From: Ruegeria sp. A3M17
Lineage (GTDB): Bacteria; Pseudomonadota; Alphaproteobacteria; Rhodobacterales; Rhodobacteraceae
NCBI RefSeq assembly: GCF_003318255.1
Contig: NZ_QOCF01000003.1
Coordinates: forward strand, 1-64,000
Direction: 5' to 3'
DNA length: 64,000 nt
The first letter of the stretch is position 1, and each line of letters begins with the position of its first letter. The notes under the pieces are model-generated. The model did no database searches and was not told where the DNA came from. It saw only the letters and a program-made list of their open reading frames with translations. A program made the position numbers and the translations under genes. Of this stretch, positions 1-64,000 are shown piece after piece.

Positions 1-375
1 TCATTCTTGGTCGCCCCCACCGTCGATCATGCTTTTTTTAAGCAAGCGGAGTTCAAGCGTTTGTTCCGCGACGACCTCCTTCAGATCACGGGCTTCGCGG
101 CGCAGATCTTTGACCTCATCGGTCGTGGCGGCACGGGCCGTGTCGCCAGCCAAGCGCCGCTTACCGGCTTCCATGAAATCCTTGGACCATTTGTAGTAAA
201 CGCCCTGGGAAATCCCCTCGCGGCGGCACAGCTCCGCAATGCTGTCCTCGCCCTTCAGACCGTCCAGCACGATCCTGATCTTCTCTTCAGCTGTATATTG
301 CTTGCGCGTCGCGCGGCGGATGTCTTTGACAACTTTCTCGCCGTGGCTCTGCTTGGTTCCGGGTTTCTTTCTCAT
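1..375 (-). CDS. IS3-family transposase OrfA (helix-turn-helix)
   Basis: A 124-residue OrfA-type protein that binds the element ends and, after a -1 frameshift, normally supplies the N-terminus of the OrfAB transposase. The sequence shows a helix-turn-helix at about residues 25-65 (motifs IRIVLDGLKGEDSIAELCRR and GISQGVYYKWSK), then a leucine-rich coiled coil ending in LRLLKKSM. This is the IS3 OrfA layout. The start is set at ATG 375 because AAGGAG (plus 381-386) lies five bases upstream; the GTG at 381 would overlap that site. The stop is the first codon of the window, so OrfB with the catalytic DDE triad would lie to the left and is not visible. Confidence 0.9.
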   Translation of the reverse strand: MRKKPGTKQSHGEKVVKDIRRATRKQYTAEEKIRIVLDGLKGEDSIAELCRREGISQGVYYKWSKDFMEAGKRRLAGDTARAATTDEVKDLRREARDLKEVVAEQTLELRLLKKSMIDGGGDQE

Positions 376-460
376 CTCCACTCCTTGGCGGTTACGATGA
401 GCCAGAAACCCTCTCTTATCAAATCGACCTATTTGGACCCATAAGCGCTGACGTCAGACA
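1..460 (-). mobile_element. IS3-family insertion sequence, right-hand part only
   Basis: The OrfA gene plus about 85 bases of upstream sequence. On the minus strand the likely terminal inverted repeat begins TGTCTGACGTCAGCGC at about position 460. It starts with TG, as IS3 ends do, but the matching end is outside the window, so the boundary is an inference. The element marks the left side of the accessory region. Confidence 0.6.
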
Positions 461-588
461 GGCTGTCAGAGCGAGTGACCCGCAAATCAATAGAATTGTC
501 AGTTTGGTCAATTTCGTCATATTTTCTCTTCCGATGGTTAGAGTGTGGAAGTTAACTCATGTCGACTTAGGTCAACACGTGCCGAACA
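461..588. other. Intergenic gap between the IS end and the sulfatase gene
   Basis: A 128-base AT-richer stretch with no supported gene or strong hairpin. It carries the 3' flank of the minus-strand sulfatase operon. Confidence 0.5.
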
Positions 589-2331
589 TCAATCATCCCC
601 TACGCCCACATCACCGCTACTGTCGTATGGCAGGTCTGGCAGCTGATCGATGAAACCCAGCATCTCAAAAGGAAGGCTCTTGAGTGCTTCAGGCGGTTCG
701 GTCAGAGCAATGGTTTCGGGTCGTGCATTTTCGATACCGCCATAAGCTGGACCATGTGCACGTGGCATATGTGGGTATTTTTCGATCCACAGTTCATGGC
801 GTGCACGCATCCTGCGGAAGGGTTCCTTGAAGTGAAATCCTCCGACGACAATTGGATTTACCTCACGGTGATCATTGTAAAGATCATACACCGAGGTGAG
901 ACCTGTCTCAGCTTGAGAGTCTCCGATCCAGTGAGTTTTGTACTGATCCTTTACGCTGGCACCTAGGTTCGGACCGGAATAGATCATCACATTATCTCGT
1001 CGGCTGTACCCGTCACCGTTCAGCAGCAGCGACGTCTGATCTACCCCATCAATGACACGGTCAGTCGGCACGTTTTCCAATGCACCTGCGAGGCGCGCAA
1101 AGGTCGTGAACAGATCGCTCACATGAACGATATCGCCGGCGATTTGACCAGGTTCAATGACACCGGGCCACCAGGCTTGCGCTGAAACCCGAACACCACC
1201 CTCAAGGAAGTCGCCCTTGCCACCGCGGAAGGGGCCTTCGCCCAGACCAGCACCAGCGGGCGGGTTGTGCGTCATCGGGCCATTGTCAGACATGGCGATG
1301 AGGAGAGTATTTTCCGCGATGCCGAGTTCCTTCAGGAGCGCAACCAATTGCCCAGCATCGGGATCAAGATACTTTTCATAAGATTCACCGACCAAACCGC
1401 GTTGCAAGGATACTTTCTGAGGTTCGGGCAAAAAGCTCACCCACAAAGGCCACCAGGCAGCATAGAAAGGTTTGCCAGCTTCGGCGTTCTTACGAATAAA
1501 TGCGAAAGTTCTGTCACGCGCCTCATCATCAAATTTGCGGTAGCACTCGGCCTCGATGCCGCACCACTCGCGTGTAGCGCCGCCTTTTTCGCCTTCTGCA
1601 TAAAAGACATAACCCTCCTGAACGAAGGTGTTGTCTTTGACATAGCGGTCCTCCGCTAGCATTTCACGCTTCAGACCTACGACAGCGTTTGCCGCTTCGG
1701 CCTGCACGTTCCAAAGACTAACTGATTGATTGTAGAGCGAAAAGAATGCCTCGTCATAGCCTTGCTTGTGGGGGAAGGATTCTTCGAGGTCACCCAAATG
1801 CGTTTTTCCAAAGAAACCGGTTGCGTAGCCCGCATCACTTAAGACCTCGGCAATGGTCACATTTTCAGCGGCGATGCCCTCGTATTCTACTGGGAATCCA
1901 ACGGCCTCCATGCCGGAGCGGACAGCATATTGTCCTGTCCACGCGGCAGCGCGTGTTGGTGTACATGATGGTTCGGTGTACATCCGCGTGAAGAGCATGC
2001 CTTCTGCTGCTAGTTCGTTCAAATTCGGTGTCTCATAACCTCTGATTTGCTGCATTGCGGGAATGCCGACAGCTCCAAAAGGTTGGTCGTCCCACATTAG
2101 GTGGATAAGATTTGGAGGCGTGCCATATTGCGCTTTAAGCTCGGCAAGCTTTGCATCGATTTCGCCGTCTTCTACGGCCCAGACATTGCCGTTTTGCGCC
2201 TCCAGAATGTAGTATTCCGCATCATGGATGATTTGATTTTCTTGAGCATAGGAAGTCGCCGGGGCACAAATGCACACGATACCACTCAATAATAAGTCTG
2301 CGCGCAATGCGCGGTGAAAAGGGGGGGGCAT
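589..2331 (-). CDS. Exported sulfatase (formylglycine-dependent type)
   Basis: A 580-residue sulfatase-family hydrolase, expected to cleave sulfate esters in the periplasm. It has an N-terminal signal sequence ending near SYAQ (residue 30), a metal-binding DDQ at residues 81-83, and the maturation motif CTPTR at residues 123-127. Cys123 in that motif would be converted to formylglycine by a sulfatase-modifying enzyme that is not in this window. GKTHLG and SDNGP are later conserved sulfatase motifs. The start is ATG 2331, since AGGAG lies seven bases upstream and the signal peptide follows directly; an earlier in-frame start at 2382 has neither. It is the last gene of a minus-strand set with the beta-barrel and ribbon-helix-helix genes. 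The substrate is unknown. Confidence 0.9.
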   Translation of the reverse strand: MPPPFHRALRADLLLSGIVCICAPATSYAQENQIIHDAEYYILEAQNGNVWAVEDGEIDAKLAELKAQYGTPPNLIHLMWDDQPFGAVGIPAMQQIRGYETPNLNELAAEGMLFTRMYTEPSCTPTRAAAWTGQYAVRSGMEAVGFPVEYEGIAAENVTIAEVLSDAGYATGFFGKTHLGDLEESFPHKQGYDEAFFSLYNQSVSLWNVQAEAANAVVGLKREMLAEDRYVKDNTFVQEGYVFYAEGEKGGATREWCGIEAECYRKFDDEARDRTFAFIRKNAEAGKPFYAAWWPLWVSFLPEPQKVSLQRGLVGESYEKYLDPDAGQLVALLKELGIAENTLLIAMSDNGPMTHNPPAGAGLGEGPFRGGKGDFLEGGVRVSAQAWWPGVIEPGQIAGDIVHVSDLFTTFARLAGALENVPTDRVIDGVDQTSLLLNGDGYSRRDNVMIYSGPNLGASVKDQYKTHWIGDSQAETGLTSVYDLYNDHREVNPIVVGGFHFKEPFRRMRARHELWIEKYPHMPRAHGPAYGGIENARPETIALTEPPEALKSLPFEMLGFIDQLPDLPYDSSGDVGVGDD

Positions 2332-2396
2332 ATGTTGGCTCCTGAAACTGGTCCGTTGGTGACTTGGTTGGAGCGCCGCCAATGCGACGCAATTTA

Positions 2397-3191
2397 CTAA
2401 AACGATAACGTGTAACCAATGAATGGACCGAACTGATCTACGTCATATGCAAACTCACCGTCAGAGCGTGTTGTCGAATAATCGATGCTGTAATAGCGCA
2501 AGCCGAGCTTGATCGACCCACGATCGCCTAGGGAGTAATCTGCCCCAAGAGTCGCACTCCACTGCAAATCATCGCCATTCACTCCGAAACCACCTGCATC
2601 AATCGAAGCACCGCCCGTCCAGCGGTCATTGATCTGCCACGCATATCGTGCGCCTATCACTGGTTCCCACCATGCTTCGGTGCCCCCTAGATTGGCACCC
2701 GGTCCAGGTCCACCGCTTATGGCGACAGTCTGCTTCAGGCTGTTATACCGGACACCAGCAGAAAGATCGAAAGAACGTTTGCGACCAGCAGCGTCGGTGC
2801 CGCCTAACACGCGGTATGCGCCAAGCAACCCGATCCAGTATTGCGTTACATCTACATCTGCTGTGGCGTTGCCCATTCCGATTGGGATGGTCTGTGTATG
2901 ACCAAGATCAAGATAGTTGGCATCAACGATTATTCCGAAATCGCCCTGCCATGCCTCATACCGACCGGATATGCCAAAATCGAGCAGATCGAGTGCGTCG
3001 CTGAAATCAAGGTCGATTGGGACTGACTGACCAGCGACTGTTGACGTGCCGTCAGTCGAAGTCGGCAGGAACAAATAAAACGTTAGATCATGACTCCAGT
3101 CTTCGCTGAAACTTAGTACTGCAGATTCTGCATATACCGTTGTCGGAAGTAATGCGGCGCATACAATTGCCGCATATCGCTTGCTTTTCAT
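2397..3191 (-). CDS. Predicted outer-membrane beta-barrel protein
   Basis: A 264-residue protein with a clear signal peptide (first about 21 residues, cleavage after VYA). Alternating amphipathic strands and a C-terminal aromatic ending (GYTLSF) are typical of outer-membrane barrels. Repeated strand patterns such as LGADYSLGDRGSIKLGLRYY support this. It may pass or bind a substrate of the adjacent sulfatase, which is an inference from position. The SD CGGAGCGAGAAAAA precedes ATG 3191, and both the SD and the signal-peptide codons are nearly identical to those of the hydrolase gene starting at 5081 on the other strand. It sits 17 bases after the ribbon-helix-helix gene and about 65 bases before the sulfatase. 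Confidence 0.8.
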   Translation of the reverse strand: MKSKRYAAIVCAALLPTTVYAESAVLSFSEDWSHDLTFYLFLPTSTDGTSTVAGQSVPIDLDFSDALDLLDFGISGRYEAWQGDFGIIVDANYLDLGHTQTIPIGMGNATADVDVTQYWIGLLGAYRVLGGTDAAGRKRSFDLSAGVRYNSLKQTVAISGGPGPGANLGGTEAWWEPVIGARYAWQINDRWTGGASIDAGGFGVNGDDLQWSATLGADYSLGDRGSIKLGLRYYSIDYSTTRSDGEFAYDVDQFGPFIGYTLSF

Positions 3192-3208
3192 TTTTTCTCG
3201 CTCCGTCT

Positions 3209-3460
3209 TTAGATGTTGCCGGAAGATCTCGCCAAATCTGTGTGTGGATCGGCAGAATTTCCAATATTCAGCTCGTTGCGCAAAAGGTCATGGCAGGTTG
3301 CCGATATTGATCGATTGGTTTCATTTGCCAGCTGCGCAAGGGCGTCGCGTTCCTCTCGGGTCAAGAAAGTGACAACCCGCTCAGTCCGCGCTTTGGCCTT
3401 TGGCAGCAGCGGACGGCCCAAACTCTTCCTGACCTTTTCTCGTGTTTTCACTTGACCCAT
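3209..3460 (-). CDS. Ribbon-helix-helix DNA-binding protein (small regulator)
   Basis: An 83-residue basic protein. The central part reads as a ribbon-helix-helix fold: a short strand (RVVTFL), helix A (TREERDALAQLANETN) and helix B (SISATCHDLLRNEL). Such proteins are dimeric operator-binding repressors, often autoregulatory. It is the first gene of the set with the barrel and sulfatase genes, 17 bases upstream of the former, so it probably controls its own operon. A broken copy, with the same codon 50 changed from CGA to TGA, lies at 4801. The divergent AraC gene starts about 100 bases away. Which genes it regulates is not shown by the sequence. Confidence 0.75.
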   Translation of the reverse strand: MGQVKTREKVRKSLGRPLLPKAKARTERVVTFLTREERDALAQLANETNRSISATCHDLLRNELNIGNSADPHTDLARSSGNI

Positions 3461-3480
3461 CCTGAGGCGCCGGTTCTTAC

Positions 3481-3492
3481 TTTACCGGTAAA
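3481..3492. promoter_or_regulatory. Perfect palindrome TTTACCGGTAAA, candidate operator (copy A)
   Basis: A 12-base perfect palindrome in the interval between the divergent ribbon-helix-helix gene and the AraC gene (taking the AraC start as 3566). It recurs exactly in the inverted copy at 4769-4780. A TTGACC at 3452-3457 could serve as a -35 element pointing at the AraC gene. The binding protein (ribbon-helix-helix or AraC) is an inference. Confidence 0.5.
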
Positions 3493-3565
3493 ATGCCGGA
3501 GAATTCAGATCGACCACATCAGAAATTCGCCAATTCCAGTAGAACCGGAGTCGACGTCAGGCAAA

Positions 3566-4474
3566 ATGGAAGTGACATTGCGTGACCCAAACCAGGCAGA
3601 GGAAATCACGCCATGGCAGATGAATTTTCGTCAGATTGAGCCAGGTGAGTTACAAACCCGATTGACAGTTGTGGGAGATGAGACGTTTTCAGTAACTGAA
3701 ATTGCGCTTTCGCTTGCTGTCCACCAGCAGGGTATTCCTCCTGCAGGCACATTGACCTTTGGGCGTGCGACAGAAGACAGACTACATCGTTGGCAGGGGC
3801 GAAAGTCGCAGCGCTCTCAACTCTTATCATTTGGGACAATCAACGGTTTTGACAGCGTCAGTCACGCCGGTTTCATCGGCAACGTGTTGTCTTTTGATGA
3901 TTGTTACCTCGAAAAGATGTCCGATGAACTGCGCCTTGAGTTGCCCGAAGCCATGCGCTCAGCTGGTCAATTCGAAGCCGGTGGCTCCGTCTCTGACTTG
4001 ATAAAGGTAGACCAGCTACTGGTTGCGATTAAACGTGATCCAAAGATCCTGCAAGGCGATGATGCAAGAGACACGCTTGCGCTGCTTGTTCTTTTGCTTG
4101 CGACGAACGCCACAATTCATGAGGACAAAAGCAGGCTGCGGCATCGTCTTGCAACATTGAAGTTATCAATGGGCCTGATGGAAACCTACGCAGATGAGCC
4201 ACTTGCTATCGGAGAAATCTGCAGGCTTGCACGCTGCTCTTGGCGCACACTGGATCGTGTATTCAAAGAAGAATTTGGTATAGGCCCGAAGGCTTATTAC
4301 ATGCGGCTTCGTCTCGGACGTGCCCGTGCCGACTTGCTAAGCGCGAAAGACAATAAGAGCGTTGTTGATGTCGCCAACTTCTGGGGGTTTTGGCATATGG
4401 GACAATTCGCTCGAGACTACAAGAAGATGTACGGTGAGCTGCCCTCATCAACATTGGCTAGTCAACTCGCTTGA
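3566..4474 (+). CDS. AraC-family transcriptional regulator
   Basis: A 302-residue AraC/XylS-type regulator. The C-terminal third holds the two helix-turn-helix motifs (IGEICRLARCSWRTLDRVFK and VVDVANFWGFWHMGQFARDY), followed by the usual KKMYGELPS tail. The N-terminal domain is of unknown ligand. ATG 3566 is preferred: the upstream in-frame alternative is a TTG at 3452 that lies inside the start region of the divergent small regulator and would erase the promoter interval. It stands between the sulfatase set and the hydrolase/phosphatase set and may control both. A truncated, inverted copy of its first 40-odd codons lies at 4609-4695. Confidence 0.85.
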   Translation: MEVTLRDPNQAEEITPWQMNFRQIEPGELQTRLTVVGDETFSVTEIALSLAVHQQGIPPAGTLTFGRATEDRLHRWQGRKSQRSQLLSFGTINGFDSVSHAGFIGNVLSFDDCYLEKMSDELRLELPEAMRSAGQFEAGGSVSDLIKVDQLLVAIKRDPKILQGDDARDTLALLVLLLATNATIHEDKSRLRHRLATLKLSMGLMETYADEPLAIGEICRLARCSWRTLDRVFKEEFGIGPKAYYMRLRLGRARADLLSAKDNKSVVDVANFWGFWHMGQFARDYKKMYGELPSSTLASQLA

Positions 4475-4551
4475 ACAGTGCCGCCAACCGCAAAGTGAAG
4501 AGCGGTTGGAATTGGTCATGTAGTCAATCGCATATCAACAGGGGAAATGCA

Positions 4552-4695
4552 TTAGATGGGGTGGTTGCCGCCATCTCTCGACGGCATCGCGATGTGCCAT
4601 AGTGGAAGCAGATCACCCGGAGCAATTTGGTGAAAACTCGTCTGCCATGGCGTGATTTCTTCTACCTGGTTTGGGTCACGCAGTGTCACTTCCAT
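4552..4695 (-). pseudogene. Truncated copy of the AraC regulator N-terminus
   Basis: The first 30 codons from ATG 4695 match those of the AraC gene at 3566 (shared motifs MEVTLRDPNQ and EEITPWQ). After GDL the similarity stops and the frame ends 17 codons later. It lacks any DNA-binding domain and is read as a remnant of an inverted duplication. The promoter-proximal DNA, including the palindrome, is conserved. Confidence 0.8.
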
Positions 4696-4768
4696 TTTAT
4701 CCGACATCGACCCGGGATCTGATGGTATTGGCGAATTTCTGATGTGGTCGATCTGAATTCTCCAGTAT

Positions 4769-4780
4769 TTTACCGGTAAA
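4769..4780. promoter_or_regulatory. Perfect palindrome TTTACCGGTAAA, candidate operator (copy B)
   Basis: Identical to the palindrome at 3481-3492 and at the equivalent place in the inverted cassette, upstream of the plus-strand hydrolase and phosphatase genes. Its retention although both flanking regulator reading frames are damaged fits a cis-acting site still in use. Confidence 0.5.
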
Positions 4781-4800
4781 GTTAGAATCGGTAACTCAGG

Positions 4801-4995
4801 ATGGGTCATGCAAAAATGAAAGACGAGATCAGGAAGAGTTTGGGGAGTACGTTGTTGCTAGGGGCCAAAGCTCGAACTGAGCGGGTTTTCACTTTCCTAA
4901 CAAGAGCGGAGCACGACGCTCCTGCGCTGCTGGCGGAGGAAGCTAATTGATCAACATCGTCCACCTGCCACGATCTTTTGCGCAACGAGCTGAAT
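4801..4995 (+). pseudogene. Ribbon-helix-helix regulator, nonsense-mutated copy
   Basis: From ATG 4801 the frame aligns without gaps to the intact gene at 3209-3460 for 49 codons. Codon 50 is then TGA (4948-4950), where the intact copy has CGA (Arg). After the stop the same frame continues with STSSTCHDLLRNELN, so the loss is a single point mutation. The start, SD-side sequence and spacing are kept. The shortened product would lack helix B and should not fold as a dimer. Confidence 0.8.
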
Positions 4996-5080
4996 AATAG
5001 AAGTTCTGACGATGCGCGCACAAACGCCAGCTGGGTCAAGTGGGAACCGCAGGCATCACCCAAATACGGAGCGAGAAAAA

Positions 5081-6322
5081 ATGGAAAGAAAGCGACTTGC
5101 GGCAATTGTATGCGCCGCAATACTTCCATCGACATTGTTCGCTGAAGCCGAAGATGCATCGAATTGGTCCGCCACTGAACCCTTTCCTTCCCAAACTGTC
5201 TACTTTCCCGGAACCGAGACGCTCCATCCAGACGAAATGCGCGTTGTAGCTTGTGGCACAGGAATGCCCCAACCAAGAATGAAACAGGCTGGCTCGTGTT
5301 TTCTGGTCGAGCTGGGCAATGGCGACAAGTTCATTTTCGATTTGGGCAAGGGCTCTTCTGATCATATAGCGGCTTTGGGAATTCCAACCGACCAACTCAA
5401 CAAAGTGTTTATCAGCCACCTGCACTTTGACCACGCCGGGGATTTTCCGGCCTTCTGGCTTACACGCGGTGTGAATGCGGCGCGCCAACCCTTGTTCCTG
5501 TGGGGACCAGGGGGTGGGCAAAACCCTAAATGGGGAATTCGGGGCTGGACAGAAACCATCAAGCAGGCATGGGCTTGGGACGTCGCAACGCGTGAATCGT
5601 CAGGCGATCCGCGTTCTACCCAGCTTACAGTCACAGAGCTTGATTGGAAAAAGGTCAACAACCTCTTTTATGAAGAGAATGGAGTTAAGATTTACTCGAT
5701 TCCAACAATCCACATCGACCAGTCAATTGGGTATATTCTCGAATGGAATGGTCTCAAATTTGCCTATTCAGGGGATACGGCACCAAACAAATGGTTTCTG
5801 GAGCACGCTTCCGGTGCGGATTTTGCCATTCACGAATCCATGCTTCCGCCAGAATTGTGGCTCGAAAAGTATAGTATGAGTCCTCAGGCTGCGGTCATGT
5901 CTGGGACACAAGGGCACACAACACCAAGAGCCTTTGGCAAGATTATGGACATCGCGAGACCACGAATGGCGGTCGCTTCACATTTCCAAAACGACTTTGA
6001 CACAGCTTCGCTGATGGAAAAAGAGATCCGCGTTCATTATGACGGCCCGTTGAGTTTGGCGACGGACTTCATGGTCTGGAATATTACAAAAGAGAATATC
6101 ACAACGCGGATGACGGTTCCAAACCCTGAGAGCTATCCGCCTCCTGCGCAGGTTGCCGCAGAACCGCCTATCGTTGATGAGAACACTTATCAATGGGACC
6201 CATTCAGTTTTTCGGGGTTTGAGCCGCATACAAGCGCTGTGACAAATGAAGTCGTCAAGGAATTCAATGAGCAGCAGGGGACAGATATCGAACCCATTCT
6301 TAGTAATATTCCTTTCAAGTAA
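5081..6322 (+). CDS. Exported metallo-beta-lactamase-fold hydrolase
   Basis: A 413-residue protein with a signal peptide (cleavage near LFA, residue 21) and the zinc motif HLHFDHAGD (His113, His115, Asp117, His118). Further candidate ligands are His233-type and Asp in YSGDTAPN. The long C-terminal half resembles a family sometimes labelled GntH-like, but that name is from memory and the reaction is unknown. The start is ATG 5081, with GGAG nine bases upstream; the frame is open back to 5012 but only over the regulator remnant. The leader and SD are shared with the barrel gene at 3191. It is followed at 111 bases by the phosphatase-superfamily gene and was probably co-transcribed with it. Confidence 0.85.
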   Translation: MERKRLAAIVCAAILPSTLFAEAEDASNWSATEPFPSQTVYFPGTETLHPDEMRVVACGTGMPQPRMKQAGSCFLVELGNGDKFIFDLGKGSSDHIAALGIPTDQLNKVFISHLHFDHAGDFPAFWLTRGVNAARQPLFLWGPGGGQNPKWGIRGWTETIKQAWAWDVATRESSGDPRSTQLTVTELDWKKVNNLFYEENGVKIYSIPTIHIDQSIGYILEWNGLKFAYSGDTAPNKWFLEHASGADFAIHESMLPPELWLEKYSMSPQAAVMSGTQGHTTPRAFGKIMDIARPRMAVASHFQNDFDTASLMEKEIRVHYDGPLSLATDFMVWNITKENITTRMTVPNPESYPPPAQVAAEPPIVDENTYQWDPFSFSGFEPHTSAVTNEVVKEFNEQQGTDIEPILSNIPFK

Positions 6323-6433
6323 TGATAGCTTTTCTGTTGCAGCGGGCTGGCCCGCCATCAGGGAAACCGAAAAGAAAGCCATTTCCTGTGAATGCGGCCT
6401 TTGCCAAATGAAAAACTTACTATTGGATTGAAA

Positions 6434-8113
6434 ATGACTTCTAAATCTTCCGCTCTGTTGTCACTGGCCAGCGTGCTTTCCATTGCAGCTTCCATTGCGA
6501 GCGCAGCTGATAACTCTGATATTCGTCTAATCGTGCAGATTACAGTCGATGGTCTGCGCGGGGATCTCCTAAGTCGCTACGAACCCAGCTTTGGTCCCAA
6601 CGGATTCCGCCGCCTAACAGAAGTTGGTGTTTGGTACACTGATGCTCACCATCTCCATGCAAATACAGAAACAGTGGTTGGTCATGCGACGCTTGCGACC
6701 GGTGCGCATCCCTCAGAGCATGGGATGATAGGCAACATCTGGTTTAACCGCGCAGATGGTCGACTTGGCTACAATATTGAAGACCCGGATTATTTGATGC
6801 TTCCTGTTCCCGGTTTCAAAGGACAGGGTGACCAGCTTGATCCGAGCCAGACTGTTGCAGAATCGTCTGGCAGGTCGCCACGAAACCTTCTTGCATCAAC
6901 CTTCGGAGATGAACTTTACAAATCGAACAATGGTCGTTCGAAAGTCATTGGGATTTCGAGTAAAGATCGGTCGGCTGTGGCAATGGCAGGCCATGTCGGT
7001 GACGCCTATTGGATGTCGGTTGAAACCGGCGCGTATGAAACCAGCTCATACTACTTTGATACCTATCCGGACTGGGTGCTCAAATGGAACGCCAAACGCC
7101 CAGCTGATGCCGCAATCGGGTCCAAATGGGTTCTTCACGATCCAATTGATACATACCTCTTGGCTAACAACGATGACCGTCCTTACGAGGCTGACCTTAA
7201 AGGGTTCGGGCGCACTTTCCCACATTCATACGGTGATCCAGCCGACGGCCTCTATTATACGCAAGTGGTTATTGGCCCACTTGGCGATCAACTGACCGCT
7301 TCGTTTGGAAAAGCAGCAATTTTGGGCGAAGGGCTTGGGCTGGATGATGATGTCGATTACCTCAGCCTCAGCTTCTCCGGAGTCGACGCTACAAATCACT
7401 TCTTTGGCCCATCAAGCCTGGAAAACGAGGAAATGGTTCGCATGCTTGATCGAACACTTGCGGATCTGTTCGCCTTTATTGACGAAAACGTGGGGCGCGA
7501 GAATGTGCTGTATCTGTTGTCAGCTGATCACGGGATGCCAGAAATGCCCGAGCACATGGCAGACCACGGGCATACGACGGCACGCGCGGGACAGACGGTT
7601 CTAGCGGATCAGTTGAACGTAGAAATTCGCGAAACGCTTGGCGTCGATAAGGCTATTAAGGCATTCTTTCGCCCTTATATCTATTTGGACGAGGATGCGA
7701 TTGAGACTGCCAATGTCAACAAGCGGGACGTTGAACGGTTGATTGTCGATAGTCTTGCCTCTCGGCCTGGGGTTGCGCTGGCAATGCCGAAGGAGCCGTT
7801 TCCTGAGCAACGCGGAGGATTTTTGGAATCGCCAATCCGCAACAACTACCATCCTGCCCGATCAGGTGACATTTATGTTGTGCAATCCCCCTATTCCTTC
7901 CTGCTTGATCCAGGCGCCGTAGCTGTGATGCACGGGTCGCCTTGGCGATATGATACACATGTACCAATTTTGTTCGCTGGCCCTGGAATCGAGGCAGGTC
8001 AAGTTGCCCGGCGTGTAGGAACCGTGGATGTAGCGGTCACTCTCAGCAGGATGTTCGGAACGACTATCCCCAGCGGTGCAGCTGGCATCGCCCTTGTTGA
8101 GGTTTTGGATTAA
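6434..8113 (+). CDS. Exported alkaline phosphatase / phosphodiesterase superfamily enzyme
   Basis: A 559-residue protein with a signal peptide (cleavage after ASA, near residue 24). It has the nucleophile region NTETVVGHATLATG with Thr80 at the catalytic position, plus the metal-binding motifs VDGLRGD (Asp39), SGVDATNHFFGP, SADHGMPE and ADHGHT. This is the PafA/nucleotide pyrophosphatase type, acting on phosphomonoesters or phosphodiesters in the periplasm. The start at ATG 6434 gives a clean signal peptide; the frame is open 14 codons further upstream without a better site. With the neighbouring sulfatase and hydrolase it suggests ester scavenging; the substrate is not deducible. Confidence 0.88.
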   Translation: MTSKSSALLSLASVLSIAASIASAADNSDIRLIVQITVDGLRGDLLSRYEPSFGPNGFRRLTEVGVWYTDAHHLHANTETVVGHATLATGAHPSEHGMIGNIWFNRADGRLGYNIEDPDYLMLPVPGFKGQGDQLDPSQTVAESSGRSPRNLLASTFGDELYKSNNGRSKVIGISSKDRSAVAMAGHVGDAYWMSVETGAYETSSYYFDTYPDWVLKWNAKRPADAAIGSKWVLHDPIDTYLLANNDDRPYEADLKGFGRTFPHSYGDPADGLYYTQVVIGPLGDQLTASFGKAAILGEGLGLDDDVDYLSLSFSGVDATNHFFGPSSLENEEMVRMLDRTLADLFAFIDENVGRENVLYLLSADHGMPEMPEHMADHGHTTARAGQTVLADQLNVEIRETLGVDKAIKAFFRPYIYLDEDAIETANVNKRDVERLIVDSLASRPGVALAMPKEPFPEQRGGFLESPIRNNYHPARSGDIYVVQSPYSFLLDPGAVAVMHGSPWRYDTHVPILFAGPGIEAGQVARRVGTVDVAVTLSRMFGTTIPSGAAGIALVEVLD

Positions 8114-8631
8114 TACTTTAGAGGAGCCCCATAGGTGCAAGTGTTTTTCGAAGACGCCAATACAACGCAGTCTTAGGCCACTGGAACCGGAGCCATCCAC
8201 CTCAACCGCAATTGGCAGCTACTACCTGAAACAATGTTCTCGGTGCCAGATAAGAAATTCGGCCTACGGGCGTTCCGCTGGCCCGTTGGCTGCTTCGCCA
8301 AAATCGCACTCAATATTTGCAACTGCGGCGAAGGTTCGGAATCCGCCCTGATCATAGGACGCAGCGACCTTTTTCGAGGTCGCCTTTGGGCTCTCCCGGC
8401 ACATTCGCCGCGAGATCCATGAACGACCGTTTCGGGATGGAGCGCCTTTCGCGGCGTGGCGCACGAACTGGCAAGACGCGGACAAAGCCACCGTTGCACT
8501 TAGGCCTCTGGATGCCCGGTTTCAGCCCAAAGCAGACGTTCACAACTAGACTACGCAGGTTCCAAGGCAGGGGCTAAGCCGACATAGAATTGCGGAAGCA
8601 GTTCTTTGGCTTCGACCCGAAACACAGTGCT
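8114..8631. other. Gene-free stretch (518 bases)
   Basis: Several overlapping short frames are open, but none has a credible SD, start or recognisable product. The composition is more GC-rich than the genes to its left. It may be decayed coding DNA or a dispersed Roseobacter repeat; neither can be shown here. Confidence 0.4.
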
Positions 8632-9852
8632 TCAACCAAACCCCAGGAACCACTGAATTATGAACGCGTTCGCTAAATCGACAAAGAAAGCCGAAACTAA
8701 CGGCAGAACAATAAACGCCACTGGCGAAGGGCCATAGCGTTGTGTGACCGCTGTCATATTCGCGATGGCTGTCGGTGTCGCACCCAACGAGAACCCAGCA
8801 AAACCAGCTGATATGACGGCTGCGAAGTAGTTTTTCCCCATCAGGCGGAACACGATGAAAATAATAAACGCGACGGCCGCGATTGATTGCAAAAGCATGG
8901 TTGTGATTAAAACTCCCGCACTGCTGGCCAGGGTCCACAACTCCATGCTCATCAGCGACATTGCAAGAAACACGGAAAGGCTGAATTCGGAAATCACGTT
9001 CATCGCAGGAGTGCCCGCGGGCCATTTGAGCTTAGAAAACAAGGGGGGCAGCAAGTTCGACAGCAAAATGCCGCTTAAGAGGCAAGGCACGAACAGGGGC
9101 AGTTTAACTCCTGCTGCCTCAAGTGCTTCAAATACGGAATACCCAATCGCGATTGCGATGTGAATCCAGAGCACACAATTCATCAGGTCTACATGAGTAA
9201 CTGTCGATGGTTGGTCGGTAGTTGGCTCCGCAACCGTCGCAACTTCTTCTTCTGCGTCGTCGACACTCTTGAGGTCGTTCTTTTGGATAAGAAAACGGGC
9301 AATGGGTCCACCCAGAACGCTGGCCAGGATCAGACCAACGGTCGCCGTAGCTATTCCCAGTTCGGAAGCACCGACGACTTGATAGCTATTTTCTATGGTT
9401 GGGCCCCAAGCAATGGCTGTGCCGTGACCTCCGATCAAGGATGCGGTTCCCAACAGTACTCCTGCTTGTGACGGCAAGCCGAACAAAAGCGCACCAATCA
9501 TGCCCACCACGTTCTGCACGAGCATAAAGGCAATCGTGAGCCCAAGCATGAGCACAAGAAGTGGTCCACCCTTTATCAGATCAGCGAAACGGGCGTTTAG
9601 ACCAACTGTCGTGAAAAAGTAGACCAACAAAAAGTCTCTGGCGCTTAGTTCGTAGCTGATTGCACGGCCAGTGGCTAAAACCACAAGCAAAGCCAGAATG
9701 GCCGCCAAAAGGCCTCCGCTGACTGGCTCCGGAATGCTGTACTTGGACAAGACTGCGTATCGACGGGTCAACCGCGCGCCGAGAAAATAGACCAATATCC
9801 CAATTGTTACGGCGCCAAAGCTGTCAATTTCTATCGGATCAAGCAATTCCAT
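8632..9852 (-). CDS. gltS: Sodium/glutamate symporter GltS
   Basis: A 406-residue inner-membrane carrier with about ten to twelve hydrophobic segments and the two re-entrant Gly/Ser-rich motifs of the GltS family (GTASLIGGHGTAIAWGP near the middle and GFSLGATPTAIANM near the C-terminus). The length equals the family norm (about 400). It imports glutamate with sodium. An acidic cytoplasmic loop (DDAEEEVATVAEP) divides the halves. The frameshifted AraC-like regulator directly upstream on the same strand may once have controlled it. Confidence 0.93.
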   Translation of the reverse strand: MELLDPIEIDSFGAVTIGILVYFLGARLTRRYAVLSKYSIPEPVSGGLLAAILALLVVLATGRAISYELSARDFLLVYFFTTVGLNARFADLIKGGPLLVLMLGLTIAFMLVQNVVGMIGALLFGLPSQAGVLLGTASLIGGHGTAIAWGPTIENSYQVVGASELGIATATVGLILASVLGGPIARFLIQKNDLKSVDDAEEEVATVAEPTTDQPSTVTHVDLMNCVLWIHIAIAIGYSVFEALEAAGVKLPLFVPCLLSGILLSNLLPPLFSKLKWPAGTPAMNVISEFSLSVFLAMSLMSMELWTLASSAGVLITTMLLQSIAAVAFIIFIVFRLMGKNYFAAVISAGFAGFSLGATPTAIANMTAVTQRYGPSPVAFIVLPLVSAFFVDLANAFIIQWFLGFG

Positions 9853-9941
9853 AGTGTTTTGTGCCCCCGCCCAAGTAAGTGAATTTCTGTTGGTTCTATT
9901 AGGATTGGTTTTGTCTAAGTTTCTGAGTCTGGAGAGTTAGA

Positions 9942-10933
9942 TCAGATGTCCTTTTTGATTTTACTCGGAGGTATTCCAGTCCACCCCTTAAATGCGTGCG
10001 CGAAGCTTGTTGCGTCAGAGTAGCCGAGCATTTCTGCCACTCGCGTCACACTGTGATCGCCTTCCTTCAACAATTCTTCCGCGCGATTGCGCTTCAGATC
10101 CGCGAGCAGCTTGCCAAGAGTCGTGCCCTCTTTCCTGAGTTTTCGAGCTAGTTGCTGCTCAGAGAGTCCAAAGATTTCAGCCGCCTTTTTGTTGCTTAGA
10201 AAGCCCGCATCCACGTGTGGTCTGAGGGCTTCGCTGACACTCTCTGTAAGGGACCGAGGGGGCTTGCGTTCACCACTTTCATCCGCAGGGATCTGGAAGT
10301 ACCCCTCCTTTGAGAACTCCAAGTTCAACCATGCAGCGGGAAACGCAATACGATGTCCAAATTTGTCCCCTTTGATTGGTTTAGAACCTTTGAAATCGCC
10401 GGGCAGTGCTTTGGGATCGCTTACGGTGATCAGTGTTTCTTTGGATGACCAACTTGTTCCGGCACATTTTGCGACAATCTCGGTAAACAAGCAGGTAAAA
10501 AAAGCGTCTATCTGCGCGGGAATAAAAGGCGTCTCAAAATACCTTTTCCTGATATTACCGCAGACTTACCATGAATATCCAGGTGGTGTTCTGTTGAACT
10601 TGAATGCTCAGTCGCGACGATAACGACCGACGTCAAAAATGAGCCGAGCGTTTTTGCATCTTTGGTCGCGTCGACCAAAGGCGGCCAGTTTGAAACCGCC
10701 ATTTTAGCGCCAATTTTGCTAAGCAAATGAAGGTCTTTTGTTGCGGCGGCTGCTTCTTCAAAAAACTGATACATGACAATTGCGTGGATGTATGCATCGG
10801 GGTCGTCGAAAGCGGCGCGAGAAATACCCAAGCGCGTCAGTATTTCATCGGTGTCTTCATAAACAGCATCCAGCGTGCTCAAGATCGGTTTCGCAGTGGA
10901 TAACCGGATCAAGGGCTGTGCCGGGCCATTCAT
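9942..10933 (-). pseudogene. AraC-family regulator (OruR-like), frameshifted
   Basis: Two frames join into one regulator. From ATG 10933 (GAGGG six bases upstream) the frame encodes the N-terminal ligand-type domain to about 10545, then ends in LLFPRR. The next frame carries on as RYFETPFIPAQIDAFFTCLF into a domain with a helix-turn-helix (KKAAEIFGLSEQQLARKLRK) and an AraC signature (VTRVAEMLGYSDATSFAHAF). One missing A in an A run (plus 10544-10547, four where five are needed) accounts for the break. It may be a real mutation or a sequencing error; otherwise the gene is complete. Confidence 0.85.
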
Positions 10934-10993
10934 GTTCGACCCTCGGAATGTGCAAGGCTCATTTTCCACCTCGTGGCTATGGCATGAATCCAA

Positions 10994-11211
10994 AAAAGAG
11001 TTTCGGCGACCTGATAATTTTAATTAAAAATCGCAACCTGGTGACCAAAACTATCATGTATTGTAGATATTCAGATGTCTAAATTTTTCAGCAATACGCT
11101 CGTTGAAGGGCATTTGAACCAAGTCCGTTAGATGACGGCTTCTCAGAACTGGTTCTGCCAAAGGCTAAAATTGCCAACCTTGATGAGCTAGCCAACGATG
11201 AGGGAGGTGAA
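10994..11211. other. Intergenic region between divergent regulator and HlyD genes
   Basis: 218 bases, distinctly AT-rich near 11020-11090, with likely divergent promoters. No clear operator was seen. A strong SD (GGGAGG, 11200-11205) ends it just before the HlyD start. Confidence 0.4.
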
Positions 11212-12306
11212 ATGGCGGACTCTGACCACGAGCTTCAACGACCGGGATGGACAGTTCCAATCGTAGCAATAATCATACTGCTGATATTTATCTGGTATGT
11301 TTTTAGCGACAGGATCACTCCGACAACCAACAACGCGTCTGTTCAGGGTTACACCATTGCGGTCGTTCCGGCGGTCTCCGGGTATATCGCTGACATTGCC
11401 ATAAAAAAGAACACGCTGGTTCCAACTGGCACAACGCTGGCGTCTTTGGAAAAAACGCGCTTTGAAAATGCCGTAGAAGCTGCTGAAGCAGAGCTTGAAG
11501 CCGCTGGACAAACCGTAGGTGCCTCTACTGCTTCCGTCGCCACAGCGACCGCAGCATTGGCAAAGGCTCAAGCGCTTCTGGAAGAAACCAGAGCGCAATC
11601 GGCTCGCATCTTCACCCTGGAAGAAAAGGGAATATACGCCGAGGCTCGCGGTGATGAAGCGCGGGCAGCTGTGTCGACGGCAGAAGCGGCAGTGTCCGCT
11701 GCTGAGTCCGAGTTGGAACGCGCGCGAGAGCAGCTTGGCGCGGCAGGTGACGATAATCCACGCCTCCGATTAGCAGTTGCGAAACTAGCCGATGCGCGAC
11801 TTGATCTTGAAAAGACGGACCTTTTCGCACCGGCTGATGTCATTGTCGGCGGGCTAAAGATCGATGAAGGGGCGTTCGCCAATGCAGGCGCACCTTTGAT
11901 GACATTGATTTCTATCGAGGATCAGTGGGTCGAAGCTTTCATGACCGAAAACAACCTGACGCGACTTGCGCCGGGCAACAAAGCTGAAATTGCCTTTGAT
12001 GCATTTCCCGGACGGGTTTTCGAAGGGAAGGTCAAAAGTACCGCCTGGGGTGTTTCGTCGGGTAAGGTCGTTAACCTCGGCGACCTTCCAACAGCCTCGA
12101 AACCAAAGGGATGGCTGCGCGATCCTCAACGGTTTTCAGTGATTATCGAAACTACGAACTACACACCGGCAGACAGTCTTGATCAGCCTGGGCTCCGATA
12201 TAACTCACAGGCGACTGTGGTGGTTTATACGGGTGACAACCCGTTTTGGAATACCTTGGCCAAAGGGTGGATCAGGTTCGTGAGTTACCTGTCTTACCTG
12301 TATTAA
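11212..12306 (+). CDS. HlyD/EmrA-type membrane-fusion (periplasmic adaptor) protein
   Basis: A 364-residue adaptor with one N-terminal membrane segment (about residues 13-32, IVAIIILLIFIWYVF). A lipoyl-like half follows (VVPAVSGYIADIAIKKNTLV), then a long alpha-helical hairpin of Ala/Glu-rich coiled coil (about residues 80-195) and a beta-barrel domain (FVEAFMTENNL-like region and PGNKAEIAFDAFPG). Such proteins link an inner-membrane pump to the outer membrane. SD GGGAGGTGAA precedes ATG 11212. The next gene, 15 bases on, would be its DUF2955/FUSC-like membrane partner but is truncated, so the exporter is probably inactive unless complemented elsewhere. Confidence 0.9.
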   Translation: MADSDHELQRPGWTVPIVAIIILLIFIWYVFSDRITPTTNNASVQGYTIAVVPAVSGYIADIAIKKNTLVPTGTTLASLEKTRFENAVEAAEAELEAAGQTVGASTASVATATAALAKAQALLEETRAQSARIFTLEEKGIYAEARGDEARAAVSTAEAAVSAAESELERAREQLGAAGDDNPRLRLAVAKLADARLDLEKTDLFAPADVIVGGLKIDEGAFANAGAPLMTLISIEDQWVEAFMTENNLTRLAPGNKAEIAFDAFPGRVFEGKVKSTAWGVSSGKVVNLGDLPTASKPKGWLRDPQRFSVIIETTNYTPADSLDQPGLRYNSQATVVVYTGDNPFWNTLAKGWIRFVSYLSYLY

Positions 12307-12321
12307 GTCGGCTCATTCAGT

Positions 12322-12798
12322 ATGTCCGCAGCGCCTCCATCATATGAACCGCGTAATCGAAGGGCGTTTCGGCTGGCTTTGGGTGTCACTGTCGTTTTCA
12401 CGCTTGGTCAGATTTACCAATGGCCCGTCGCGCTGCTCGCATCTGCGGGTGCGGTCGCATTTTTGCAGGATCCCAAGGCGATGCCTTTCTGGTTCGGGCT
12501 GCGAACCACCTTGATCGCAATGACGGCCCTTGCGGGTGGCTTTCTGACGGCACTGCTCCTGTCGGGCTACCCGGCAGTCATGGTGCTTACCTATGGGCGT
12601 GGTCAAAATGTCCCGAATGGACTGACGCAGATGGTCGATTCCGCTGAGTTTCCGGCCGTTGGCCGCATTGATCCCGTACATGCGGCCATCATGGCCAGCC
12701 AACGCCCTGCAATCCTCTGGCGGTTTCCCCTCCGCGGAGGGTCAAGATCAGTCGCGTACTTCGGCTCGCTAGTTTTTATCCAGTGGACGAAAAAGTAG
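12322..12798 (+). pseudogene. DUF2955/FUSC-like membrane transporter, truncated
   Basis: The first about 93 residues carry three hydrophobic segments typical of the DUF2955 family (for example ALGVTVVFTLGQIYQWPVAL and MTALAGGFLTALLLSGYPAV), which is normally over 300 residues long. After VMVLTYG (about 12600) the sequence turns hydrophilic and unrelated, ending in QWTKK. This fits a deletion or insertion that fused foreign or non-coding DNA to the stub. It overlaps the 3' end of the opposing small membrane gene. Confidence 0.7.
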
Positions 12799-12951
12799 TG
12801 CCAATAGAAATATTGAGCAGAGAGGAGTAATAAACAGTGAAAGCAGCCACCATGCCAATATGCTCAGCCCACGTCGATTAGCCATAGTCGCCACTTTGGC
12901 GAACAAAAGTACGACTACAATCAGTAACAATAAAAAGGTGGTTTCTGACAC
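12769..12951 (-). CDS. Small membrane protein (60 residues)
   Basis: Two hydrophobic segments (FLLLLIVVVLLFAKVATM and ILAWWLLSLFITPLCSIFLL) separated by a short basic turn (ANRRG). The start is GTG 12951, decided by a perfect AGGAGG six bases upstream. The function is not recognised; the WWLLSLFITP-type segment resembles small phage or host membrane proteins. It is read convergently with the truncated transporter. Confidence 0.65.
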   Translation of the reverse strand: MSETTFLLLLIVVVLLFAKVATMANRRGLSILAWWLLSLFITPLCSIFLLALLFRPLDKN

Positions 12952-12974
12952 CGATTGCCTCCTGTTTCTAAAAC

Positions 12975-14066
12975 CTAAACTGGTCGCGAGATCACCGTTG
13001 AATACCTGTTTTTTATTTTGAGGAAACTCTTCTCAAAAAGCTCATAGGACAGTGATGATAAGGCGAGTGTCATCGCAAGACCCAGAGCAAATATCAAAAT
13101 CCCCTCTCCCGGACCGTCGTTGGATGACAGACTCGCAACCAACTTTCCTGCCATCGATATGCAAAGTACGTGGTATACATAAACGCCATAGGAAATCTTG
13201 CCGAAGTAGCGCACCGGGCTCCATGACAGCACGCGCGCCAGGAGACCATCTGTTTGAACACCTACGACAACTAATACACAGCCTAATGCTATGACCGTGT
13301 ACCCGATCACCTGATACAGCCCGGGTACATCCACCGGCGGAAACAAGACAACGCTAGCCATGAGAGCTATTCCGATCACAGTTAGCAAACTCGAATGTTT
13401 CATCTGGGCTCCAGTCATCAAAACAGCCGCGATCGCACCCAGAACAAAGGAGTCCGCCCTTAGTGGGAGCACCCAAATAAAGGGGTGCTGGGTGCCCAGC
13501 AGTGTGAACCCAAGGCGTGCGACAATAAGGACGGCAATCAGCGACAAAGCGATTGCAACAAATGAACGGCGACCAGCCCCGGACAAAAGATAAAGCAAAA
13601 GAAGCATCGGCAACACAGCGTAAACCTGCTCCTCTAACGAGATCGTCCAAAGATGCGCGGTGAAAGGCACCGGAGAATAGCCCCCAATGGCGGTCATCAG
13701 ATTCCCAGTGAAAGACATGAAGCCCAACCACCATCCGACAACTGTGCTTGCTACTAGGTGACCCTCTATCAACGCCCATGCGCACACTGCAGTCAGATAG
13801 AAGATGTACAGTGGGAAAATCCTGAGCGCGCGTCGGATGTAGAATCTTCTGATTGAAATGGCCTCGGTGGCCTTCCACTCCAAAAGAAGAATTTTCGTCA
13901 GCAGGAAAGCGCTAATTGCAAGGAAAAGATCAACGCCGATCCATCCGTATTCTTTGATACCAGATAAGAATGGAACATCCGGCGAATGATGTATGAACAC
14001 TAATAGTGCCGCCACAAATCGAAGGCCATCAATCTGCGGCGAATAATAAACTGACTTTTCACGCAC
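12975..14066 (-). CDS. Acyltransferase family 3 membrane protein
   Basis: A 363-residue integral membrane O-acyltransferase. The N-terminal motif YSPQIDGLRFVAALLVFIHH contains the conserved arginine and histidine pair, and ten or so hydrophobic segments follow. Motifs FYIRRALRIFPLYI and HLWTISLEEQVYAVLP are characteristic of the family. Such enzymes acetylate surface polysaccharides or lipids. The start is a GTG at 14066 with GGGAG about ten bases upstream. It stands alone, and its acceptor cannot be told. Confidence 0.9.
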   Translation of the reverse strand: MREKSVYYSPQIDGLRFVAALLVFIHHSPDVPFLSGIKEYGWIGVDLFLAISAFLLTKILLLEWKATEAISIRRFYIRRALRIFPLYIFYLTAVCAWALIEGHLVASTVVGWWLGFMSFTGNLMTAIGGYSPVPFTAHLWTISLEEQVYAVLPMLLLLYLLSGAGRRSFVAIALSLIAVLIVARLGFTLLGTQHPFIWVLPLRADSFVLGAIAAVLMTGAQMKHSSLLTVIGIALMASVVLFPPVDVPGLYQVIGYTVIALGCVLVVVGVQTDGLLARVLSWSPVRYFGKISYGVYVYHVLCISMAGKLVASLSSNDGPGEGILIFALGLAMTLALSSLSYELFEKSFLKIKNRYSTVISRPV

Positions 14067-14195
14067 TGTGGAGGCGCTCCCAATTGTTGACCTTCAACTT
14101 CCCCAACAACAGCATGACTCGTCGTCATTTGCCTTCAAGAAGAAGGGTGTTTGGGGTCGCTAACATCCTAAAGACGCTATCTCAATCACCTTCCA
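14067..14195. other. Gap between acyltransferase and phage remnant
   Basis: 129 bases with no supported feature. It probably includes the scar where phage DNA joins the accessory genes. Confidence 0.3.
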
Positions 14196-14375
14196 CTACT
14201 GCAAGGCCCAATGTGCCAGCACATACAACGGAACATCGCCGGCATAAGCGGCGATTTTCAGGAGTGATGGCACTGACCGGGGTGTTTGATTGCCGTCTGC
14301 GTCAAAATCAGGTTCAGCAGAGGCGATTTCTGCCTGCCAAATCGCAGCCTGTTCCAAATCGGCACCATCAGGCAT
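14196..14375 (-). CDS. Possible phage-derived small protein (59 residues)
   Basis: The frame starts at ATG 14375 and ends at TAG 14196, with well-formed acidic protein sequence (MPDGADLEQAAIWQAEIAS, then AAYAGDVPLYVLAHWALQ). It is in frame with the baseplate gene upstream and open back to that gene's TAG at 14433, with a Cys-rich segment DGSCGGCDP between. It may be a separate gene with a weak start or the severed end of a longer protein. Confidence 0.4.
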   Translation of the reverse strand: MPDGADLEQAAIWQAEIASAEPDFDADGNQTPRSVPSLLKIAAYAGDVPLYVLAHWALQ

Positions 14376-14432
14376 CCGACCGTCAGTGATCGTTGGGTCA
14401 CAGCCGCCGCAACTACCGTCTCGGCTGGCATT

Positions 14433-14870
14433 CTATTTCGGATTGCCTGTGTCAGATGGTCCCGGTGCTACCTCGCCGTGGATATGGGTCACCAAACTAA
14501 CTCCTTCGGCGATCACATCACCACCAGAGACCGTGACGTCGCCATCAGACACAGCAACGTTTCCTTTGCCCGAAATATCGCCCTCAAAATTACCCGCCGG
14601 CGGCGCGCTCGCGAACGGGCCTGCCAAGATAATCCCTCGTGTCGTGTCTCCCCCGGGTGACAGCACAATGACTTGAGTGCCAACCGTTGGCGGTATCCAG
14701 AACTTAAGCGCCTCAGAGCCAAGTTGGGCGATCGGCAGCCAGGCGCTTGCTGCACCGTTACCCCAATCCACCTTGGCCCGGGCATTGCCTCGATCAACTT
14801 CGACCACGGTCGAGACCATTATCAGGCGCTCAACAATTTGCATGAGCTGGGCGGTCGCATAGTCAGACAT
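14433..14870 (-). CDS. Phage baseplate assembly protein V
   Basis: A 145-residue gpV-type protein that forms the spike base of contractile phage tails. It has an N-terminal helical segment (ATAQLMQIVERLI), an OB-like core (STVVEVDRGNARAKVDWG to VILSPGG), and a C-terminal Gly/Asp repeat (GNVAVSDGDVTVSGGDVI) leading to the metal-binding HIHGEV motif. ATG 14870 overlaps the stop of the preceding gene (ATGTCTGA), which decides the start. No other tail genes follow, so this is a remnant. Confidence 0.85.
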   Translation of the reverse strand: MSDYATAQLMQIVERLIMVSTVVEVDRGNARAKVDWGNGAASAWLPIAQLGSEALKFWIPPTVGTQVIVLSPGGDTTRGIILAGPFASAPPAGNFEGDISGKGNVAVSDGDVTVSGGDVIAEGVSLVTHIHGEVAPGPSDTGNPK

Positions 14871-15396
14871 CGTTGCGAACATCCTTGTAATCGGCTTCAT
14901 TGTCGGACCCAATATCGGGTGCCCACGACGCCAGAACCTGCGTGGGCGTCACGCCTGAATCGATGAAATAGCTCGACCCGACACAGGCAAAATGCACCCA
15001 CTCCAAACGCCAAATGTTGAAATTGTCGGCTTGCGGCGCGAACTCGTCTGGTTCAACGGCCAGAACTTCGGCCGCGCCCCATTTCACTCCAAGTCGGTTG
15101 TTGTGAACGAACGCAGCCAGCGCGCCGGCCGCTTTGATGCTGTCTCGCCGCACACGCGGCGTTCTGTTACCCATAATGAGGCGCGCCTCGACGTGAACCA
15201 GGCAGGGGAACTGACCTGTATGAGGGTCTTTCTCCGCTTCTGGCTCTAACTCTGATAGCTGCAACAAGATGGCCGGAACCGGCAGGTCACGTGGTGCCTG
15301 ATCCTCAGACGCAACGGTTTTGAACGCCTGAAACTCACCGGCAATGGTGGCGACGATGGTATCCAGCGCCGTGCCCAAATCAATTTCGTCTGCCAT
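14863..15396 (-). CDS. Phage virion/tail protein of unknown role
   Basis: A 177-residue protein directly upstream of and overlapping the baseplate V gene, where tail-completion or tail-terminator proteins sit in Mu- and P2-like phages. Visible features are PVPAILLQLSELEPE, a Val/Arg-rich strand region (CLVHVEARLIMG) and an acidic end. GGGGTAGGGG lies just before ATG 15396. I assign it to the phage module by position; the family is not certain. Confidence 0.6.
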   Translation of the reverse strand: MADEIDLGTALDTIVATIAGEFQAFKTVASEDQAPRDLPVPAILLQLSELEPEAEKDPHTGQFPCLVHVEARLIMGNRTPRVRRDSIKAAGALAAFVHNNRLGVKWGAAEVLAVEPDEFAPQADNFNIWRLEWVHFACVGSSYFIDSGVTPTQVLASWAPDIGSDNEADYKDVRNDV

Positions 15397-15511
15397 CCCC
15401 TACCCCCAAAATTGTGCGCGCGCGTATCTCGGATTGAAAGTGCTTGAAGTAGATCGAGCCGATATCCACGAAGGTGCTGTCAGACAAATTCGAACCAGCC
15501 TCAGCTAGGCC
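15380..15511 (-). pseudogene. C-terminal remnant of a further phage gene
   Basis: An open frame (SNLSDSTFVDIGSIYFKHF through TILGVGDGRRN, stop at 15380) overlaps the start of the next gene by 17 bases, as phage genes do. It has no start: its 5' part is cut off by the IS6-family element beginning around 15515. Confidence 0.5.
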
Positions 15512-15514
15512 AAT

Positions 15515-16275
15515 AGAACTGCCCTTTAAGCCGCACCAAGTTCGCGCCACTCGGCAAGAGCGGCGGTGCGTGTCAGCTTGAAGGTGTCTCGGCTGGTGAG
15601 AGATCGCTCCTGATTGAAGTGGTTGTGGACGGAAGAATGAACAGCGGCGAACTTCTGCAGACTTCGCATCCGCCTGAACCGCTGCATCGCGCGTTCTCGT
15701 CGTCGGAATGGGAGGTGGGAGTTCTCAACTCGATTGTTGAGCCACCTTCCCGTCTGTTGTTTTTCTAGCGCTCCCATTTCTTTGAGTGCCGCCTTGTAGG
15801 ATGCAAAACGGTCGGTCACGATCTCGACCGCCGTGCCGGGTCGCTTCATCAATTTCTTAAGGAATTTCAGTGCTGCAGCTTTGTTTCGGCGTTTGGTGAC
15901 AACGGCTTCTAGCACCTCGCCTTCATGATCCACAGCCCGCCAAAGATAATGCCGCTTGCCATTCACCTTCACAAAAACCTCGTCCACGTGCCACTTCCAT
16001 TTAGAGAACGCACGCAGCTGCTGAACGCGCTTTCGTCTGATCTCAGCAGCAAATATCGGGCCAAACCTGTTCCACCAATAACGGACAGTTTCGTGGCTCA
16101 CGTCGATGCCTCGCTCGTGCAGCAGATCTTCAACATTCCGAAGCGAGAGCGGGAATCGGATGTACAGCATCACCGCTAGACGGATGATCTCGGGACTGGT
16201 TTTGAAGTACTTAAAAGAGGCAGGTCTGGTCATGGGCAAAAGCTACGAAAGCCCCCAGCCCGTCTCAACCCAAGT
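15515..16275 (-). mobile_element. IS6-family insertion element
   Basis: The transposase gene with short flanks. The ends are not firmly resolved. CAATAGAACT on the left (about 15511-15520) and, on the other strand, CAGAAGAACT on the right (about 16274-16283) could be parts of the inverted repeats. The element interrupts phage-type coding DNA. Confidence 0.6.
15526..16233 (-). CDS. IS6-family (IS26-like) transposase
   Basis: A 235-residue DDE transposase. It has an N-terminal helix-turn-helix (LRNVEDLLHERGIDVSHETV) and a catalytic core: first Asp in WHVDEVFVKV, second Asp in IVTDRFASY, Glu in NRVENSHLPFRRRER. The conserved GKRHYLWRAVDHEGEVLEA is also present. The length matches the family (about 235). 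The start is ATG 16233; the frame extends two codons to a TTG. Members move by cointegrate formation and often drive deletions between copies, which fits the damaged phage genes on both sides. Confidence 0.95.
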   Translation of the reverse strand: MTRPASFKYFKTSPEIIRLAVMLYIRFPLSLRNVEDLLHERGIDVSHETVRYWWNRFGPIFAAEIRRKRVQQLRAFSKWKWHVDEVFVKVNGKRHYLWRAVDHEGEVLEAVVTKRRNKAAALKFLKKLMKRPGTAVEIVTDRFASYKAALKEMGALEKQQTGRWLNNRVENSHLPFRRRERAMQRFRRMRSLQKFAAVHSSVHNHFNQERSLTSRDTFKLTRTAALAEWRELGAA

Positions 16276-16281
16276 TCTTCT

Positions 16282-16440
16282 GACAAGACCGTCGCGCAGC
16301 GGGAGTTTGATATTGAGAGGTTTCGCATCAAACTGCTGGTCGGCCACCAGCCCGATGCGAACGACGTGACGGCGCGAAATTAAACCGACCTATCCGACCT
16401 GACGTTCCTTCACCCCGTCATTGAGACCTTGGGTGAATGA
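16282..16440 (+). pseudogene. Decayed coding fragment beside the IS element
   Basis: A protein-like frame (TVAQREFDIERFRIKLLVGH to TARN) reaches a TAA at 16381-16383. The same frame then continues as TDLSDLTFLHPVIETLGE to a TGA at 16438. No start is visible; the 5' side is the IS element. It is probably part of a gene cut by the insertion. The family was not recognised. Confidence 0.35.
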
Positions 16441-16533
16441 ATCCTGCAAAAAGGCCGGATCGCTGCAGGCGAGAACGTTGTGTCGCTACGGGCGTGAATG
16501 GCAGAGTGAATAATTTGAGCGCTGTCGGTGCGA

Positions 16534-17340
16534 TCACTCGCACTTCTGATCGGAAAATCCCTCTGGTCTACCAATATAGCGGGTCTTTGTATTCAACAAC
16601 GGAAGTTCGACTGCGTCGAAGGCGTTTATCATTTTGGTTTCTACAAACGTCTTTCCGGCATCTCCCATAGGACCGTGATAGTAGTAGGTTAGGGACTTGG
16701 TCTCCTTCGGTTCGACGCCGCCAGAAACAGAAAAGGAGCTACCATCTTTGTTAATTGGCACTGACCTGCCTTCTTGCTTCACAACGTATTCGAACTGAAC
16801 CCCGCTGATTGCAAATGGCAGGTTGTTTGTTATATCGAAGGCTAAATTTTTGGAGAAGTCGCCTTCTTCTACACGAATGTTCGAAATAACAATCCGCTCA
16901 TCCAAACACTTCTGTTGGGCAAAAAGCGCCTCTGCACTCTTTTGTTCCTCAGCTTCGGCTTCCGCAGCAGCGCCCGCCTGATCTGCTTTTCGCGTAGCAA
17001 TTTCAGCGCCTTTCACTTTCACGTCGTTGGCCGTAACTCCGGACATCCAGACGCCCATGCCATCGTAGAATTTGTCGCCAAGCTGTCCCATCGCCATGAG
17101 TTGAGGCAGGCCGGGTTCGGCTGCACTCGTAACTGGATTGTTCTCCATTAGTATCGCAATCAGCGCTTGCCCAAATGCCTTCTTGTCGTCGGGCGGCATG
17201 CTCTCAGTCACTTCTTCGAGTGATTTCTGCATCGTTTCAACCGAGGAAAAATCTAGCTCGTTATCGTTACCCCAAGGCCAAGCGATGGCGGGGCTGACGA
17301 GGGTCAAAGATGCAACAAGCGTGAGTGCAACAAATTTCAT
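16534..17340 (-). CDS. Exported protein of unknown function
   Basis: A 268-residue protein with a signal peptide (VALTLVASLTLVSPAIA), then an acidic helical domain (about residues 25-100), an Ala/Glu-rich linker (GAAAEAEAEEQKSAE) and a C-terminal immunoglobulin-like beta region with two cysteines (CLDERIVISNIRVEEGDF to QKCE). It resembles periplasmic proteins with a DUF-type tail but no family is recognised. GGAG lies seven bases before ATG 17340. It is monocistronic and sits between the phage fragment and the integrase cassette, so it may be cargo. Confidence 0.75.
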   Translation of the reverse strand: MKFVALTLVASLTLVSPAIAWPWGNDNELDFSSVETMQKSLEEVTESMPPDDKKAFGQALIAILMENNPVTSAAEPGLPQLMAMGQLGDKFYDGMGVWMSGVTANDVKVKGAEIATRKADQAGAAAEAEAEEQKSAEALFAQQKCLDERIVISNIRVEEGDFSKNLAFDITNNLPFAISGVQFEYVVKQEGRSVPINKDGSSFSVSGGVEPKETKSLTYYYHGPMGDAGKTFVETKMINAFDAVELPLLNTKTRYIGRPEGFSDQKCE

Positions 17341-17478
17341 TAGAATCTCCGGCTGATCATATCTCTCAAAATGGGTGACCACTTAGAGTTGTGCTTCGGC
17401 GGTTGGAATGGCGGAAAGCGCGACTCGGATCTCGACCTGTAAGAGCTGAATAAGGCTGGATTAGGGCAAAGAACTTCC

Positions 17479-17670
17479 ATGTGTAGAAAGAGCTTGCTCG
17501 ACCTACGTGACCAGCGCCTTGAGCGTTTGGGCGTTCAGGTCGACCGTATTGACCGCTCTACGATCGAGCGGGCCGCGCGCGAGCAACGCGTCCACGACCG
17601 GGCCCGCAAGCATGCCGCCCAGCGCGGCTATGACGGCCCCGAGCCCCTGATCTGCCCCGACATAGCCTGA
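17479..17670 (+). CDS. Small phage-type protein (63 residues)
   Basis: A basic, helical protein (LGVQVDRIDRSTIERAAREQ) ending with GYDGPEPLICPDIA. Composition and codon use match the following cassette rather than the genes to the left. No SD stands out before ATG 17479, so it could also be the end of a longer lost gene. Confidence 0.4.
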   Translation: MCRKSLLDLRDQRLERLGVQVDRIDRSTIERAAREQRVHDRARKHAAQRGYDGPEPLICPDIA

Positions 17671-17711
17671 CTACCTCGTGCCGCCTTCCCTCCCGGGGCG
17701 TGCGGACAACT

Positions 17712-17741
17712 GGCCGGGGCTCTCCTCCCAATGCCCCGGCC
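17712..17741. terminator. GC-rich hairpin upstream of the phage-like cassette
   Basis: A perfect 9-base stem (GGCCGGGGC / GCCCCGGCC) with a 12-base loop, 21 bases before the first coupled gene at 17763. It lacks a T tract on the plus strand, so it may be a translational or processing element rather than a true terminator. Confidence 0.4.
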
Positions 17742-17762
17742 CCTTTCCCCAAAGGTCTAACG

Positions 17763-18020
17763 ATGAATGATTTGATCAACGATAAGCTCGCGCGCCTGCT
17801 GACGGATCTGGATAACCTGCCCTACATGGGTCGCCGTGACCGGATCGTGAACGAGGTTCTGGAATCCAGCGGCGTTTATATGATCCCAAACGAGGCTATG
17901 CCTGGGCGTCAATTCATTTGCGTTCTGGATCTGCACGGCATTCGTGCCACGGGTACTGATGAGGCCGACATGATCACCAATTGGATTGACGCGGCTCAAG
18001 ATCAGCGGGCGGCGGCATGA
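17763..18020 (+). CDS. Phage-like cassette protein 1 (85 residues)
   Basis: First gene of a chain of overlapping small genes that ends in the integrase. It is acidic and mixed alpha/beta (LLTDLDNLPYMGRRDRIVNE and CVLDLHGIRATGTDEADMI), with no recognised domain. AAAGG lies seven bases before ATG 17763, deciding this start over an in-frame one at 17700. Its stop overlaps the next start (ATGA). Confidence 0.7.
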   Translation: MNDLINDKLARLLTDLDNLPYMGRRDRIVNEVLESSGVYMIPNEAMPGRQFICVLDLHGIRATGTDEADMITNWIDAAQDQRAAA

Positions 18021-18484
18021 GCGGGCGTCTGGATATCAAGCGCATCGTCGTCGCGGTCGAGCAACTGGAATTGACCGCACCCGCGCGCAAGCTGCCGGTC
18101 CTCAAGTACCTGGCTATGCACAACGGCGGTCGTTGGGACCTGCCCAGCGCAAACGGCGACTATGAACCGCTTATCAAGTCGATCGAACTGTTCGGCGTCT
18201 ATGCGATGGCTGAGGACGTCGAGGAACTGCCCCAGAACTGGCTAAAGGCCGCGTACAACATCCTGATGGCAAACGAGGCCGAGGAAGCGACCACACCGCC
18301 CACGGGAACGCCAAAGCTGGGCGACGAGGTGAGGTTCCAGCGTTCCGCTACCCACCACCCCGAAACGGGCATTGTGCGCGGCCGTCAGTTCGGCACCGGC
18401 ATTATCGAGGTCGAAGACCGGAACGCCGAACAAGTGCGCCTGAACCCCGATCAATACGAGGCCATCGGCCATGCAATCCCCTGA
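18017..18484 (+). CDS. Phage-like cassette protein 2 (155 residues)
   Basis: A hypothetical protein. The N-terminal part is helical (VVAVEQLELTAPARKLPVLK); the C-terminal part is beta-rich with GDEVRFQRSATHHPETGIV and GTGIIEVEDRNAEQVRL, like a small KOW/Tudor-like barrel (an inference from pattern only). ATG overlaps the previous TGA, and its own end overlaps the next gene by 14 bases. Confidence 0.7.
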   Translation: MSGRLDIKRIVVAVEQLELTAPARKLPVLKYLAMHNGGRWDLPSANGDYEPLIKSIELFGVYAMAEDVEELPQNWLKAAYNILMANEAEEATTPPTGTPKLGDEVRFQRSATHHPETGIVRGRQFGTGIIEVEDRNAEQVRLNPDQYEAIGHAIP

Positions 18485-18623
18485 CGCCACTCACGGCGAC
18501 CGGCCCCTGTCCGCTCAAGACCATCCCGAGCGCGACAGGGACAACGCAGACCGCCCGGCGCATCAGATCGAAGACGACGGTTTCGTCACCGTCTACCCGC
18601 CTTTAAGGAGTGATTTAGAATGA
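18471..18623 (+). CDS. Phage-like cassette protein 3 (50 residues, disordered)
   Basis: A short acidic, Asp/His/Arg-rich protein (THGDRPLSAQDHPERDRDNA) ending in FVTVYPPLRSDLE. The start ATG 18471 lies inside the end of the previous gene, and its TGA overlaps the next ATG (ATGA at 18620). The double overlap in the pattern of the whole chain is the main evidence that it is translated. Confidence 0.6.
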   Translation: MQSPDATHGDRPLSAQDHPERDRDNADRPAHQIEDDGFVTVYPPLRSDLE

Positions 18624-18976
18624 GTGTTTCTAGCCATCTGGTTGAAACCCCGGAAGATCTCGCCGTGAAAGTCAAAGCATGGAAGGCCACCGAGGCCGAG
18701 CTGATGCGCTTTGGCAAGGCATACGCGGACCACCACGAAGTTGGGCTTGGCAAGCCCAGCGCAATGCAGGACGCGATCGCATGGGACGCATGGGACAAGG
18801 GGTATCCAAAAACCGTTGTCCGCGATGCCGGGAACATCTTGCGCCGGATTCAGGTCGCAAAAGAGGCCGAAAAATCTGAGGATGGTGCCGAGCATAAAAC
18901 AAAACTGCGCGCTCTGCTGTGCAACTTCGCCAACAACATCGGTTTGGGCAAGGCCTATGCAGAGGTGACACAATGA
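18620..18976 (+). CDS. Phage-like cassette protein 4 (118 residues)
   Basis: A mostly helical protein (VKVKAWKATEAELMRFGKAY) with no recognised domain. AAGGAG is nine bases before ATG 18620. It overlaps the preceding and following genes by four bases each. Confidence 0.7.
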   Translation: MSVSSHLVETPEDLAVKVKAWKATEAELMRFGKAYADHHEVGLGKPSAMQDAIAWDAWDKGYPKTVVRDAGNILRRIQVAKEAEKSEDGAEHKTKLRALLCNFANNIGLGKAYAEVTQ

Positions 18977-19632
18977 GCAGCAGGCCATTAAAGGTCCTGG
19001 TTGGATGTGAAACCTCGGGAATTGTCCGTCGGGCGTTCCTAGATCAAGGCCACGATGCTTGGTCATGCGATCTACTCCCCGCAGATGACCGATCGAACCG
19101 ACACATGCAGTGCGACGTTCGCGATGTGCTGGATATGAGTTGGGACTTGCTGGCAGTAATGCACCCGCCATGCACTCGGCTTTGCAACAGCGGCGTGCGC
19201 TGGCTGAGCAAACCGCCAGAAGGCCGGACGCTGAATGACATGTGGTCGGAACTGGATAATGGCGCTGAACTGTTCTCGGCGTGCTGGAACGCCCCTGTCC
19301 CGCGCGTGGCTATCGAAAATCTCGTCATGCACCGCCACGCCAAGGAGCGGATCGAAAACTACCAACCATTTGCGCAGAGTGTGCAGCCCTGGCAATTCGG
19401 GCGCGATGAAGATGGCCCGGATAACGAGAAAAAGCGCACATGCTTTTGGCTTCGCGGCCTGCCGACCCTGACACCTACAGGCACACTAGACGGCACTACT
19501 GCCCGCGACAGTGTATTTAAAGCCAGCCCCGGCCCCAATCGGTGGAAAACCCGATCAAAATTCTTCCCCGGTTTAGCTGCCGCCATGGCTTGCCAGTGGG
19601 GTAGCCATGCAACGGAGGCGATTGCAGCATGA
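18973..19632 (+). CDS. DNA cytosine methyltransferase-like protein
   Basis: A 219-residue protein whose start (LKVLVGCETSGIVRRAFLDQ) fits the glycine-rich motif I of C5-cytosine methyltransferases, and whose CDVRD fits the following acidic motif. The catalytic-loop position reads HPPCTRLCNSG, where typical enzymes have GPPCQ. A target-recognition-sized region is absent, and motif VAIENL may match the ENV motif. It could methylate phage DNA, or have lost activity. Relatives occur in phages and integrative elements of alphaproteobacteria. The start overlaps the previous stop (ATGA). Confidence 0.65.
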   Translation: MSSRPLKVLVGCETSGIVRRAFLDQGHDAWSCDLLPADDRSNRHMQCDVRDVLDMSWDLLAVMHPPCTRLCNSGVRWLSKPPEGRTLNDMWSELDNGAELFSACWNAPVPRVAIENLVMHRHAKERIENYQPFAQSVQPWQFGRDEDGPDNEKKRTCFWLRGLPTLTPTGTLDGTTARDSVFKASPGPNRWKTRSKFFPGLAAAMACQWGSHATEAIAA

Positions 19633-19895
19633 CACCGAACGAGCATGACTCGCGCGGTGAACACCTTATCCGATGCGCGCCGCGCGCTGACAAGGACGAA
19701 CCCGAAACCCGCCTGAACGAACTGGATCTGCGCCGTAAGAAAGTTGCGAAACTGATCAACATGCAACTGACCGCGCCTGAGATCGCCCAGCGCCTCGGGT
19801 GTTCCGACAGCATCGTCTACAAGGACGCCGCCAAGCTAAAAATGAACCTGACTGGCGCGAAATCACCGGGCCCGAAACGCAAGATTTCAGCTTAA
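19629..19895 (+). CDS. Small helix-turn-helix protein (88 residues)
   Basis: A charged N-terminus, then a homeodomain-like helix-turn-helix (MQLTAPEIAQRLGCSDSIVY) and a basic tail (GAKSPGPKRKISA). It probably binds DNA as a cassette regulator. It overlaps the methyltransferase-like gene by four bases. Confidence 0.65.
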   Translation: MTPNEHDSRGEHLIRCAPRADKDEPETRLNELDLRRKKVAKLINMQLTAPEIAQRLGCSDSIVYKDAAKLKMNLTGAKSPGPKRKISA

Positions 19896-19917
19896 CTGAA
19901 CAAGAACCGAGATCGCG

Positions 19918-20124
19918 ATGAGCAGCATAACACCGATAGCCGTTAGTGAACGGAATGCCGCCAAACTACTCGACATGCCTGTCGGTAGCTTTCGGGATCT
20001 TGTGTCCAATGGTATTTTGCCCAGACCCCGAAAGATTGGACCTCTTGAACGCTGGGATGCGGATGAGCTTAGGGCGATACTAAGAGGCCAAATGATTGAC
20101 GGGTACGAGGACGTAAAATGGTGA
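19918..20124 (+). CDS. Excisionase / AlpA-like DNA-binding protein
   Basis: A 68-residue winged-helix protein of the excisionase/AlpA type (VSERNAAKLLDMPVGSFRDL, then LPRPRKIGPLERWDADELRA). Such proteins direct the adjacent integrase toward excision. The gene overlaps the integrase start (20118) by seven bases, the usual pairing. Confidence 0.75.
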   Translation: MSSITPIAVSERNAAKLLDMPVGSFRDLVSNGILPRPRKIGPLERWDADELRAILRGQMIDGYEDVKW

Positions 20125-21116
20125 AGAAAAAGTTTACCACGACCAAGATTATCAAAGGCCGGACGTATCAGTATTTTCGCAAAGATAGCCGCTATGTGCG
20201 TTTGCCTGACGATCCTCAAAGCGAAGAATACGATCGAGAGTATTGGCGGCTCATGCGAGGCGACGGAGCGATCTCCAACCGACTGACTTTTGAAAAGCTG
20301 ATTGCCAGTTACAAGCAAAGCCCCAAGTGGCAGAAACTCGCACCGCGTACCAAGTCGGACTATTCGAAAGTGTTGGAGTACTTGTCCGATACAGTCGGCA
20401 AGAAAGATCCGACGAAAATGCGCCGCTCAACCATAATCGAGGCCCAAATGGCAAACCGCCATCGCGCCCGGTTTGCTAACTACATCCCCCACATGCTTTC
20501 AATCCTGTTCGAACACGCGATCGACCTGGACTGGCAGCGGGACAATCCAGCCAAGGGTATTGAGAAGCTGAAAACGGGTGATGGTCACAAACCTTGGCCA
20601 ACATCTGCGGTGGACATGTATCGCAGTAAGGTTTCGGGCCTGCCGTTGCTGGTCTTCGAATTGGCCATTGGTACAGGCCAGCGCGCGACGGATCTAACGC
20701 TCATGGAATGGGATCACATCGAGGATGACGGCATTTGGGTCACTCAGGGAAAAACAGAGGCCCGTCCATGGATTCCCTTCACCAATCGACTTCGGGACGT
20801 GTTGGCAGCAACGCCACGATGTAGTCTGCGCTACATCATGTGTGACGAACACGGTCGGCAACTGAACTACGACCAAATCCAGAAGGCAACGATCGCAGAA
20901 CGCAAGAAGCTGGGCCTCGACGCTTACAGCTTGCACGGCCTGCGATACAGCGCAGCGAGCGAACTGGCGGAGGCGGGATGCACTGACCAGCAGATCGCCG
21001 CGATCACCGGACACAAAAGCCTGTCCATGGTTCAAAAATACTCGAAGGGCGCCAGTCAAAAGCGACTCGCAAAGCAGGCTCAGACCAAGCGGGACCAGAA
21101 CAAGAACCGAACATGA
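20118..21116 (+). CDS. Tyrosine-type site-specific integrase
   Basis: A 332-residue recombinase with an SAM-like core-binding domain (about residues 55-140) and a catalytic domain. The catalytic residues are all visible: Arg189 (GTGQRATDL), His273 and Arg276 (LHGLRYSAAS), His299 (TGHKS) and nucleophile Tyr308 (VQKYSKG). It is full length and looks functional. It ends 81 bases from the 3' end of tRNA-Ser, the expected place for an integrase of an element inserted in that gene. Confidence 0.95.
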   Translation: MVKKKFTTTKIIKGRTYQYFRKDSRYVRLPDDPQSEEYDREYWRLMRGDGAISNRLTFEKLIASYKQSPKWQKLAPRTKSDYSKVLEYLSDTVGKKDPTKMRRSTIIEAQMANRHRARFANYIPHMLSILFEHAIDLDWQRDNPAKGIEKLKTGDGHKPWPTSAVDMYRSKVSGLPLLVFELAIGTGQRATDLTLMEWDHIEDDGIWVTQGKTEARPWIPFTNRLRDVLAATPRCSLRYIMCDEHGRQLNYDQIQKATIAERKKLGLDAYSLHGLRYSAASELAEAGCTDQQIAAITGHKSLSMVQKYSKGASQKRLAKQAQTKRDQNKNRT

Positions 21117-21184
21117 ACGTGGGAAACTTTTTGGGAAACCACAAAATCGGCGGTTTCGGAGCGTGTTCGGTTGGTGGTCGAATT

Positions 21185-21202
21185 CGCCATATTTTTATGG
21201 CG
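21185..21202. other. Perfect inverted repeat across the tRNA 3' end, candidate attachment-site element
   Basis: CGCCATA / TATGGCG with a four-base loop. It spans the CCA end of tRNA-Ser (21198-21200) and four bases inside it. Its place between integrase and tRNA fits an integrase core or arm site. No second copy of the tRNA end was found in the window. Confidence 0.35.
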
Positions 21203-21287
21203 GGGAGACAGGGATTCGAACCCTGGGAACGCTCTCACGTTCAACGGTTTTCAAGACCGCCGCATTCGACCACTCTGCCACCTCCCC
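21198..21287 (-). tRNA. tRNA-Ser (anticodon UGA)
   Basis: A 90-nucleotide class II tRNA with long variable arm. The acceptor strands GGGGAGG and TCTCCCC pair (one G:U), the discriminator is G and CCA is encoded. The anticodon loop reads CTTGAAA with TGA at plus 21251-21253, and the T loop is TTCGAAT. It is intact and is the likely integration target. Confidence 0.95.
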
Positions 21288-21489
21288 GCGTGGGGCCGGG
21301 TCTAAGGCCATCGCGAACCGGTGGCAAGACCAAATAGGGAATTCTTGCCGAAGCGCCTGCTGCGGTCTTTCCATGACACTTTGGCCGCGTTATGATCCGC
21401 AGGAAAGACCGAAGCAGGCTGGCATTACAGAACCAGCAATCGGCGGCGGGTCTCGGGAAACGAGGCCCAATCAGGCAAGGGATGACAAG

Positions 21490-22851
21490 ATGAAGCGAGC
21501 GACAGAGACACGCGCACATCCGCGAGCGTTAGCGGCTTTGGCCGTTATGTCCGTGGTTTTGGCTGGTTGCGATGAGGTGCTTTCCCCCGACGATGTCTCG
21601 GCAGATGCCCAAAGCTCTGAAACCGCATCAGACGGTCGGACGGACCTTTTCCCCGTACCCGCCGGTAGCCCGAAAGATGATGTCGAAGCACCCGAGGTGT
21701 TTCAATTGTCTGAGCCCGGACTATGGGACGGCCGTCCGTCATTGGGCGGCATATGGGTTGCCCATCCGGATGTGACACAACCCGAGCGTGTACGCGTCAA
21801 AAACCCCAAGAACAACAAAACGATCACCGCCGCGTTGTTCCATCGCGAAAGAAACCTACCGGGCCCCGAACTGCAGCTTTCCTCTGCTGCGGCCGAAAAG
21901 CTTGGTATTCTGGCTGGTGCACCTACAAATGTTGATGTCGTCGCCCTGCGTCGCAAAGCGCCCGAGCCGAAACCTGAGCCGGTTGAAGAAAAGCCCGCAG
22001 CCGAAGAGACCCCTGTCGAAGAAACGCAAACCGCAGCAGCGGATGAGTCCAAGACCGACATCGCCGAAAATGAGGCCGCAGATGCTGAACAGCCAGCCAA
22101 GCTCAAATGGTGGCAACGCAAAAAACCTGCTGCGGCGGCCGGTGCCGCGACTGCGGCTGCTGTAGCCGCAGATGCCGTGACCGACACGGCAACCGACACA
22201 GCGGAGGAAACAGCCACCGAGACGATCGAAACCGTCACAGAGACTGAAAAACCGGCCAAGCTAAAATGGTGGCAGCGCAAAGAACCCGCCACGGCGGCCG
22301 GTACCGCGACTGCAGCGGCCGTGGCCGCTGATGGCGCGACCGATACTGCGACCGACACAGCGACTGAGGTAGTCGAAACGACGGCAGAAGCAGCATCATC
22401 GGCTTCACTGGTGGACCCTGAGGTTACCCCCCCGACTGAACAACCAGCCAAGCGTAAATGGTGGCAAAAGAAAAAGCCCGATGAAATCACCGAAACGCCG
22501 CTGGACCCGATCGCGGGCGCGGCTGCGGCGATTGACGCGGCAGAACCCACACCGGCCAGCACCCCCTCTGCCACAACCGCCGACGCATCGGCAGCCACGG
22601 CGGCTTCGGTATCGTCCTTGTCAAAACCGTTCGTCCAGGTCGGCACTTTCGGGGTTGAAACCAACGCCAATAGCGCTGCCAACAAGATCCGCCGCAACGG
22701 AATGCCTGCCGAGGTGCGAGAACTAAGCTCGGACGGCAAAACGGTCTGGAGGGTCCTGGTCGGCCCAGCCACGTCGCGCTCGGAACGCAATGCCATGCAG
22801 CGCGACGTCAAAGACCTGGGCTTTAACGACGCGTTCACCGTCAAAAACTGA
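21490..22851 (+). CDS. Lipoprotein with SPOR peptidoglycan-binding domain
   Basis: A 453-residue lipoprotein: signal with lipobox LAGC, and an N-terminal domain of about 130 residues with a double-psi-barrel-like pattern (GIWVAHPDVTQPERVRVKNP). A long low-complexity Ala/Thr/Glu linker follows with three copies of a Lys-Trp-Trp motif (AKLKWWQRKKP, AKLKWWQRKEP, AKRKWWQKKKP). The C-terminal SPOR domain (KPFVQVGTFGVETNANSAAN) binds denuded septal glycan. It lies next to the D-Ala-D-Ala carboxypeptidase gene, 16 bases away, fitting a role in cell-wall remodelling or division. The start is ATG 21490, just after the tRNA; AAGGG lies nearby. The N-terminal part may be RlpA-related. Confidence 0.85.
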   Translation: MKRATETRAHPRALAALAVMSVVLAGCDEVLSPDDVSADAQSSETASDGRTDLFPVPAGSPKDDVEAPEVFQLSEPGLWDGRPSLGGIWVAHPDVTQPERVRVKNPKNNKTITAALFHRERNLPGPELQLSSAAAEKLGILAGAPTNVDVVALRRKAPEPKPEPVEEKPAAEETPVEETQTAAADESKTDIAENEAADAEQPAKLKWWQRKKPAAAAGAATAAAVAADAVTDTATDTAEETATETIETVTETEKPAKLKWWQRKEPATAAGTATAAAVAADGATDTATDTATEVVETTAEAASSASLVDPEVTPPTEQPAKRKWWQKKKPDEITETPLDPIAGAAAAIDAAEPTPASTPSATTADASAATAASVSSLSKPFVQVGTFGVETNANSAANKIRRNGMPAEVRELSSDGKTVWRVLVGPATSRSERNAMQRDVKDLGFNDAFTVKN

Positions 22852-22867
22852 AACAAAGGAGGCCCCC

Positions 22868-24034
22868 ATGCTGTCCTCACTGCGATCATCTGTTTTGACC
22901 CTCGGGCTGGCGCTGTTTGCCCTGCCCGCGCACGCTTTCGACACAACCGCCCGAGCGGCCTATGTGATAGATCAGACGACCGGAACGGTTCTTCTGTCGA
23001 AAGAAGCAGACCAGCCGCTGCCGCCTGCGTCGATGTCCAAACTGATGACGCTCTATGTCGCGTTTGAGGCGTTGCGCGATGGCCGCCTGACCCTGGGTGA
23101 AACCCTGCCCGTGTCAGAACACGCCATGAGCTATGGTGGCTCGACCATGTTCCTGAACACGCAGGATCGTGTTCGGGTCGAGGATCTGCTGCGTGGCATC
23201 ATCGTATTGTCGGGCAACGACGCATGCGTGGTGATTGCCGAGGCGCTCAGCCCCGACGGGACCGAGGCCGGGTTTGCCCGCTACATGACACAGCGCGCCA
23301 AGCAGATGGGCATGGACAACTCGAACTTCGCCAACTCGAACGGCTGGCCGGCGGCGGGCCACATGATGTCGGTCCATGACCTTGCCGTATTGGCCAACCG
23401 CCTGATCAGCGACTTTCCCGAATACTACCCTTTGTTCGCAGAAGAAGAGTTTGAGTTTGATGGCCGTGCGCCGTCGAACAAACGCAACCGCAATCCGCTG
23501 CTGAAACTGGGTATCGGGGCCGACGGCCTGAAAACCGGGCATACGCAAGAGGCGGGTTACGGCCTTGTCGGCTCGGCCAAGCAAGGCGACCGTCGGGTTG
23601 TCTTTGTCCTGACTGGCCTCGATAGCACCGCCCGTCGCGCAGAGGAGGCTGAGGCCGTGGTTAACTGGTCGTTTCGCAATTTTGTCGAGAGGACAATTGC
23701 CGACGCCGAAACGCCGATAGCCGAAGCCCAGATTTGGATGGGCGCCGAAAAAACTGTTGGGCTGGTGCCCGAAGGGGATCTGACCTTGTTGTTCCCAGTT
23801 CTCAATGACAAGGATGTCAAAGCTGAGGTCGTCTACGAAGGCCCAATCAACGCGCCTGTGGAAAAGGGGCAAAAACTGGCTGAGCTGGTGATCACCCCCG
23901 AAGGGTTGCCGGAAATCCGCCGCCCACTGTTCGCGGCCAAAGACGTGCCTGTTGGTGGCTTCGTCGTGCGCATGAAAACCGTTGGCGGTATTGTTCTGGA
24001 AGACGTGATCGGCAATCCGCTGGAGGCGATGTGA
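22868..24034 (+). CDS. dacC: D-alanyl-D-alanine carboxypeptidase (penicillin-binding protein 5/6 type)
   Basis: A 388-residue exported low-molecular-mass PBP that trims the terminal D-Ala of peptidoglycan stem peptides. It has a signal peptide to PAHA, then SxxK with nucleophile Ser55 (SMSK), SGN, and KTG in LKTGHT. A C-terminal PBP5-type beta domain follows (about residues 280-388). AGGAGG precedes ATG 22868. It overlaps thymidylate kinase by four bases (GTGA). Confidence 0.92.
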   Translation: MLSSLRSSVLTLGLALFALPAHAFDTTARAAYVIDQTTGTVLLSKEADQPLPPASMSKLMTLYVAFEALRDGRLTLGETLPVSEHAMSYGGSTMFLNTQDRVRVEDLLRGIIVLSGNDACVVIAEALSPDGTEAGFARYMTQRAKQMGMDNSNFANSNGWPAAGHMMSVHDLAVLANRLISDFPEYYPLFAEEEFEFDGRAPSNKRNRNPLLKLGIGADGLKTGHTQEAGYGLVGSAKQGDRRVVFVLTGLDSTARRAEEAEAVVNWSFRNFVERTIADAETPIAEAQIWMGAEKTVGLVPEGDLTLLFPVLNDKDVKAEVVYEGPINAPVEKGQKLAELVITPEGLPEIRRPLFAAKDVPVGGFVVRMKTVGGIVLEDVIGNPLEAM

Positions 24035-24657
24035 CGAAGGCAGGGTTGTTTCTGACCTTCGAGGGCATTGACGGGTCTGGAAAGTCATCACAAGCGCGCA
24101 TGCTTGCCGAACATTTGCGCGGCCTCGGTCACGATGTGGTTCTGACCCGCGAACCTGGAGGGTCCGCTGGCGCGGAAGAAATCCGAAGCCTCGTTTTGGA
24201 AGGTGACCCGGATCGCTGGTCTGCAGAGACAGAAATCTTGTTGTTTACGGCTGCGCGCCGGGATCATCTGGAACGCACGATCAGACCGGCGCTGGCCGAG
24301 GGTAAAGTCGTGATCTGCGACCGCTTTGCCGACAGCACCCGCATGTATCAGGGCTTGTCGCGCGGCGATCTGCGGGGATTGGTCGATCAATTGCACGACC
24401 TGATGATCGGGCGCGAACCCGACATGACCGTTTTGATCGACATGGACCCCGAAACAGGGCTGTCCCGCGCCAAGGGGCGACAGGGAACAGAAGAACGGTT
24501 CGAAGATTTCGGGCTGGCTCTGCAACAACAGATGCGTGCAGGGTTTCTGGCCCTTGCGGATGAGTATTCCGACCGTTTCCGCGTGGTTGATGGCAACCGG
24601 GACATGGACAGTGTTGCACAGGATGTGACAGATATCGTTCTGCAAGCTTTGCGATAG
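24031..24657 (+). CDS. tmk: Thymidylate kinase
   Basis: A 208-residue enzyme phosphorylating dTMP to dTDP. It has the P-loop GIDGSGKSS near residue 12, a DR motif in ICDRFADSTRMYQG, and the LID region RAKGRQGTEERFE. The start is GTG 24031 overlapping the previous stop. holB follows seven bases on, the common alphaproteobacterial pair. Confidence 0.96.
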   Translation: MTKAGLFLTFEGIDGSGKSSQARMLAEHLRGLGHDVVLTREPGGSAGAEEIRSLVLEGDPDRWSAETEILLFTAARRDHLERTIRPALAEGKVVICDRFADSTRMYQGLSRGDLRGLVDQLHDLMIGREPDMTVLIDMDPETGLSRAKGRQGTEERFEDFGLALQQQMRAGFLALADEYSDRFRVVDGNRDMDSVAQDVTDIVLQALR

Positions 24658-24664
24658 ACGATAG

Positions 24665-25786
24665 ATGAGCGACGACGCCCCAACCCCGGATCAGGCACCC
24701 GGTGCCCCACACCCGCGCGAGACACTGCGCCTGTTTGGTCAGGACGCAGCAGAACAGGCTTTTCTGAGCGCCTATACCTCGGAACGTCTGCACCACGGCT
24801 GGTTGATTACCGGTCCACGTGGCGTCGGCAAGGCGACGCTGGCCTGGCGGATCGCGCGGTTTCTACTGGCAACACCTCCGACCGAGGATGACGGGCTATT
24901 TGGTGCACCGCCACCGCCCGATAGCCTTGAGATCGATCCTGAACACCCCGTCGCGCACCGTATTCAGGCCGGGGCCGAGCCCGGCTTGGCGGCAATCACC
25001 CGATCTCTGAACGATCAGGGGCGGTTGCGTAATGAGATTGTGGTTGATGATATCCGCAAGCTTGGCAAGTTCTTCGGCCTTTCCTCGACTGACGGTGGCC
25101 GTCGCGTTGTGATTGTGGATGCCGCGGACGAGATGAATGTCAGCGCCGCCAACGCGCTGTTGAAAATGCTTGAGGAGCCCCCGGCCCGCACCACCTTGCT
25201 GCTGATCTCGCACCAACCGTCGCGTCTACTGCCGACAATCCGGTCGCGGTGCCGGACGCTGCGCCTGTCTCCGCTAGGATCTGAGGATATGGAAGCCGCG
25301 CTGATGCAGACCGGCACAGAAATGCCGGGACAGGCGGATCATTTGGCTGCACTGGCTGCCGGGTCCGTGGGTGATGCGGTGCGCCTGATCAATCTGGGCG
25401 GGCTTGAGATTTACGCCGAGCTGATCGGCATTCTGGGCACCCTGCCCCGAATGGACCGTCAGCGCGCGTTGGCTCTGGCCGAGGCTGCTGCCCAACGTGG
25501 CGCGGCCGAGCGGTTTGAACTGTTACTGACGTTGATCGATGTCGCCCTGTCTCGGCTTGCGCTGACCGGTGCAACCGGCGCGGCCCCGATGCCCGAAGCC
25601 GCTCCGAACGAGGCAGAGACACTTGCCCGCCTGTCGGCCTCACCGCAGCAGGCCCGCAAATGGGCGGAGGTCGCCGCGGTGATCACCGCACGTGCGCGTC
25701 ATGGGCAGGCGGTGAACCTTGACCCTGCCGCTCTGGTCCTAGATACGGTGTTCAAGATACAGGAAACCGCCGGTCAGAGCAGATGA
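24665..25786 (+). CDS. holB: DNA polymerase III subunit delta'
   Basis: A 373-residue clamp-loader subunit. It has a P-loop-like GPRGVGKATLAWRIARFLL (residues 50-68), the sensor region VVIVDAADEMNVSAANALLK, and the arginine-finger type SRC in TIRSRCRTLRL. It overlaps tatD by four bases, forming part of the tmk-holB-tatD operon. Confidence 0.95.
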   Translation: MSDDAPTPDQAPGAPHPRETLRLFGQDAAEQAFLSAYTSERLHHGWLITGPRGVGKATLAWRIARFLLATPPTEDDGLFGAPPPPDSLEIDPEHPVAHRIQAGAEPGLAAITRSLNDQGRLRNEIVVDDIRKLGKFFGLSSTDGGRRVVIVDAADEMNVSAANALLKMLEEPPARTTLLLISHQPSRLLPTIRSRCRTLRLSPLGSEDMEAALMQTGTEMPGQADHLAALAAGSVGDAVRLINLGGLEIYAELIGILGTLPRMDRQRALALAEAAAQRGAAERFELLLTLIDVALSRLALTGATGAAPMPEAAPNEAETLARLSASPQQARKWAEVAAVITARARHGQAVNLDPAALVLDTVFKIQETAGQSR

Positions 25787-26589
25787 GCAATACGCCCGAA
25801 ATCACCGACAGCCATTGCCATCTGGACTTCCCCGATTTCGAAGGTCAGCTGGATCAAATTATCACCAACGCAACCGAAGCCGGTGTGACCCGCATGGTGA
25901 CCATCTGCACGCGCTTGCGGAATGAACCAACCGTCCGCGCCATCGCCGAGGCCCACGCGCCCGTCTTCTACGCTGCCGGCACCCACCCGATGAGCGCGGC
26001 TGATGAGCCGATGGCATCGGTCGACGAACTCGTCGCCTTGTCCCGGCATCCCAAATTTGTAGGCATCGGCGAAACCGGACTGGATTATCACTATACCGCC
26101 GACAGCGCGGCGGTGCAGAAGCAATCCTTGCGGGTGCATATTGAGGCCGCCCAACGCACTGGCCTGCCTTTGATCATTCACGCCCGTGCCGCCGATGACG
26201 ACATGGCGCGCATTCTGGCCGAGGAACACCGCAACGCGCCTTATTCCTGCGTGATGCACTGCTTTTCATCCTCTGCCGAACTAGCCAAAGCTGCCCTTGA
26301 ACAGGGGTTCTATTTGTCGATGTCCGGCATCGCGGCCTTCCCCAAAAGCCAGGAGTTACGCGATATCTTTGCCAGCGTCCCGGTCGACCGCATCCTTGTT
26401 GAAACCGACGCGCCATACCTGGCCCCACCCCCGTATCGCGGCAAGCGGAACGAGCCCGCCTACACCGCCCACACCGCCCGCAAAGGTGCCGAGGTGTTTG
26501 AGATGGGCTACGCCGAATTCGCGGCGCAGACGCAGGCAAATTTTGACCGGTTGTTCACCAAGGCCGCGACCTACAAGGCGGCTGCATGA
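25783..26589 (+). CDS. tatD: TatD-family metal-dependent hydrolase / DNase
   Basis: A 268-residue TIM-barrel nuclease. Metal-binding motifs visible are DSHCHLD at the start, GETGLDYHY, IIHARA, CVMHCFSS and VETDAPYLAP. It overlaps both neighbours by four bases. The family acts as 3'-5' DNases and deacylases. Confidence 0.95.
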   Translation: MSNTPEITDSHCHLDFPDFEGQLDQIITNATEAGVTRMVTICTRLRNEPTVRAIAEAHAPVFYAAGTHPMSAADEPMASVDELVALSRHPKFVGIGETGLDYHYTADSAAVQKQSLRVHIEAAQRTGLPLIIHARAADDDMARILAEEHRNAPYSCVMHCFSSSAELAKAALEQGFYLSMSGIAAFPKSQELRDIFASVPVDRILVETDAPYLAPPPYRGKRNEPAYTAHTARKGAEVFEMGYAEFAAQTQANFDRLFTKAATYKAAA

Positions 26590-27383
26590 CCGAGTTGCGA
26601 TGCACGATTCTGGGCTGCGGATCTTCCGGCGGCGTCCCCCGGCTGGGCGGGCATTGGGGCGATTGCGACCCCAAGAACCCCAAGAATATCCGCCGCCGCT
26701 GTTCGATGCTGGTGGAACGTGACGGCCCGGACGGTACAACTTCGGTGCTGATCGACACCTCCCCTGACATGCGCAGCCAATTGCTCGACAGCGGGACCGG
26801 GCGTCTGGATGGGGTGATCTACACCCATTCGCACGCCGATCACGTCCACGGTATCGATGACCTGCGCATGATCGTGTTCAATATGCGCGAGCGGGTGCCC
26901 GTGTGGGCCGATGGCGACACGCAGAACGCCTTGCTGGGACGGTTCGGCTACGCCTTTGTCCAGCCCGAAGGATCACCCTACCCGCCGATCCTTGACCTGA
27001 AGTCCATCGACGGTCCGTTCGAGGTGGACGGCCCCGGCGGCCCGATCCCGTTCCATCCATTCAAGGTCAATCACGGCTCGATCGACTCGCTTGGTTTCCG
27101 GATGGGTAATCTAGCGTACCTGCCGGACGTGGCGGAAATCTACGACGACGCCTGGTCGATGATGGAAGGGTTGGATTGCCTGGTGATCGACGCGCTGCGT
27201 CGGAAACCTCACCCGACCCATGCGCATCTGGAAAGGACGCTGGGCTGGATCGAACAACTGAACCCCAAGCGCGCGGTCCTGACCAACATGCATATCGACC
27301 TGGACTATGCCACGGTCGAGGCGGAAACCGCCGACTACATCACTCCTGCCTATGACGGAATGGTGATCCATCAGGCGCTCTAA
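26586..27383 (+). CDS. Metallo-beta-lactamase-fold hydrolase, PhnP-like
   Basis: A 265-residue cytosolic protein with the zinc motif THSHADHVHGIDDLR and the N-terminal GCGSSGGVPRLGGHWG typical of PhnP / cyclic phosphodiesterase relatives. Further ligands lie in VNHGSID and TNMHIDLDY. No phosphonate genes are nearby; it is a conserved companion of tatD in Rhodobacteraceae (from general knowledge), so the exact substrate is open. Confidence 0.9.
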   Translation: MTELRCTILGCGSSGGVPRLGGHWGDCDPKNPKNIRRRCSMLVERDGPDGTTSVLIDTSPDMRSQLLDSGTGRLDGVIYTHSHADHVHGIDDLRMIVFNMRERVPVWADGDTQNALLGRFGYAFVQPEGSPYPPILDLKSIDGPFEVDGPGGPIPFHPFKVNHGSIDSLGFRMGNLAYLPDVAEIYDDAWSMMEGLDCLVIDALRRKPHPTHAHLERTLGWIEQLNPKRAVLTNMHIDLDYATVEAETADYITPAYDGMVIHQAL

Positions 27384-27446
27384 GACCCCACGCAACCGAT
27401 CTGGGACGCAGCAATCTTGTGTCGGCCCAGCCTGCAAAGCGGTGCC

Positions 27447-28379
27447 ATGCTTCAAAGTCTGATCGACGTCATTCTACCGGTTTTCCTCGTGATCGGAGCA
27501 GGTTATGCCTCGACCCGGTTGGGGTATTTCAAGGAAATTCACATCGATGGGTTGATGAAGTTCACCCAGGGCTTTGCAATCCCATGCCTTCTATTCCTTG
27601 CAATCTCGCATCTGGATCTAAGCGCCAGTTTTGATCCCCGGCTTCTGGTCAGCTTCTACTCAGCAGCTGGCCTGTGTTTCACTGCTGGTCTATTCGGTGC
27701 GCGGTTTATCTTTGGCCGGGATTGGGAAGATTGCGTCGCCATCGGGTTTTGCTGTCTGTTCTCGAACTCTGTTCTTTTGGGACTGCCGATTACCGAACGC
27801 GCCTATGGCCCCGAAAACCTGACCGGCAACTATGCGATCATCGCCTTCCATTCGCCCTTTTGCTACGGCGTTGGAATCACGGTGATGGAGGTTATTCGAA
27901 ATCGCGGCCAAGGTGGGCATCGCATGGTCAAATCCATCTTGTCGGCCATGTTCCGCAACGCACTGATCCTTGGCATCGCGCTGGGTTTTGCCGTGAACCT
28001 GTCAGGTATTGGCATACCTGCGGTCGTGGACGAAGCTCTGGGCCTTGTGACACGCGCCGCCCTGCCCGGGGCGCTGTTCGCGCTTGGCGGAGTGCTTGTG
28101 AAATACAAGCCCGAAGGTGACCTGCGCGCCATCGCCTTTGTCTGCGCGATATCACTGATGCTGCATCCCAGTCTTGTCTGGTTATTCGGCTCAACAGTTG
28201 GTCTGCCGCAGGACCTGTTCCGCTCGGGCGTGCTGACGGCAGCGATGGCACCCGGCTTCAATGCTTACATCTTTGCCAATATGTACGGACGGGCAAAACG
28301 GGTCGCGGCCTCGTCCGTTCTGGTCGGAACCGGCGTTTCGATCCTGACAGTCTGGCTTTGGCTGACATTATTGGGATAG
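27447..28379 (+). CDS. AEC-family transporter
   Basis: A 310-residue inner-membrane protein with ten predicted segments in two five-helix halves of the auxin-efflux-carrier family (LIDVILPVFLVIGAGYAST; GALFALGGVLVKYKPEGD; TAAMAPGFNAYIFANMYG). The start ATG 27447 is preferred over an upstream in-frame codon because it begins the first membrane segment. The substrate is unknown. Confidence 0.88.
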   Translation: MLQSLIDVILPVFLVIGAGYASTRLGYFKEIHIDGLMKFTQGFAIPCLLFLAISHLDLSASFDPRLLVSFYSAAGLCFTAGLFGARFIFGRDWEDCVAIGFCCLFSNSVLLGLPITERAYGPENLTGNYAIIAFHSPFCYGVGITVMEVIRNRGQGGHRMVKSILSAMFRNALILGIALGFAVNLSGIGIPAVVDEALGLVTRAALPGALFALGGVLVKYKPEGDLRAIAFVCAISLMLHPSLVWLFGSTVGLPQDLFRSGVLTAAMAPGFNAYIFANMYGRAKRVAASSVLVGTGVSILTVWLWLTLLG

Positions 28380-28449
28380 CGTGACGTCCCACGGATTGAC
28401 TTTGCACCAGCCGGACACACCTAACTGAAGAGCCATAGGATACTCTTAT

Positions 28450-29148
28450 ATGCCGCACGCCCTGATCGTCGCCCACGGCCAACCCTCGGACCCGGCCCCT
28501 GCCGAAGCGGCGCTAGCTTCCTATGCGGCAGAGGTCGATGCATATTGCGATGGCGTCAGCGTTCAATCAGTTACTCTTGCAGCACCAGGAATGCTGGAGG
28601 CTCGATTGGATGAACTGCCCGACGACACTGTCATCTATCCCCTTTTCATGGCCAACGGGTGGTTCGTGACGAGTGCGCTGCCCAAGCGTCTGGATGATAG
28701 AAATATCCAAATTCTGGACCCGCTGGGCGTTGACCCTAAACTCCCCGCTTTGGCTGCGGGCGCGTTGCAGGATACGCTGTTGGGCAAGGGGTGGGACGCG
28801 GACAAAACGGATCTGGTTTTGGCGGCTCACGGATCGGGCCGCAGCCGCAATCCATCAGCTGTCGCCATTGAGTTTTCTATGGAATTGGCCGCGTGCGTGA
28901 CCTTCCAATCCATCCGCGTCGGTTTTGTGGAAGAGGCCCCATCCATTGCCGAGGCCGCGACCGGGGCTGGCGATCAATCTCTGTGCTTGCCCTTCTTTGC
29001 CTGCACCGGCGGGCATGTTTTGGAGGACGTGCCGCAGAAACTGGAGCGAGCGCGGTTCAAAGGCCGCTTGATGCCGGTTGTCGGAGAACTTTCCCCGATC
29101 AAACGCCATATTGCGGGGACTCTGACACGGGCTTTTGCGCTGGGTTAA
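28450..29148 (+). CDS. CbiX/SirB-like chelatase-family protein
   Basis: A 232-residue protein with two half-domains, each with a histidine motif (LIVAHGQPSD near the start; LVLAAHGSGRSRN in the middle) like class II cobalt or iron chelatases. It carries no cobalamin neighbours, so its metal and acceptor are unclear. AGGA lies eight bases before ATG 28450. It is read convergently with the following cyclase gene. Confidence 0.8.
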   Translation: MPHALIVAHGQPSDPAPAEAALASYAAEVDAYCDGVSVQSVTLAAPGMLEARLDELPDDTVIYPLFMANGWFVTSALPKRLDDRNIQILDPLGVDPKLPALAAGALQDTLLGKGWDADKTDLVLAAHGSGRSRNPSAVAIEFSMELAACVTFQSIRVGFVEEAPSIAEAATGAGDQSLCLPFFACTGGHVLEDVPQKLERARFKGRLMPVVGELSPIKRHIAGTLTRAFALG

Positions 29149-29179
29149 CTTAAATACCCGCCCCGCGCGGATTTAGAAG

Positions 29180-30190
29180 TCATTGCGAACTAGCCGGTTT
29201 CAGTCCAGAGGCCGCAAGTGCCGAGTACAGACAATGCCGCGACCGCCCCTGCCGCTTTGCCTCGTATAGTGCCTGATCGGCTGCATTCAGCAGTTCTGCC
29301 GCGTCCGGCGTGCCGAACTGCGTGGACAAGGCCGTTCCGATGCTGGCTGAAATCTTGCACGGGGCACCCTGAAACATCATGGGTTGGCATAGCCTGCTGA
29401 TCAGGCGCCCAGCTATGTCAGTCAGGACACTTTCGTCGACCAGACCTTTAAAAATGATGACAAACTCATCACCACCGATCCGGGCGACCGTGTCCTCATT
29501 TCGTGTCTCTTCCTCCATAATGCGCGCGGCCTGTTGCAACACAAAGTCCCCCGCCGCATGGCCAAGGCGGTCGTTGACACTTTTGAAGAAATCCAGGTCC
29601 AAATGCATAAGCGCGAAGACGGAATTACCCGAGATCAGGTGGCCAAGAACCACATCCATCGCGCGGCGGTTTTTCAACCCCGTCAACATGTCTGTCACCG
29701 CCTGTTCTTCAGCGGCCAGCATAGCTCCCTGCAGTCGCAGGTTCAGTGAGCGAGATGCCTCCATCGCGGCTGTTTTCGCCTCAACCAGATACAGCAGTTC
29801 AATCGCCAGATCCGTGCCAGAGAAATCCGCGCTGGTCAGGGCGTAGTCACGAACTGCATCCAGTATCGAAATCCCGAAGGACAGGTTGATGATGGCCCCG
29901 TTCCCCTTTGGCAAGGGCGCGATTAGCCCGGTCAGCGCGGTCCGGGGTTCATCGTGAAATTTCAGATGCACTTTGCCACCGGCCAGAGACAGCAGCCCAG
30001 CAATCGTTGTAACTGTTCGTGGCCGAACCAGTTCAAAGACATCCAAAAAGCCTCGCCCCCGCATCGGGTGACCCGGGCGAAGCTTTTGTAACGTCGGCCC
30101 GGCATTCACGATCCTGCCCTGATCATCCACCATCACGAACATGGGGCATAGCGTGTCCAAAAGAGCCGAGAGTTCAGAGGTTTGCATCAT
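29180..30190 (-). CDS. Diguanylate cyclase (GGDEF) coupled to an H-NOX-like gene
   Basis: A 336-residue cytoplasmic cyclase. It has a PAS-like N-terminus (SALLDTLCPMFVMVDDQGRIV), a short coiled coil (about residues 145-165), and a GGDEF domain with intact active site ARIGGDEFVII. The inhibitory c-di-GMP site RNED stands five residues before it. The start overlaps the H-NOX-like stop (ATGA), so the two are made together and probably interact, as known for H-NOX with its partner signalling enzymes. Confidence 0.92.
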   Translation of the reverse strand: MMQTSELSALLDTLCPMFVMVDDQGRIVNAGPTLQKLRPGHPMRGRGFLDVFELVRPRTVTTIAGLLSLAGGKVHLKFHDEPRTALTGLIAPLPKGNGAIINLSFGISILDAVRDYALTSADFSGTDLAIELLYLVEAKTAAMEASRSLNLRLQGAMLAAEEQAVTDMLTGLKNRRAMDVVLGHLISGNSVFALMHLDLDFFKSVNDRLGHAAGDFVLQQAARIMEEETRNEDTVARIGGDEFVIIFKGLVDESVLTDIAGRLISRLCQPMMFQGAPCKISASIGTALSTQFGTPDAAELLNAADQALYEAKRQGRSRHCLYSALAASGLKPASSQ

Positions 30191-30774
30191 GATTTGCGTG
30201 CCCCCAGATCGAAATGACGCCCTTCGGCGAACGCGCTTTCGATCAGAACGATCGTGATGACCTCAGCGTCGCCCTGCGACCCTTCATGCGACAGCATAGC
30301 CAATGCACCATAGTCATCCGCTATTGCCCGCAATACGCCCACCATCACGCTGGAATATCCCGGCAGGCCAGGATAGCAGTGCAGATGATATTCTGCTGGT
30401 GACACCTCGCGCAGTTCCAGAATCGGCAGGCGCAGATCGGAAACCGCAAGTCGGGCGCGATCTGACAAGTCATCCAGTGAGTGCAGAAACTCGACATATG
30501 TCACACCGCCGAACCGAAGCAGTCGGCGCAAATCTTCCATATTGGGGTGCGACACCAGATAGGTTCCGAGATCCTCCAGTATCTCGGCCCGTGGGCGATT
30601 CAGGTCAGCACATAGCGCGTCCAAAACCTTCGCGGTCATGGCGTCGTCATAAAGCAGCATTGCCTCAAACTCGGCAAAACCCAGGCCCGCAGCCTCGGTC
30701 ACGCGCAGCCAGCAGGGTTGTCCATAAGTCGCGCAAACAAATGACTGTATTGCCCGATTGATCAGACCATGCAT
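30187..30774 (-). CDS. H-NOX (heme NO-binding) domain homologue, ligand residues missing
   Basis: A 195-residue protein that fits the H-NOX fold: start MHGLINRAIQSFV, then LLRFGGVTYVEFLHSLDDL and MVGVLRAIADDYG. H-NOX proteins bind heme through a proximal histidine in the LDxxH position and a YxSxR motif. By manual alignment Ser104 (LDDLSDRA) stands in place of that histidine, and the YxSxR region reads YPGLPGY. It may therefore not bind heme, or use another residue (His98 is near). The start is ATG 30774, since the upstream TTG at 30786 lacks an SD. Confidence 0.8.
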   Translation of the reverse strand: MHGLINRAIQSFVCATYGQPCWLRVTEAAGLGFAEFEAMLLYDDAMTAKVLDALCADLNRPRAEILEDLGTYLVSHPNMEDLRRLLRFGGVTYVEFLHSLDDLSDRARLAVSDLRLPILELREVSPAEYHLHCYPGLPGYSSVMVGVLRAIADDYGALAMLSHEGSQGDAEVITIVLIESAFAEGRHFDLGARKS

Positions 30775-30894
30775 GAGATGCCCCAAATTGGTTACACCCC
30801 AATCTGCTCAGATAATCCTTAACAAATAGCCAAAAAACACGATGCGTTGATGGCAATTCGACAGAGACTCAATCTGGAAGTCATTGTTGTTACA

Positions 30895-32454
30895 TTAGAA
30901 ATCCGTCGGCGCGCCACCTTCGGCCTTTCGGCGGGCAACAAAATCCTCCAACTCTTCGCGAATCCCGTCATCTATCGGCGGGGGCTCAAAGCTGGTTACG
31001 ATTTCCTTGAACATGTGGTGGGCGCGCTCGGCTGTCCAGATGCCACCAGCCACGTCCCAACCTTCATAGTTTTTCCAATCGCTCAGGAACGGCTGATAGA
31101 ACGCGGTCGTGTAGCGGTCCTGGGTGTGCTGAATACCAAAGAAATGGCCATCGTTCCCAACGGCCTTGATCGCATCCAGCGCGATTTCGTCCGGGCCTGT
31201 CGCTGTGATCTCGGGCTGCATGTATCGCTGGATTTGCTGCAGAATTTCACAATCCATAATGAATTTTTCGGGGCTCGCAATCAGCCCGCCCTCAAGCCAT
31301 CCGGCCGCGTGATACACCATGTTGGTACCCGACTGCACAGCAGCCCAAAGTGAGTTCGACGTCTCCCACACAGCTTGCCCATCCGGTACGTTCGCCGCAC
31401 ACACGCCCGAAGACCGCATCGGCAAACCATAGTATCTTGCCATTTGGCCGGTCATCTGGGTTGAGCGCATATATTCGGGCGTTCCAAACGCAGGTGCGCC
31501 AGATTTCATGTCAACGTTGGACGTGAACGTCCCGATAACACAGGGAATTCCCGGCCGGACATATTGGAACAGCGCAATTGCGCACAGCGCCTCGGCCAAG
31601 GATTGCGCAACCGCACCGGCCATCGTAACGGGCGCCATCGCACCGGCCAATGTGAACGGCGTCACGACAATTGCTTGCCCGCGCCGCGCAAGGCGTAGGC
31701 AACCGTCAATCATCGGGTGATCGTGTTTCAACGGTGAGGTCGAGTTGATGTTGGTATACATCCGCGGGGTCGCTTCGAACTCTTCATGGCTGTGACCCCC
31801 AGCGATCCGCACCATTTCCATCACGTCCTCGACGCGTTCCTTGCCCAGCGAATAGGCATGCATCGCCTTGTCGGTCAGCGTCAGCTTGTCATAGAGCACG
31901 TCCAGATGTCGGACGCTGGCGTGGATGTCGACCGGTTCGACCGGATAGCCCCCCGCAAAGTGGATACAGTTGAAATACTGAGTCAGCTTCAGCAGATTCC
32001 GGCACATCTCGCGATTGCCGGCTACCTTGGTGCCGATCTCAAGATCCCAGTAATTCGGCGGAGAGGACACGTTCCCGAACAGCAGGGTTTTGCCACCAAC
32101 CTCAATCGTCTTGTCAGGATTTCGCGGAGTGATCGTGAACTTTGACGGCGCTTTGGCCACCATTTCCATTACAAAGTCACGACCCATACGAACGTTGTCG
32201 CCATTGATCGTACAGCCGGCCTCTTTCAAGATACCGAGGGCTTCTTCGTTGTAGAACTCGATTCCGATCTCTTCGAGGATGCGCATGGCCCCCTCGTGGA
32301 TCGCTTCGATTCCAGCTTGGTCCAGCGGTTCGGTGGGTTTGTCGGTATTGATCGGCGGGTTCCACGGCATTTGGTCGATCACCGCGCTGCCCCTGCGCGC
32401 CGCCGCACCTGCCCGTCCCCCTCCGCGCCGTTTGCGAGTCTGTGTGTCAGCCAT
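30895..32454 (-). CDS. Trimethylamine methyltransferase family protein (MttB-like, no pyrrolysine)
   Basis: A 519-residue MttB-superfamily methyltransferase. The N-terminus is basic (TRKRRGGGRAGAAARRG), followed by the long barrel (MRILEEIGIEFYNEEALGIL; GNVSSPPNYWDLEIG; YTNINSTSPLKHDHPMIDG). There is no in-frame amber codon, so it belongs to the non-pyrrolysine branch that demethylates quaternary amines such as glycine betaine in some bacteria. ATG 32454 has GGAGGG six bases upstream; an earlier start at 32526 has none. No corrinoid protein gene is nearby, so the methyl acceptor is unclear. Confidence 0.85.
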   Translation of the reverse strand: MADTQTRKRRGGGRAGAAARRGSAVIDQMPWNPPINTDKPTEPLDQAGIEAIHEGAMRILEEIGIEFYNEEALGILKEAGCTINGDNVRMGRDFVMEMVAKAPSKFTITPRNPDKTIEVGGKTLLFGNVSSPPNYWDLEIGTKVAGNREMCRNLLKLTQYFNCIHFAGGYPVEPVDIHASVRHLDVLYDKLTLTDKAMHAYSLGKERVEDVMEMVRIAGGHSHEEFEATPRMYTNINSTSPLKHDHPMIDGCLRLARRGQAIVVTPFTLAGAMAPVTMAGAVAQSLAEALCAIALFQYVRPGIPCVIGTFTSNVDMKSGAPAFGTPEYMRSTQMTGQMARYYGLPMRSSGVCAANVPDGQAVWETSNSLWAAVQSGTNMVYHAAGWLEGGLIASPEKFIMDCEILQQIQRYMQPEITATGPDEIALDAIKAVGNDGHFFGIQHTQDRYTTAFYQPFLSDWKNYEGWDVAGGIWTAERAHHMFKEIVTSFEPPPIDDGIREELEDFVARRKAEGGAPTDF

Positions 32455-32574
32455 TGGATCCCTCCGGAACTTGCTTTCATCAAGCAAGCCCGGAAGTCGG
32501 CCCAGTGGCCGCTCTGTCTGCGACAAGGTTTGTCGGTTTTATTACTTGGACAGTCGAATTCAGCCGAAGCTGGA

Positions 32575-33267
32575 TCAGTTTTCTGCCAACCAGGCGGGAA
32601 TGTGACCGATGTCCGGCAGTACCACATCCGCCATCGGCGCAAGTGCCTCGGCCGGGGCCATCCCCGTTAGCACACCGATTGTGGTCATTCCGGCAGCTCG
32701 CCCGGCCTGCAGGTCATGCAGGCTGTCCCCCACCATCGCCACACGCGACGGGTCGACACCAACATGGGTTGCAAAGGCAATCAATTGCCCGGGTCCCGGT
32801 TTGAACCCATGGCCGCTGTCGTAGCCAGCAACAAAATCAAAGTGGTCGCGAATCCCGACTGAGGCGAGATGTTGCAGCGCAGGCATTTCCCCGTCGTTCG
32901 TGGCCACGCCCAGTTTTAGGCCCGCCTGCCGCAAAGCATCCAGGAAGGGAACCAGAGGAACAGCCGGGGCCTGTGTCGCCGTCGCCGATTCCGTATTCAG
33001 AATGTCAATCAGCTCATCGCTGGGCATATCCGGGAAATAGGGTGCAAGGGCCTCAGCGATCTCCTCGACGGTCCCCGCAATCACGATGCTGTCGTCGGCA
33101 TATTCTTCCGAAACCGGATCAAACCCGATGGCCTGGCCCAGTTCGGCGGCGCGCTTTTGGTCGCCATCTGACAGCTTTTCCAACACGCTGCGCCCGAAAC
33201 CACCCCATGTGTCCGCAAAGTCAAACAATGTTCCGTCCTTGTCGAACAAGATCGCATCAATGGGCAT
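32575..33267 (-). CDS. HAD-superfamily phosphatase
   Basis: A 230-residue hydrolase of the phosphoglycolate phosphatase / beta-phosphoglucomutase branch: nucleophile motif FDKDGTLFDF near the N-terminus, GVATNDGEMP (motif II), and GHGFKPGPGQLIAF with MVGDSLHDL (motifs III and IV). AGGAG lies seven bases before ATG 33267. The substrate is not deducible. Confidence 0.9.
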   Translation of the reverse strand: MPIDAILFDKDGTLFDFADTWGGFGRSVLEKLSDGDQKRAAELGQAIGFDPVSEEYADDSIVIAGTVEEIAEALAPYFPDMPSDELIDILNTESATATQAPAVPLVPFLDALRQAGLKLGVATNDGEMPALQHLASVGIRDHFDFVAGYDSGHGFKPGPGQLIAFATHVGVDPSRVAMVGDSLHDLQAGRAAGMTTIGVLTGMAPAEALAPMADVVLPDIGHIPAWLAEN

Positions 33268-33292
33268 TACATGCTCCTGTCAGTGAATTGAA

Positions 33293-33574
33293 TCAGGTCC
33301 AGTGAACGTCGCCACCAGACAAAACAGCCCGCGCCTGACCCGGCAAGTCATAGGGCACGGAATTGGCGTCACAAAAGGCGATCACCCACGAATCGTCAAG
33401 CATCAAGAATTCAAGAACCGAACTCAGGAACTCCGACTCTGATGCGCGAACCCGCAGATCCTCGGTGGATGCGCCCGTCGAGCCCAGAAAAATCGGCAGC
33501 AACTCGTCATTCCCGACCAGCCAGCCAAGGACGTTCAGGGCAAGCGTTTCAGCAGATTGGGCGGTGATCGGCAT
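33293..33574 (-). CDS. DUF3572-family protein
   Basis: A 93-residue helical protein (SAETLALNVLGWLVGNDELL; SVLEFLMLDDSWVIAFCDAN) typical of the DUF3572 family, widespread in Rhizobiales and Rhodobacterales. It lies next to a PleD-like gene, as seen commonly in the group; the function is unknown. ATG 33574 with GAGG just upstream is preferred over a start 7 codons earlier. Confidence 0.8.
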   Translation of the reverse strand: MPITAQSAETLALNVLGWLVGNDELLPIFLGSTGASTEDLRVRASESEFLSSVLEFLMLDDSWVIAFCDANSVPYDLPGQARAVLSGGDVHWT

Positions 33575-33661
33575 AAAGAGGCCTCGGAAATGCACTTGGA
33601 AAGGGTTTGTTAACCAGACTCATAAACACTTTGGCAACGCATGCAATCAACGGTGACAGAT

Positions 33662-35050
33662 ATGTCCGTGCAGGGAACCATCCTTGTCCTCGACGGGACT
33701 TCGACCAATCGCATTATGCTAAAAGTTCAGCTGACAGCGGCGTGGTATCACGTGGTTCAGGCTGAAAAGCTGCAGGGGCTGGCCGGGCTGCTAAGTCGCA
33801 CACGCCCCGATCTGGTGCTGGTGGCGCAAACGCTGCCCGATGGCTCAGCTGCGGACGTCAAAAGACTGGTGATGGCCAACCCGGAACTGGCCTATGTACC
33901 GGTCGTTGCAATCGCGCCGCAGAACGACAAGGCGGCAAGATTGCAGGCATTGTCGGATGGGTTGGACGATGTGTTGGCGGCCTCGTTCAAGGACACCCTG
34001 CTTCTGGCGCGAATTCGCAGCCTGCTGCGCGCGCGCGCTGATACGCAAGAGCTTCAATTGGGCGAAGGATCACATCCAGTCGGATTTGCAGAACCCGCTA
34101 CCGTGCTGATTACGCCGCCGAAATCGGCCCATGTGGTCATACTGACCCAGAGCGCCCGGATCGGGACATTGTGGAAAACCGCGTTGTCCGAGAGATCGCA
34201 TCACAGCCTAAGCACACATGCAGCTTCGAACATGCGTGCCTTGCTGTCAGGGCCAATGCCAGACGCGATCCTAATCGAAATAGATACGACGGCCGCGGGC
34301 CTGAATACGTTGGCGGATCTGAAGTCACGGGGGGCAACTCGGCATACCGTATTGATCGCTGTCTTGGCAGATGAAAATGCGACAATGGCGAGCGAGGCGC
34401 TGGATCGTGGCGCTGACGCCGTGTGCATGGGGGGATTTCACGTCGAAGAGGTTCAACTGCATCTGGATAACCAGATCGCGCGAAAGGCCGGAATGGACCA
34501 GATGCGCGCCTCATTAAAGCGCGGGCTTGCCGAGTCATGGTTCGATCCGCTGACTGGGTTGCACAACCGCCGTTATGCTATGCAAGCCATGAATCAGATG
34601 GCACGACAACCATCGCAAACCGGTCAGGGTTTTGTCGTCATGCTGGCAGACCTGGATCATTTCAAAACCATCAACGACCGTTTTGGGCATGTCAGCGGCG
34701 ACCAGGTTTTGACCGAGGCCGCAAAGCGCATGAAGCGCACAGTTGGCGCTGCGGGTTTTGTCGCGCGCATCGGGGGGGAGGAGTTTATGATAGGCCTGCC
34801 TGACAGCTCTCAGGCGGGGGCGATGGGTCTGGCGAAAACCCTGCGCGACTGTATCAGCAAGACACCGTTTTCTCTGTCCGATACCACAGCCCCTGTGCCT
34901 GTCACCATCAGCATCGGCCTGACTGCACCAAACCCACCTCTGCCCCTTGGTGACCCGGTGGATCGGTTGCTGAAATCCGCCGATACTGCACTTTATGCAG
35001 CCAAGAAGGCAGGTCGCAATCAAGTAAGGATCAGGCAGAGTGCTACCTGA
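33662..35050 (+). CDS. pleD: PleD-like diguanylate cyclase with two degenerate receiver domains
   Basis: A 462-residue protein with two receiver-like domains (about residues 6-125 and 155-270) and a C-terminal GGDEF domain with active site ARIGGEEFMIGL. No RxxD inhibitory site stands before it. In the first receiver the phosphoacceptor position is Ala (DLVLVAQTLPDG); in the second it is Glu (AILIEID). By manual alignment neither can be phosphorylated in the normal way, unlike Caulobacter PleD, whose first receiver is the active one. The Glu may mimic phosphate. ATG 33662 is used. Confidence 0.88.
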   Translation: MSVQGTILVLDGTSTNRIMLKVQLTAAWYHVVQAEKLQGLAGLLSRTRPDLVLVAQTLPDGSAADVKRLVMANPELAYVPVVAIAPQNDKAARLQALSDGLDDVLAASFKDTLLLARIRSLLRARADTQELQLGEGSHPVGFAEPATVLITPPKSAHVVILTQSARIGTLWKTALSERSHHSLSTHAASNMRALLSGPMPDAILIEIDTTAAGLNTLADLKSRGATRHTVLIAVLADENATMASEALDRGADAVCMGGFHVEEVQLHLDNQIARKAGMDQMRASLKRGLAESWFDPLTGLHNRRYAMQAMNQMARQPSQTGQGFVVMLADLDHFKTINDRFGHVSGDQVLTEAAKRMKRTVGAAGFVARIGGEEFMIGLPDSSQAGAMGLAKTLRDCISKTPFSLSDTTAPVPVTISIGLTAPNPPLPLGDPVDRLLKSADTALYAAKKAGRNQVRIRQSAT

Positions 35051-35055
35051 AACCC

Positions 35056-35529
35056 TCAGTCCTTTTTCTTGTGACCACGCGGGCCGCGTTTAACGACCTC
35101 TTCCAACCGGTCGGCATAGACCAGACGATCTTCATCGCTCATGGTTTCAACCCGAGCCAACCACTCTTGCTGCAGGGCATTCTGCAGGTCCGCCATGGAC
35201 TGCGCTTGCTGGTCTAGCAGGGCTTGAACCGCCGCAGCGTCAAAGGGGTCTGCGCGCAAGGCGGTGCTGAGTTGCGCAAAATCTTGGGACCGGTTGCTTG
35301 CACCCTTTTTGTGACGGTCGAATAGCTCGCCGCGCATCGCTTTGCGTTCTTCCTTTGGCAAAGCGCGGTAAAGTGCCGAGCCGAACCCGGGCGGAGCCTT
35401 CGCGTGATCACCTCCTTTGACCCGGAGCGCAGTTCCCAGGGCGACACCAACAATCAACAGGTTCAGTGCCAGTGAAATGACCAACAGAACCGACATCCAG
35501 CGGTTTTTGGGTTTGGGGCTATCGCTCAT
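35056..35529 (-). CDS. Periplasmic heavy-metal sensor (ZraP/CpxP-like)
   Basis: A 157-residue protein anchored by an N-terminal membrane helix (VLLVISLALNLLIVGVALG). The periplasmic part is helical with LPKEERKAMRGELFDRH and a long Gln/Ala-rich hairpin, the pattern of metal-sensor-type extracytoplasmic proteins. It ends in a Lys/His tail (RGHKKKD). The start overlaps the anti-sigma-like gene by four bases, placing it in the ECF sigma operon. Confidence 0.75.
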   Translation of the reverse strand: MSDSPKPKNRWMSVLLVISLALNLLIVGVALGTALRVKGGDHAKAPPGFGSALYRALPKEERKAMRGELFDRHKKGASNRSQDFAQLSTALRADPFDAAAVQALLDQQAQSMADLQNALQQEWLARVETMSDEDRLVYADRLEEVVKRGPRGHKKKD

Positions 35530-35879
35530 TCGGCGTCCTCCAGAAAACTCGTATCCAGACTTAGGTCAGCGACCACGAAACTAACATCCTGCGCGTAAAT
35601 GTAATTGGCGGGATCAGGCAAAAACGCCGGTGCAGAAAAGCCGATCCAGACGCCCGCCATACTGGCCGCAACCAAACCGCCCATTCCCTGCCAGCCGCCA
35701 AACCCGGCCAGCAGACGCGCCCACAGAGAGTTTGTCTTTGGCTCATCTGGCTTCAGGCGACCCAGCCGAACAGATTCCGCGTCGGTGAGAATGCGCACAG
35801 CCAGATCATCCGACAACTCGTGCCGATCCTGCCGGGCTTGGGCGAACAACAGATCCAGATTGTCTTTGTCGTCAGTCAT
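35526..35879 (-). CDS. Putative anti-sigma factor, membrane-anchored
   Basis: A 117-residue protein: an acidic N-terminal helix, a hydrophobic segment (GGLVAASMAGVWIGFSAPAF) and a short periplasmic part. Placed directly after, and overlapping, the ECF sigma gene, it is the natural anti-sigma candidate, but no zinc-binding HxxxCxxC motif is present. ATG 35879 overlaps the sigma stop by eight bases. Confidence 0.6.
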   Translation of the reverse strand: MTDDKDNLDLLFAQARQDRHELSDDLAVRILTDAESVRLGRLKPDEPKTNSLWARLLAGFGGWQGMGGLVAASMAGVWIGFSAPAFLPDPANYIYAQDVSFVVADLSLDTSFLEDAE

Positions 35880-36486
35880 CGTCGTACCCCAATTCATCAC
35901 GTCGCCCAGCCAGAATCGCCGCTAACGACCGTTTTCCTCGTGCCGTAAGGCTTTCCACCGCTTCCACCGAAATGCCCATGATCCCAGCGATTTCAGGGTT
36001 GGGCAATTCCTCAATATGCCGCAAAACAACAGCTTGTCGCTGACGTTCCGGCAGTTGTGATAGTGCCATTTGCAGCGCATCCTTTCGGGCTGCGTCCTGC
36101 AGACGGTCGGCTGCACTGGCCTTTTCATCTGCTGGCTCTGGCACATCCGCCAGTCGGTCCGGCGTCTTTTTGCGGCGCAGATCAACGCACAGATTTAGTG
36201 TCACTCGATAAAGCCACGTCGATACTTTGGCCTGACCGGGCACCCAATCAGGTGCCATCTGCCACAGGCGCATCATCGCATCTTGCGTGACATCTTCAGC
36301 CTCGGCGCGGTTGCCCAGAAATCGCAGGGCCACTGATAAGCTGCGCGGTGCAAGCCGATCGGTGAGAACGCGCGCCGCCACAGCATCGCCATCGGCAAAC
36401 TGCCTGAGCAACACATCGTCGCCCAATTCGTCCGCGGCGCAATCCACGCCGCGAACGTCTTGTGGAGCAGAGGTCAGATCCTCCAT
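35872..36486 (-). CDS. ECF-type RNA polymerase sigma factor
   Basis: A 204-residue sigma factor: region 2 (ALRFLGNRAEAEDVTQDAMM, STWLYRVTLNLCVDLRRK) and region 4 (ALSQLPERQRQAVVLRHIEE, IAGIMGISVEAVESLTARGK). Its control partner is probably the following anti-sigma-like gene. The EF-hand gene ends seven bases upstream, so the four genes form an operon. Confidence 0.93.
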   Translation of the reverse strand: MEDLTSAPQDVRGVDCAADELGDDVLLRQFADGDAVAARVLTDRLAPRSLSVALRFLGNRAEAEDVTQDAMMRLWQMAPDWVPGQAKVSTWLYRVTLNLCVDLRRKKTPDRLADVPEPADEKASAADRLQDAARKDALQMALSQLPERQRQAVVLRHIEELPNPEIAGIMGISVEAVESLTARGKRSLAAILAGRRDELGYDDD

Positions 36487-36492
36487 CCCGCA

Positions 36493-36960
36493 TCAGCTGT
36501 CGTCAGAGTCCGCATTCCCATGTTTCTTGTGGCGCTTCCCCATTCTGTCTTTTGCATCGGCGAATTCCTCTTCCGAGATGGCGCCGTCCTCGTTCGCGTC
36601 GATCCGGTCAAACATCTTGTCAGCCCGGCGCGGCTTGGGCAACTCGTCCTCGCTCAGAAGACCGTCCTTGTTGGCATCGTTGCGTTCAAACATCTTCGTA
36701 ACACGGTCGTTGGCCTTCTTTTGACCTGCTGCCTGCATCTCTTCGACGCTCAGCTGGCCGTCACCGTCGGTGTCGGCATTGGTGAAACGCTGATTCCGAT
36801 GAGCCTGCATTTCTTCCTTGGTCACCTGCCCGTCACCGTTAGCATCGAGCTGTTGAAAGGTCACCGGTTCGCGATCTTTACCGCCTGCGGCGAAAACGGA
36901 TGTGCCAGTGATTGCCAGTGCTGACACAATGATTGCCGGAATGAATTTGGCGCTTTTCAT
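36493..36960 (-). CDS. Exported four-EF-hand calcium-binding protein
   Basis: A 155-residue protein with a signal peptide (cleavage after VFA) and four canonical EF loops: DANGDGQVTKEE, DTDGDGQLSVEE, DANKDGLLSEDE and DANEDGAISEEE. It should bind calcium in the periplasm. AAGGG lies upstream of ATG 36960. It leads the operon with the ECF sigma factor, so it may be part of a signal input rather than just a target. Confidence 0.9.
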   Translation of the reverse strand: MKSAKFIPAIIVSALAITGTSVFAAGGKDREPVTFQQLDANGDGQVTKEEMQAHRNQRFTNADTDGDGQLSVEEMQAAGQKKANDRVTKMFERNDANKDGLLSEDELPKPRRADKMFDRIDANEDGAISEEEFADAKDRMGKRHKKHGNADSDDS

Positions 36961-37150
36961 AACGTTTTTCCCTTGTTTTCGCGGCGCCATTGCCGCTGCT
37001 TACATAGGTTCAAACGGCGCAGGCATCCCATTCCGTCGCAGGAAGTGAAACTTTTTTAAAAACGTCATGGCGATGCAAAGCGACGCACCCCCTTTCCCGA
37101 AGCTGCAAACAAGCGTTATATCCTCATCATTGGAACGCGCGAGTATCAAC
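36961..37150. promoter_or_regulatory. Divergent promoter region, EF-hand operon and DUF983 gene
   Basis: 190 bases between divergent starts. Contains AT-rich runs (ACTTTTTTAAAAA near 37050-37063). An ECF-type promoter (GAAC-like near 37000-37015 on the minus strand) is possible but not clear enough to fix. Confidence 0.35.
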
Positions 37151-37549
37151 ATGACAGATCAGACGATCGAAACCCACGATGTAGAAGACCGCCCGACAAA
37201 GCCAGCACTGGTCAAAGGGTTCCGTTGCCGTTGCCCAAATTGCGGCGAAGGCAAACTGCTGCACAGCTACCTCAAGGTTAACAACGAATGTTCGAATTGC
37301 GGACAAGAGCTGTTTCACCATCGCGCCGATGACGGGCCGGCCTATCTGACGATTCTTCTGGTGGGTCACCTGCTGGCACCGGCGCTGCACTTATCTTATG
37401 TCCATTGGCGCCCTGAGCCCCTGACGATGTTCCTGGTTTTGGCATTTGGCTGTACCGCCCTGTCATTATTCCTGCTGCCACGATTGAAAGGGGCAGTTGT
37501 CGCCTATCAATGGGCACGTCGCATGCACGGCTTTGGCCAGTCCGCGTGA
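37151..37549 (+). CDS. DUF983 membrane protein with zinc ribbon
   Basis: A 132-residue inner-membrane protein. Two CxxC pairs (CRCPNCGEGKL and CSNCGQEL) form a zinc-ribbon-like head, then two membrane segments (LTILLVGHLLAPALHLSYV; MFLVLAFGCTALSLFLLP). The family is conserved in Alphaproteobacteria; the role is unknown. The start is ATG 37151. It lies next to the NUDIX gene. Confidence 0.88.
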   Translation: MTDQTIETHDVEDRPTKPALVKGFRCRCPNCGEGKLLHSYLKVNNECSNCGQELFHHRADDGPAYLTILLVGHLLAPALHLSYVHWRPEPLTMFLVLAFGCTALSLFLLPRLKGAVVAYQWARRMHGFGQSA

Positions 37550-37574
37550 TCTTGGACCACAAGTTGAGCAACGG

Positions 37575-38276
37575 ATGACGGTGGACAAAACAGCCATACG
37601 CGACGCGGCGACAGTCATTGTTTTGCGGGATCGTCTGACCAATCCATCCATCCTGATGGGGCAACGCGGCGCAAAAGCCGCGTTCATGCCCAACAAATTT
37701 GTCTTCCCAGGCGGCGCTGTCGATGCGTCTGATGCGGATGTTGCACTGTCAACGGATCTGCCTGCTGTGTGCTGTGATCGCCTAGCGGAACGGTCACAAA
37801 CCGGGCTGCAGAATGCCTTGGCGGCGGCTGCGATCCGAGAACTTTGGGAAGAAACCGGACTGATTTTGGGCCAACCTGGCGATTGGGCAGGCCCGCTGAC
37901 CGAAGATTGGGCAACTTTTGCGCAGATGGGATGCCGCCCATCGGCACAAGCACTTCAGTTCGTCTTTCGTGCCGTCACCCCCCCTGGGCGACCCCGCCGG
38001 TTCGATGCACGCTTTTTCTTGGTAGACGCCACTGCAATCCAGGGCGATCTGGATGATTTCAGCCACGCCTCGGACGAGCTGTCGCATCTGCAATGGGTGG
38101 CGCTGGACCGGGCACGCGAATTCGACCTGCCATTCATTACCGAAGTGGTGCTGGCCGAAATCGCTGCTCGGGTAACAGACCCAACGCCACCAGAAACCGT
38201 TCCGTTCTTTCTGAACAGTGAGGAAGAAAGCCTTTTCCTCAAGCTTCGCGGTTATCCCATGCCAGAAGCAGACTGA
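37575..38276 (+). CDS. NUDIX hydrolase
   Basis: A 233-residue NUDIX enzyme of the NUDT7/CoA-type branch (PNKFVFPGGAVDA precedes the box). The NUDIX box is seen as RELWEETGLIL, though the first glutamate of the signature is replaced by Ala (GLQNALAAAAIREL). ATG 37575. The stop is 25 bases after the DUF983 gene in the same direction, and the gene converges with rnj. Confidence 0.85.
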   Translation: MTVDKTAIRDAATVIVLRDRLTNPSILMGQRGAKAAFMPNKFVFPGGAVDASDADVALSTDLPAVCCDRLAERSQTGLQNALAAAAIRELWEETGLILGQPGDWAGPLTEDWATFAQMGCRPSAQALQFVFRAVTPPGRPRRFDARFFLVDATAIQGDLDDFSHASDELSHLQWVALDRAREFDLPFITEVVLAEIAARVTDPTPPETVPFFLNSEEESLFLKLRGYPMPEAD

Positions 38277-38298
38277 GGGCCAGAGGCCCCCAGATACG

Positions 38299-39966
38299 TT
38301 ATTTCATTCGGCTGATTACTGCGGTGACTTCGGGCTTTTTGCCAATCTCGGTCTTTGCTGTTTGGCGAACGATCCGGCGAATTGCCTCTTCCAGTTTGTC
38401 ATCATCGCGCAGGGTTTTGGCGTCTGCCCGCATCAGGAACTGATTCAGGTCTTCTTCCAGAACTTCAACCAATGCGGCGCGGGACGATCCAATCTCAGAC
38501 AGACCCATCGTATCGCACCACGGCTCGCCAAGTGGTTCGTCCTCTTCGTCCAGAATGACCGTGACAGTGACGTGCCCGTTCAGCGCCATACGAATCCGGT
38601 CACGCACCACCCCATCCAGGGCGCCAACTTTGACCGTGCCGTCCAGATAGGTCCGTCCGGTTTCGACATAGTCAACAACCCGCGGCGCATTCCCTGTCAG
38701 ATCCAGCATCGTGCCGTTTACGGCCAGAATACCGGTACGCCCACCAGCTTCGGCCAGTTTGGCATGCTCACGCAGGTGGCGATGTTCACCGTGCATCGGA
38801 ATGATCATCTGCGGATCGATCAGCCCATGTACTTTCTCAAGATCCGGACGGTTGGCGTGGCCGGACACGTGATACAGGCCCGCACTGTCATCGACCACAT
38901 CCACGCCCTTTTCGCTGAGCTGGTTCATGATGAAAATCACGCCGCGCTCGTTGCCGGGGATGGTTTTGGACGAGAAGAGAAACAGATCGCCCTCTTTCAG
39001 TTCCAACCCGCGGTATTTGCCTCGCGCAAGTTGTGCGCTGGCCGCGCGGCGTTCACCCTGGCTGCCGGTGACGATCAGCATCAGGTTCTGGCGCGGCATG
39101 TCGACAGCCTCTTCGGCGCTGACGACGCGTGGAAAGCTGGTCAGAATGCCCGTTTCGGTCGCGGCTTCGATCATCCGACGCATCGCGCGACCCAGCAGAA
39201 CGACCGAGCGCCCCGCCCGTTCACCTGCTTCGGCCAGCGTCTTCACCCGTGCGACATTCGACGCAAATGTGGTGGCGACAACCATACCGCTGGCTTCCTC
39301 AACCAGCTTGGTGATCTCGGGACCTACCTCGGATTCCGAGCGACCTGCATGGGGGGAAAACACGTTCGTGCTGTCACACACCAGCGCTTTGACGCCAGAC
39401 TTGGCAACCTCGGCCCAGAGATTGGGGTCAAAAGGCTCACCCACGATCGGGTTTTCATCCAGCTTGAAGTCGCCGGTATGTACGATCCGCCCCTCGGGCG
39501 TGTCGATCACCAGAGCAGCGCTTTCGGGGATCGAATGCGAAACCGGCAGGAAACCCACCTTGAACGGACCGACGGAAATCTGTTCGGGCCAGGCGGATGC
39601 AGTATGCACGGCATCCTCGGGGTGTCCGTGCTCCTCCATCTTGCGGCGCGCGATGTTGGCGGTGAAGGCCCGTGCGTAGACAGGCGCACCCAGCGCCTTA
39701 TAACAATGCGCCACAGCGCCCACGTGGTCCTCGTGTGCGTGGGTAACGAACACGGCTTCCAGCTGGTCGGCACGTTCGCGCAGCCACGAGATGTCGGCAT
39801 GGATCAGGTCAACGCCCGGGGTGGTGTCCATGTCGGGAAATGTCACGCCCAGATCCACAAGGATCAGCCGTTCCTGTCCGGGTTTGCCATAGCCGTAGAC
39901 ATAGGCATTCATGCCAATTTCGCCGGCACCACCCAGCGGTAGGTAGATCAATCTTTCGCTGCTCAT
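38299..39966 (-). CDS. rnj: Ribonuclease J
   Basis: A 555-residue metallo-beta-lactamase/beta-CASP endo- and 5' exoribonuclease for RNA processing. It has zinc motif VTHAHEDHVGAVAH, then DFKLDENP and CDSTN, the beta-CASP motifs (VVATTFASNVARV, ITGSQGE-type GSQGERR) and VSGHANRPDLEKVHGL. The start overlaps coaX by four bases. Confidence 0.96.
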   Translation of the reverse strand: MSSERLIYLPLGGAGEIGMNAYVYGYGKPGQERLILVDLGVTFPDMDTTPGVDLIHADISWLRERADQLEAVFVTHAHEDHVGAVAHCYKALGAPVYARAFTANIARRKMEEHGHPEDAVHTASAWPEQISVGPFKVGFLPVSHSIPESAALVIDTPEGRIVHTGDFKLDENPIVGEPFDPNLWAEVAKSGVKALVCDSTNVFSPHAGRSESEVGPEITKLVEEASGMVVATTFASNVARVKTLAEAGERAGRSVVLLGRAMRRMIEAATETGILTSFPRVVSAEEAVDMPRQNLMLIVTGSQGERRAASAQLARGKYRGLELKEGDLFLFSSKTIPGNERGVIFIMNQLSEKGVDVVDDSAGLYHVSGHANRPDLEKVHGLIDPQMIIPMHGEHRHLREHAKLAEAGGRTGILAVNGTMLDLTGNAPRVVDYVETGRTYLDGTVKVGALDGVVRDRIRMALNGHVTVTVILDEEDEPLGEPWCDTMGLSEIGSSRAALVEVLEEDLNQFLMRADAKTLRDDDKLEEAIRRIVRQTAKTEIGKKPEVTAVISRMK

Positions 39967-40742
39967 GTCGAGCCATTGTCCTTGTTATAGCGATGTATCA
40001 CGGTCAGGCCGTGCATCGTCAGATCATCTTCGATTGCGTCAAACCCCACGTCCGCCTGATCGAACAGCGGCGCGAGCCCACCGGTTCCAACGACTTTCAT
40101 CGGCATTCCGTATTCCGCCTTGATCCGGGAAATCAGTCCCTCGATCAATCCGGAATAGCCCCAATACACGCCAGATTGGATACAGCCAACCGTATTCGTG
40201 CCAATCACATTATCAGGGCGGGTGATATCAATATGTGGCAAGGCAGCCGCGCCCTGATGCAACGCCTCGAGGCTGAGGTTCACGCCCGGCGCAATGATCC
40301 CGCCGACATAGGCCCCATCCGCCGCAACCACATCAAAGTTCGTCGCCGTGCCAAAATCCACGACAACCACATTGCCGCCATGCCGGTCAAACGCAGCCAC
40401 CGCGTTGGCCAGACGATCCGGGCCGGGCACTGTACCCTCGTCAACACGCGGATTCATCGGCAACAGACAATCGGGCTTGCCCACGACAAGCGGCCGACAT
40501 CCAAAGAACCGATCCGCAAAGACCCGCAGGTTGAACACAACCCGAGGCACGGTCGAGGCGATGATCACATCAGTGATTTCAGCCTCGATCCCATAGTGTT
40601 TAACCAGTGTCGAATACCACGTGAAATACGCGTCCGCCGTGCGCGCATGGTGGGTCGAGGTGCGCAAGGTGCACAGAAACCTTTCACCGTCCCAGATCGA
40701 GAACACAGTGTTCGTGTTACCGCAGTCGATAGCCAGAAGCAT
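39963..40742 (-). CDS. coaX: Type III pantothenate kinase
   Basis: A 259-residue kinase that starts coenzyme A synthesis. It has N-terminal DCGNTNTVFSIWDG, GPDRLANAVAAFD and DFGTATNFDVV. AAGGAGG precedes ATG 40742. It lies between birA and rnj in a conserved Rhodobacterales order. Confidence 0.96.
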   Translation of the reverse strand: MLLAIDCGNTNTVFSIWDGERFLCTLRTSTHHARTADAYFTWYSTLVKHYGIEAEITDVIIASTVPRVVFNLRVFADRFFGCRPLVVGKPDCLLPMNPRVDEGTVPGPDRLANAVAAFDRHGGNVVVVDFGTATNFDVVAADGAYVGGIIAPGVNLSLEALHQGAAALPHIDITRPDNVIGTNTVGCIQSGVYWGYSGLIEGLISRIKAEYGMPMKVVGTGGLAPLFDQADVGFDAIEDDLTMHGLTVIHRYNKDNGST

Positions 40743-40753
40743 CTGAGCCTCCT

Positions 40754-41503
40754 TCAGAAAAACACATCCGCCGCCGGAATACTGACGCGGCCTTTGGCGG
40801 TGTTTAGGACAAGGTTGCCCCCTGCGTCCACCGTTTCAAAGGTTCCAACCGTATCCGACGCTGCGGTACGGGCGGTGATGACCTCACCCAACTTGGCAGC
40901 CCGGGCCAACCACGCGGTCCGGATCGGTTCAAACCCGTAAGTCACGAATTGGTTCTCGTATCCGGCATAGGCGACAGCAAGTTCGGTCAGGAAATCTTCG
41001 GGCGTTACGTTGGCTCCAGCTTCGGACAATAGGGAAACCGGTCGGACGGCGCCGGGTTCTACCTGATCTGCTCCGGGTGACTCAGACAAGTTCACACCGA
41101 TGCCGATGGACAAGTGTGAAACACCGCGCCCCTGCCCTGTACTTTCCAACAAGATACCCGCCAGTTTGCCGCCGTTCAGCAATACATCGTTGGGCCATTT
41201 GAGAGACAAGCCAGTCGCCCGACCGGTCACTGCAACGCAGGCGTCAAATAGCGCCAGCGCAGCCACAAAGCTGCGCAGTGCGGCTTGTTCCGGATTTCCC
41301 TGTGGCCGCATCAAAAGGGTCGCGGCCAGATTTCCTTTGGGGTTGGCCCATGCCCGACCCCGCCGCCCACGCGCCGCCGTTTGGTGATGCGCCATGATCC
41401 ACACCGGACCGGTCGTGGTCGGGGCCATGCGGGCGGCCTCGTTCAAGGTGCTGTCGACCTCCTGCAGCACGTGCAGGCCGTATCCCTGTGGCCAGTTTGT
41501 CAT
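40754..41503 (-). CDS. birA: Biotin-[acetyl-CoA-carboxylase] ligase (no DNA-binding domain)
   Basis: A 249-residue class I biotin protein ligase lacking the N-terminal repressor domain, so it does not self-regulate transcription. It has the catalytic HHQTAARGRRGRAWANPKGNL, then LKWPNDVLLNGGKLAGIL and IGIGVNLSESPG. Here it would biotinylate carboxylases such as the leucine-pathway enzyme at the end of the window. The start codon follows a terminator-like hairpin by only a few bases with no clear SD; translation start strength is uncertain. Confidence 0.93.
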   Translation of the reverse strand: MTNWPQGYGLHVLQEVDSTLNEAARMAPTTTGPVWIMAHHQTAARGRRGRAWANPKGNLAATLLMRPQGNPEQAALRSFVAALALFDACVAVTGRATGLSLKWPNDVLLNGGKLAGILLESTGQGRGVSHLSIGIGVNLSESPGADQVEPGAVRPVSLLSEAGANVTPEDFLTELAVAYAGYENQFVTYGFEPIRTAWLARAAKLGEVITARTAASDTVGTFETVDAGGNLVLNTAKGRVSIPAADVFF

Positions 41504-41506
41504 GTC

Positions 41507-41533
41507 AAAAAGGCCCGGTCCGCTGACCGAGCC
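41507..41533 (-). terminator. Rho-independent terminator-like hairpin between nuoN and birA
   Basis: On the minus strand GGCTCGGTC, four-base loop, GACCGGGCC (one mismatched pair), then a run of five T (plus A at 41507-41511). It comes 24 bases after nuoN and ends four bases before the birA ATG, so birA is either read through or has its own start. Confidence 0.6.
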
Positions 41534-41557
41534 CCCAAGTTTGATGTGTTTCGCAGA

Positions 41558-43000
41558 TCAATTGACAAGAGTAGCCGCCGCTGCTGCAGCCGCGCCTTCA
41601 ATACCGAACTGATAGAATACGCCCACCAGCATCAACGCGGCCGAGCCCATCAAAGCGACCCACAGAACTGGTGAAGAATGCGTTTCGATCGGGTCCTCGT
41701 TTTCAGCTCCGAAATACATGTAGAACACGATCCGCAGATAATAAAACGCGCCGATGACCGAGGCGATGGCTGAGGCAATCACAAGCCCGGTCAGGCCAGC
41801 GCTTACACCGGCTTGCCAGACCCCGAATTTGGCGAAAAAGCCTAGCATTGGTGGGACGCCTGCAAGGCTGAACATCAGGATCAGTACCGCCAGCGCCTTG
41901 CCTGGTTCGCGCTTAGAATACTGGCGTAGGGCGTCGATGTCCGTGACCGGTTTACCGTCCCGCTCCATCATCAGGATGAAAGCGAAAGTGCCGATATTCA
42001 TCGTCACATAGATGGCCAGATACATCAGCATAGCCTTGATGCCCAACTCGGTCCCCGCAGCCAGTCCGATCAGCGCATAGCCCATATGGGCAATAGACGA
42101 GAACGCCATCAGCCGCTTGATGTCACGCTGGCCAATCGCTGCGACCGCACCCAGCAGCATCGAAAGGACCGAGAGCAGGACAATCACCTGTTGCCAGTCC
42201 TTGATCACACCACCAAAAGCGTCGTGCATCACGCGTGCGAACAGGGCCATCGCCGCCACTTTCGGCGCTGTGGCAAAGAAGGCGGTGATAGGCGTGGGCG
42301 AGCCTTCGTACACATCCGGTGTCCACATGTGGAATGGAACGGCAGACACTTTAAATGCCAGACCAGAGATCAGGAACACCAGACCAAACAGCAGGCCAAC
42401 TGAAATCTCACCATCCTGAACTGTCTGGATGATGCCCGAGAACAGCGTGGTGCCGGTAAACCCATAGACCAGCGAGGCGCCGTACAGCAGCAAACCCGAA
42501 CTCAGCGCACCAAGCACGAAGTACTTCAAACCGGCCTCGGTCGATTTGGCACTGTCCCGGCGCAGCGCGGCCACGACGTATAGCGACAGTGATTGCAGTT
42601 CCAAACCCATGTAGAGCGACATCAGATCGCCAGCGCTGACCATCATCATCATACCGACAGCGGCCAGCGCGACCAGCAACGGAAATTCGAACCGCAGCAG
42701 ATCGCGACGCGCCATGTATTCCTGGCTCATCACCAGAATGGCAGCCGCTGATAGCAGGATCGCCACCTTCGAGAACCTTGCGAACCCGTCATCGACAAAC
42801 ATGCCATTGAACGCGACATTGGTACCATCGCCGTTGGTCGCGATCCAAATCGCCAGCAGCGCCATCAACCCAGCGGTTGTCCAGACCAGCAAAGGTGCCA
42901 GCCCGTCTTTCGTCGTGTAGACAGCCGCCAACAGCGCCGCCATCGCATATACGGCCAGAACAATCTCTGGCAGGATTATCGTCAGATCAGCTTGGATCAT
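41558..43000 (-). CDS. nuoN: NADH-quinone oxidoreductase subunit N
   Basis: A 480-residue antiporter-like membrane subunit of complex I, about 14 hydrophobic segments. It has the conserved lysine-bearing region ([20 protein letters not shown]) and [19 protein letters not shown]. Last gene of the nuo operon. GGAG lies upstream of ATG 43000; nuoM ends 15 bases before. Confidence 0.97.
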
Positions 43001-43015
43001 GTCTCCAAAGCCCCC

Positions 43016-44560
43016 TTAATGCGATGCGGCCGACTGGGTCGCGGCCTCAGCCGCGGCCAGAGCCATGTCATAGTTCGAAATCAGCGCGGCGGTCGAGTTG
43101 CCGATCACATCGGTCACCAGCGACGGGTAGACGCCCAGCAAGATGGTCATCACGATCAGCGGCGCAAAGATCAGCCGCTCGCGCGAGCTCATATCCGTCA
43201 TCGCCTTGAGGCTTTCCTTGATCAAATCGCCAAAGACCACCCGGCGATACAGCCATAGCGCATAAGCTGCCGAGAAGATTACGCCAGAAGCCGCAACAGC
43301 TGTCACCCAGGTGTTGACCTGGAAGGTGCCCATCAACGTCAGGAATTCGCCGATAAAGCCGCTTGTGCCCGGCAGGCCTACATTCGCCATGGTGAACAAC
43401 ATGAAGACCAGCGCATAGGCTGGCATGCGAATGACCAGACCGCCATAAGCCTCGATGTCGCGAGTATGCATACGGTCATAGATCACGCCAACACACAGGA
43501 AGAGCGCGGCTGAGATAAACCCGTGGCTAAGCATCTGGAAGATCGCGCCGTCAATGCCCTGCTGGTTCGCAGCAAAAATACCCATGGTCACAAAGCCCAT
43601 ATGCGCGACCGAAGAATACGCGATCAGCTTTTTCATGTCTTCCTGCACCAGCGCCACCAGCGAGGTGTAGACAACGGCAATCGCTGACATCCACAACACC
43701 AGATCCGTCATTACCGCCGAGCCCACCGGGAACATCGGCAGGCTGAACCGCAGAAAACCATAGCCGCCCATCTTCAACAGAATCGCCGCCAGAACGACGG
43801 AACCAGCGGTCGGTGCCTGAACGTGGGCGTCCGGCAACCATGTGTGTACCGGCCACATCGGCATCTTCACGGCAAATGAGGCGAAGAATGCAAGGAACAT
43901 CAGTGTCTGCATGCCGCCGACAACATAGATGCCAAGCACGCTGAACCCTTCGGACGAGAAATGATGACTCATCAACGCTTCGATATCCGTTGTACCCGCG
44001 TCCGCATACATCGCGACCATCGCCACCAGCATCAGAACTGATCCAAGGAAGGTATAGAGGAAGAACTTGAAGCTGGCATAAACCCGGTTCGCACCGCCCC
44101 AGATGCCGATGATCAGGAACATCGGGATCAGACCTGCCTCGAAGAACAGGTAGAACAGCACCAGATCCAGCGCCATGAACACGCCCAGCATCAGCGTCTC
44201 CAGAAGCAGGAAGGCGATCATGTATTCCTTGACGCGGTCCGTGACATGCCAGCTGGCCAGAATGGTCAGGGGCATGATGAAGGTGGTCAGTAGGACAAAC
44301 AGAACGCTGATACCGTCCACGCCCATCTTGTATTTCAGACCCATCAGCCATTCGCCTTCTTCCACCATCTGGAAGCCGGTGTTGGACGGATCAAACCCCG
44401 TGTAAATGCCGATCGAGACCAGGAACGTCACCGTGGTAGCCACAAGTGCAACCCATTTGGCATTGCGCTGTGCCGCCACGTCCTCGCCATGCAGGAACAG
44501 GGCCAGAATGCCTGCTGCCACGGCGGGGATGAAGGTGACGATGGAGAGGATATTATCCAT
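43016..44560 (-). CDS. nuoM: NADH-quinone oxidoreductase subunit M
   Basis: A 514-residue proton-pumping membrane subunit, with [20 protein letters not shown] and [16 protein letters not shown]. It overlaps nuoL by one base (TAATG), which couples their translation. Confidence 0.97.
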
Positions 44561-46698
44561 TAGTGTGCGCCTCCGCCGATCGAAATCCAGGTGACAAGGG
44601 CAGCGATACCCAGAACCATCCAGAAGGCGTAAGTAAAGATGTAGCCCGTCTGCGCCTTGCCAGCGAGGCGGGTAAAGAAGGGCACAATACCCATCGCCAC
44701 CCCGTTGAGGAAACCGTCAATGGTGTTGCCGTCGCCCCGTTTCCACAGGAACCGGCCGAGCGCGATGGTGGGTTTGACGAAGACCGCATCGTAGATTTCG
44801 TCAAAGTACCACTTGTTCAGAAGGAACAGGTACAAAGGACGCTGGTTCTGCGCCAAACGCGCCGGCAGCGACGTGTTCACGATGTAGAACCAATAGGCCA
44901 CGATAAAGCCCAAAGCCATGGCGACAAAAGGCGAAACCTTGACCCACTTGGGTGCAGCATGCGCATCGTCCAGAACATGGTTGCCCGGCGCGATGTAAAT
45001 AGCGCCCTCGCCCGGCTCACCCGCGAAGACATAATGGTGGTCGTCGCCGTGAGCCGCTTTTTCTTCGTGTCCGGCGTCATCACCATGGCTTTCATCCGCG
45101 TGCGTATCGTCACCTTGGGTCGCATCAGTTGTACCGTGATCACCGGTCTCAGCATGCTCAGACGCCTCAGCCACCGGTATACCGTAGAACTTGCCGACCT
45201 TGTCTGTGTGACCAAAGAAGTTACCATACCAGATCATTCCGGCAAACACAGCGCCCAAGGACAGAACACCCAGCGGCACCAGCATGGTCATCGGACTTTC
45301 ATGCGCGTGCTCATGCGTATGCTTATCGCCACGCTCTTCGCCATAAAAGGTCAGGAAAATCAGACGCCAGCTGTAGAATGACGTGAACGCCGCCGCGATC
45401 ACCAGCATCCAGAAGGCATATCCGGTGCCGCCGGCAAAAGCGCTTTCGATGATGGCATCCTTGGACAGGAACCCGGCGAACCCAATTTGGGTCAGCGGGA
45501 TGCCGACGCCTGTAATCGCCAGGGTGCCGATCATCATCGCCCAGAATGTATAGGGAATCTTCTTCCGCAGGCCGCCGTATTCGGTCATCTCCTGCTCGTG
45601 ATGCATCGCGTGGATCACCGAACCTGCGCCAAGGAACAACAGCGCCTTGAAGAATGCGTGCGTCAGCAAGTGGAACATCGCTGCCGAATACATGCCAACA
45701 CCCGCGGCCACGAACATATAGCCCAACTGAGAACAGGTCGAATAGGCAATGACGCGCTTGATGTCGGTTTGAACCAGGCCAACGGTCGCGGCGAAAAACG
45801 CGGTCGAGGCCCCAAGGAAGGTGATGAACCCAGTGGCACCCGGCGCAAACTCCATCAACGGCGACATCCGGCAGATCAGGAACACACCCGCCGTCACCAT
45901 GGTCGCGGCGTGGATCAGCGCCGACACGGGCGTCGGGCCTTCCATCGCGTCCGGCAACCATGTGTGCAGAATCAACTGCGCCGATTTCCCCATGGCGCCG
46001 ATGAACAGCAGGACGCAGATCACCTCGATTGCGGTCCACTCACCCCACAGGAAGTGCAACTTCTCTTCGGCCAGCGCAGGGGCTGATGCAAAAATGTCCG
46101 AGAAATTGATGCTGTCCGTCAGGAAGAACAACGCGAAGATGCCCAGAGCAAAGCCAAAGTCGCCAATCCGGTTTACGATGAACGCTTTCATCGCGGCTGC
46201 ATTGGCCGTGGGCTTGCGATAATAGAACCCGATCAGCAGGTACGAGGCGACACCCACACCTTCCCAGCCAAAGAACATCTGTACCAGATTGTCCGCTGTC
46301 ACCAGCATCAGCATGGCGAAGGTGAAGAACGACAGATAGGCAAAGAAACGCGGCTTATAGCTCTCGCCCTCACGCCATTGCGGATCGTGATCCATGTAGC
46401 CGAAGGAATAGAGGTGCACGAGCGCCGAAACCGTCGTCACCACGATCAGCATGATCGCGGTCAGCCGGTCCAAACGCACCGCCCAACTTGTCGATAGCGA
46501 ACCGCTCTCGATCCAACGCATGATCTCGATCTGCTGGGTCACACCGTCGAACGAGAAGAATACGATCCAGGACAGCAGACAGGCCAGGAACAGTAGGCCC
46601 GTCGCCGTCCACATGGCGGCCTTCTCGCCAATGAATCGCCAGCCGAACCCGCAGAGCAGCGCGCCCACCAGCGGGGCAAAGAGGATGGTGGTTTCCAT
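44560..46698 (-). CDS. nuoL: NADH-quinone oxidoreductase subunit L
   Basis: A 712-residue proton-pumping subunit with [33 protein letters not shown] and the long lateral helix at the C-terminus. About residues 455-560 form an extramembrane segment rich in His, Asp and Glu ([41 protein letters not shown]) not found in the short-type subunits. It is six bases downstream of nuoK. Confidence 0.97.
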
Positions 46699-46704
46699 GT
46701 TCTC

Positions 46705-47010
46705 TTACCCCTTCATCATATTGACGTCTTCAACCGCGATGGTGCCACGGTTGCGGAAGAAGCAGACCAGAATGGCCAGCCCGATCGCCGCCTCGGCCGC
46801 CGCAACGGTCAGCACAAACAGCGTGAACACCTGCCCGACCAGATCACCGAGAAAGCTGGAGAACGCCACAAGGTTGATATTCACCGCCAGCAGCATCAGT
46901 TCGATGCTCATCAGTAGGATGATGACGTTCTTGCGGTTCAGGAAGAGACCGAAGATGCCGATGACGAACAGCGTCGCCGCGACCGTAAGATAGTGTTCAA
47001 GTCCGATCAT
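46705..47010 (-). CDS. nuoK: NADH-quinone oxidoreductase subunit K
   Basis: A 101-residue, three-helix membrane subunit. It has [20 protein letters not shown] and the buried-glutamate region [24 protein letters not shown] seven bases before ATG 47010 decides the start. It overlaps the exported accessory protein upstream (stop at 47007) by four bases. Confidence 0.97.
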
Positions 47011-47540
47011 AGCTTCGCTCCTGGCGAGTCGGGGTAGTAGAGTTTGCAGCCGCAAAAGAAGTCTGGGTAGTCACGTGGTCTTGCTCGTCTGTCATCGAAG
47101 GTTACACCCTGCCGAACGCTGTATCCCAAACTTACGATCTCCGAGGATAGCTCTTTTATGCTCGCACCTAAGCTCAAATCTAACGAGCCGTTTGGCTTAA
47201 GGTAGCGCACAACTTTTGTTGAAGATTGGCAGGCAGCCGACTCAGCTTCTCTCCAAAATCCGTTCACCTGCACTTGCTCGCCCGTTTCGCAATCTGAAAC
47301 AACGGCTGTTTCTGCGCCGAAATCGGAAACAACCTGCGAAATTCTACCGGCCCCCAAGTCCTGAGCTGGTTCCCCACCTAGGAAATCATCACGGCCACCC
47401 CCGACAAAAGAGCAGTCTCTCGACATATTTACCTTTTTGTTCCACCACCACGGTTTAAATGCTGGTGAACAAGCAAAACTCTCCGAAGCAGTTAAAGCGA
47501 TCGCGACCAAGGCGGCGATCGAGCATATGCTTACGCGCAT
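47007..47540 (-). CDS. Exported accessory protein between nuoJ and nuoK
   Basis: A 177-residue protein with a signal peptide ([16 protein letters not shown]), then a compact domain with several cysteines ([32 protein letters not shown]), suggesting disulphides in the periplasm. The start ATG 47540 overlaps nuoJ's stop (TGATG), and its own stop overlaps nuoK by four bases. No family recognised. Position implies co-expression with complex I; an assembly role is only an inference. Confidence 0.7.
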
Positions 47541-48142
47541 CACAACCCCTGCCCCGGTTTCACGTCCTTCAACTCCATCGCCTTGGCCGGGTCGCGCATC
47601 ATCTGGCCGACGATGTCCTGACGCTTGATGTCCTTGCGGTGGCGCAGAGTCAGAACAATGGCACCGATCATGGCCACCAGCAGGATCAGACCCGCCAGTT
47701 GGAACAGAAGGAAGTATTGATCGTAAAGAATGATACCCAGTGCTTCGGTGTTGTGGCGGTCCACCGGGATCGGCTGCGCCAGATTGGCCGCTGCACCCTG
47801 CGCGCTGTCCCATGCGCCAAAGGCCATGACAAACTGCATCAGAATGATCAGACCGATCAGCAAGGCCAGCGGCATATAGCGCGCCATCTCGGCCTTCAGT
47901 TCGGCAAAGTCCACGTCCAGCATCATCACCACGAAGAGGAACAGCACCGCCACCGCGCCCACATAGACGATGATCAGCAGCATCGCCACGAACTCGGCCC
48001 CCAGCAGAACGAACAGTCCCGCCGCAGAAAGGAACGACAGGATCAGCCACAGCACCGAGTGCACCGGCTGGCGGCTGATCACCGTGAACAGCCCGCCGGT
48101 GATGGCGCTGATGGCAAACAGGTAGAAGGCAAAGACGGTCAT
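47540..48142 (-). CDS. nuoJ: NADH-quinone oxidoreductase subunit J
   Basis: A 200-residue membrane subunit with five helices ([20 protein letters not shown] is diagnostic). The C-terminal tail ends in DVKPGQGL. It overlaps the carboxymuconolactone-decarboxylase-like gene by four bases. Confidence 0.96.
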
Positions 48143-48549
48143 TGATCCTCATCCTTGTTGTCGCCCATGGCCTCTTGCGCCAGTTCCAGCGCGCGGGTCA
48201 TGGCCGGGATGCCGGCAAAGACCGACATCTGACCGATCGCTTCCACGATCTCTTGTTTCTTGGCCCCGGCTTCCAGCGCGTGGCGCACAGTCTGGCGCAC
48301 CGCTGCATCCGCTTGCGCACCCTGACAGGTCAGCCCGGCCAACGTCAGCAACAGGCGGGTTTTGGCGTCCAGCCCGTCCTTGTTGACGGTGTTGCCAAAC
48401 ATCATCTCCATGACCTCTTTCGGCATGGTCGGCCACAGCGCCTCGAACCCTTTGGGCGAAAAATTCTCCATCGCCGGGTTCATCGCCTTGGCCATGTCCT
48501 TAGCCTGCTTCATCATCAGTTCGAACGGATTTGTTGGGGTATCAGTCAT
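48139..48549 (-). CDS. Carboxymuconolactone decarboxylase-family protein within nuo
   Basis: A 136-residue AhpD-like helical protein ([40 protein letters not shown]). The CxxC redox pair of AhpD is absent (only one Cys). It starts at ATG 48549; an earlier in-frame codon at 48666 lies in the upstream gene. It overlaps nuoJ and the membrane protein gene by four bases each. Role in complex I unknown. Confidence 0.85.
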
Positions 48550-48797
48550 TGGGGGCGCAACCAGTATGCTGTCCACGTCGCAAAGACGAGAATGTATAAA
48601 AGGACGTCTAGTCCAGGCTTTTCGTATTTCGACAGCACTAGATCGGCGGCAAAGAACAAAATGCAAGCGAGAACCCCGCCAACAAACGCATCGTAGGGCC
48701 TATCGAAACCCTTGTACCAATTAAGAACAGAGATCAGCGAAAATCCCGCAAGTATTACGAGATAGGATTTTCGCTTGGACAAGAGCACTTTCATCAT
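48546..48797 (-). CDS. Small membrane protein (83 residues) within nuo
   Basis: Three hydrophobic segments ([50 protein letters not shown]). The start ATG 48797 overlaps nuoI's stop (ATGATG). Function unknown. Confidence 0.65.
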
Positions 48798-49288
48798 CTG
48801 TACGGCGCGTCCATTTCCAAATTACGGGCGATCTCGGCTTCCCAGCGTTCGCCGTTATCGAGCAGTTTTTCCTTGTCGTAGAACAGCTCTTCGCGGGTTT
48901 CCGTGGCAAATTCGAAATTCGGACCCTCGACGATGGCGTCGACCGGACAGGCCTCTTGGCAGAAGCCGCAATAGATGCATTTCGTCATGTCGATGTCATA
49001 GCGCGTGGTGCGTCGGCTGCCGTCTTCGCGCGGTTCAGCATCAATTGTGATGGCCTGCGCCGGGCAAATCGCTTCACACAGCTTGCAGGCGATGCAGCGT
49101 TCTTCACCGTTCGGATAGCGGCGCAGTGCGTGTTCACCGCGGAAGCGCGGAGACAGCGGCCCCTTTTCGTGCGGGTAGTTGATGGTGGCCTTGGGGGCGA
49201 AGAAATACTTCAGCCCCAGTTTCATGCCGACCCAGAAATCTTGCAACAGGAAGTATTTTGCAGCGCGGGTATAGTCGATCTGGGTCAT
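48794..49288 (-). CDS. nuoI: NADH-quinone oxidoreductase subunit I
   Basis: A 164-residue peripheral-arm subunit carrying two [4Fe-4S] clusters: [15 protein letters not shown] and [15 protein letters not shown]. It is the electron route from NuoG toward NuoB. It is separated from the exported accessory gene upstream by three bases. Confidence 0.97.
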
Positions 49289-49291
49289 GGC

Positions 49292-49948
49292 CTAGGACTT
49301 CTCCTCGAATTGAAAACCGAATTGCTCATCGCACTGCCCGACAGTATCTTGCAAAACCTCATACATTTGCGTTTGGGCGTCTTCGGATTGTTGCGGTATT
49401 TCCAAAATGCGACGGCTGGCTTCCCTCCAACGAAAGCACTCTGCTTGGTCCAGTGGCCCAAACGCAAAATCGGAGGAGGAATACGTGGGACCCTGGCCGG
49501 TTTCATCCATAGGCGTCGAAAGCACCATCTCATCAATCAAATCCCGATCTTCCTGAGACAGCCAAAGGCAATGAGCGAGTTTCAGAAGCGACCAGTTTGC
49601 ATTGGCCAATCCTTCTGAGTCGGAATGCCCCTCGCCTATTGTATTCATATATACCGTCAAGTGGGCAACTTGGTCAGCCATCACAATCGCCAAGGCTCCC
49701 ATTTTATTGAAAGCCCGGTGCTGATCTTCAGGAATCTCGGGATCCCACTCAATTTCTGCCTCGGTCAAACGCTTGACCGTTGTTTCAGACGTCTGAAACA
49801 AAACCTCAACCTGCGGAGCGCAATAGAAACGCGCGGTTTCCAAGTAGTTCGGCTCCCATGTGGTTTCATCACCACCGGCGCGCAGGGCAGAAACGCTCAC
49901 TGCCAGAATAGCGCAGGTCGTTAGAGAGTATCTCAAACGTGTGATCAT
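49292..49948 (-). CDS. Exported accessory protein between nuoH and nuoI
   Basis: A 218-residue protein with a Sec-type signal ([20 protein letters not shown]), a mostly helical body with Cys at [18 protein letters not shown] and GQCDEQ, and an acidic tone. ATG 49948 overlaps nuoH's stop (ATGA-type). No family is recognised. It shares the pattern (exported, cysteine-bearing, translationally coupled) with 47007-47540 and 57251-57727. Confidence 0.7.
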
Positions 49949-50982
49949 CCCCCAACGCTCCAACGGGCAAACGCACCCCAGAACCAGTCGAATTTCGCCG
50001 CAAAGGCCACGAATACCACCCAGGCCAGTGAGAATGGCAGAAATACTTTCCATCCCAGCCGCATCAACTGGTCATAGCGGTAGCGGGGCGTGATTGCCTT
50101 GACCATCGCGAAGAGGAAGAAGAAAAACGCCATCTTGGCGACCATCCAAAGAACGCCATCCGGCAAACCTGGGATCGGTGACAACCAGCCGCCGAAGAAC
50201 AGCAGCGTGGTCAGCGCACACATCAGGAAGATAGCGATGTACTCGCCTGCCATGAACAACAGGAAAGGCGTGGCCGAGTATTCGACCTGATAACCGGCGA
50301 CCAGTTCCGATTCCGCCTCGGGCAAGTCGAACGGCGGCCGGTTGGTTTCTGCCAGCGCCGAGATGAAGAACAGGAAGACCATCGGGAAATGCGGCAACCA
50401 GTACCAGCTGAAGAAACCGAACCGGCCATCCTGCGCTTCGACAATGTGGCCGAAGTTCATGGAACCGGTCGAAATGATCACACCGATGATAATCAGGCCA
50501 ATGGAGACTTCATAGGAAATCATCTGAGCCGCAGAGCGCAATGATCCAAGAAACGGGTACTTTGAGTTCGACGCCCAACCGCCCATAATCACGCCATAAA
50601 CTTCCAGTGAGGACACGGCAAAGACATACAGGATTGCGACGTTGATATCCGACAACACCCAACCATCGTTGAACGGGATCACGGCCCAGGCGATCATCGC
50701 CAATACGAATGAGGTCAGCGGTGCGAGGATGAACACAGTGCGGTCGGCACCGGCCGGTATGACCACCTCTTTCACCACGTACTTCAGGGCGTCAGCCACC
50801 GATTGCAGCAGGCCATAGACGCCAACCACGTTGGGGCCGCGGCGCATTTGGACGGCGGCCCAGATCTTGCGGTCACCGTAAACGAGGAACAACAGCGAAA
50901 TCATCACGAAGGCCACAACAGCAAGCACTTGCGCCAGAATGATGATGGCTATTCCGCCTGGGGTGTTAAAGAAATCAGCCAT
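49945..50982 (-). CDS. nuoH: NADH-quinone oxidoreductase subunit H
   Basis: A 345-residue membrane subunit near the quinone site, with [20 protein letters not shown] and [20 protein letters not shown]. It overlaps the 71-residue frame upstream by eight bases. Confidence 0.97.
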
Positions 50983-51190
50983 TGGTCCTCACACCGTGGG
51001 TATTCAATTTTTGGCGCGCGATGTTCAGGCCAAGGGCCTGCGCATCTTGCGTTTGGGTAGGCGAATAGGTGTAAACAGCATCCACAGCCATCGCGCTACC
51101 TTTTTCATTGCGTTTCATGCGCAATTCCCTGATGCCCGCACCGCAAACGGTGTTGGCTTCCGAAAGCGATATGAAACGAGTCTGGTTCAT
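50975..51190 (-). CDS. Small protein (71 residues) between nuoG and nuoH
   Basis: A basic soluble protein ([20 protein letters not shown], then [20 protein letters not shown]). The ATG overlaps nuoG's stop by four bases, and its end overlaps nuoH by eight. No family is recognised; the double overlap supports translation. Confidence 0.6.
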
Positions 51191-53208
51191 TCTGCCGCAA
51201 TCTTCCCGGTATTCCGTGACTGCGCCTGCGCAGAAAGCTCGGCCATCAACTGCGACGCCCGTGCAATCGGGTTGGTCAGATAGAAATCCTTGATCACATT
51301 GCGGAACGTGGCCTGCCCCAGAGGGCCAGCATCCAACGGCTGGACCTCATTCTCGATCACGTGGTCGATCTGGGCCAGATGCGGGACAGCTTCGATCAAC
51401 GCTGTGCGCAGTTGCGCCAGCGAGTCGAAGGGCAACGTAGCGCCCAGCTCTGCCGAAAGCGCCCGCAAGATGGCCCAATTCTCTTTCGCCTCACCCGGTG
51501 CGAACCCGGCGCGCATCGCCAGTTGCGGGCGGCCTTCGGTGTTCACGAACAAACCGTTTTCCTCGGTATACGCGGCACCAGGAAGGATCACATCGGCACG
51601 GTGCGCGCCACGATCACCATGGCTGCCCTGATAGATCACAAAGGCACCTTCGCCGATTTCAACCTCATCCGCGCCGAGGTTGTAGATCACGTCAGCCGCA
51701 CTAACCGCATCCATGCCGCCTTCGTTGGTGGCGTCCACATCCATCGCCCCCACGCGAGACGCAGCGCTGTGCAGGATCAGCAATCCACTTTCGGTATTGG
51801 CTGCAATCGTTTGCGCGGCGGCCAGCACAGCTGCGCCGTCAGCCTCAAGCAGCGCACCCTGCCCGACGATGACCAGCGAGGCTTTGCCCTTGATTTCATC
51901 ATCGCCGCCCATATCGACGACCTTTTGCAACGCCGCGCGGTCGTCGCCCATATGGTGATACGCGAAGGTCAAATCGACCGCTGGCCCAACCAAGGCCACC
52001 TCGGTCCCATGTGCCCAGGCCTTGCGGATACGCGCGTTCAAAACCGGAGCTTCGTCACGCGGGTTCGTTCCGATCAGCAGAATACGCTCGGCTGTGTCGA
52101 TATCCTCGATCGCTGCCGTCCCGGCATAGGCGCCGCGATTCCCCGCAGGCAGCTTGGCTCCATCGGTTCGGCATTCAACAACACCGCCTTGCCCTTCGAT
52201 CAATTGCTTCAGCGCGAACGCGGCCTCGACCGGAGCGAGATCACCAACGATACCCGCCGGCTTTTCGGCCCCTTTCAGTGCCTCGGCAGCTTTGGTCAGC
52301 GCCTCGGGCCACGAGGCCGCGCGTAGCTTGCCGTTTTCGCGCACGTAAGGTTTGTCCAAACGCTGACGACGCAGGCCATCCCAGACAAAACGGGTCTTAT
52401 CACTGATCCATTCTTCGTTCACGTCGTCATGATTGCGCGGCAGGAAACGCATGACTTCGCGCCCCTTGGTGTCCACGCGGATATTGGACCCCAGCGCATC
52501 CATGACGTCGATGCTCTCGGTCTTGGTCAGCTCCCACGGGCGGGCGGTAAAGGCGTAAGGCTTCGACGTCAGCGCCCCAACCGGGCACAGGTCGATGATA
52601 TTGCCCTGCAAGTTCGAATTCAGCGTCTCGTTCAGATAGGACGTGATCTCGGCATCTTCGCCACGCCCGGTCTGCCCCATCTGCGTGATCCCGGCGACCT
52701 CGGTGGTGAACCGCACGCAGCGGGTGCAGCTGATGCAGCGGGTCATCGCGGTGCCGACCAGCGGCCCCAGATCCAGATCGTCCACGGCACGTTTGGCTTC
52801 CTTAAAGCGCGAACCCGACATGCCATACGCCATCGCCTGATCCTGCAGGTCGCACTCTCCGCCTTGATCACAAATCGGGCAATCCAGCGGGTGGTTGATA
52901 AGCAGGAACTCCATCACCCCTTCACGGGCCTTCTTGACCATGGGCGAGTTTGTCTTGACCTGAGGCGGCTGGCCTTCCGGTCCCGGACGCAGATCACGCA
53001 CCTGCATCGCACACGACGCTGCAGGCTTGGGCGGGCCGCCAACAACTTCGACCAGACACATCCGGCAATTCCCGGCAATCGACAGACGCTCGTGATAGCA
53101 AAAGCGCGGCACCTCGACCCCGGCCTGCTCACAGGCCTGGATCAGCGTCATCGCACCATCGACTTCGATTTCCTGCCCGTCGATATTCACTTTGCGGAGG
53201 TCAGACAT
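51187..53208 (-). CDS. nuoG: NADH-quinone oxidoreductase subunit G
   Basis: A 673-residue iron-sulfur subunit: ferredoxin domain ([20 protein letters not shown]), the C3H motif ([20 protein letters not shown]) and the cluster region ([18 protein letters not shown]). The molybdopterin-enzyme-like rest is shorter than in E. coli (over 900), as in Paracoccus-type enzymes. A four-base gap separates it from the exported protein at 53212. Confidence 0.97.
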
Positions 53209-53211
53209 GGT

Positions 53212-53616
53212 CTAGTTCGCCCTCAAATACACGCCAATGGCGCTGTTTCTTTCAATCTCTGCCTGCCCCAACGTGCAGAAAGATTTGGGATTGTCATACG
53301 ACACACCGTTCGCGGTCAAATACGCCTCGCCTTTGGCGCGCATCCGGTCCTTTTCGGCATCCGATTCCACGTAAGCGCGGATTTCGCCGTCCGAATACCC
53401 CAGATTGTTCGCTTTGGACTTGAGCCCCCACATGACGCCAATCGCCTTGAACCTGCGCCCGCTGATCGACGGGCAGTAATCCGAAATCTCGTTTGCGATG
53501 GCGATGTAATAGAGTTCGTCGTCAATTTCTTTGACTTCGCGCAAGGGCGGTTTGGCCTCGACCGCAGCCGGAATAACCAGAACAGACAACACAATAAGCA
53601 GTTTCACACCAGACAT
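53212..53616 (-). CDS. Exported protein between nuoF and nuoG (DUF5333-like)
   Basis: A 134-residue protein with signal sequence (LLIVLSVLVIPAAVEA), helical after it, with a Cys pair (SDYCPSISG and SFCTLGQ). It resembles a small exported family that is conserved in Rhodobacteraceae nuo clusters (DUF5333, from memory). AAAGGA seven bases before ATG 53616 decides the start. Confidence 0.7.
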   Translation of the reverse strand: MSGVKLLIVLSVLVIPAAVEAKPPLREVKEIDDELYYIAIANEISDYCPSISGRRFKAIGVMWGLKSKANNLGYSDGEIRAYVESDAEKDRMRAKGEAYLTANGVSYDNPKSFCTLGQAEIERNSAIGVYLRAN

Positions 53617-53714
53617 GACAAATCCTTTCGTCTTGGACAGGCCAAAACGATCCGGGACTGGCGCGCTATTCAATAACACGCCCTGCGTCACGCCCTGATA
53701 TGCGAAAAAATGCG

Positions 53715-54104
53715 TCATGGTCGCTGGCAGGTTCCTTCAAAGGTCAGTTTATTGTCGGTGATGCGCAGGTTCTGCGGTTCGGTGTCGGGTCCGACTTTCC
53801 AGTTGATTTTAGAAGTCCCAAAGGCGTCGATACAGAATTTGGTTCCTTCATGCCGTCCCGCTTCGCGCGCGCCATCCAAAGACGCGGACGCGCCGTTCAC
53901 CACAACTGTGAATTCGGTCGGGGTGTTCCTTTTGTCGACAGCTTTCGCTTTGGCCCGGAAGGCCTTGCCATCAAAGAGAATTCGGTCACTGGACGACGTG
54001 CCGCAGGCCGAGACAAATACCGCAGCACCCAAGGCGGCGACTAGTGCCCCGCGCCCCATCCTGAAATTTGATCCAGTCAACGAATAAGTACCTTTCTTTA
54101 GCAT
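53715..54104 (-). CDS. Predicted lipoprotein within nuo
   Basis: A 129-residue protein with a lipobox near VFVSACGT and a beta-rich domain (FTVVVNGASASLDGA). ATG 54104 overlaps the MAPEG stop (TGATG); an alternative ATG at 54059 gives a more normal signal length. Unknown role. Confidence 0.6.
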   Translation of the reverse strand: MLKKGTYSLTGSNFRMGRGALVAALGAAVFVSACGTSSSDRILFDGKAFRAKAKAVDKRNTPTEFTVVVNGASASLDGAREAGRHEGTKFCIDAFGTSKINWKVGPDTEPQNLRITDNKLTFEGTCQRP

Positions 54105-54520
54105 CAGAACGCCGCCACCAATGCCATGACGCCCATCACAACCATGCAGGCCCATCCGACAACGTAGGATACAGACCGAATGCCGCTGTGCGGTTGTCCA
54201 ATACCACGCATGTGAATAACCAGCATGACAATGCGCGCAATCAGAGCCACCGATGCCAAAAGGTTCACCCAGAACGGGTTTACCCCAAGCAGCATGGCCG
54301 CGACCGTGACCGCGACATAGGCTGGCAGTGTCTCGGTCCCGTTCAGATAAGCCCGGTTCAGGCGATACGCCTTGTCGGAATAGTCCTGTTCCGGCGTTGC
54401 TCCGGGGGCCAAGCCCTTGCCCTGTTTGGCCAGCGCTGAAAACGGCGCAAGCGCCAGAATGATCAACGTAAAGACCACGAGGGATGCGATTGCATGTGAA
54501 TACTCAGCAAAAGTTTCCAT
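54104..54520 (-). CDS. MAPEG-family membrane protein
   Basis: A 138-residue protein with four membrane helices (AIASLVVFTLIILALAPFSA; LPAYVAVTVAAMLLGV; NLLASVALIARIVMLVIH; VVGWACMVVMGVMALVAAF) and the MAPEG-type FN/RAYLNGTE region (RAYLNGTETLPAYV). It is 57 bases from nuoF. Typical relatives bind glutathione or lipids; the role here is unknown. Confidence 0.8.
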   Translation of the reverse strand: METFAEYSHAIASLVVFTLIILALAPFSALAKQGKGLAPGATPEQDYSDKAYRLNRAYLNGTETLPAYVAVTVAAMLLGVNPFWVNLLASVALIARIVMLVIHMRGIGQPHSGIRSVSYVVGWACMVVMGVMALVAAF

Positions 54521-54577
54521 AGTTCAACTCCTTGATCTCAACGTGGTTTGGGTTTGATCCGATATCCCGCAACTTGA

Positions 54578-55879
54578 TTACTCCGCGGCCATCGCGCCCA
54601 TACGGCCCGATTTCTGGGCCTTGATGCGATCCTCGATTTCCTCTCGGAAGTTGCGGATCAGGCCCTGGATCGGCCAGGCTGCCGCATCGCCCAATGCACA
54701 GATCGTGTGGCCTTCGACCTGCTTGGTCACATCAAACAACATGTCGATCTCTTCCAGTTCGGCCTCACCCCGCACCAGGCGGTCCATCACGCGCATCATC
54801 CAGCCGGTGCCTTCGCGGCAAGGGGTACACTGACCACAGCTTTCATGTTTATAGAACTTCGACAGACGCCAGATCGCTTTGATGATGTCGGTAGACTTGT
54901 CCATTACGATCACAGCCGCCGTCCCCAGACCGGACCCCAGATCATTGCGCAAATGGTCGAAATCCATGATGGCGTCGCGCATGTCTTCACCGCGCACACA
55001 AGGCACCGAAGAACCACCGGGGATCACCGCCAGCAGGTTGTCCCAACCGCCACGAATGCCGCCGCAATGGGTTTCGATCAGTTGCTCAAACGGAATAGAC
55101 ATCGCCTCTTCAACAACGCAGGGGTTATTGACGTGGCCCGAGATGGCAAACAGCTTGGTGCCCGCATTGTTCTGGCGGCCAAATCCAGCAAACCAATCCG
55201 CACCACGACGCAAGATCGTCGGCACAACGGCGATGGATTCAACGTTGTTCACCGTGGTCGGGCAGCCGTAAAGCCCCGCCCCCGCCGGGAACGGTGGTTT
55301 CATGCGCGGCATGCCCTTTTTGCCTTCAAGGCTTTCGATCAGGGCTGTTTCCTCACCGCAGATATACGCCCCGGCCCCGTGATGCAGAAACAGGTCGAAA
55401 TCCCAATCCGAACCGGCGGCGTTTTTGCCCAGCAATCCGGCATCATAGGCCTCATCAATCGCGGCCTGCAGCGCCTCGCGCTCGCGGATGTACTCACCAC
55501 GCAGGTAGATATAGCAGGTATGCGCATTCATCGCGAAAGACGCGATCAGGCAGCCTTCGATCAGCGTATGCGGATCGTGGCGCATAATCTCACGGTCCTT
55601 GCAGGTGCCGGGCTCGGATTCGTCCGCGTTGACCACCAGATAGGCCGGACGACCGTCACTTTCCTTGGGCATGAACGACCATTTCAAACCGGTGGGAAAA
55701 CCCGCACCGCCGCGACCGCGCAGGCCCGAGTCCTTCATCGTCTGGATGATCCAGTCACGCCCGTTCCCAATCAGGCCAGCCGTGCCGTCCCAATGCCCCC
55801 GGGTCTGCGCGCCTTTCAGCGTACGCTCATGCATCCCGTAGATATTGGTAAAGATCCTGTCCTGATCCTTCAGCATCAT
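54578..55879 (-). CDS. nuoF: NADH-quinone oxidoreductase subunit F
   Basis: A 433-residue NADH- and FMN-binding subunit. It has [17 protein letters not shown] (FMN/NADH), [16 protein letters not shown], and the [4Fe-4S] site [15 protein letters not shown]. The 73-residue frame ends nine bases upstream. Confidence 0.97.
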
Positions 55880-55888
55880 GTCTTACCT

Positions 55889-56110
55889 TCAGCTGTCCTG
55901 ACGCATGCGCCAGAGTTGAAAAATGTTCACGCCCGCATAGATGAAACCCGCCAGAGCGGCGAAATCAAACAGCAGCGCATAGCGCCCGGGCAATCCCAGT
56001 GCCGGGCCGATGAACAACGAAATGGCAAGCCACAACAGCATGGTCACCGCGATGACCACTCCGATATGTCTGCCCTTGCGGGCCATGGCCTGTTCTTTTT
56101 CTTTGTCCAT
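55889..56110 (-). CDS. Small membrane protein (73 residues) between nuoE and nuoF (DUF5337-like)
   Basis: A basic N-terminus (KEKEQAMARKGRHIG) and two hydrophobic segments (VVIAVTMLLWLAISLFIG; ALLFDFAALAGFIYAGVNIF). ATG 56110 with AAGGTGAG just upstream. It is a known-type conserved accessory frame in Rhodobacteraceae nuo clusters (DUF5337, from memory). Confidence 0.7.
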   Translation of the reverse strand: MDKEKEQAMARKGRHIGVVIAVTMLLWLAISLFIGPALGLPGRYALLFDFAALAGFIYAGVNIFQLWRMRQDS

Positions 56111-56144
56111 CTCACCTTGATGCCCCGAACGGGCACCGTCCCAT

Positions 56145-57251
56145 TCAGTCTTCGTAGGTGCCGTCTTCTTTGGCACGTTTTGCAAATTCGGTTTCTTCGC
56201 CTGCCGCCAGTTGCGCCGCTTGTTCGATCCAACCGTCGCGCTCGATCCGGCCCTTGAATTTCAACCGGGCGTCTACCCAGGCCACGTGTTCCGGCGTCCA
56301 TGCTGCGATCTGGTCGAAGTGGAAAAAGCCAAGTTCGTTCAGCGTCTGTTCAAGCTTGGGGCCCACACCTTTCAGCATCTTGAGGTCATCCGCTTTCCCC
56401 TCCCGCGCGGCGGTCAGAGTTTCGGGCTGATCCTCTTTAATCTGGGCCTTCTTTGCCTCTTCCGCCTGCTTCGCGGCGGGTTTGGCGGGTGCCGGCGCCT
56501 TTGGTGGCTTTGGCGCGGCCTTGGTCGCCGCAGCCTTGCCGTCTTTGCCCAGCCATGGCGTCAGGATCGGAACCTCGGTCCCGTCGATGCGTTTGACCGT
56601 ATCCCCAAGATCTTGGGCCAGTTCAACACTGGCATTGTACTGCGGTTTTCCGGCATCGTAGTCTGTGAGGCTGGTCAGACCGCTCAGCGGTTCTGCCGCG
56701 TATCTACCATTCTGCGGACCCGGCGTTGGCACCTTGCCGGCGGCCAGATTGTCAATGATCTTGCCAAAGCCGTCGGCAGTCAGATCTTCGTAATAGTCCT
56801 TGCCGATCTGCGCCATCGGCGCATTGGTGCAGGACCCGAGGCATTCCACCTCTTCCCAACTCAATTTGCCATCAACTGAAAGCTCATGCGGTTTGACAGC
56901 GATCTTCTCCTTGCAAACCGCGATCAGGTCTTCGGCCCCGCAGATCATGCACGACGTCGTTCCACACACCTGAATATGCGCGACAGTTCCAACCGGTTGC
57001 AGTTGGAACATGAAGTAGAACGACGCAACCTCGAGCACGCGGATATAGGCCATGCCCAGCATGTCGGCGATGGATTCAATCGCGGGACGGCTCAGCCAGC
57101 CTTCTTGTTCCTGCGCGCGCCAAAGCAGCGGGATGACCGCGCTGGCCTGACGGCCGTCGGGGTATTTGGTGATCTGTGCTGTAGCCCACTGCTGGTTGGC
57201 AGCAGTGAAGGCAAAGCTTTCAGGTTGTTCGGGGTGCAGACGGCGCAGCAT
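56145..57251 (-). CDS. nuoE: NADH-quinone oxidoreductase subunit E with C-terminal extension
   Basis: A 368-residue subunit; the core of about 200 residues binds a [2Fe-2S] cluster (CGTTSCMIC and CLGSCTNAP). The extra region has an Ala/Lys/Pro-rich linker ([20 protein letters not shown]) and a C-terminal helical domain with a helix-hairpin-helix-like motif ([20 protein letters not shown]). The extension is about 160 residues beyond typical NuoE. A one-base overlap (TAATG) couples it to the exported protein upstream. Confidence 0.96.
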
Positions 57252-57727
57252 TAGCAGGCATCTCCGATCACGATAACATAGGGGTCTTCCTGATACGCGC
57301 GGCCTTGATCGACAAGGCGGGCAATCAGATCGGGCATTTCAGCCTGTGTGAAACCGGCGGGGCGCAATTTGATCTGAGCTTCTTCTTCGATCATGCGACA
57401 CCCGTTCAGACCCACAAAATCATAAAGCGCATCGGCACGGCCCGCCGTATCCTCTGGCGCAAGCCCATGGGCACCGCAGATCGCAGGCGCGATCTCGAAT
57501 ACAGAACCGTCCAGCCCGGCCACCCCCTGTTCAGCCCAGGAGTTTATCACAGCGCTGACATCTTCGGGTCGCAAATCATGGGCAGAAAAGGCTTCCTCGG
57601 CGCGCGATACATCCAGCCGACAACCGTTTTCGCGCATAACCTCAAGCACTTTTGCCGTCGGATGGGTCGAGGCGGCCTGCAACGGTGTGGCGGCTGCAAG
57701 CGCCAGGATCAAAGCAAGGCGTCTCAC
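57251..57727 (-). CDS. Exported protein between nuoD and nuoE
   Basis: A 158-residue protein with signal ([17 protein letters not shown]) and four cysteines, in [21 protein letters not shown] and GDAC, suggesting disulphides. The start is GTG 57727, overlapping nuoD's stop (GTGA); the end overlaps nuoE by one base. No family recognised. Confidence 0.7.
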
Positions 57728-58947
57728 CGGTCAATCTCTCCAAACACGACGTCCATTGTCCCGATTATCGCCGCAACGTCGGCCAGTTGGTGGCCCCCGG
57801 CGATATGATCCATCGCCTGTAGGTGCAAGAAGCCGGGCGCACGCAGTTTGGCGCGGTAAGGTTTGTTGGTTCCGTCAGCGACAAGGTAGACGCCGAATTC
57901 ACCCTTTGGGGCTTCGACGGCGGCATAGACCTCACCTGCAGGGACGTGGAAGCCTTCGGTGTACAGCTTGAAGTGATGGATCAGACTTTCCATCGAGGTC
58001 TTCATGTCCGAGCGTTTCGGCGGGGTGATCTTGCCGCGTGCCAGAACGTCACCGGGGCAGTCACGGATTTTGACAATGGCTTGCTGGATGATCGACAACG
58101 ATTGACGCATCTCTTCCATACGCACCAGATAGCGGTCATAGCAGTCGCCGTTTTTGCCGACGGGGATCTGAAACTCGAACTCGTCATAGCATTCATAGGG
58201 CTGCGCGCGTCGCAGGTCCCATGCCAGACCCGATCCACGCACCATCACGCCCGAGAAACCGTATTTCTGGATATCTTCCTCGGTCACGACACCGATATCG
58301 GCATTGCGTTGTTTGAAGATGCGGTTTTCTGTCAGCAAACCGTCGATATCGTTCAGAACAGAGGGAAACTCATGGCTCCACGTCTCGATATCGTCCAGCA
58401 GTTCCGGCGGCAGGTCCTGATGCACACCGCCGGGGCGGAAATAGGCCGCGTGCAGGCGGGCACCACAGGCACGTTCGTAGAAAACCATCAGCTTTTCGCG
58501 CTCTTCAAAACCCCACAACGGCGGCGTCAGTGCGCCCACGTCCATCGCCTGTGTCGTCACGTTCAAGAGGTGGTTCAAAATACGCCCGATCTCGGAATAA
58601 AGAACCCGGATCAGCGAACCGCGACGCGGCACCTCGACCCCGGTCAGCTTTTCGATGGCCAGACACCAGGCGTGTTCCTGGTTCATCGGCGCCACATAAT
58701 CCAGACGGTCGAAATACGGCAGGTTCTGCAGATACGTCCGGCTTTCCATCAACTTTTCAGTGCCACGGTGCAGCAGGCCGATATGCGGGTCACAGCGTTC
58801 GACGATCTCGCCGTCCAGCTCAAGCACAAGGCGCAGAACCCCGTGGGCCGCAGGGTGTTGCGGGCCGAAGTTGATGTTGAAATTGCGGATTTTCTGTTCT
58901 CCGCTCAGCGCGTCAGTGCTGCCGTCATCATATCTTGAGCCGTCCAT
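57724..58947 (-). CDS. nuoD: NADH-quinone oxidoreductase subunit D
   Basis: A 407-residue quinone-proximal subunit (49-kDa type), with [27 protein letters not shown] and the C-terminal DVVFGEIDR. The start is ATG 58947 (a TTG lies one codon before), overlapping the 43-residue frame's TGA as TGATG. Confidence 0.97.
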
Positions 58948-59078
58948 CAACGCCCCCGTTTCTTTTTCGCATCAGCCCGAACCCGGACCTTTTCCGCCTC
59001 GACAGCCTTGGCCGCAGCCCCTGCCAGCAGGACCCCCAGCGCACCCAAAGCGATCAGTTCCCCCAGCAGCATCAGCAT
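58947..59078 (-). CDS. 43-residue single-span membrane protein between nuoC and nuoD
   Basis: One hydrophobic helix ([20 protein letters not shown]) and a basic tail ([14 protein letters not shown]). ATG 59078 lies one base after the stop of the 57-residue frame (TAGGATG), and its stop overlaps the nuoD start (TGATG). The coupling on both sides supports translation. Function unknown. Confidence 0.6.
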
Positions 59079-59079
59079 C

Positions 59080-59253
59080 CTATCGGCGCTCCAACTCTTG
59101 CAGTTTCAGCCCGACCCACCACAGCAACGCGATTGTGCCGAATGGAACCAGACAAAGAAGGCACCAGAATTTATTGATCCCGAAAAACGGCAATATCTTC
59201 ACCATCGGGATGATGGTCAGCGCAGACAGGATCAGCCACCAAATGCCACCCAT
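59080..59253 (-). CDS. 57-residue membrane protein between nuoC and nuoD
   Basis: Two hydrophobic helices (GIWWLILSALTIIPMVKIL; WCLLCLVPFGTIALLWWVGL) with a Cys pair in the second (CLLC), ending in KLQELERR. ATG 59253 overlaps nuoC's TAA (TAATG). It probably sits in the inner membrane. Unknown role. Confidence 0.65.
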   Translation of the reverse strand: MGGIWWLILSALTIIPMVKILPFFGINKFWCLLCLVPFGTIALLWWVGLKLQELERR

Positions 59254-59858
59254 TATTCAGCCTCCTGCTTTTCATCACCCGGCAGGATGTAATTTGCACC
59301 CTCCCACGGGGACATGAAATCGAACTGACGGTATTCCTGGACTAGCGAAACCGGCTCGTACACAACGCGCTTTTGGGCCTCGTCATAGCGTACTTCGGTG
59401 TATCCTGTGGTTGGGAAATCCTTGCGCAGCGGATAGCCACGGAATCCATAGTCGGTCAGGATGCGCCGCAGATCCGGGTGGCCCGAGAACAGGATGCCGA
59501 ACATGTCGAACACTTCGCGCTCAAACCAATTGGCCGAGGGATGCACATCCACGATTGAAGGCACCATGTCCTCTTCGCGGATCGAGACCCGCAGGCGGAT
59601 GCGCTGGTTCTGATACATCGACAGGAAGTGATAAACCACGTCAAAACGCTTGGCCCGTTCCGGGTAGTCGACGCCGGTGATATCGACGAGCGTGGAGAAC
59701 TGGCAGCTGCGGTCGGACTTCAGGAATTCAATGAATTCCACAACGTTCGACAGCGCCACATCTACGTTCAACTCACCATGGGTCACGTCCCAGGACAGAA
59801 CACAATCAGTTCGCTTCAATTCCAGCTGGGTGCCGAGTTCTTTGAGTGCTTCGCTCAT
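59253..59858 (-). CDS. nuoC: NADH-quinone oxidoreductase subunit C
   Basis: A 201-residue peripheral-arm subunit (30-kDa type), with [40 protein letters not shown] and [19 protein letters not shown] seven bases before ATG 59858 sets the start (a TTG precedes it). Confidence 0.97.
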
Positions 59859-59869
59859 CAACTCTCTCC

Positions 59870-60394
59870 TCAGCGCACGATGGTGCCGGTACGGCGGATT
59901 TTGCGTTGCAACTGCATCAGACCGTACAGCAGCGCCTCGGCGGTCGGGGGGCAGCCGGGGACGTAGATGTCCACTGGAACAATACGGTCGCAGCCACGCA
60001 CAACGGAATATGAGTAGTGGTAGTAGCCGCCACCATTGGCGCAGGAGCCCATTGAGATCACATAGCGCGGCTCGGGCATCTGGTCATAAACCTTGCGCAA
60101 AGCGGGGGCCATCTTGTTGGTCAGGGTGCCAGCCACGATCATCACGTCCGACTGACGGGGGGAAGCACGGGGCGCGATGCCAAACCGTTCCGCATCGTAA
60201 CGCGGCATCGAGGTGTGCATCATCTCAACCGCGCAGCAGGCCAGACCGAAAGTCATCCAGTGCAGCGAGCCGGTGCGAGCCCAGTTGATGATGTCCTCGG
60301 TCGAGGTCAGCAAAAACCCTTTGTCCTGCAGCTCGGCGTTCAGGGCCTGGGTGGCGACTTCCTTGTCGACGCCTGCGGTGTTTGCACCCGTCAT
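59870..60394 (-). CDS. nuoB: NADH-quinone oxidoreductase subunit B
   Basis: A 174-residue subunit carrying the terminal N2 cluster: [22 protein letters not shown] and [15 protein letters not shown]. The start ATG 60394 overlaps nuoA's TGA as TGATG, the arrangement common here; an in-frame ATG at 60403 is the alternative. Confidence 0.97.
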
Positions 60395-60759
60395 CACTCC
60401 CATTCCAGGGCCCCCTTCTTCCATTCATAGGCAAAGCCGATGGTCAGAACGCCCAGGAACACGATCATGGACCAGAAGCCAACATCGCTGATGTCCTTGA
60501 AGCCGACAGCCCAAGGGAACAGAAACGCAATTTCCAGATCGAATATGATGAACAGGATCGCGACCAGATAGAACCGGACGTCGAATTTCATCCGCGCATC
60601 ATCGAACGCGTTGAAACCACATTCATATGCGCTGACTTTCTCGGGGTCGGGATTGCGGACCGCCAGAACGACTGCCGCCAGAATCAAAACGATTCCAAGG
60701 CCCACAGCTACGGCCAGAAACACCAGAATCGGGAGATACTCCCGCAATAGGTCTTCCAC
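60394..60759 (-). CDS. nuoA: NADH-quinone oxidoreductase subunit A
   Basis: A 121-residue three-helix membrane subunit, with [20 protein letters not shown]. It starts the nuo operon at GTG 60759, since AAGGAG lies seven bases upstream and the length then matches the family. Confidence 0.96.
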
Positions 60760-60824
60760 GTACAGCTCCTTTCCTGCGCATACCCCGAAAGGGAGCGCCG
60801 TCAATTGGCGTGTTGACTGGACAT

Positions 60825-60853
60825 TCTCTATCCCTGCGGGGTCAGAGGGTCAA
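60825..60853 (-). promoter_or_regulatory. Candidate promoter of the nuo operon
   Basis: On the minus strand TTGACC (60853-60848), a 17-base spacer and TAGAGA (60830-60825), 66 bases before the nuoA GTG. It matches a housekeeping-sigma promoter well at -35 and weakly at -10. This is a pattern match only. Confidence 0.4.
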
Positions 60854-60947
60854 CCGAACACAAACGCACAGGGGGTTAATATTCGACTTATCGAAGCTCT
60901 GTCACAGAAGGTCACCCACCCAATCGCGACCACATCACAAGTCGCGC

Positions 60948-61736
60948 CTAAACCTTACTAATCCATGCAGGTTTTCTTTTTTCAAAGAACGCGCCGATTC
61001 CTTCCTTGGCCTCTTCGGTTTCCCACCTGTCAACCAACTTGCGGATCGTGTGGTCGATCACAGCATCGTCAATGCGCGGCCCCAGTTGGCGAACCAGTTG
61101 CTTGGCCGATGCCACCGCGCCGGGTGCACAGGCAAGATAGGGCAGAACTTCGGCCTCAACCGCATCATTCAGGTCGGCAGCGGGCACAATTTTAGCTAGC
61201 AGGCCCAGCTCCACTGCTTCCGCAGCATCAAACACCCGGGCCGACATGAACACGCGCCGCGCGCGGGCTTCGCCCATGCGGGCGATTACATAGGGGCCAA
61301 TCGTGGCCGGGATCAGACCCAGCTTGGTCTCTGTCAGCCCCATTTTGACCGTGTCCACTCCAATCGCTACATCACAAACCGACGCCAATCCCACACCGCC
61401 CCCAAAGGCATTGCCGTGAATCGCGCCGATCAGCGGTTTGGGCAACGTGTTCAGCGCCTGCAACATTTCGGCCAGCTTACGCGCCTCGACAAACCGGGTC
61501 TCGGATTCTGCCGCCATCTGAGATTGCATCCACCCCAGATCACCGCCAGCACAAAAGCTTTTGCCCGCACCGGTCAGTACAACAACACGCACGGCGTCGT
61601 CGGTTCCAAGCTGGTGCGCGGCTTGCGTAAGATCAGTGATCATCTGCGCCGACATGGCGTTGTGCTTGTCGGCACGGTTCAGGGTCAGAGTAGCCACACC
61701 ACGCGCGTCCGTGGTCACCGCAATCGTTTCAAACAT
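60948..61736 (-). CDS. liuC: Enoyl-CoA hydratase/isomerase, probably 3-methylglutaconyl-CoA hydratase
   Basis: A 262-residue crotonase-fold enzyme, with AGGDLGWMQ, AIHGNAFGGGVGLASVCDVA and ETKLGLIPATIGPYV. The neighbours are HMG-CoA lyase and the carboxylase, so the leucine-pathway hydratase role is likely, though the crotonase family is broad. The HMG-CoA lyase gene ends nine bases upstream. Confidence 0.85.
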   Translation of the reverse strand: MFETIAVTTDARGVATLTLNRADKHNAMSAQMITDLTQAAHQLGTDDAVRVVVLTGAGKSFCAGGDLGWMQSQMAAESETRFVEARKLAEMLQALNTLPKPLIGAIHGNAFGGGVGLASVCDVAIGVDTVKMGLTETKLGLIPATIGPYVIARMGEARARRVFMSARVFDAAEAVELGLLAKIVPAADLNDAVEAEVLPYLACAPGAVASAKQLVRQLGPRIDDAVIDHTIRKLVDRWETEEAKEGIGAFFEKRKPAWISKV

Positions 61737-61745
61737 GTCCGCTCC

Positions 61746-62600
61746 TTACTGGGGTCGCATGGCGCGTGCCATCTGCGCGGCCTCTTCGATGACCGCAAGG
61801 TCGAGGCCGGTCTGATATCCAAGCCGCTCCAGATGGGCCACGACAGCTTCGGTGGCGACGTTTCCGGCGGCACCTGGTGCGTAAGGACACCCACCCAAAC
61901 CTCCAACGGCGCTGTCGAACACCCGAACGCCCAGCGCCAGCGCAGCGTCGATATTGTCGATGGCCCGCCCGTTGGTGTCGTGGAAATGCCCCGCCAGCCG
62001 CGTCATCGGTACGCGCTCGCGCACTGCCAGCAGCATATGGGCGATGGTGTCGGGCGTGCCCTGCCCCATAGTGTCCCCCAGCGATACTTCGTAGCACCCC
62101 ATCGAAAACAGCCGGTCCGCAACTTCGGCCACTTTCTCGGGCGGCGTTGGTCCGTCATAGGGGCAATCAGTCACGCAGGACACATACCCACGTACCGGCA
62201 GGTCGATGTGGCGCGCAGCTTCAAGAATCGGGGCAAAGCGGTCGATGGATTCTTCGACAGTCGCGTTGATATTGGCTTTTGAGAACCCTTCCGAGGCCGA
62301 AGCGAATACCGCGATCTCATCCGCCTTTGCGGCCAGAGCATCTTCGTATCCCTGCATGTTCGGCGTCAGGGCGCCATACCGGACGCCGTCGGCCCGCGTG
62401 ATCCCGGCCAATACCTCCGCGCTGCCCGCCATTTGCGGCACCCATTTGGGCGAGACAAAACTGGCCACTTCAATGCGGTTGAAACCGGCCTTGCTCAGGC
62501 AATCGACCAGAGCCACCTTTTCCGCCACTGCAATTTCGCGCTTTTCGTTTTGCAGACCGTCGCGCGGACCCACTTCGAAGATTTCGACCCGTTCACCCAT
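61746..62600 (-). CDS. liuE: Hydroxymethylglutaryl-CoA lyase
   Basis: A 284-residue DRE-TIM enzyme that splits HMG-CoA into acetyl-CoA and acetoacetate in leucine degradation. It has EVGPRDGLQNEK, ASFVSPKWVPQMA, SLGDTMGQGTPD and GGLGGCPYAPGAAGNVATE. AAGGA eight bases before ATG 62600. Confidence 0.95.
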   Translation of the reverse strand: MGERVEIFEVGPRDGLQNEKREIAVAEKVALVDCLSKAGFNRIEVASFVSPKWVPQMAGSAEVLAGITRADGVRYGALTPNMQGYEDALAAKADEIAVFASASEGFSKANINATVEESIDRFAPILEAARHIDLPVRGYVSCVTDCPYDGPTPPEKVAEVADRLFSMGCYEVSLGDTMGQGTPDTIAHMLLAVRERVPMTRLAGHFHDTNGRAIDNIDAALALGVRVFDSAVGGLGGCPYAPGAAGNVATEAVVAHLERLGYQTGLDLAVIEEAAQMARAMRPQ

Positions 62601-62666
62601 TGCTGTGTCCTTCTCTGATTGCCGCATTCGATCCGACTGTGCCACGTTGTTCGAGAAGGGGACAGT

Positions 62667-64000
62667 TCATTCCTCCTCCAGCCGGACCAACGCCGCCCCG
62701 GCCTCGACCTGTGCCCCGGCATCCGCCAGCACTTCGGCAACGATGCCGTCGCGGGCGGCCAGCAGGGAGTGTTCCATTTTCATGGCCTCAAGGATCGCCA
62801 GCCGGTCACCTTCCTGCACGGCTTGACCCACCTGCGCAAAGACAGCTTTGACCAGACCGGGCATCGGGGCCTCAATCACATTGGTGTCGCCAGCGGCACC
62901 GGCATCGCGGTCCAACGGATCAACAATTTCCAGGACTTGACCATAGTTTTCAAAGACTGTGATCTGCGAACCCGAGACAGACACGCGCGGCATAGGGGCT
63001 CCGTCGATCATCCAACCGCCCGGACCGCGCTGGGCAAGGATCGTGTGTTCTCCGACCTGCCAGACCTGACGGTTCTGATCTTCTACCTGAACGTCCAGAT
63101 CAATATCATCACCTGCCCGCAACTGGACCGCGCGATGCAGCGGGGCCCATAGCGAAAACCCTGTTTCCTCATCTGTATCCACCAGATCCAAAGCCGTCAT
63201 CGCCGCCGCGACGATCGAAGACGCCGGGATCGGCTCTGCACGGGCCAGCGCGTCCAGATCGCGACCAATCAGGCCAGTATCAACATCACCGACGGCAAAG
63301 CCCGGATGCCGCGTCAGTGCGCCCAGAAAGCCAAGGTTCGTGACTGTCCCCGCAACCTCAGTGCCTTTCAGGGCGCGATGCAACTGTTCCAACGCGACTG
63401 CCCGCGTCGGACCATGCACGATCACCTTCGCGATCATCGGATCGTACCAGGGGCTGATCGTGTCACCCGCGCGCACGCCGCTATCGGCGCGGCATGCCGC
63501 GGGGAAGCGCAGATGGGTCAGTGTACCGGTCGCCGGCAGAAAGCCCTTTGGCACATCCTCGGCATAAAGCCGCGCCTCGAACGCGTGGCCCGAGATCGAC
63601 AGGTCACTCTGCTGTTTGGGCAGGCTCTCGCCCGCTGCAACACGCAACTGCCATTCGACAAGGTCGACGCCGGTGATCGCCTCGGTCACCGGGTGTTCAA
63701 CCTGCAAACGCGTGTTCATCTCCATGAACCAGAACCGGTCCGGACGCAGCCCGTCCGAGGCATCCACGATGAATTCAACCGTCCCCGCGCCTTTGTAACC
63801 AATGGCTTCGGCAGCACGCACGCCCGCCTGCCCCATCGCTTCGCGCATCTCAATGGTCATGCCCGGAGCCGGCGCTTCTTCAATCACTTTCTGGTGCCGC
63901 CGTTGCAGCGAGCAGTCGCGTTCAAACAGATGCACAGCGTGGGTGCCGTCGCCAAACACCTGAACCTCGATATGGCGGGGCTTGGAGACAAATTTCTCGA
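62667..64000 (-). CDS. mccA: Biotin-dependent acyl-CoA carboxylase alpha subunit (methylcrotonyl-CoA type), partial
   Basis: The C-terminal part of a biotin carboxylase/biotin carboxyl carrier subunit; the N-terminus lies beyond the window. It has ERDCSLQRRHQKVIEEAP, EMNTRLQVEHPVTE (substrate loop), and biotinylation motif EAMKMEHSL near the C-terminus. Its position before HMG-CoA lyase and enoyl-CoA hydratase indicates the leucine-pathway 3-methylcrotonyl-CoA carboxylase; a propionyl-CoA role cannot be excluded. birA in this window could biotinylate it. Confidence 0.92.
   Translation of the reverse strand, partial: EKFVSKPRHIEVQVFGDGTHAVHLFERDCSLQRRHQKVIEEAPAPGMTIEMREAMGQAGVRAAEAIGYKGAGTVEFIVDASDGLRPDRFWFMEMNTRLQVEHPVTEAITGVDLVEWQLRVAAGESLPKQQSDLSISGHAFEARLYAEDVPKGFLPATGTLTHLRFPAACRADSGVRAGDTISPWYDPMIAKVIVHGPTRAVALEQLHRALKGTEVAGTVTNLGFLGALTRHPGFAVGDVDTGLIGRDLDALARAEPIPASSIVAAAMTALDLVDTDEETGFSLWAPLHRAVQLRAGDDIDLDVQVEDQNRQVWQVGEHTILAQRGPGGWMIDGAPMPRVSVSGSQITVFENYGQVLEIVDPLDRDAGAAGDTNVIEAPMPGLVKAVFAQVGQAVQEGDRLAILEAMKMEHSLLAARDGIVAEVLADAGAQVEAGAALVRLEEE

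What the first reader, a model, noticed from the sequence alone, without database searches (positions are those of the whole stretch)
3129..5143. Inverted duplication of a divergent regulatory cassette around an AraC gene
The blocks 3129-3652 and 4609-5143 are inverted copies. Each has the leader and SD of an exported protein gene, a ribbon-helix-helix gene and the AraC start. One copy is intact; the other has a nonsense mutation in the small regulator and a cut AraC gene. The barrel/sulfatase set and the hydrolase/phosphatase set are thus each fed by the same cassette and could be controlled by one intact regulator pair. This looks like an unusual two-armed regulon built by local inversion-duplication.
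Basis: partly seen in the sequence, partly recalled or inferred. Interest (0 to 1): 0.75.

Follow-up and report, generated by a model that had tools for sequence, protein, structure and literature searches.

The report
Duplicated regulatory switch serving two operons
In a marine Ruegeria-type bacterium a short control region (two regulator genes around a shared DNA switch) was copied in mirror image; one copy kept its regulators, the other lost them but still carries the switch in front of a different set of exported enzymes, which looks like one operon capturing another's control.

Summary
Arms 3145-3648 and 4613-5127 are inverted copies, 413 of 517 alignment columns identical. Arm A has an intact ribbon-helix-helix (RHH) gene and an intact AraC gene. 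Arm B has a stop inside its RHH copy (4948-4950) and about 68 AraC codons. The homology fades at the signal-peptide end of both outer genes.

New evidence: RHH and AraC form a conserved divergent pair. In 54 genus genomes all 17 non-own RHH matches adjoin an AraC match and a sulfatase gene. The palindrome TTTACCGGTAAA lies between the two regulators; 7 of those 17 loci carry it (first base T or A). The own 4.44-Mb genome holds it exactly twice, once per arm.

So arm A is the ordinary sulfatase cassette. Arm B most likely put an exported metallo-hydrolase and a phosphatase behind a second copy of that control region, with regulators now supplied only from arm A. Duplication and decay are shown; shared control is inferred, without binding or expression data. 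Which outer gene donated the leader is unresolved. A new variant of a known process (promoter capture by duplication), built on a regulator pair for which my searches found no paper.

The parts
589..2382 (-). sulfatase gene, outer end of arm A
   Evidence: PF00884, E 7.4e-35
2397..3191 (-). exported outer-membrane barrel protein; its signal peptide (from 3191 down) lies in arm A
   Evidence: PF13505 E 3e-4, below its cut-off; nearest relatives 46.7% in L081/L084
3145..3648 (.). arm A of the inverted duplication
   Evidence: 413 of 517 columns identical to 4613-5127
3209..3460 (-). intact ribbon-helix-helix (Arc-like) gene, 83 codons
   Evidence: 17 non-own relatives in 54 genus genomes, each beside AraC
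3481..3492 (.). palindrome TTTACCGGTAAA, likely operator, arm A
   Evidence: one of exactly two in the own genome; same place in seven relatives
3512..3531 (+). conserved block GACCACATCAGAAATTCGCC at the AraC start, arm A
   Evidence: only the two arms match without mismatch in the own genome
3566..4474 (+). intact AraC-family gene (an in-frame extension reaches back to TTG at 3452)
   Evidence: PF12833 E 2.9e-20; database protein P0001 of 302 aa
4475..4612 (.). spacer between intact AraC and cut AraC; no AraC remnant found in it
4613..5127 (.). arm B of the inverted duplication
4606..4809 (-). AraC remnant, about 68 codons, 76% identical to the intact protein
4730..4749 (-). conserved block GACCACATCAGAAATTCGCC, arm B
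4769..4780 (.). palindrome TTTACCGGTAAA, likely operator, arm B
4801..5025 (+). decayed RHH copy with an internal stop at 4948-4950
   Evidence: 63% identity, 1 TGA inside
5081..6322 (+). exported metallo-beta-lactamase-fold hydrolase; its signal peptide lies in arm B
   Evidence: PF00753; NF041257 387 bits, cut-off 333
6434..8113 (+). exported alkaline-phosphatase-like protein
   Evidence: PF01663 E 7.6e-36; PafA model 384.7 bits, below its cut-off 650

Best explanation
An ordinary AraC / RHH / sulfatase control cassette was duplicated in inverted orientation. The copied piece runs from inside the AraC gene to the end of an exported protein's signal peptide, so two unrelated outer genes now start with the same promoter region, ribosome-binding site and signal peptide. 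The regulators of arm A stayed intact; those of arm B decayed, as one set sufficed. Arm B now works as a bare promoter-operator-leader for the hydrolase and phosphatase genes. Most likely working: AraC, answering an unknown signal, binds the conserved block next to its own start and activates transcription outward through RHH; RHH, first product of arm A's operon, binds the palindrome and damps both arms. Shown: duplication, decay, conserved pair, conserved motifs. Inferred: which protein binds which motif, activation or repression, and joint control of both arms.
For: Arms 413/517 identical. RHH and AraC stay together: all 17 non-own RHH matches in 54 genus genomes lie within about 120 bases of an AraC match, and all 17 are next to a sulfatase gene. 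Palindrome exactly twice in 4.44 Mb, once per arm, reversed control 0, about 0.05 expected from window composition; same place in seven relatives, extended motif once in each of those seven and twice here. Identity between arms is clustered on this region: 53 of 55 columns at 3534-3480 (permutation P 0.018) and an unbroken run of 37 (P 0.014). Arm-B RHH copy decays at sites that relatives keep: in the core relatives side with A at 10 sites, with B at 2, tie at 2. The hydrolase and the phosphatase are not neighbours at the matches listed for relatives.
Against: No binding or expression data. Ten of the 17 related RHH loci lack the palindrome. The bare 12-mer also occurs at seven places in six other genus genomes, only one of them (G417) at this cassette, and the reversed control pattern matches in eight genomes. 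The two own sites are copies of one another, so they are not independent evidence, and P 0.014-0.018 is modest. The conserved block codes for the AraC start in relatives. No promoter-like site was found in either gap, and the region has fewer (3) than shuffles (mean 5.4). A distant AraC relative without RHH faces a hydrolase of this family in G422, so AraC beside such a hydrolase is not unique.
Confidence: 0.55

Rival explanations
1. Passive relic. The duplication is real, but arm B is only decaying; hydrolase and phosphatase use another promoter or are constitutive, and the intact palindrome is a leftover.
For: About 20% divergence between arms; both arm-B regulators dead; the box upstream of AraC changed in arm B; no promoter-like site in either gap.
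Against: The least changed stretch is the one with palindrome and block, and ribosome-binding site plus signal peptide in front of the hydrolase stay close to arm A (33 of 40 and 34 of 37 in the last two segments).
Confidence: 0.25
2. Reverse direction. The cassette and leader first served the hydrolase; the barrel-sulfatase set captured them. In a one-step duplication-with-inversion the copy still joined to the whole AraC gene (arm A) would be the moved one.
For: Barrels most like the window's (46.7%, against 29-35% for the five barrels at sulfatase loci) sit behind a hydrolase of this family in L081 and L084; the order barrel-then-sulfatase differs from relatives, where the sulfatase follows RHH.
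Against: All 17 non-own RHH loci serve a sulfatase; eight close hydrolase loci read have no RHH or AraC; among 78 non-own hydrolase matches only G422 lies within 10 kb of an AraC match (lists compared).
Confidence: 0.2
3. Two complete cassettes of separate origin came to face each other, and one lost most of its AraC gene.
For: AraC genes point at each other with a 138-base spacer; deletion alone would give the cut gene.
Against: The arms resemble each other more (RHH 63%, AraC start 76%, DNA 80%) than any relative found (RHH at best 66% over 60% of its length, AraC 53%), and they share the same leader although the outer genes are unrelated.
Confidence: 0.12

Closest known systems
Promoter capture by deletion or duplication (citrate transporter in E. 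coli, his genes in Salmonella; passages of PMC11111574)
   Same: A gene comes under another gene's promoter through duplication
   Different: The passages name deletion or tandem duplication; here the copy is inverted and brings operator, ribosome-binding site and signal peptide of a regulated divergent unit
DNA duplication associated with inversion (passages of PMC8963470, citing Furuta 2011, not opened; PMC3046158 passages and first part of one section)
   Same: Inverted copies at a rearrangement, a regulator gene broken at the breakpoint, mosaic genes
   Different: No ancestor without the event is available here, so inversion of the middle piece cannot be shown
AraC/XylS-type activator divergent to its target operon (general knowledge)
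   Same: AraC-type HTH and a shared divergent gap
   Different: An RHH gene is the first gene of the target operon, and the second target arm lacks working regulators
Arc/CopG/AmrZ-type RHH repressors
   Same: Strand-like segment plus two predicted helices; PHROG Arc-like match
   Different: Very distant in sequence; found here only beside AraC genes in the genus searched

Membership tests
AraC/XylS regulators | C-terminal AraC-type HTH domain above the curated cut-off | tested here: met
   PF12833 72.8 bits, cut-off 33.6
EutR (closest NCBIfam model) | curated score cut-off 319 | tested here: not met
   84.2 bits
Ribbon-helix-helix regulators | RHH fold | tested here: inconclusive
   PHROG Arc-like E 2.6e-6; best fold matches Arc, AmrZ, ORF56, but E 0.8 or worse and mean pLDDT 69.8; no Pfam match
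Ribbon-helix-helix regulators | binds a symmetric operator as a dimer | not testable with these tools
   palindrome present in the gap; binding untested
DNA duplication associated with inversion | inverted copies flanking a piece | tested here: met
DNA duplication associated with inversion | middle piece inverted relative to an ancestor | not testable with these tools
   no single-arm relative with the same flanks was found
Promoter capture | second gene set expressed from the copied promoter | not testable with these tools
   needs transcript data
GntH hydrolase (NF041257) | curated score cut-off 333 | tested here: met
   387.1 bits; a family label only, relatives occur in 32 of 54 genus genomes, own included, and guanitoxin genes were not searched for
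PafA alkaline phosphatase (NF042991) | curated score cut-off 650 | tested here: not met
   384.7 bits

The most novel reading that the evidence does not exclude
An RHH-AraC regulator pair, on which I found no paper, controls sulfatase operons across Ruegeria, AraC activating and RHH acting as feedback repressor at TTACCGGTAA. In this lineage an inverted duplication of its promoter, operator and signal peptide made a two-armed regulon that couples sulfate-ester and phosphate-ester (plus metallo-hydrolase) exported enzymes under one intact pair, the second arm's regulators being pseudogenes already: a natural snapshot of a regulon growing in cis.
Probability: 0.4. Interest if true: 0.6.

Novelty: new variant of a known kind. 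Interest (0 to 1): 0.45.

Why it matters
If true, it shows how a local regulator can gain a second target operon in one step, with promoter, operator and export signal moved together. It also gives two natural copies of an operator, one with and one without working regulator genes, to test how the pair works, and it points to a conserved RHH-AraC pair beside Ruegeria sulfatase genes on which searches found no paper.

Tried and rejected
Chance similarity: rejected. Similarity limited to the signal peptide: rejected, the whole piece aligns. Further copies in the genome: none found; nine other AraC matches cover only the region around the DNA-binding domain, and RHH matches only the two arms at E 0.001. 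Missing AraC part in the spacer: not found. Viral origin: no confirmed relative in the viral collection (close-relative search). G440 AraC (51%) as a close comparison: dropped, the gene lacks its N-terminal part, and no RHH or sulfatase was found nearby. P0002/P0122, the nearest pair (both with a longest contig of 588,575 bases): its DNA was not found in genome contigs, so its gap is unseen, except that P0122 begins MQFTGKV, as the palindrome would read in that frame. Hydrolase-phosphatase pair elsewhere: none of 14 non-own phosphatase matches lies within 10 kb of a hydrolase match (lists compared). Papers: none with RHH + AraC + sulfatase + divergent; two with Ruegeria + sulfatase + AraC, neither opened; one with RHH + AraC family + divergently transcribed, on type VI secretion, listing only; the palindrome in one paper on a CRISPR switch, listing only; some searches were on duplication and promoter capture. 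A dN/dS routine was written into but never run, so no dN/dS is claimed.

Full report
Observation. 3145-3648 and the reverse complement of 4613-5127 align at 413 of 517 columns (score 509.5; best of 200 shuffles 30). Beyond both ends local scores do not exceed shuffles. The aligned piece runs from inside the AraC gene, through the AraC/RHH gap and the RHH gene, to the signal-peptide part of the outer genes. The outer genes, a barrel and a metallo-beta-lactamase-fold hydrolase, belong to different families.

State of the two arms. Arm A: RHH gene of 83 codons and a complete AraC gene. Arm B: a stop at 4948-4950 inside the RHH copy and only about 68 AraC codons. Where A and B differ in the RHH core (my cut, from the GRP to the SISA motif), ten relatives side with A at 10 sites, with B at 2, and tie at 2; over the whole alignment the counts are 12, 7 and 14. 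Four residues shared by all ten relatives are lost in B. For the AraC start the counts are 7, 3 and 7, against five relatives. I read arm B's regulators as pseudogenes.

The cassette in relatives. The window is the start of contig C2 of a 4.44-Mb genome. The genus is Ruegeria: contigs of two genomes in the genus search have the lengths and match places of plasmids of Ruegeria AD91A and THAF33. AraC relatives occur in 16 of 54 genus genomes, own included, and only in the own genome among 394 family genomes at E 1e-25. RHH relatives occur in 14 of 54, own included. All 17 non-own RHH matches lie within about 120 bases of one of the 19 non-own AraC matches, and all 17 are next to a sulfatase gene (nine loci, three, the other five). 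The two AraC matches without RHH are G440, a gene without its N-terminal part, and G422, where a distant AraC (28%) faces a hydrolase related at 35%. Hydrolase relatives occur in 32 of 54 genomes, own included. Eight close loci (47-54%) were read for RHH and AraC, and none has them (four of the eight stretches are 8.6 to 19 kb, the others 19.5 kb). Among 78 non-own hydrolase matches only G422 lies within 10 kb of an AraC match, comparing the lists. So the sulfatase arm is the ordinary one, and the hydrolase/phosphatase arm is particular to this genome among those searched.

The likely switch. The AraC/RHH gap holds the perfect palindrome TTTACCGGTAAA. The own genome has it only at 3481-3492 and 4769-4780 (reversed control 0; about 0.05 expected from window composition). 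Seven relatives have it with first base T or A at the same place. The extended motif TTACCGGTAAANTRYYRGR is found without mismatch once in each of these seven and twice in the own genome; one-mismatch matches occur at three other places, and the reversed control gives six, so one-mismatch matches are background. Against specificity, the bare 12-mer also occurs at seven places in six other genus genomes, of which only the one in G417 is at this cassette; the other six were not read, and the reversed control matches in eight genomes. Ten of the 17 related RHH loci lack the palindrome: four gaps were read (L011, L012; L121, L122), the other six have no match. A second block, GACCACATCARAAATTCGCC, lies at the AraC start. 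It is letter-identical in both arms; elsewhere in the own genome the only match has three mismatches. Part of it (ACATCAAAAATTCG) persists in a Labrenzia locus with AraC and sulfatase, without a detectable RHH and without the palindrome. The block codes for the AraC start in relatives, so coding and regulatory conservation cannot be separated there; in arm B the coding reason is gone, yet a 37-base run is unchanged (permutation P 0.014; best 55-column window 53 of 55, P 0.018).

Mechanism. I read the block as the AraC site and the palindrome as the RHH site, since AraC-type sites are usually asymmetric and RHH sites symmetric (recalled, not tested); the Labrenzia locus, which lacks RHH and the palindrome together, fits. 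AraC would activate outward transcription, and RHH as first product would limit it. In arm B the box CACTTGAC, present upstream of AraC in seven relatives and arm A, reads TGCATGAC, which fits loss of the AraC-ward promoter with the outward one kept. A consensus scan found no promoter-like site in either gap and fewer in 2000-8500 than in shuffles (3 against 5.4), and no terminator-like site on the + strand between 4780 and 5081; neither is evidence of function.

Origin. The shared leader means that one outer gene took promoter region, ribosome-binding site and export signal from the other. Relatives favour the sulfatase side as donor. Against that, the barrel's nearest relatives found (46.7%) lie behind a hydrolase in L081 and L084 (in L081 next to a gene that looks like a TetR regulator by eye), the five barrels at sulfatase loci match at 29-35%, and the order barrel-then-sulfatase is unlike the relatives. 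I leave the direction open.

Known or new. Promoter capture by duplication is known (passages), as is duplication with inversion (passages; first part of one section). The RHH-AraC-sulfatase cassette and its palindrome did not turn up, which cover only openly licensed papers.

Verdict. A real, well-supported structural finding with a plausible but untested regulatory reading; of moderate interest.

Noticed in passing
window 9942-10993 (-): A second AraC-type regulator (weak QhpR-like N-terminal part, HTH_18 C-terminal part) lies in two ORFs in different frames, so it looks frameshifted.
   Followed up: partly
window 3509-3511, and the same place in arm B: Where relatives start AraC with ATG or TTG (M-D-x-I-K-N-S), both arms read ATC, so this AraC uses another start or an unusual one.
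   Followed up: no
window 1-381 (-): IS3-type transposase gene at the very start of the contig, about 200 bases beyond the end of the sulfatase gene.
   Followed up: no
L027 1504-3768 (G422): A distant AraC relative faces a hydrolase of this family, with no RHH found, so AraC beside such hydrolases may have arisen more than once.
   Followed up: partly
L081 9027-13483 and L084 (G440, G401): Two divergent hydrolase genes, the second followed by a barrel 46.7% identical to the window's; in L081 a TetR-like gene (by eye) lies between them.
   Followed up: partly
G000 contig C13 259231-260871 (L137): The own genome has a second phosphatase of this kind, 65% identical, far from any such cassette match.
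   Followed up: no
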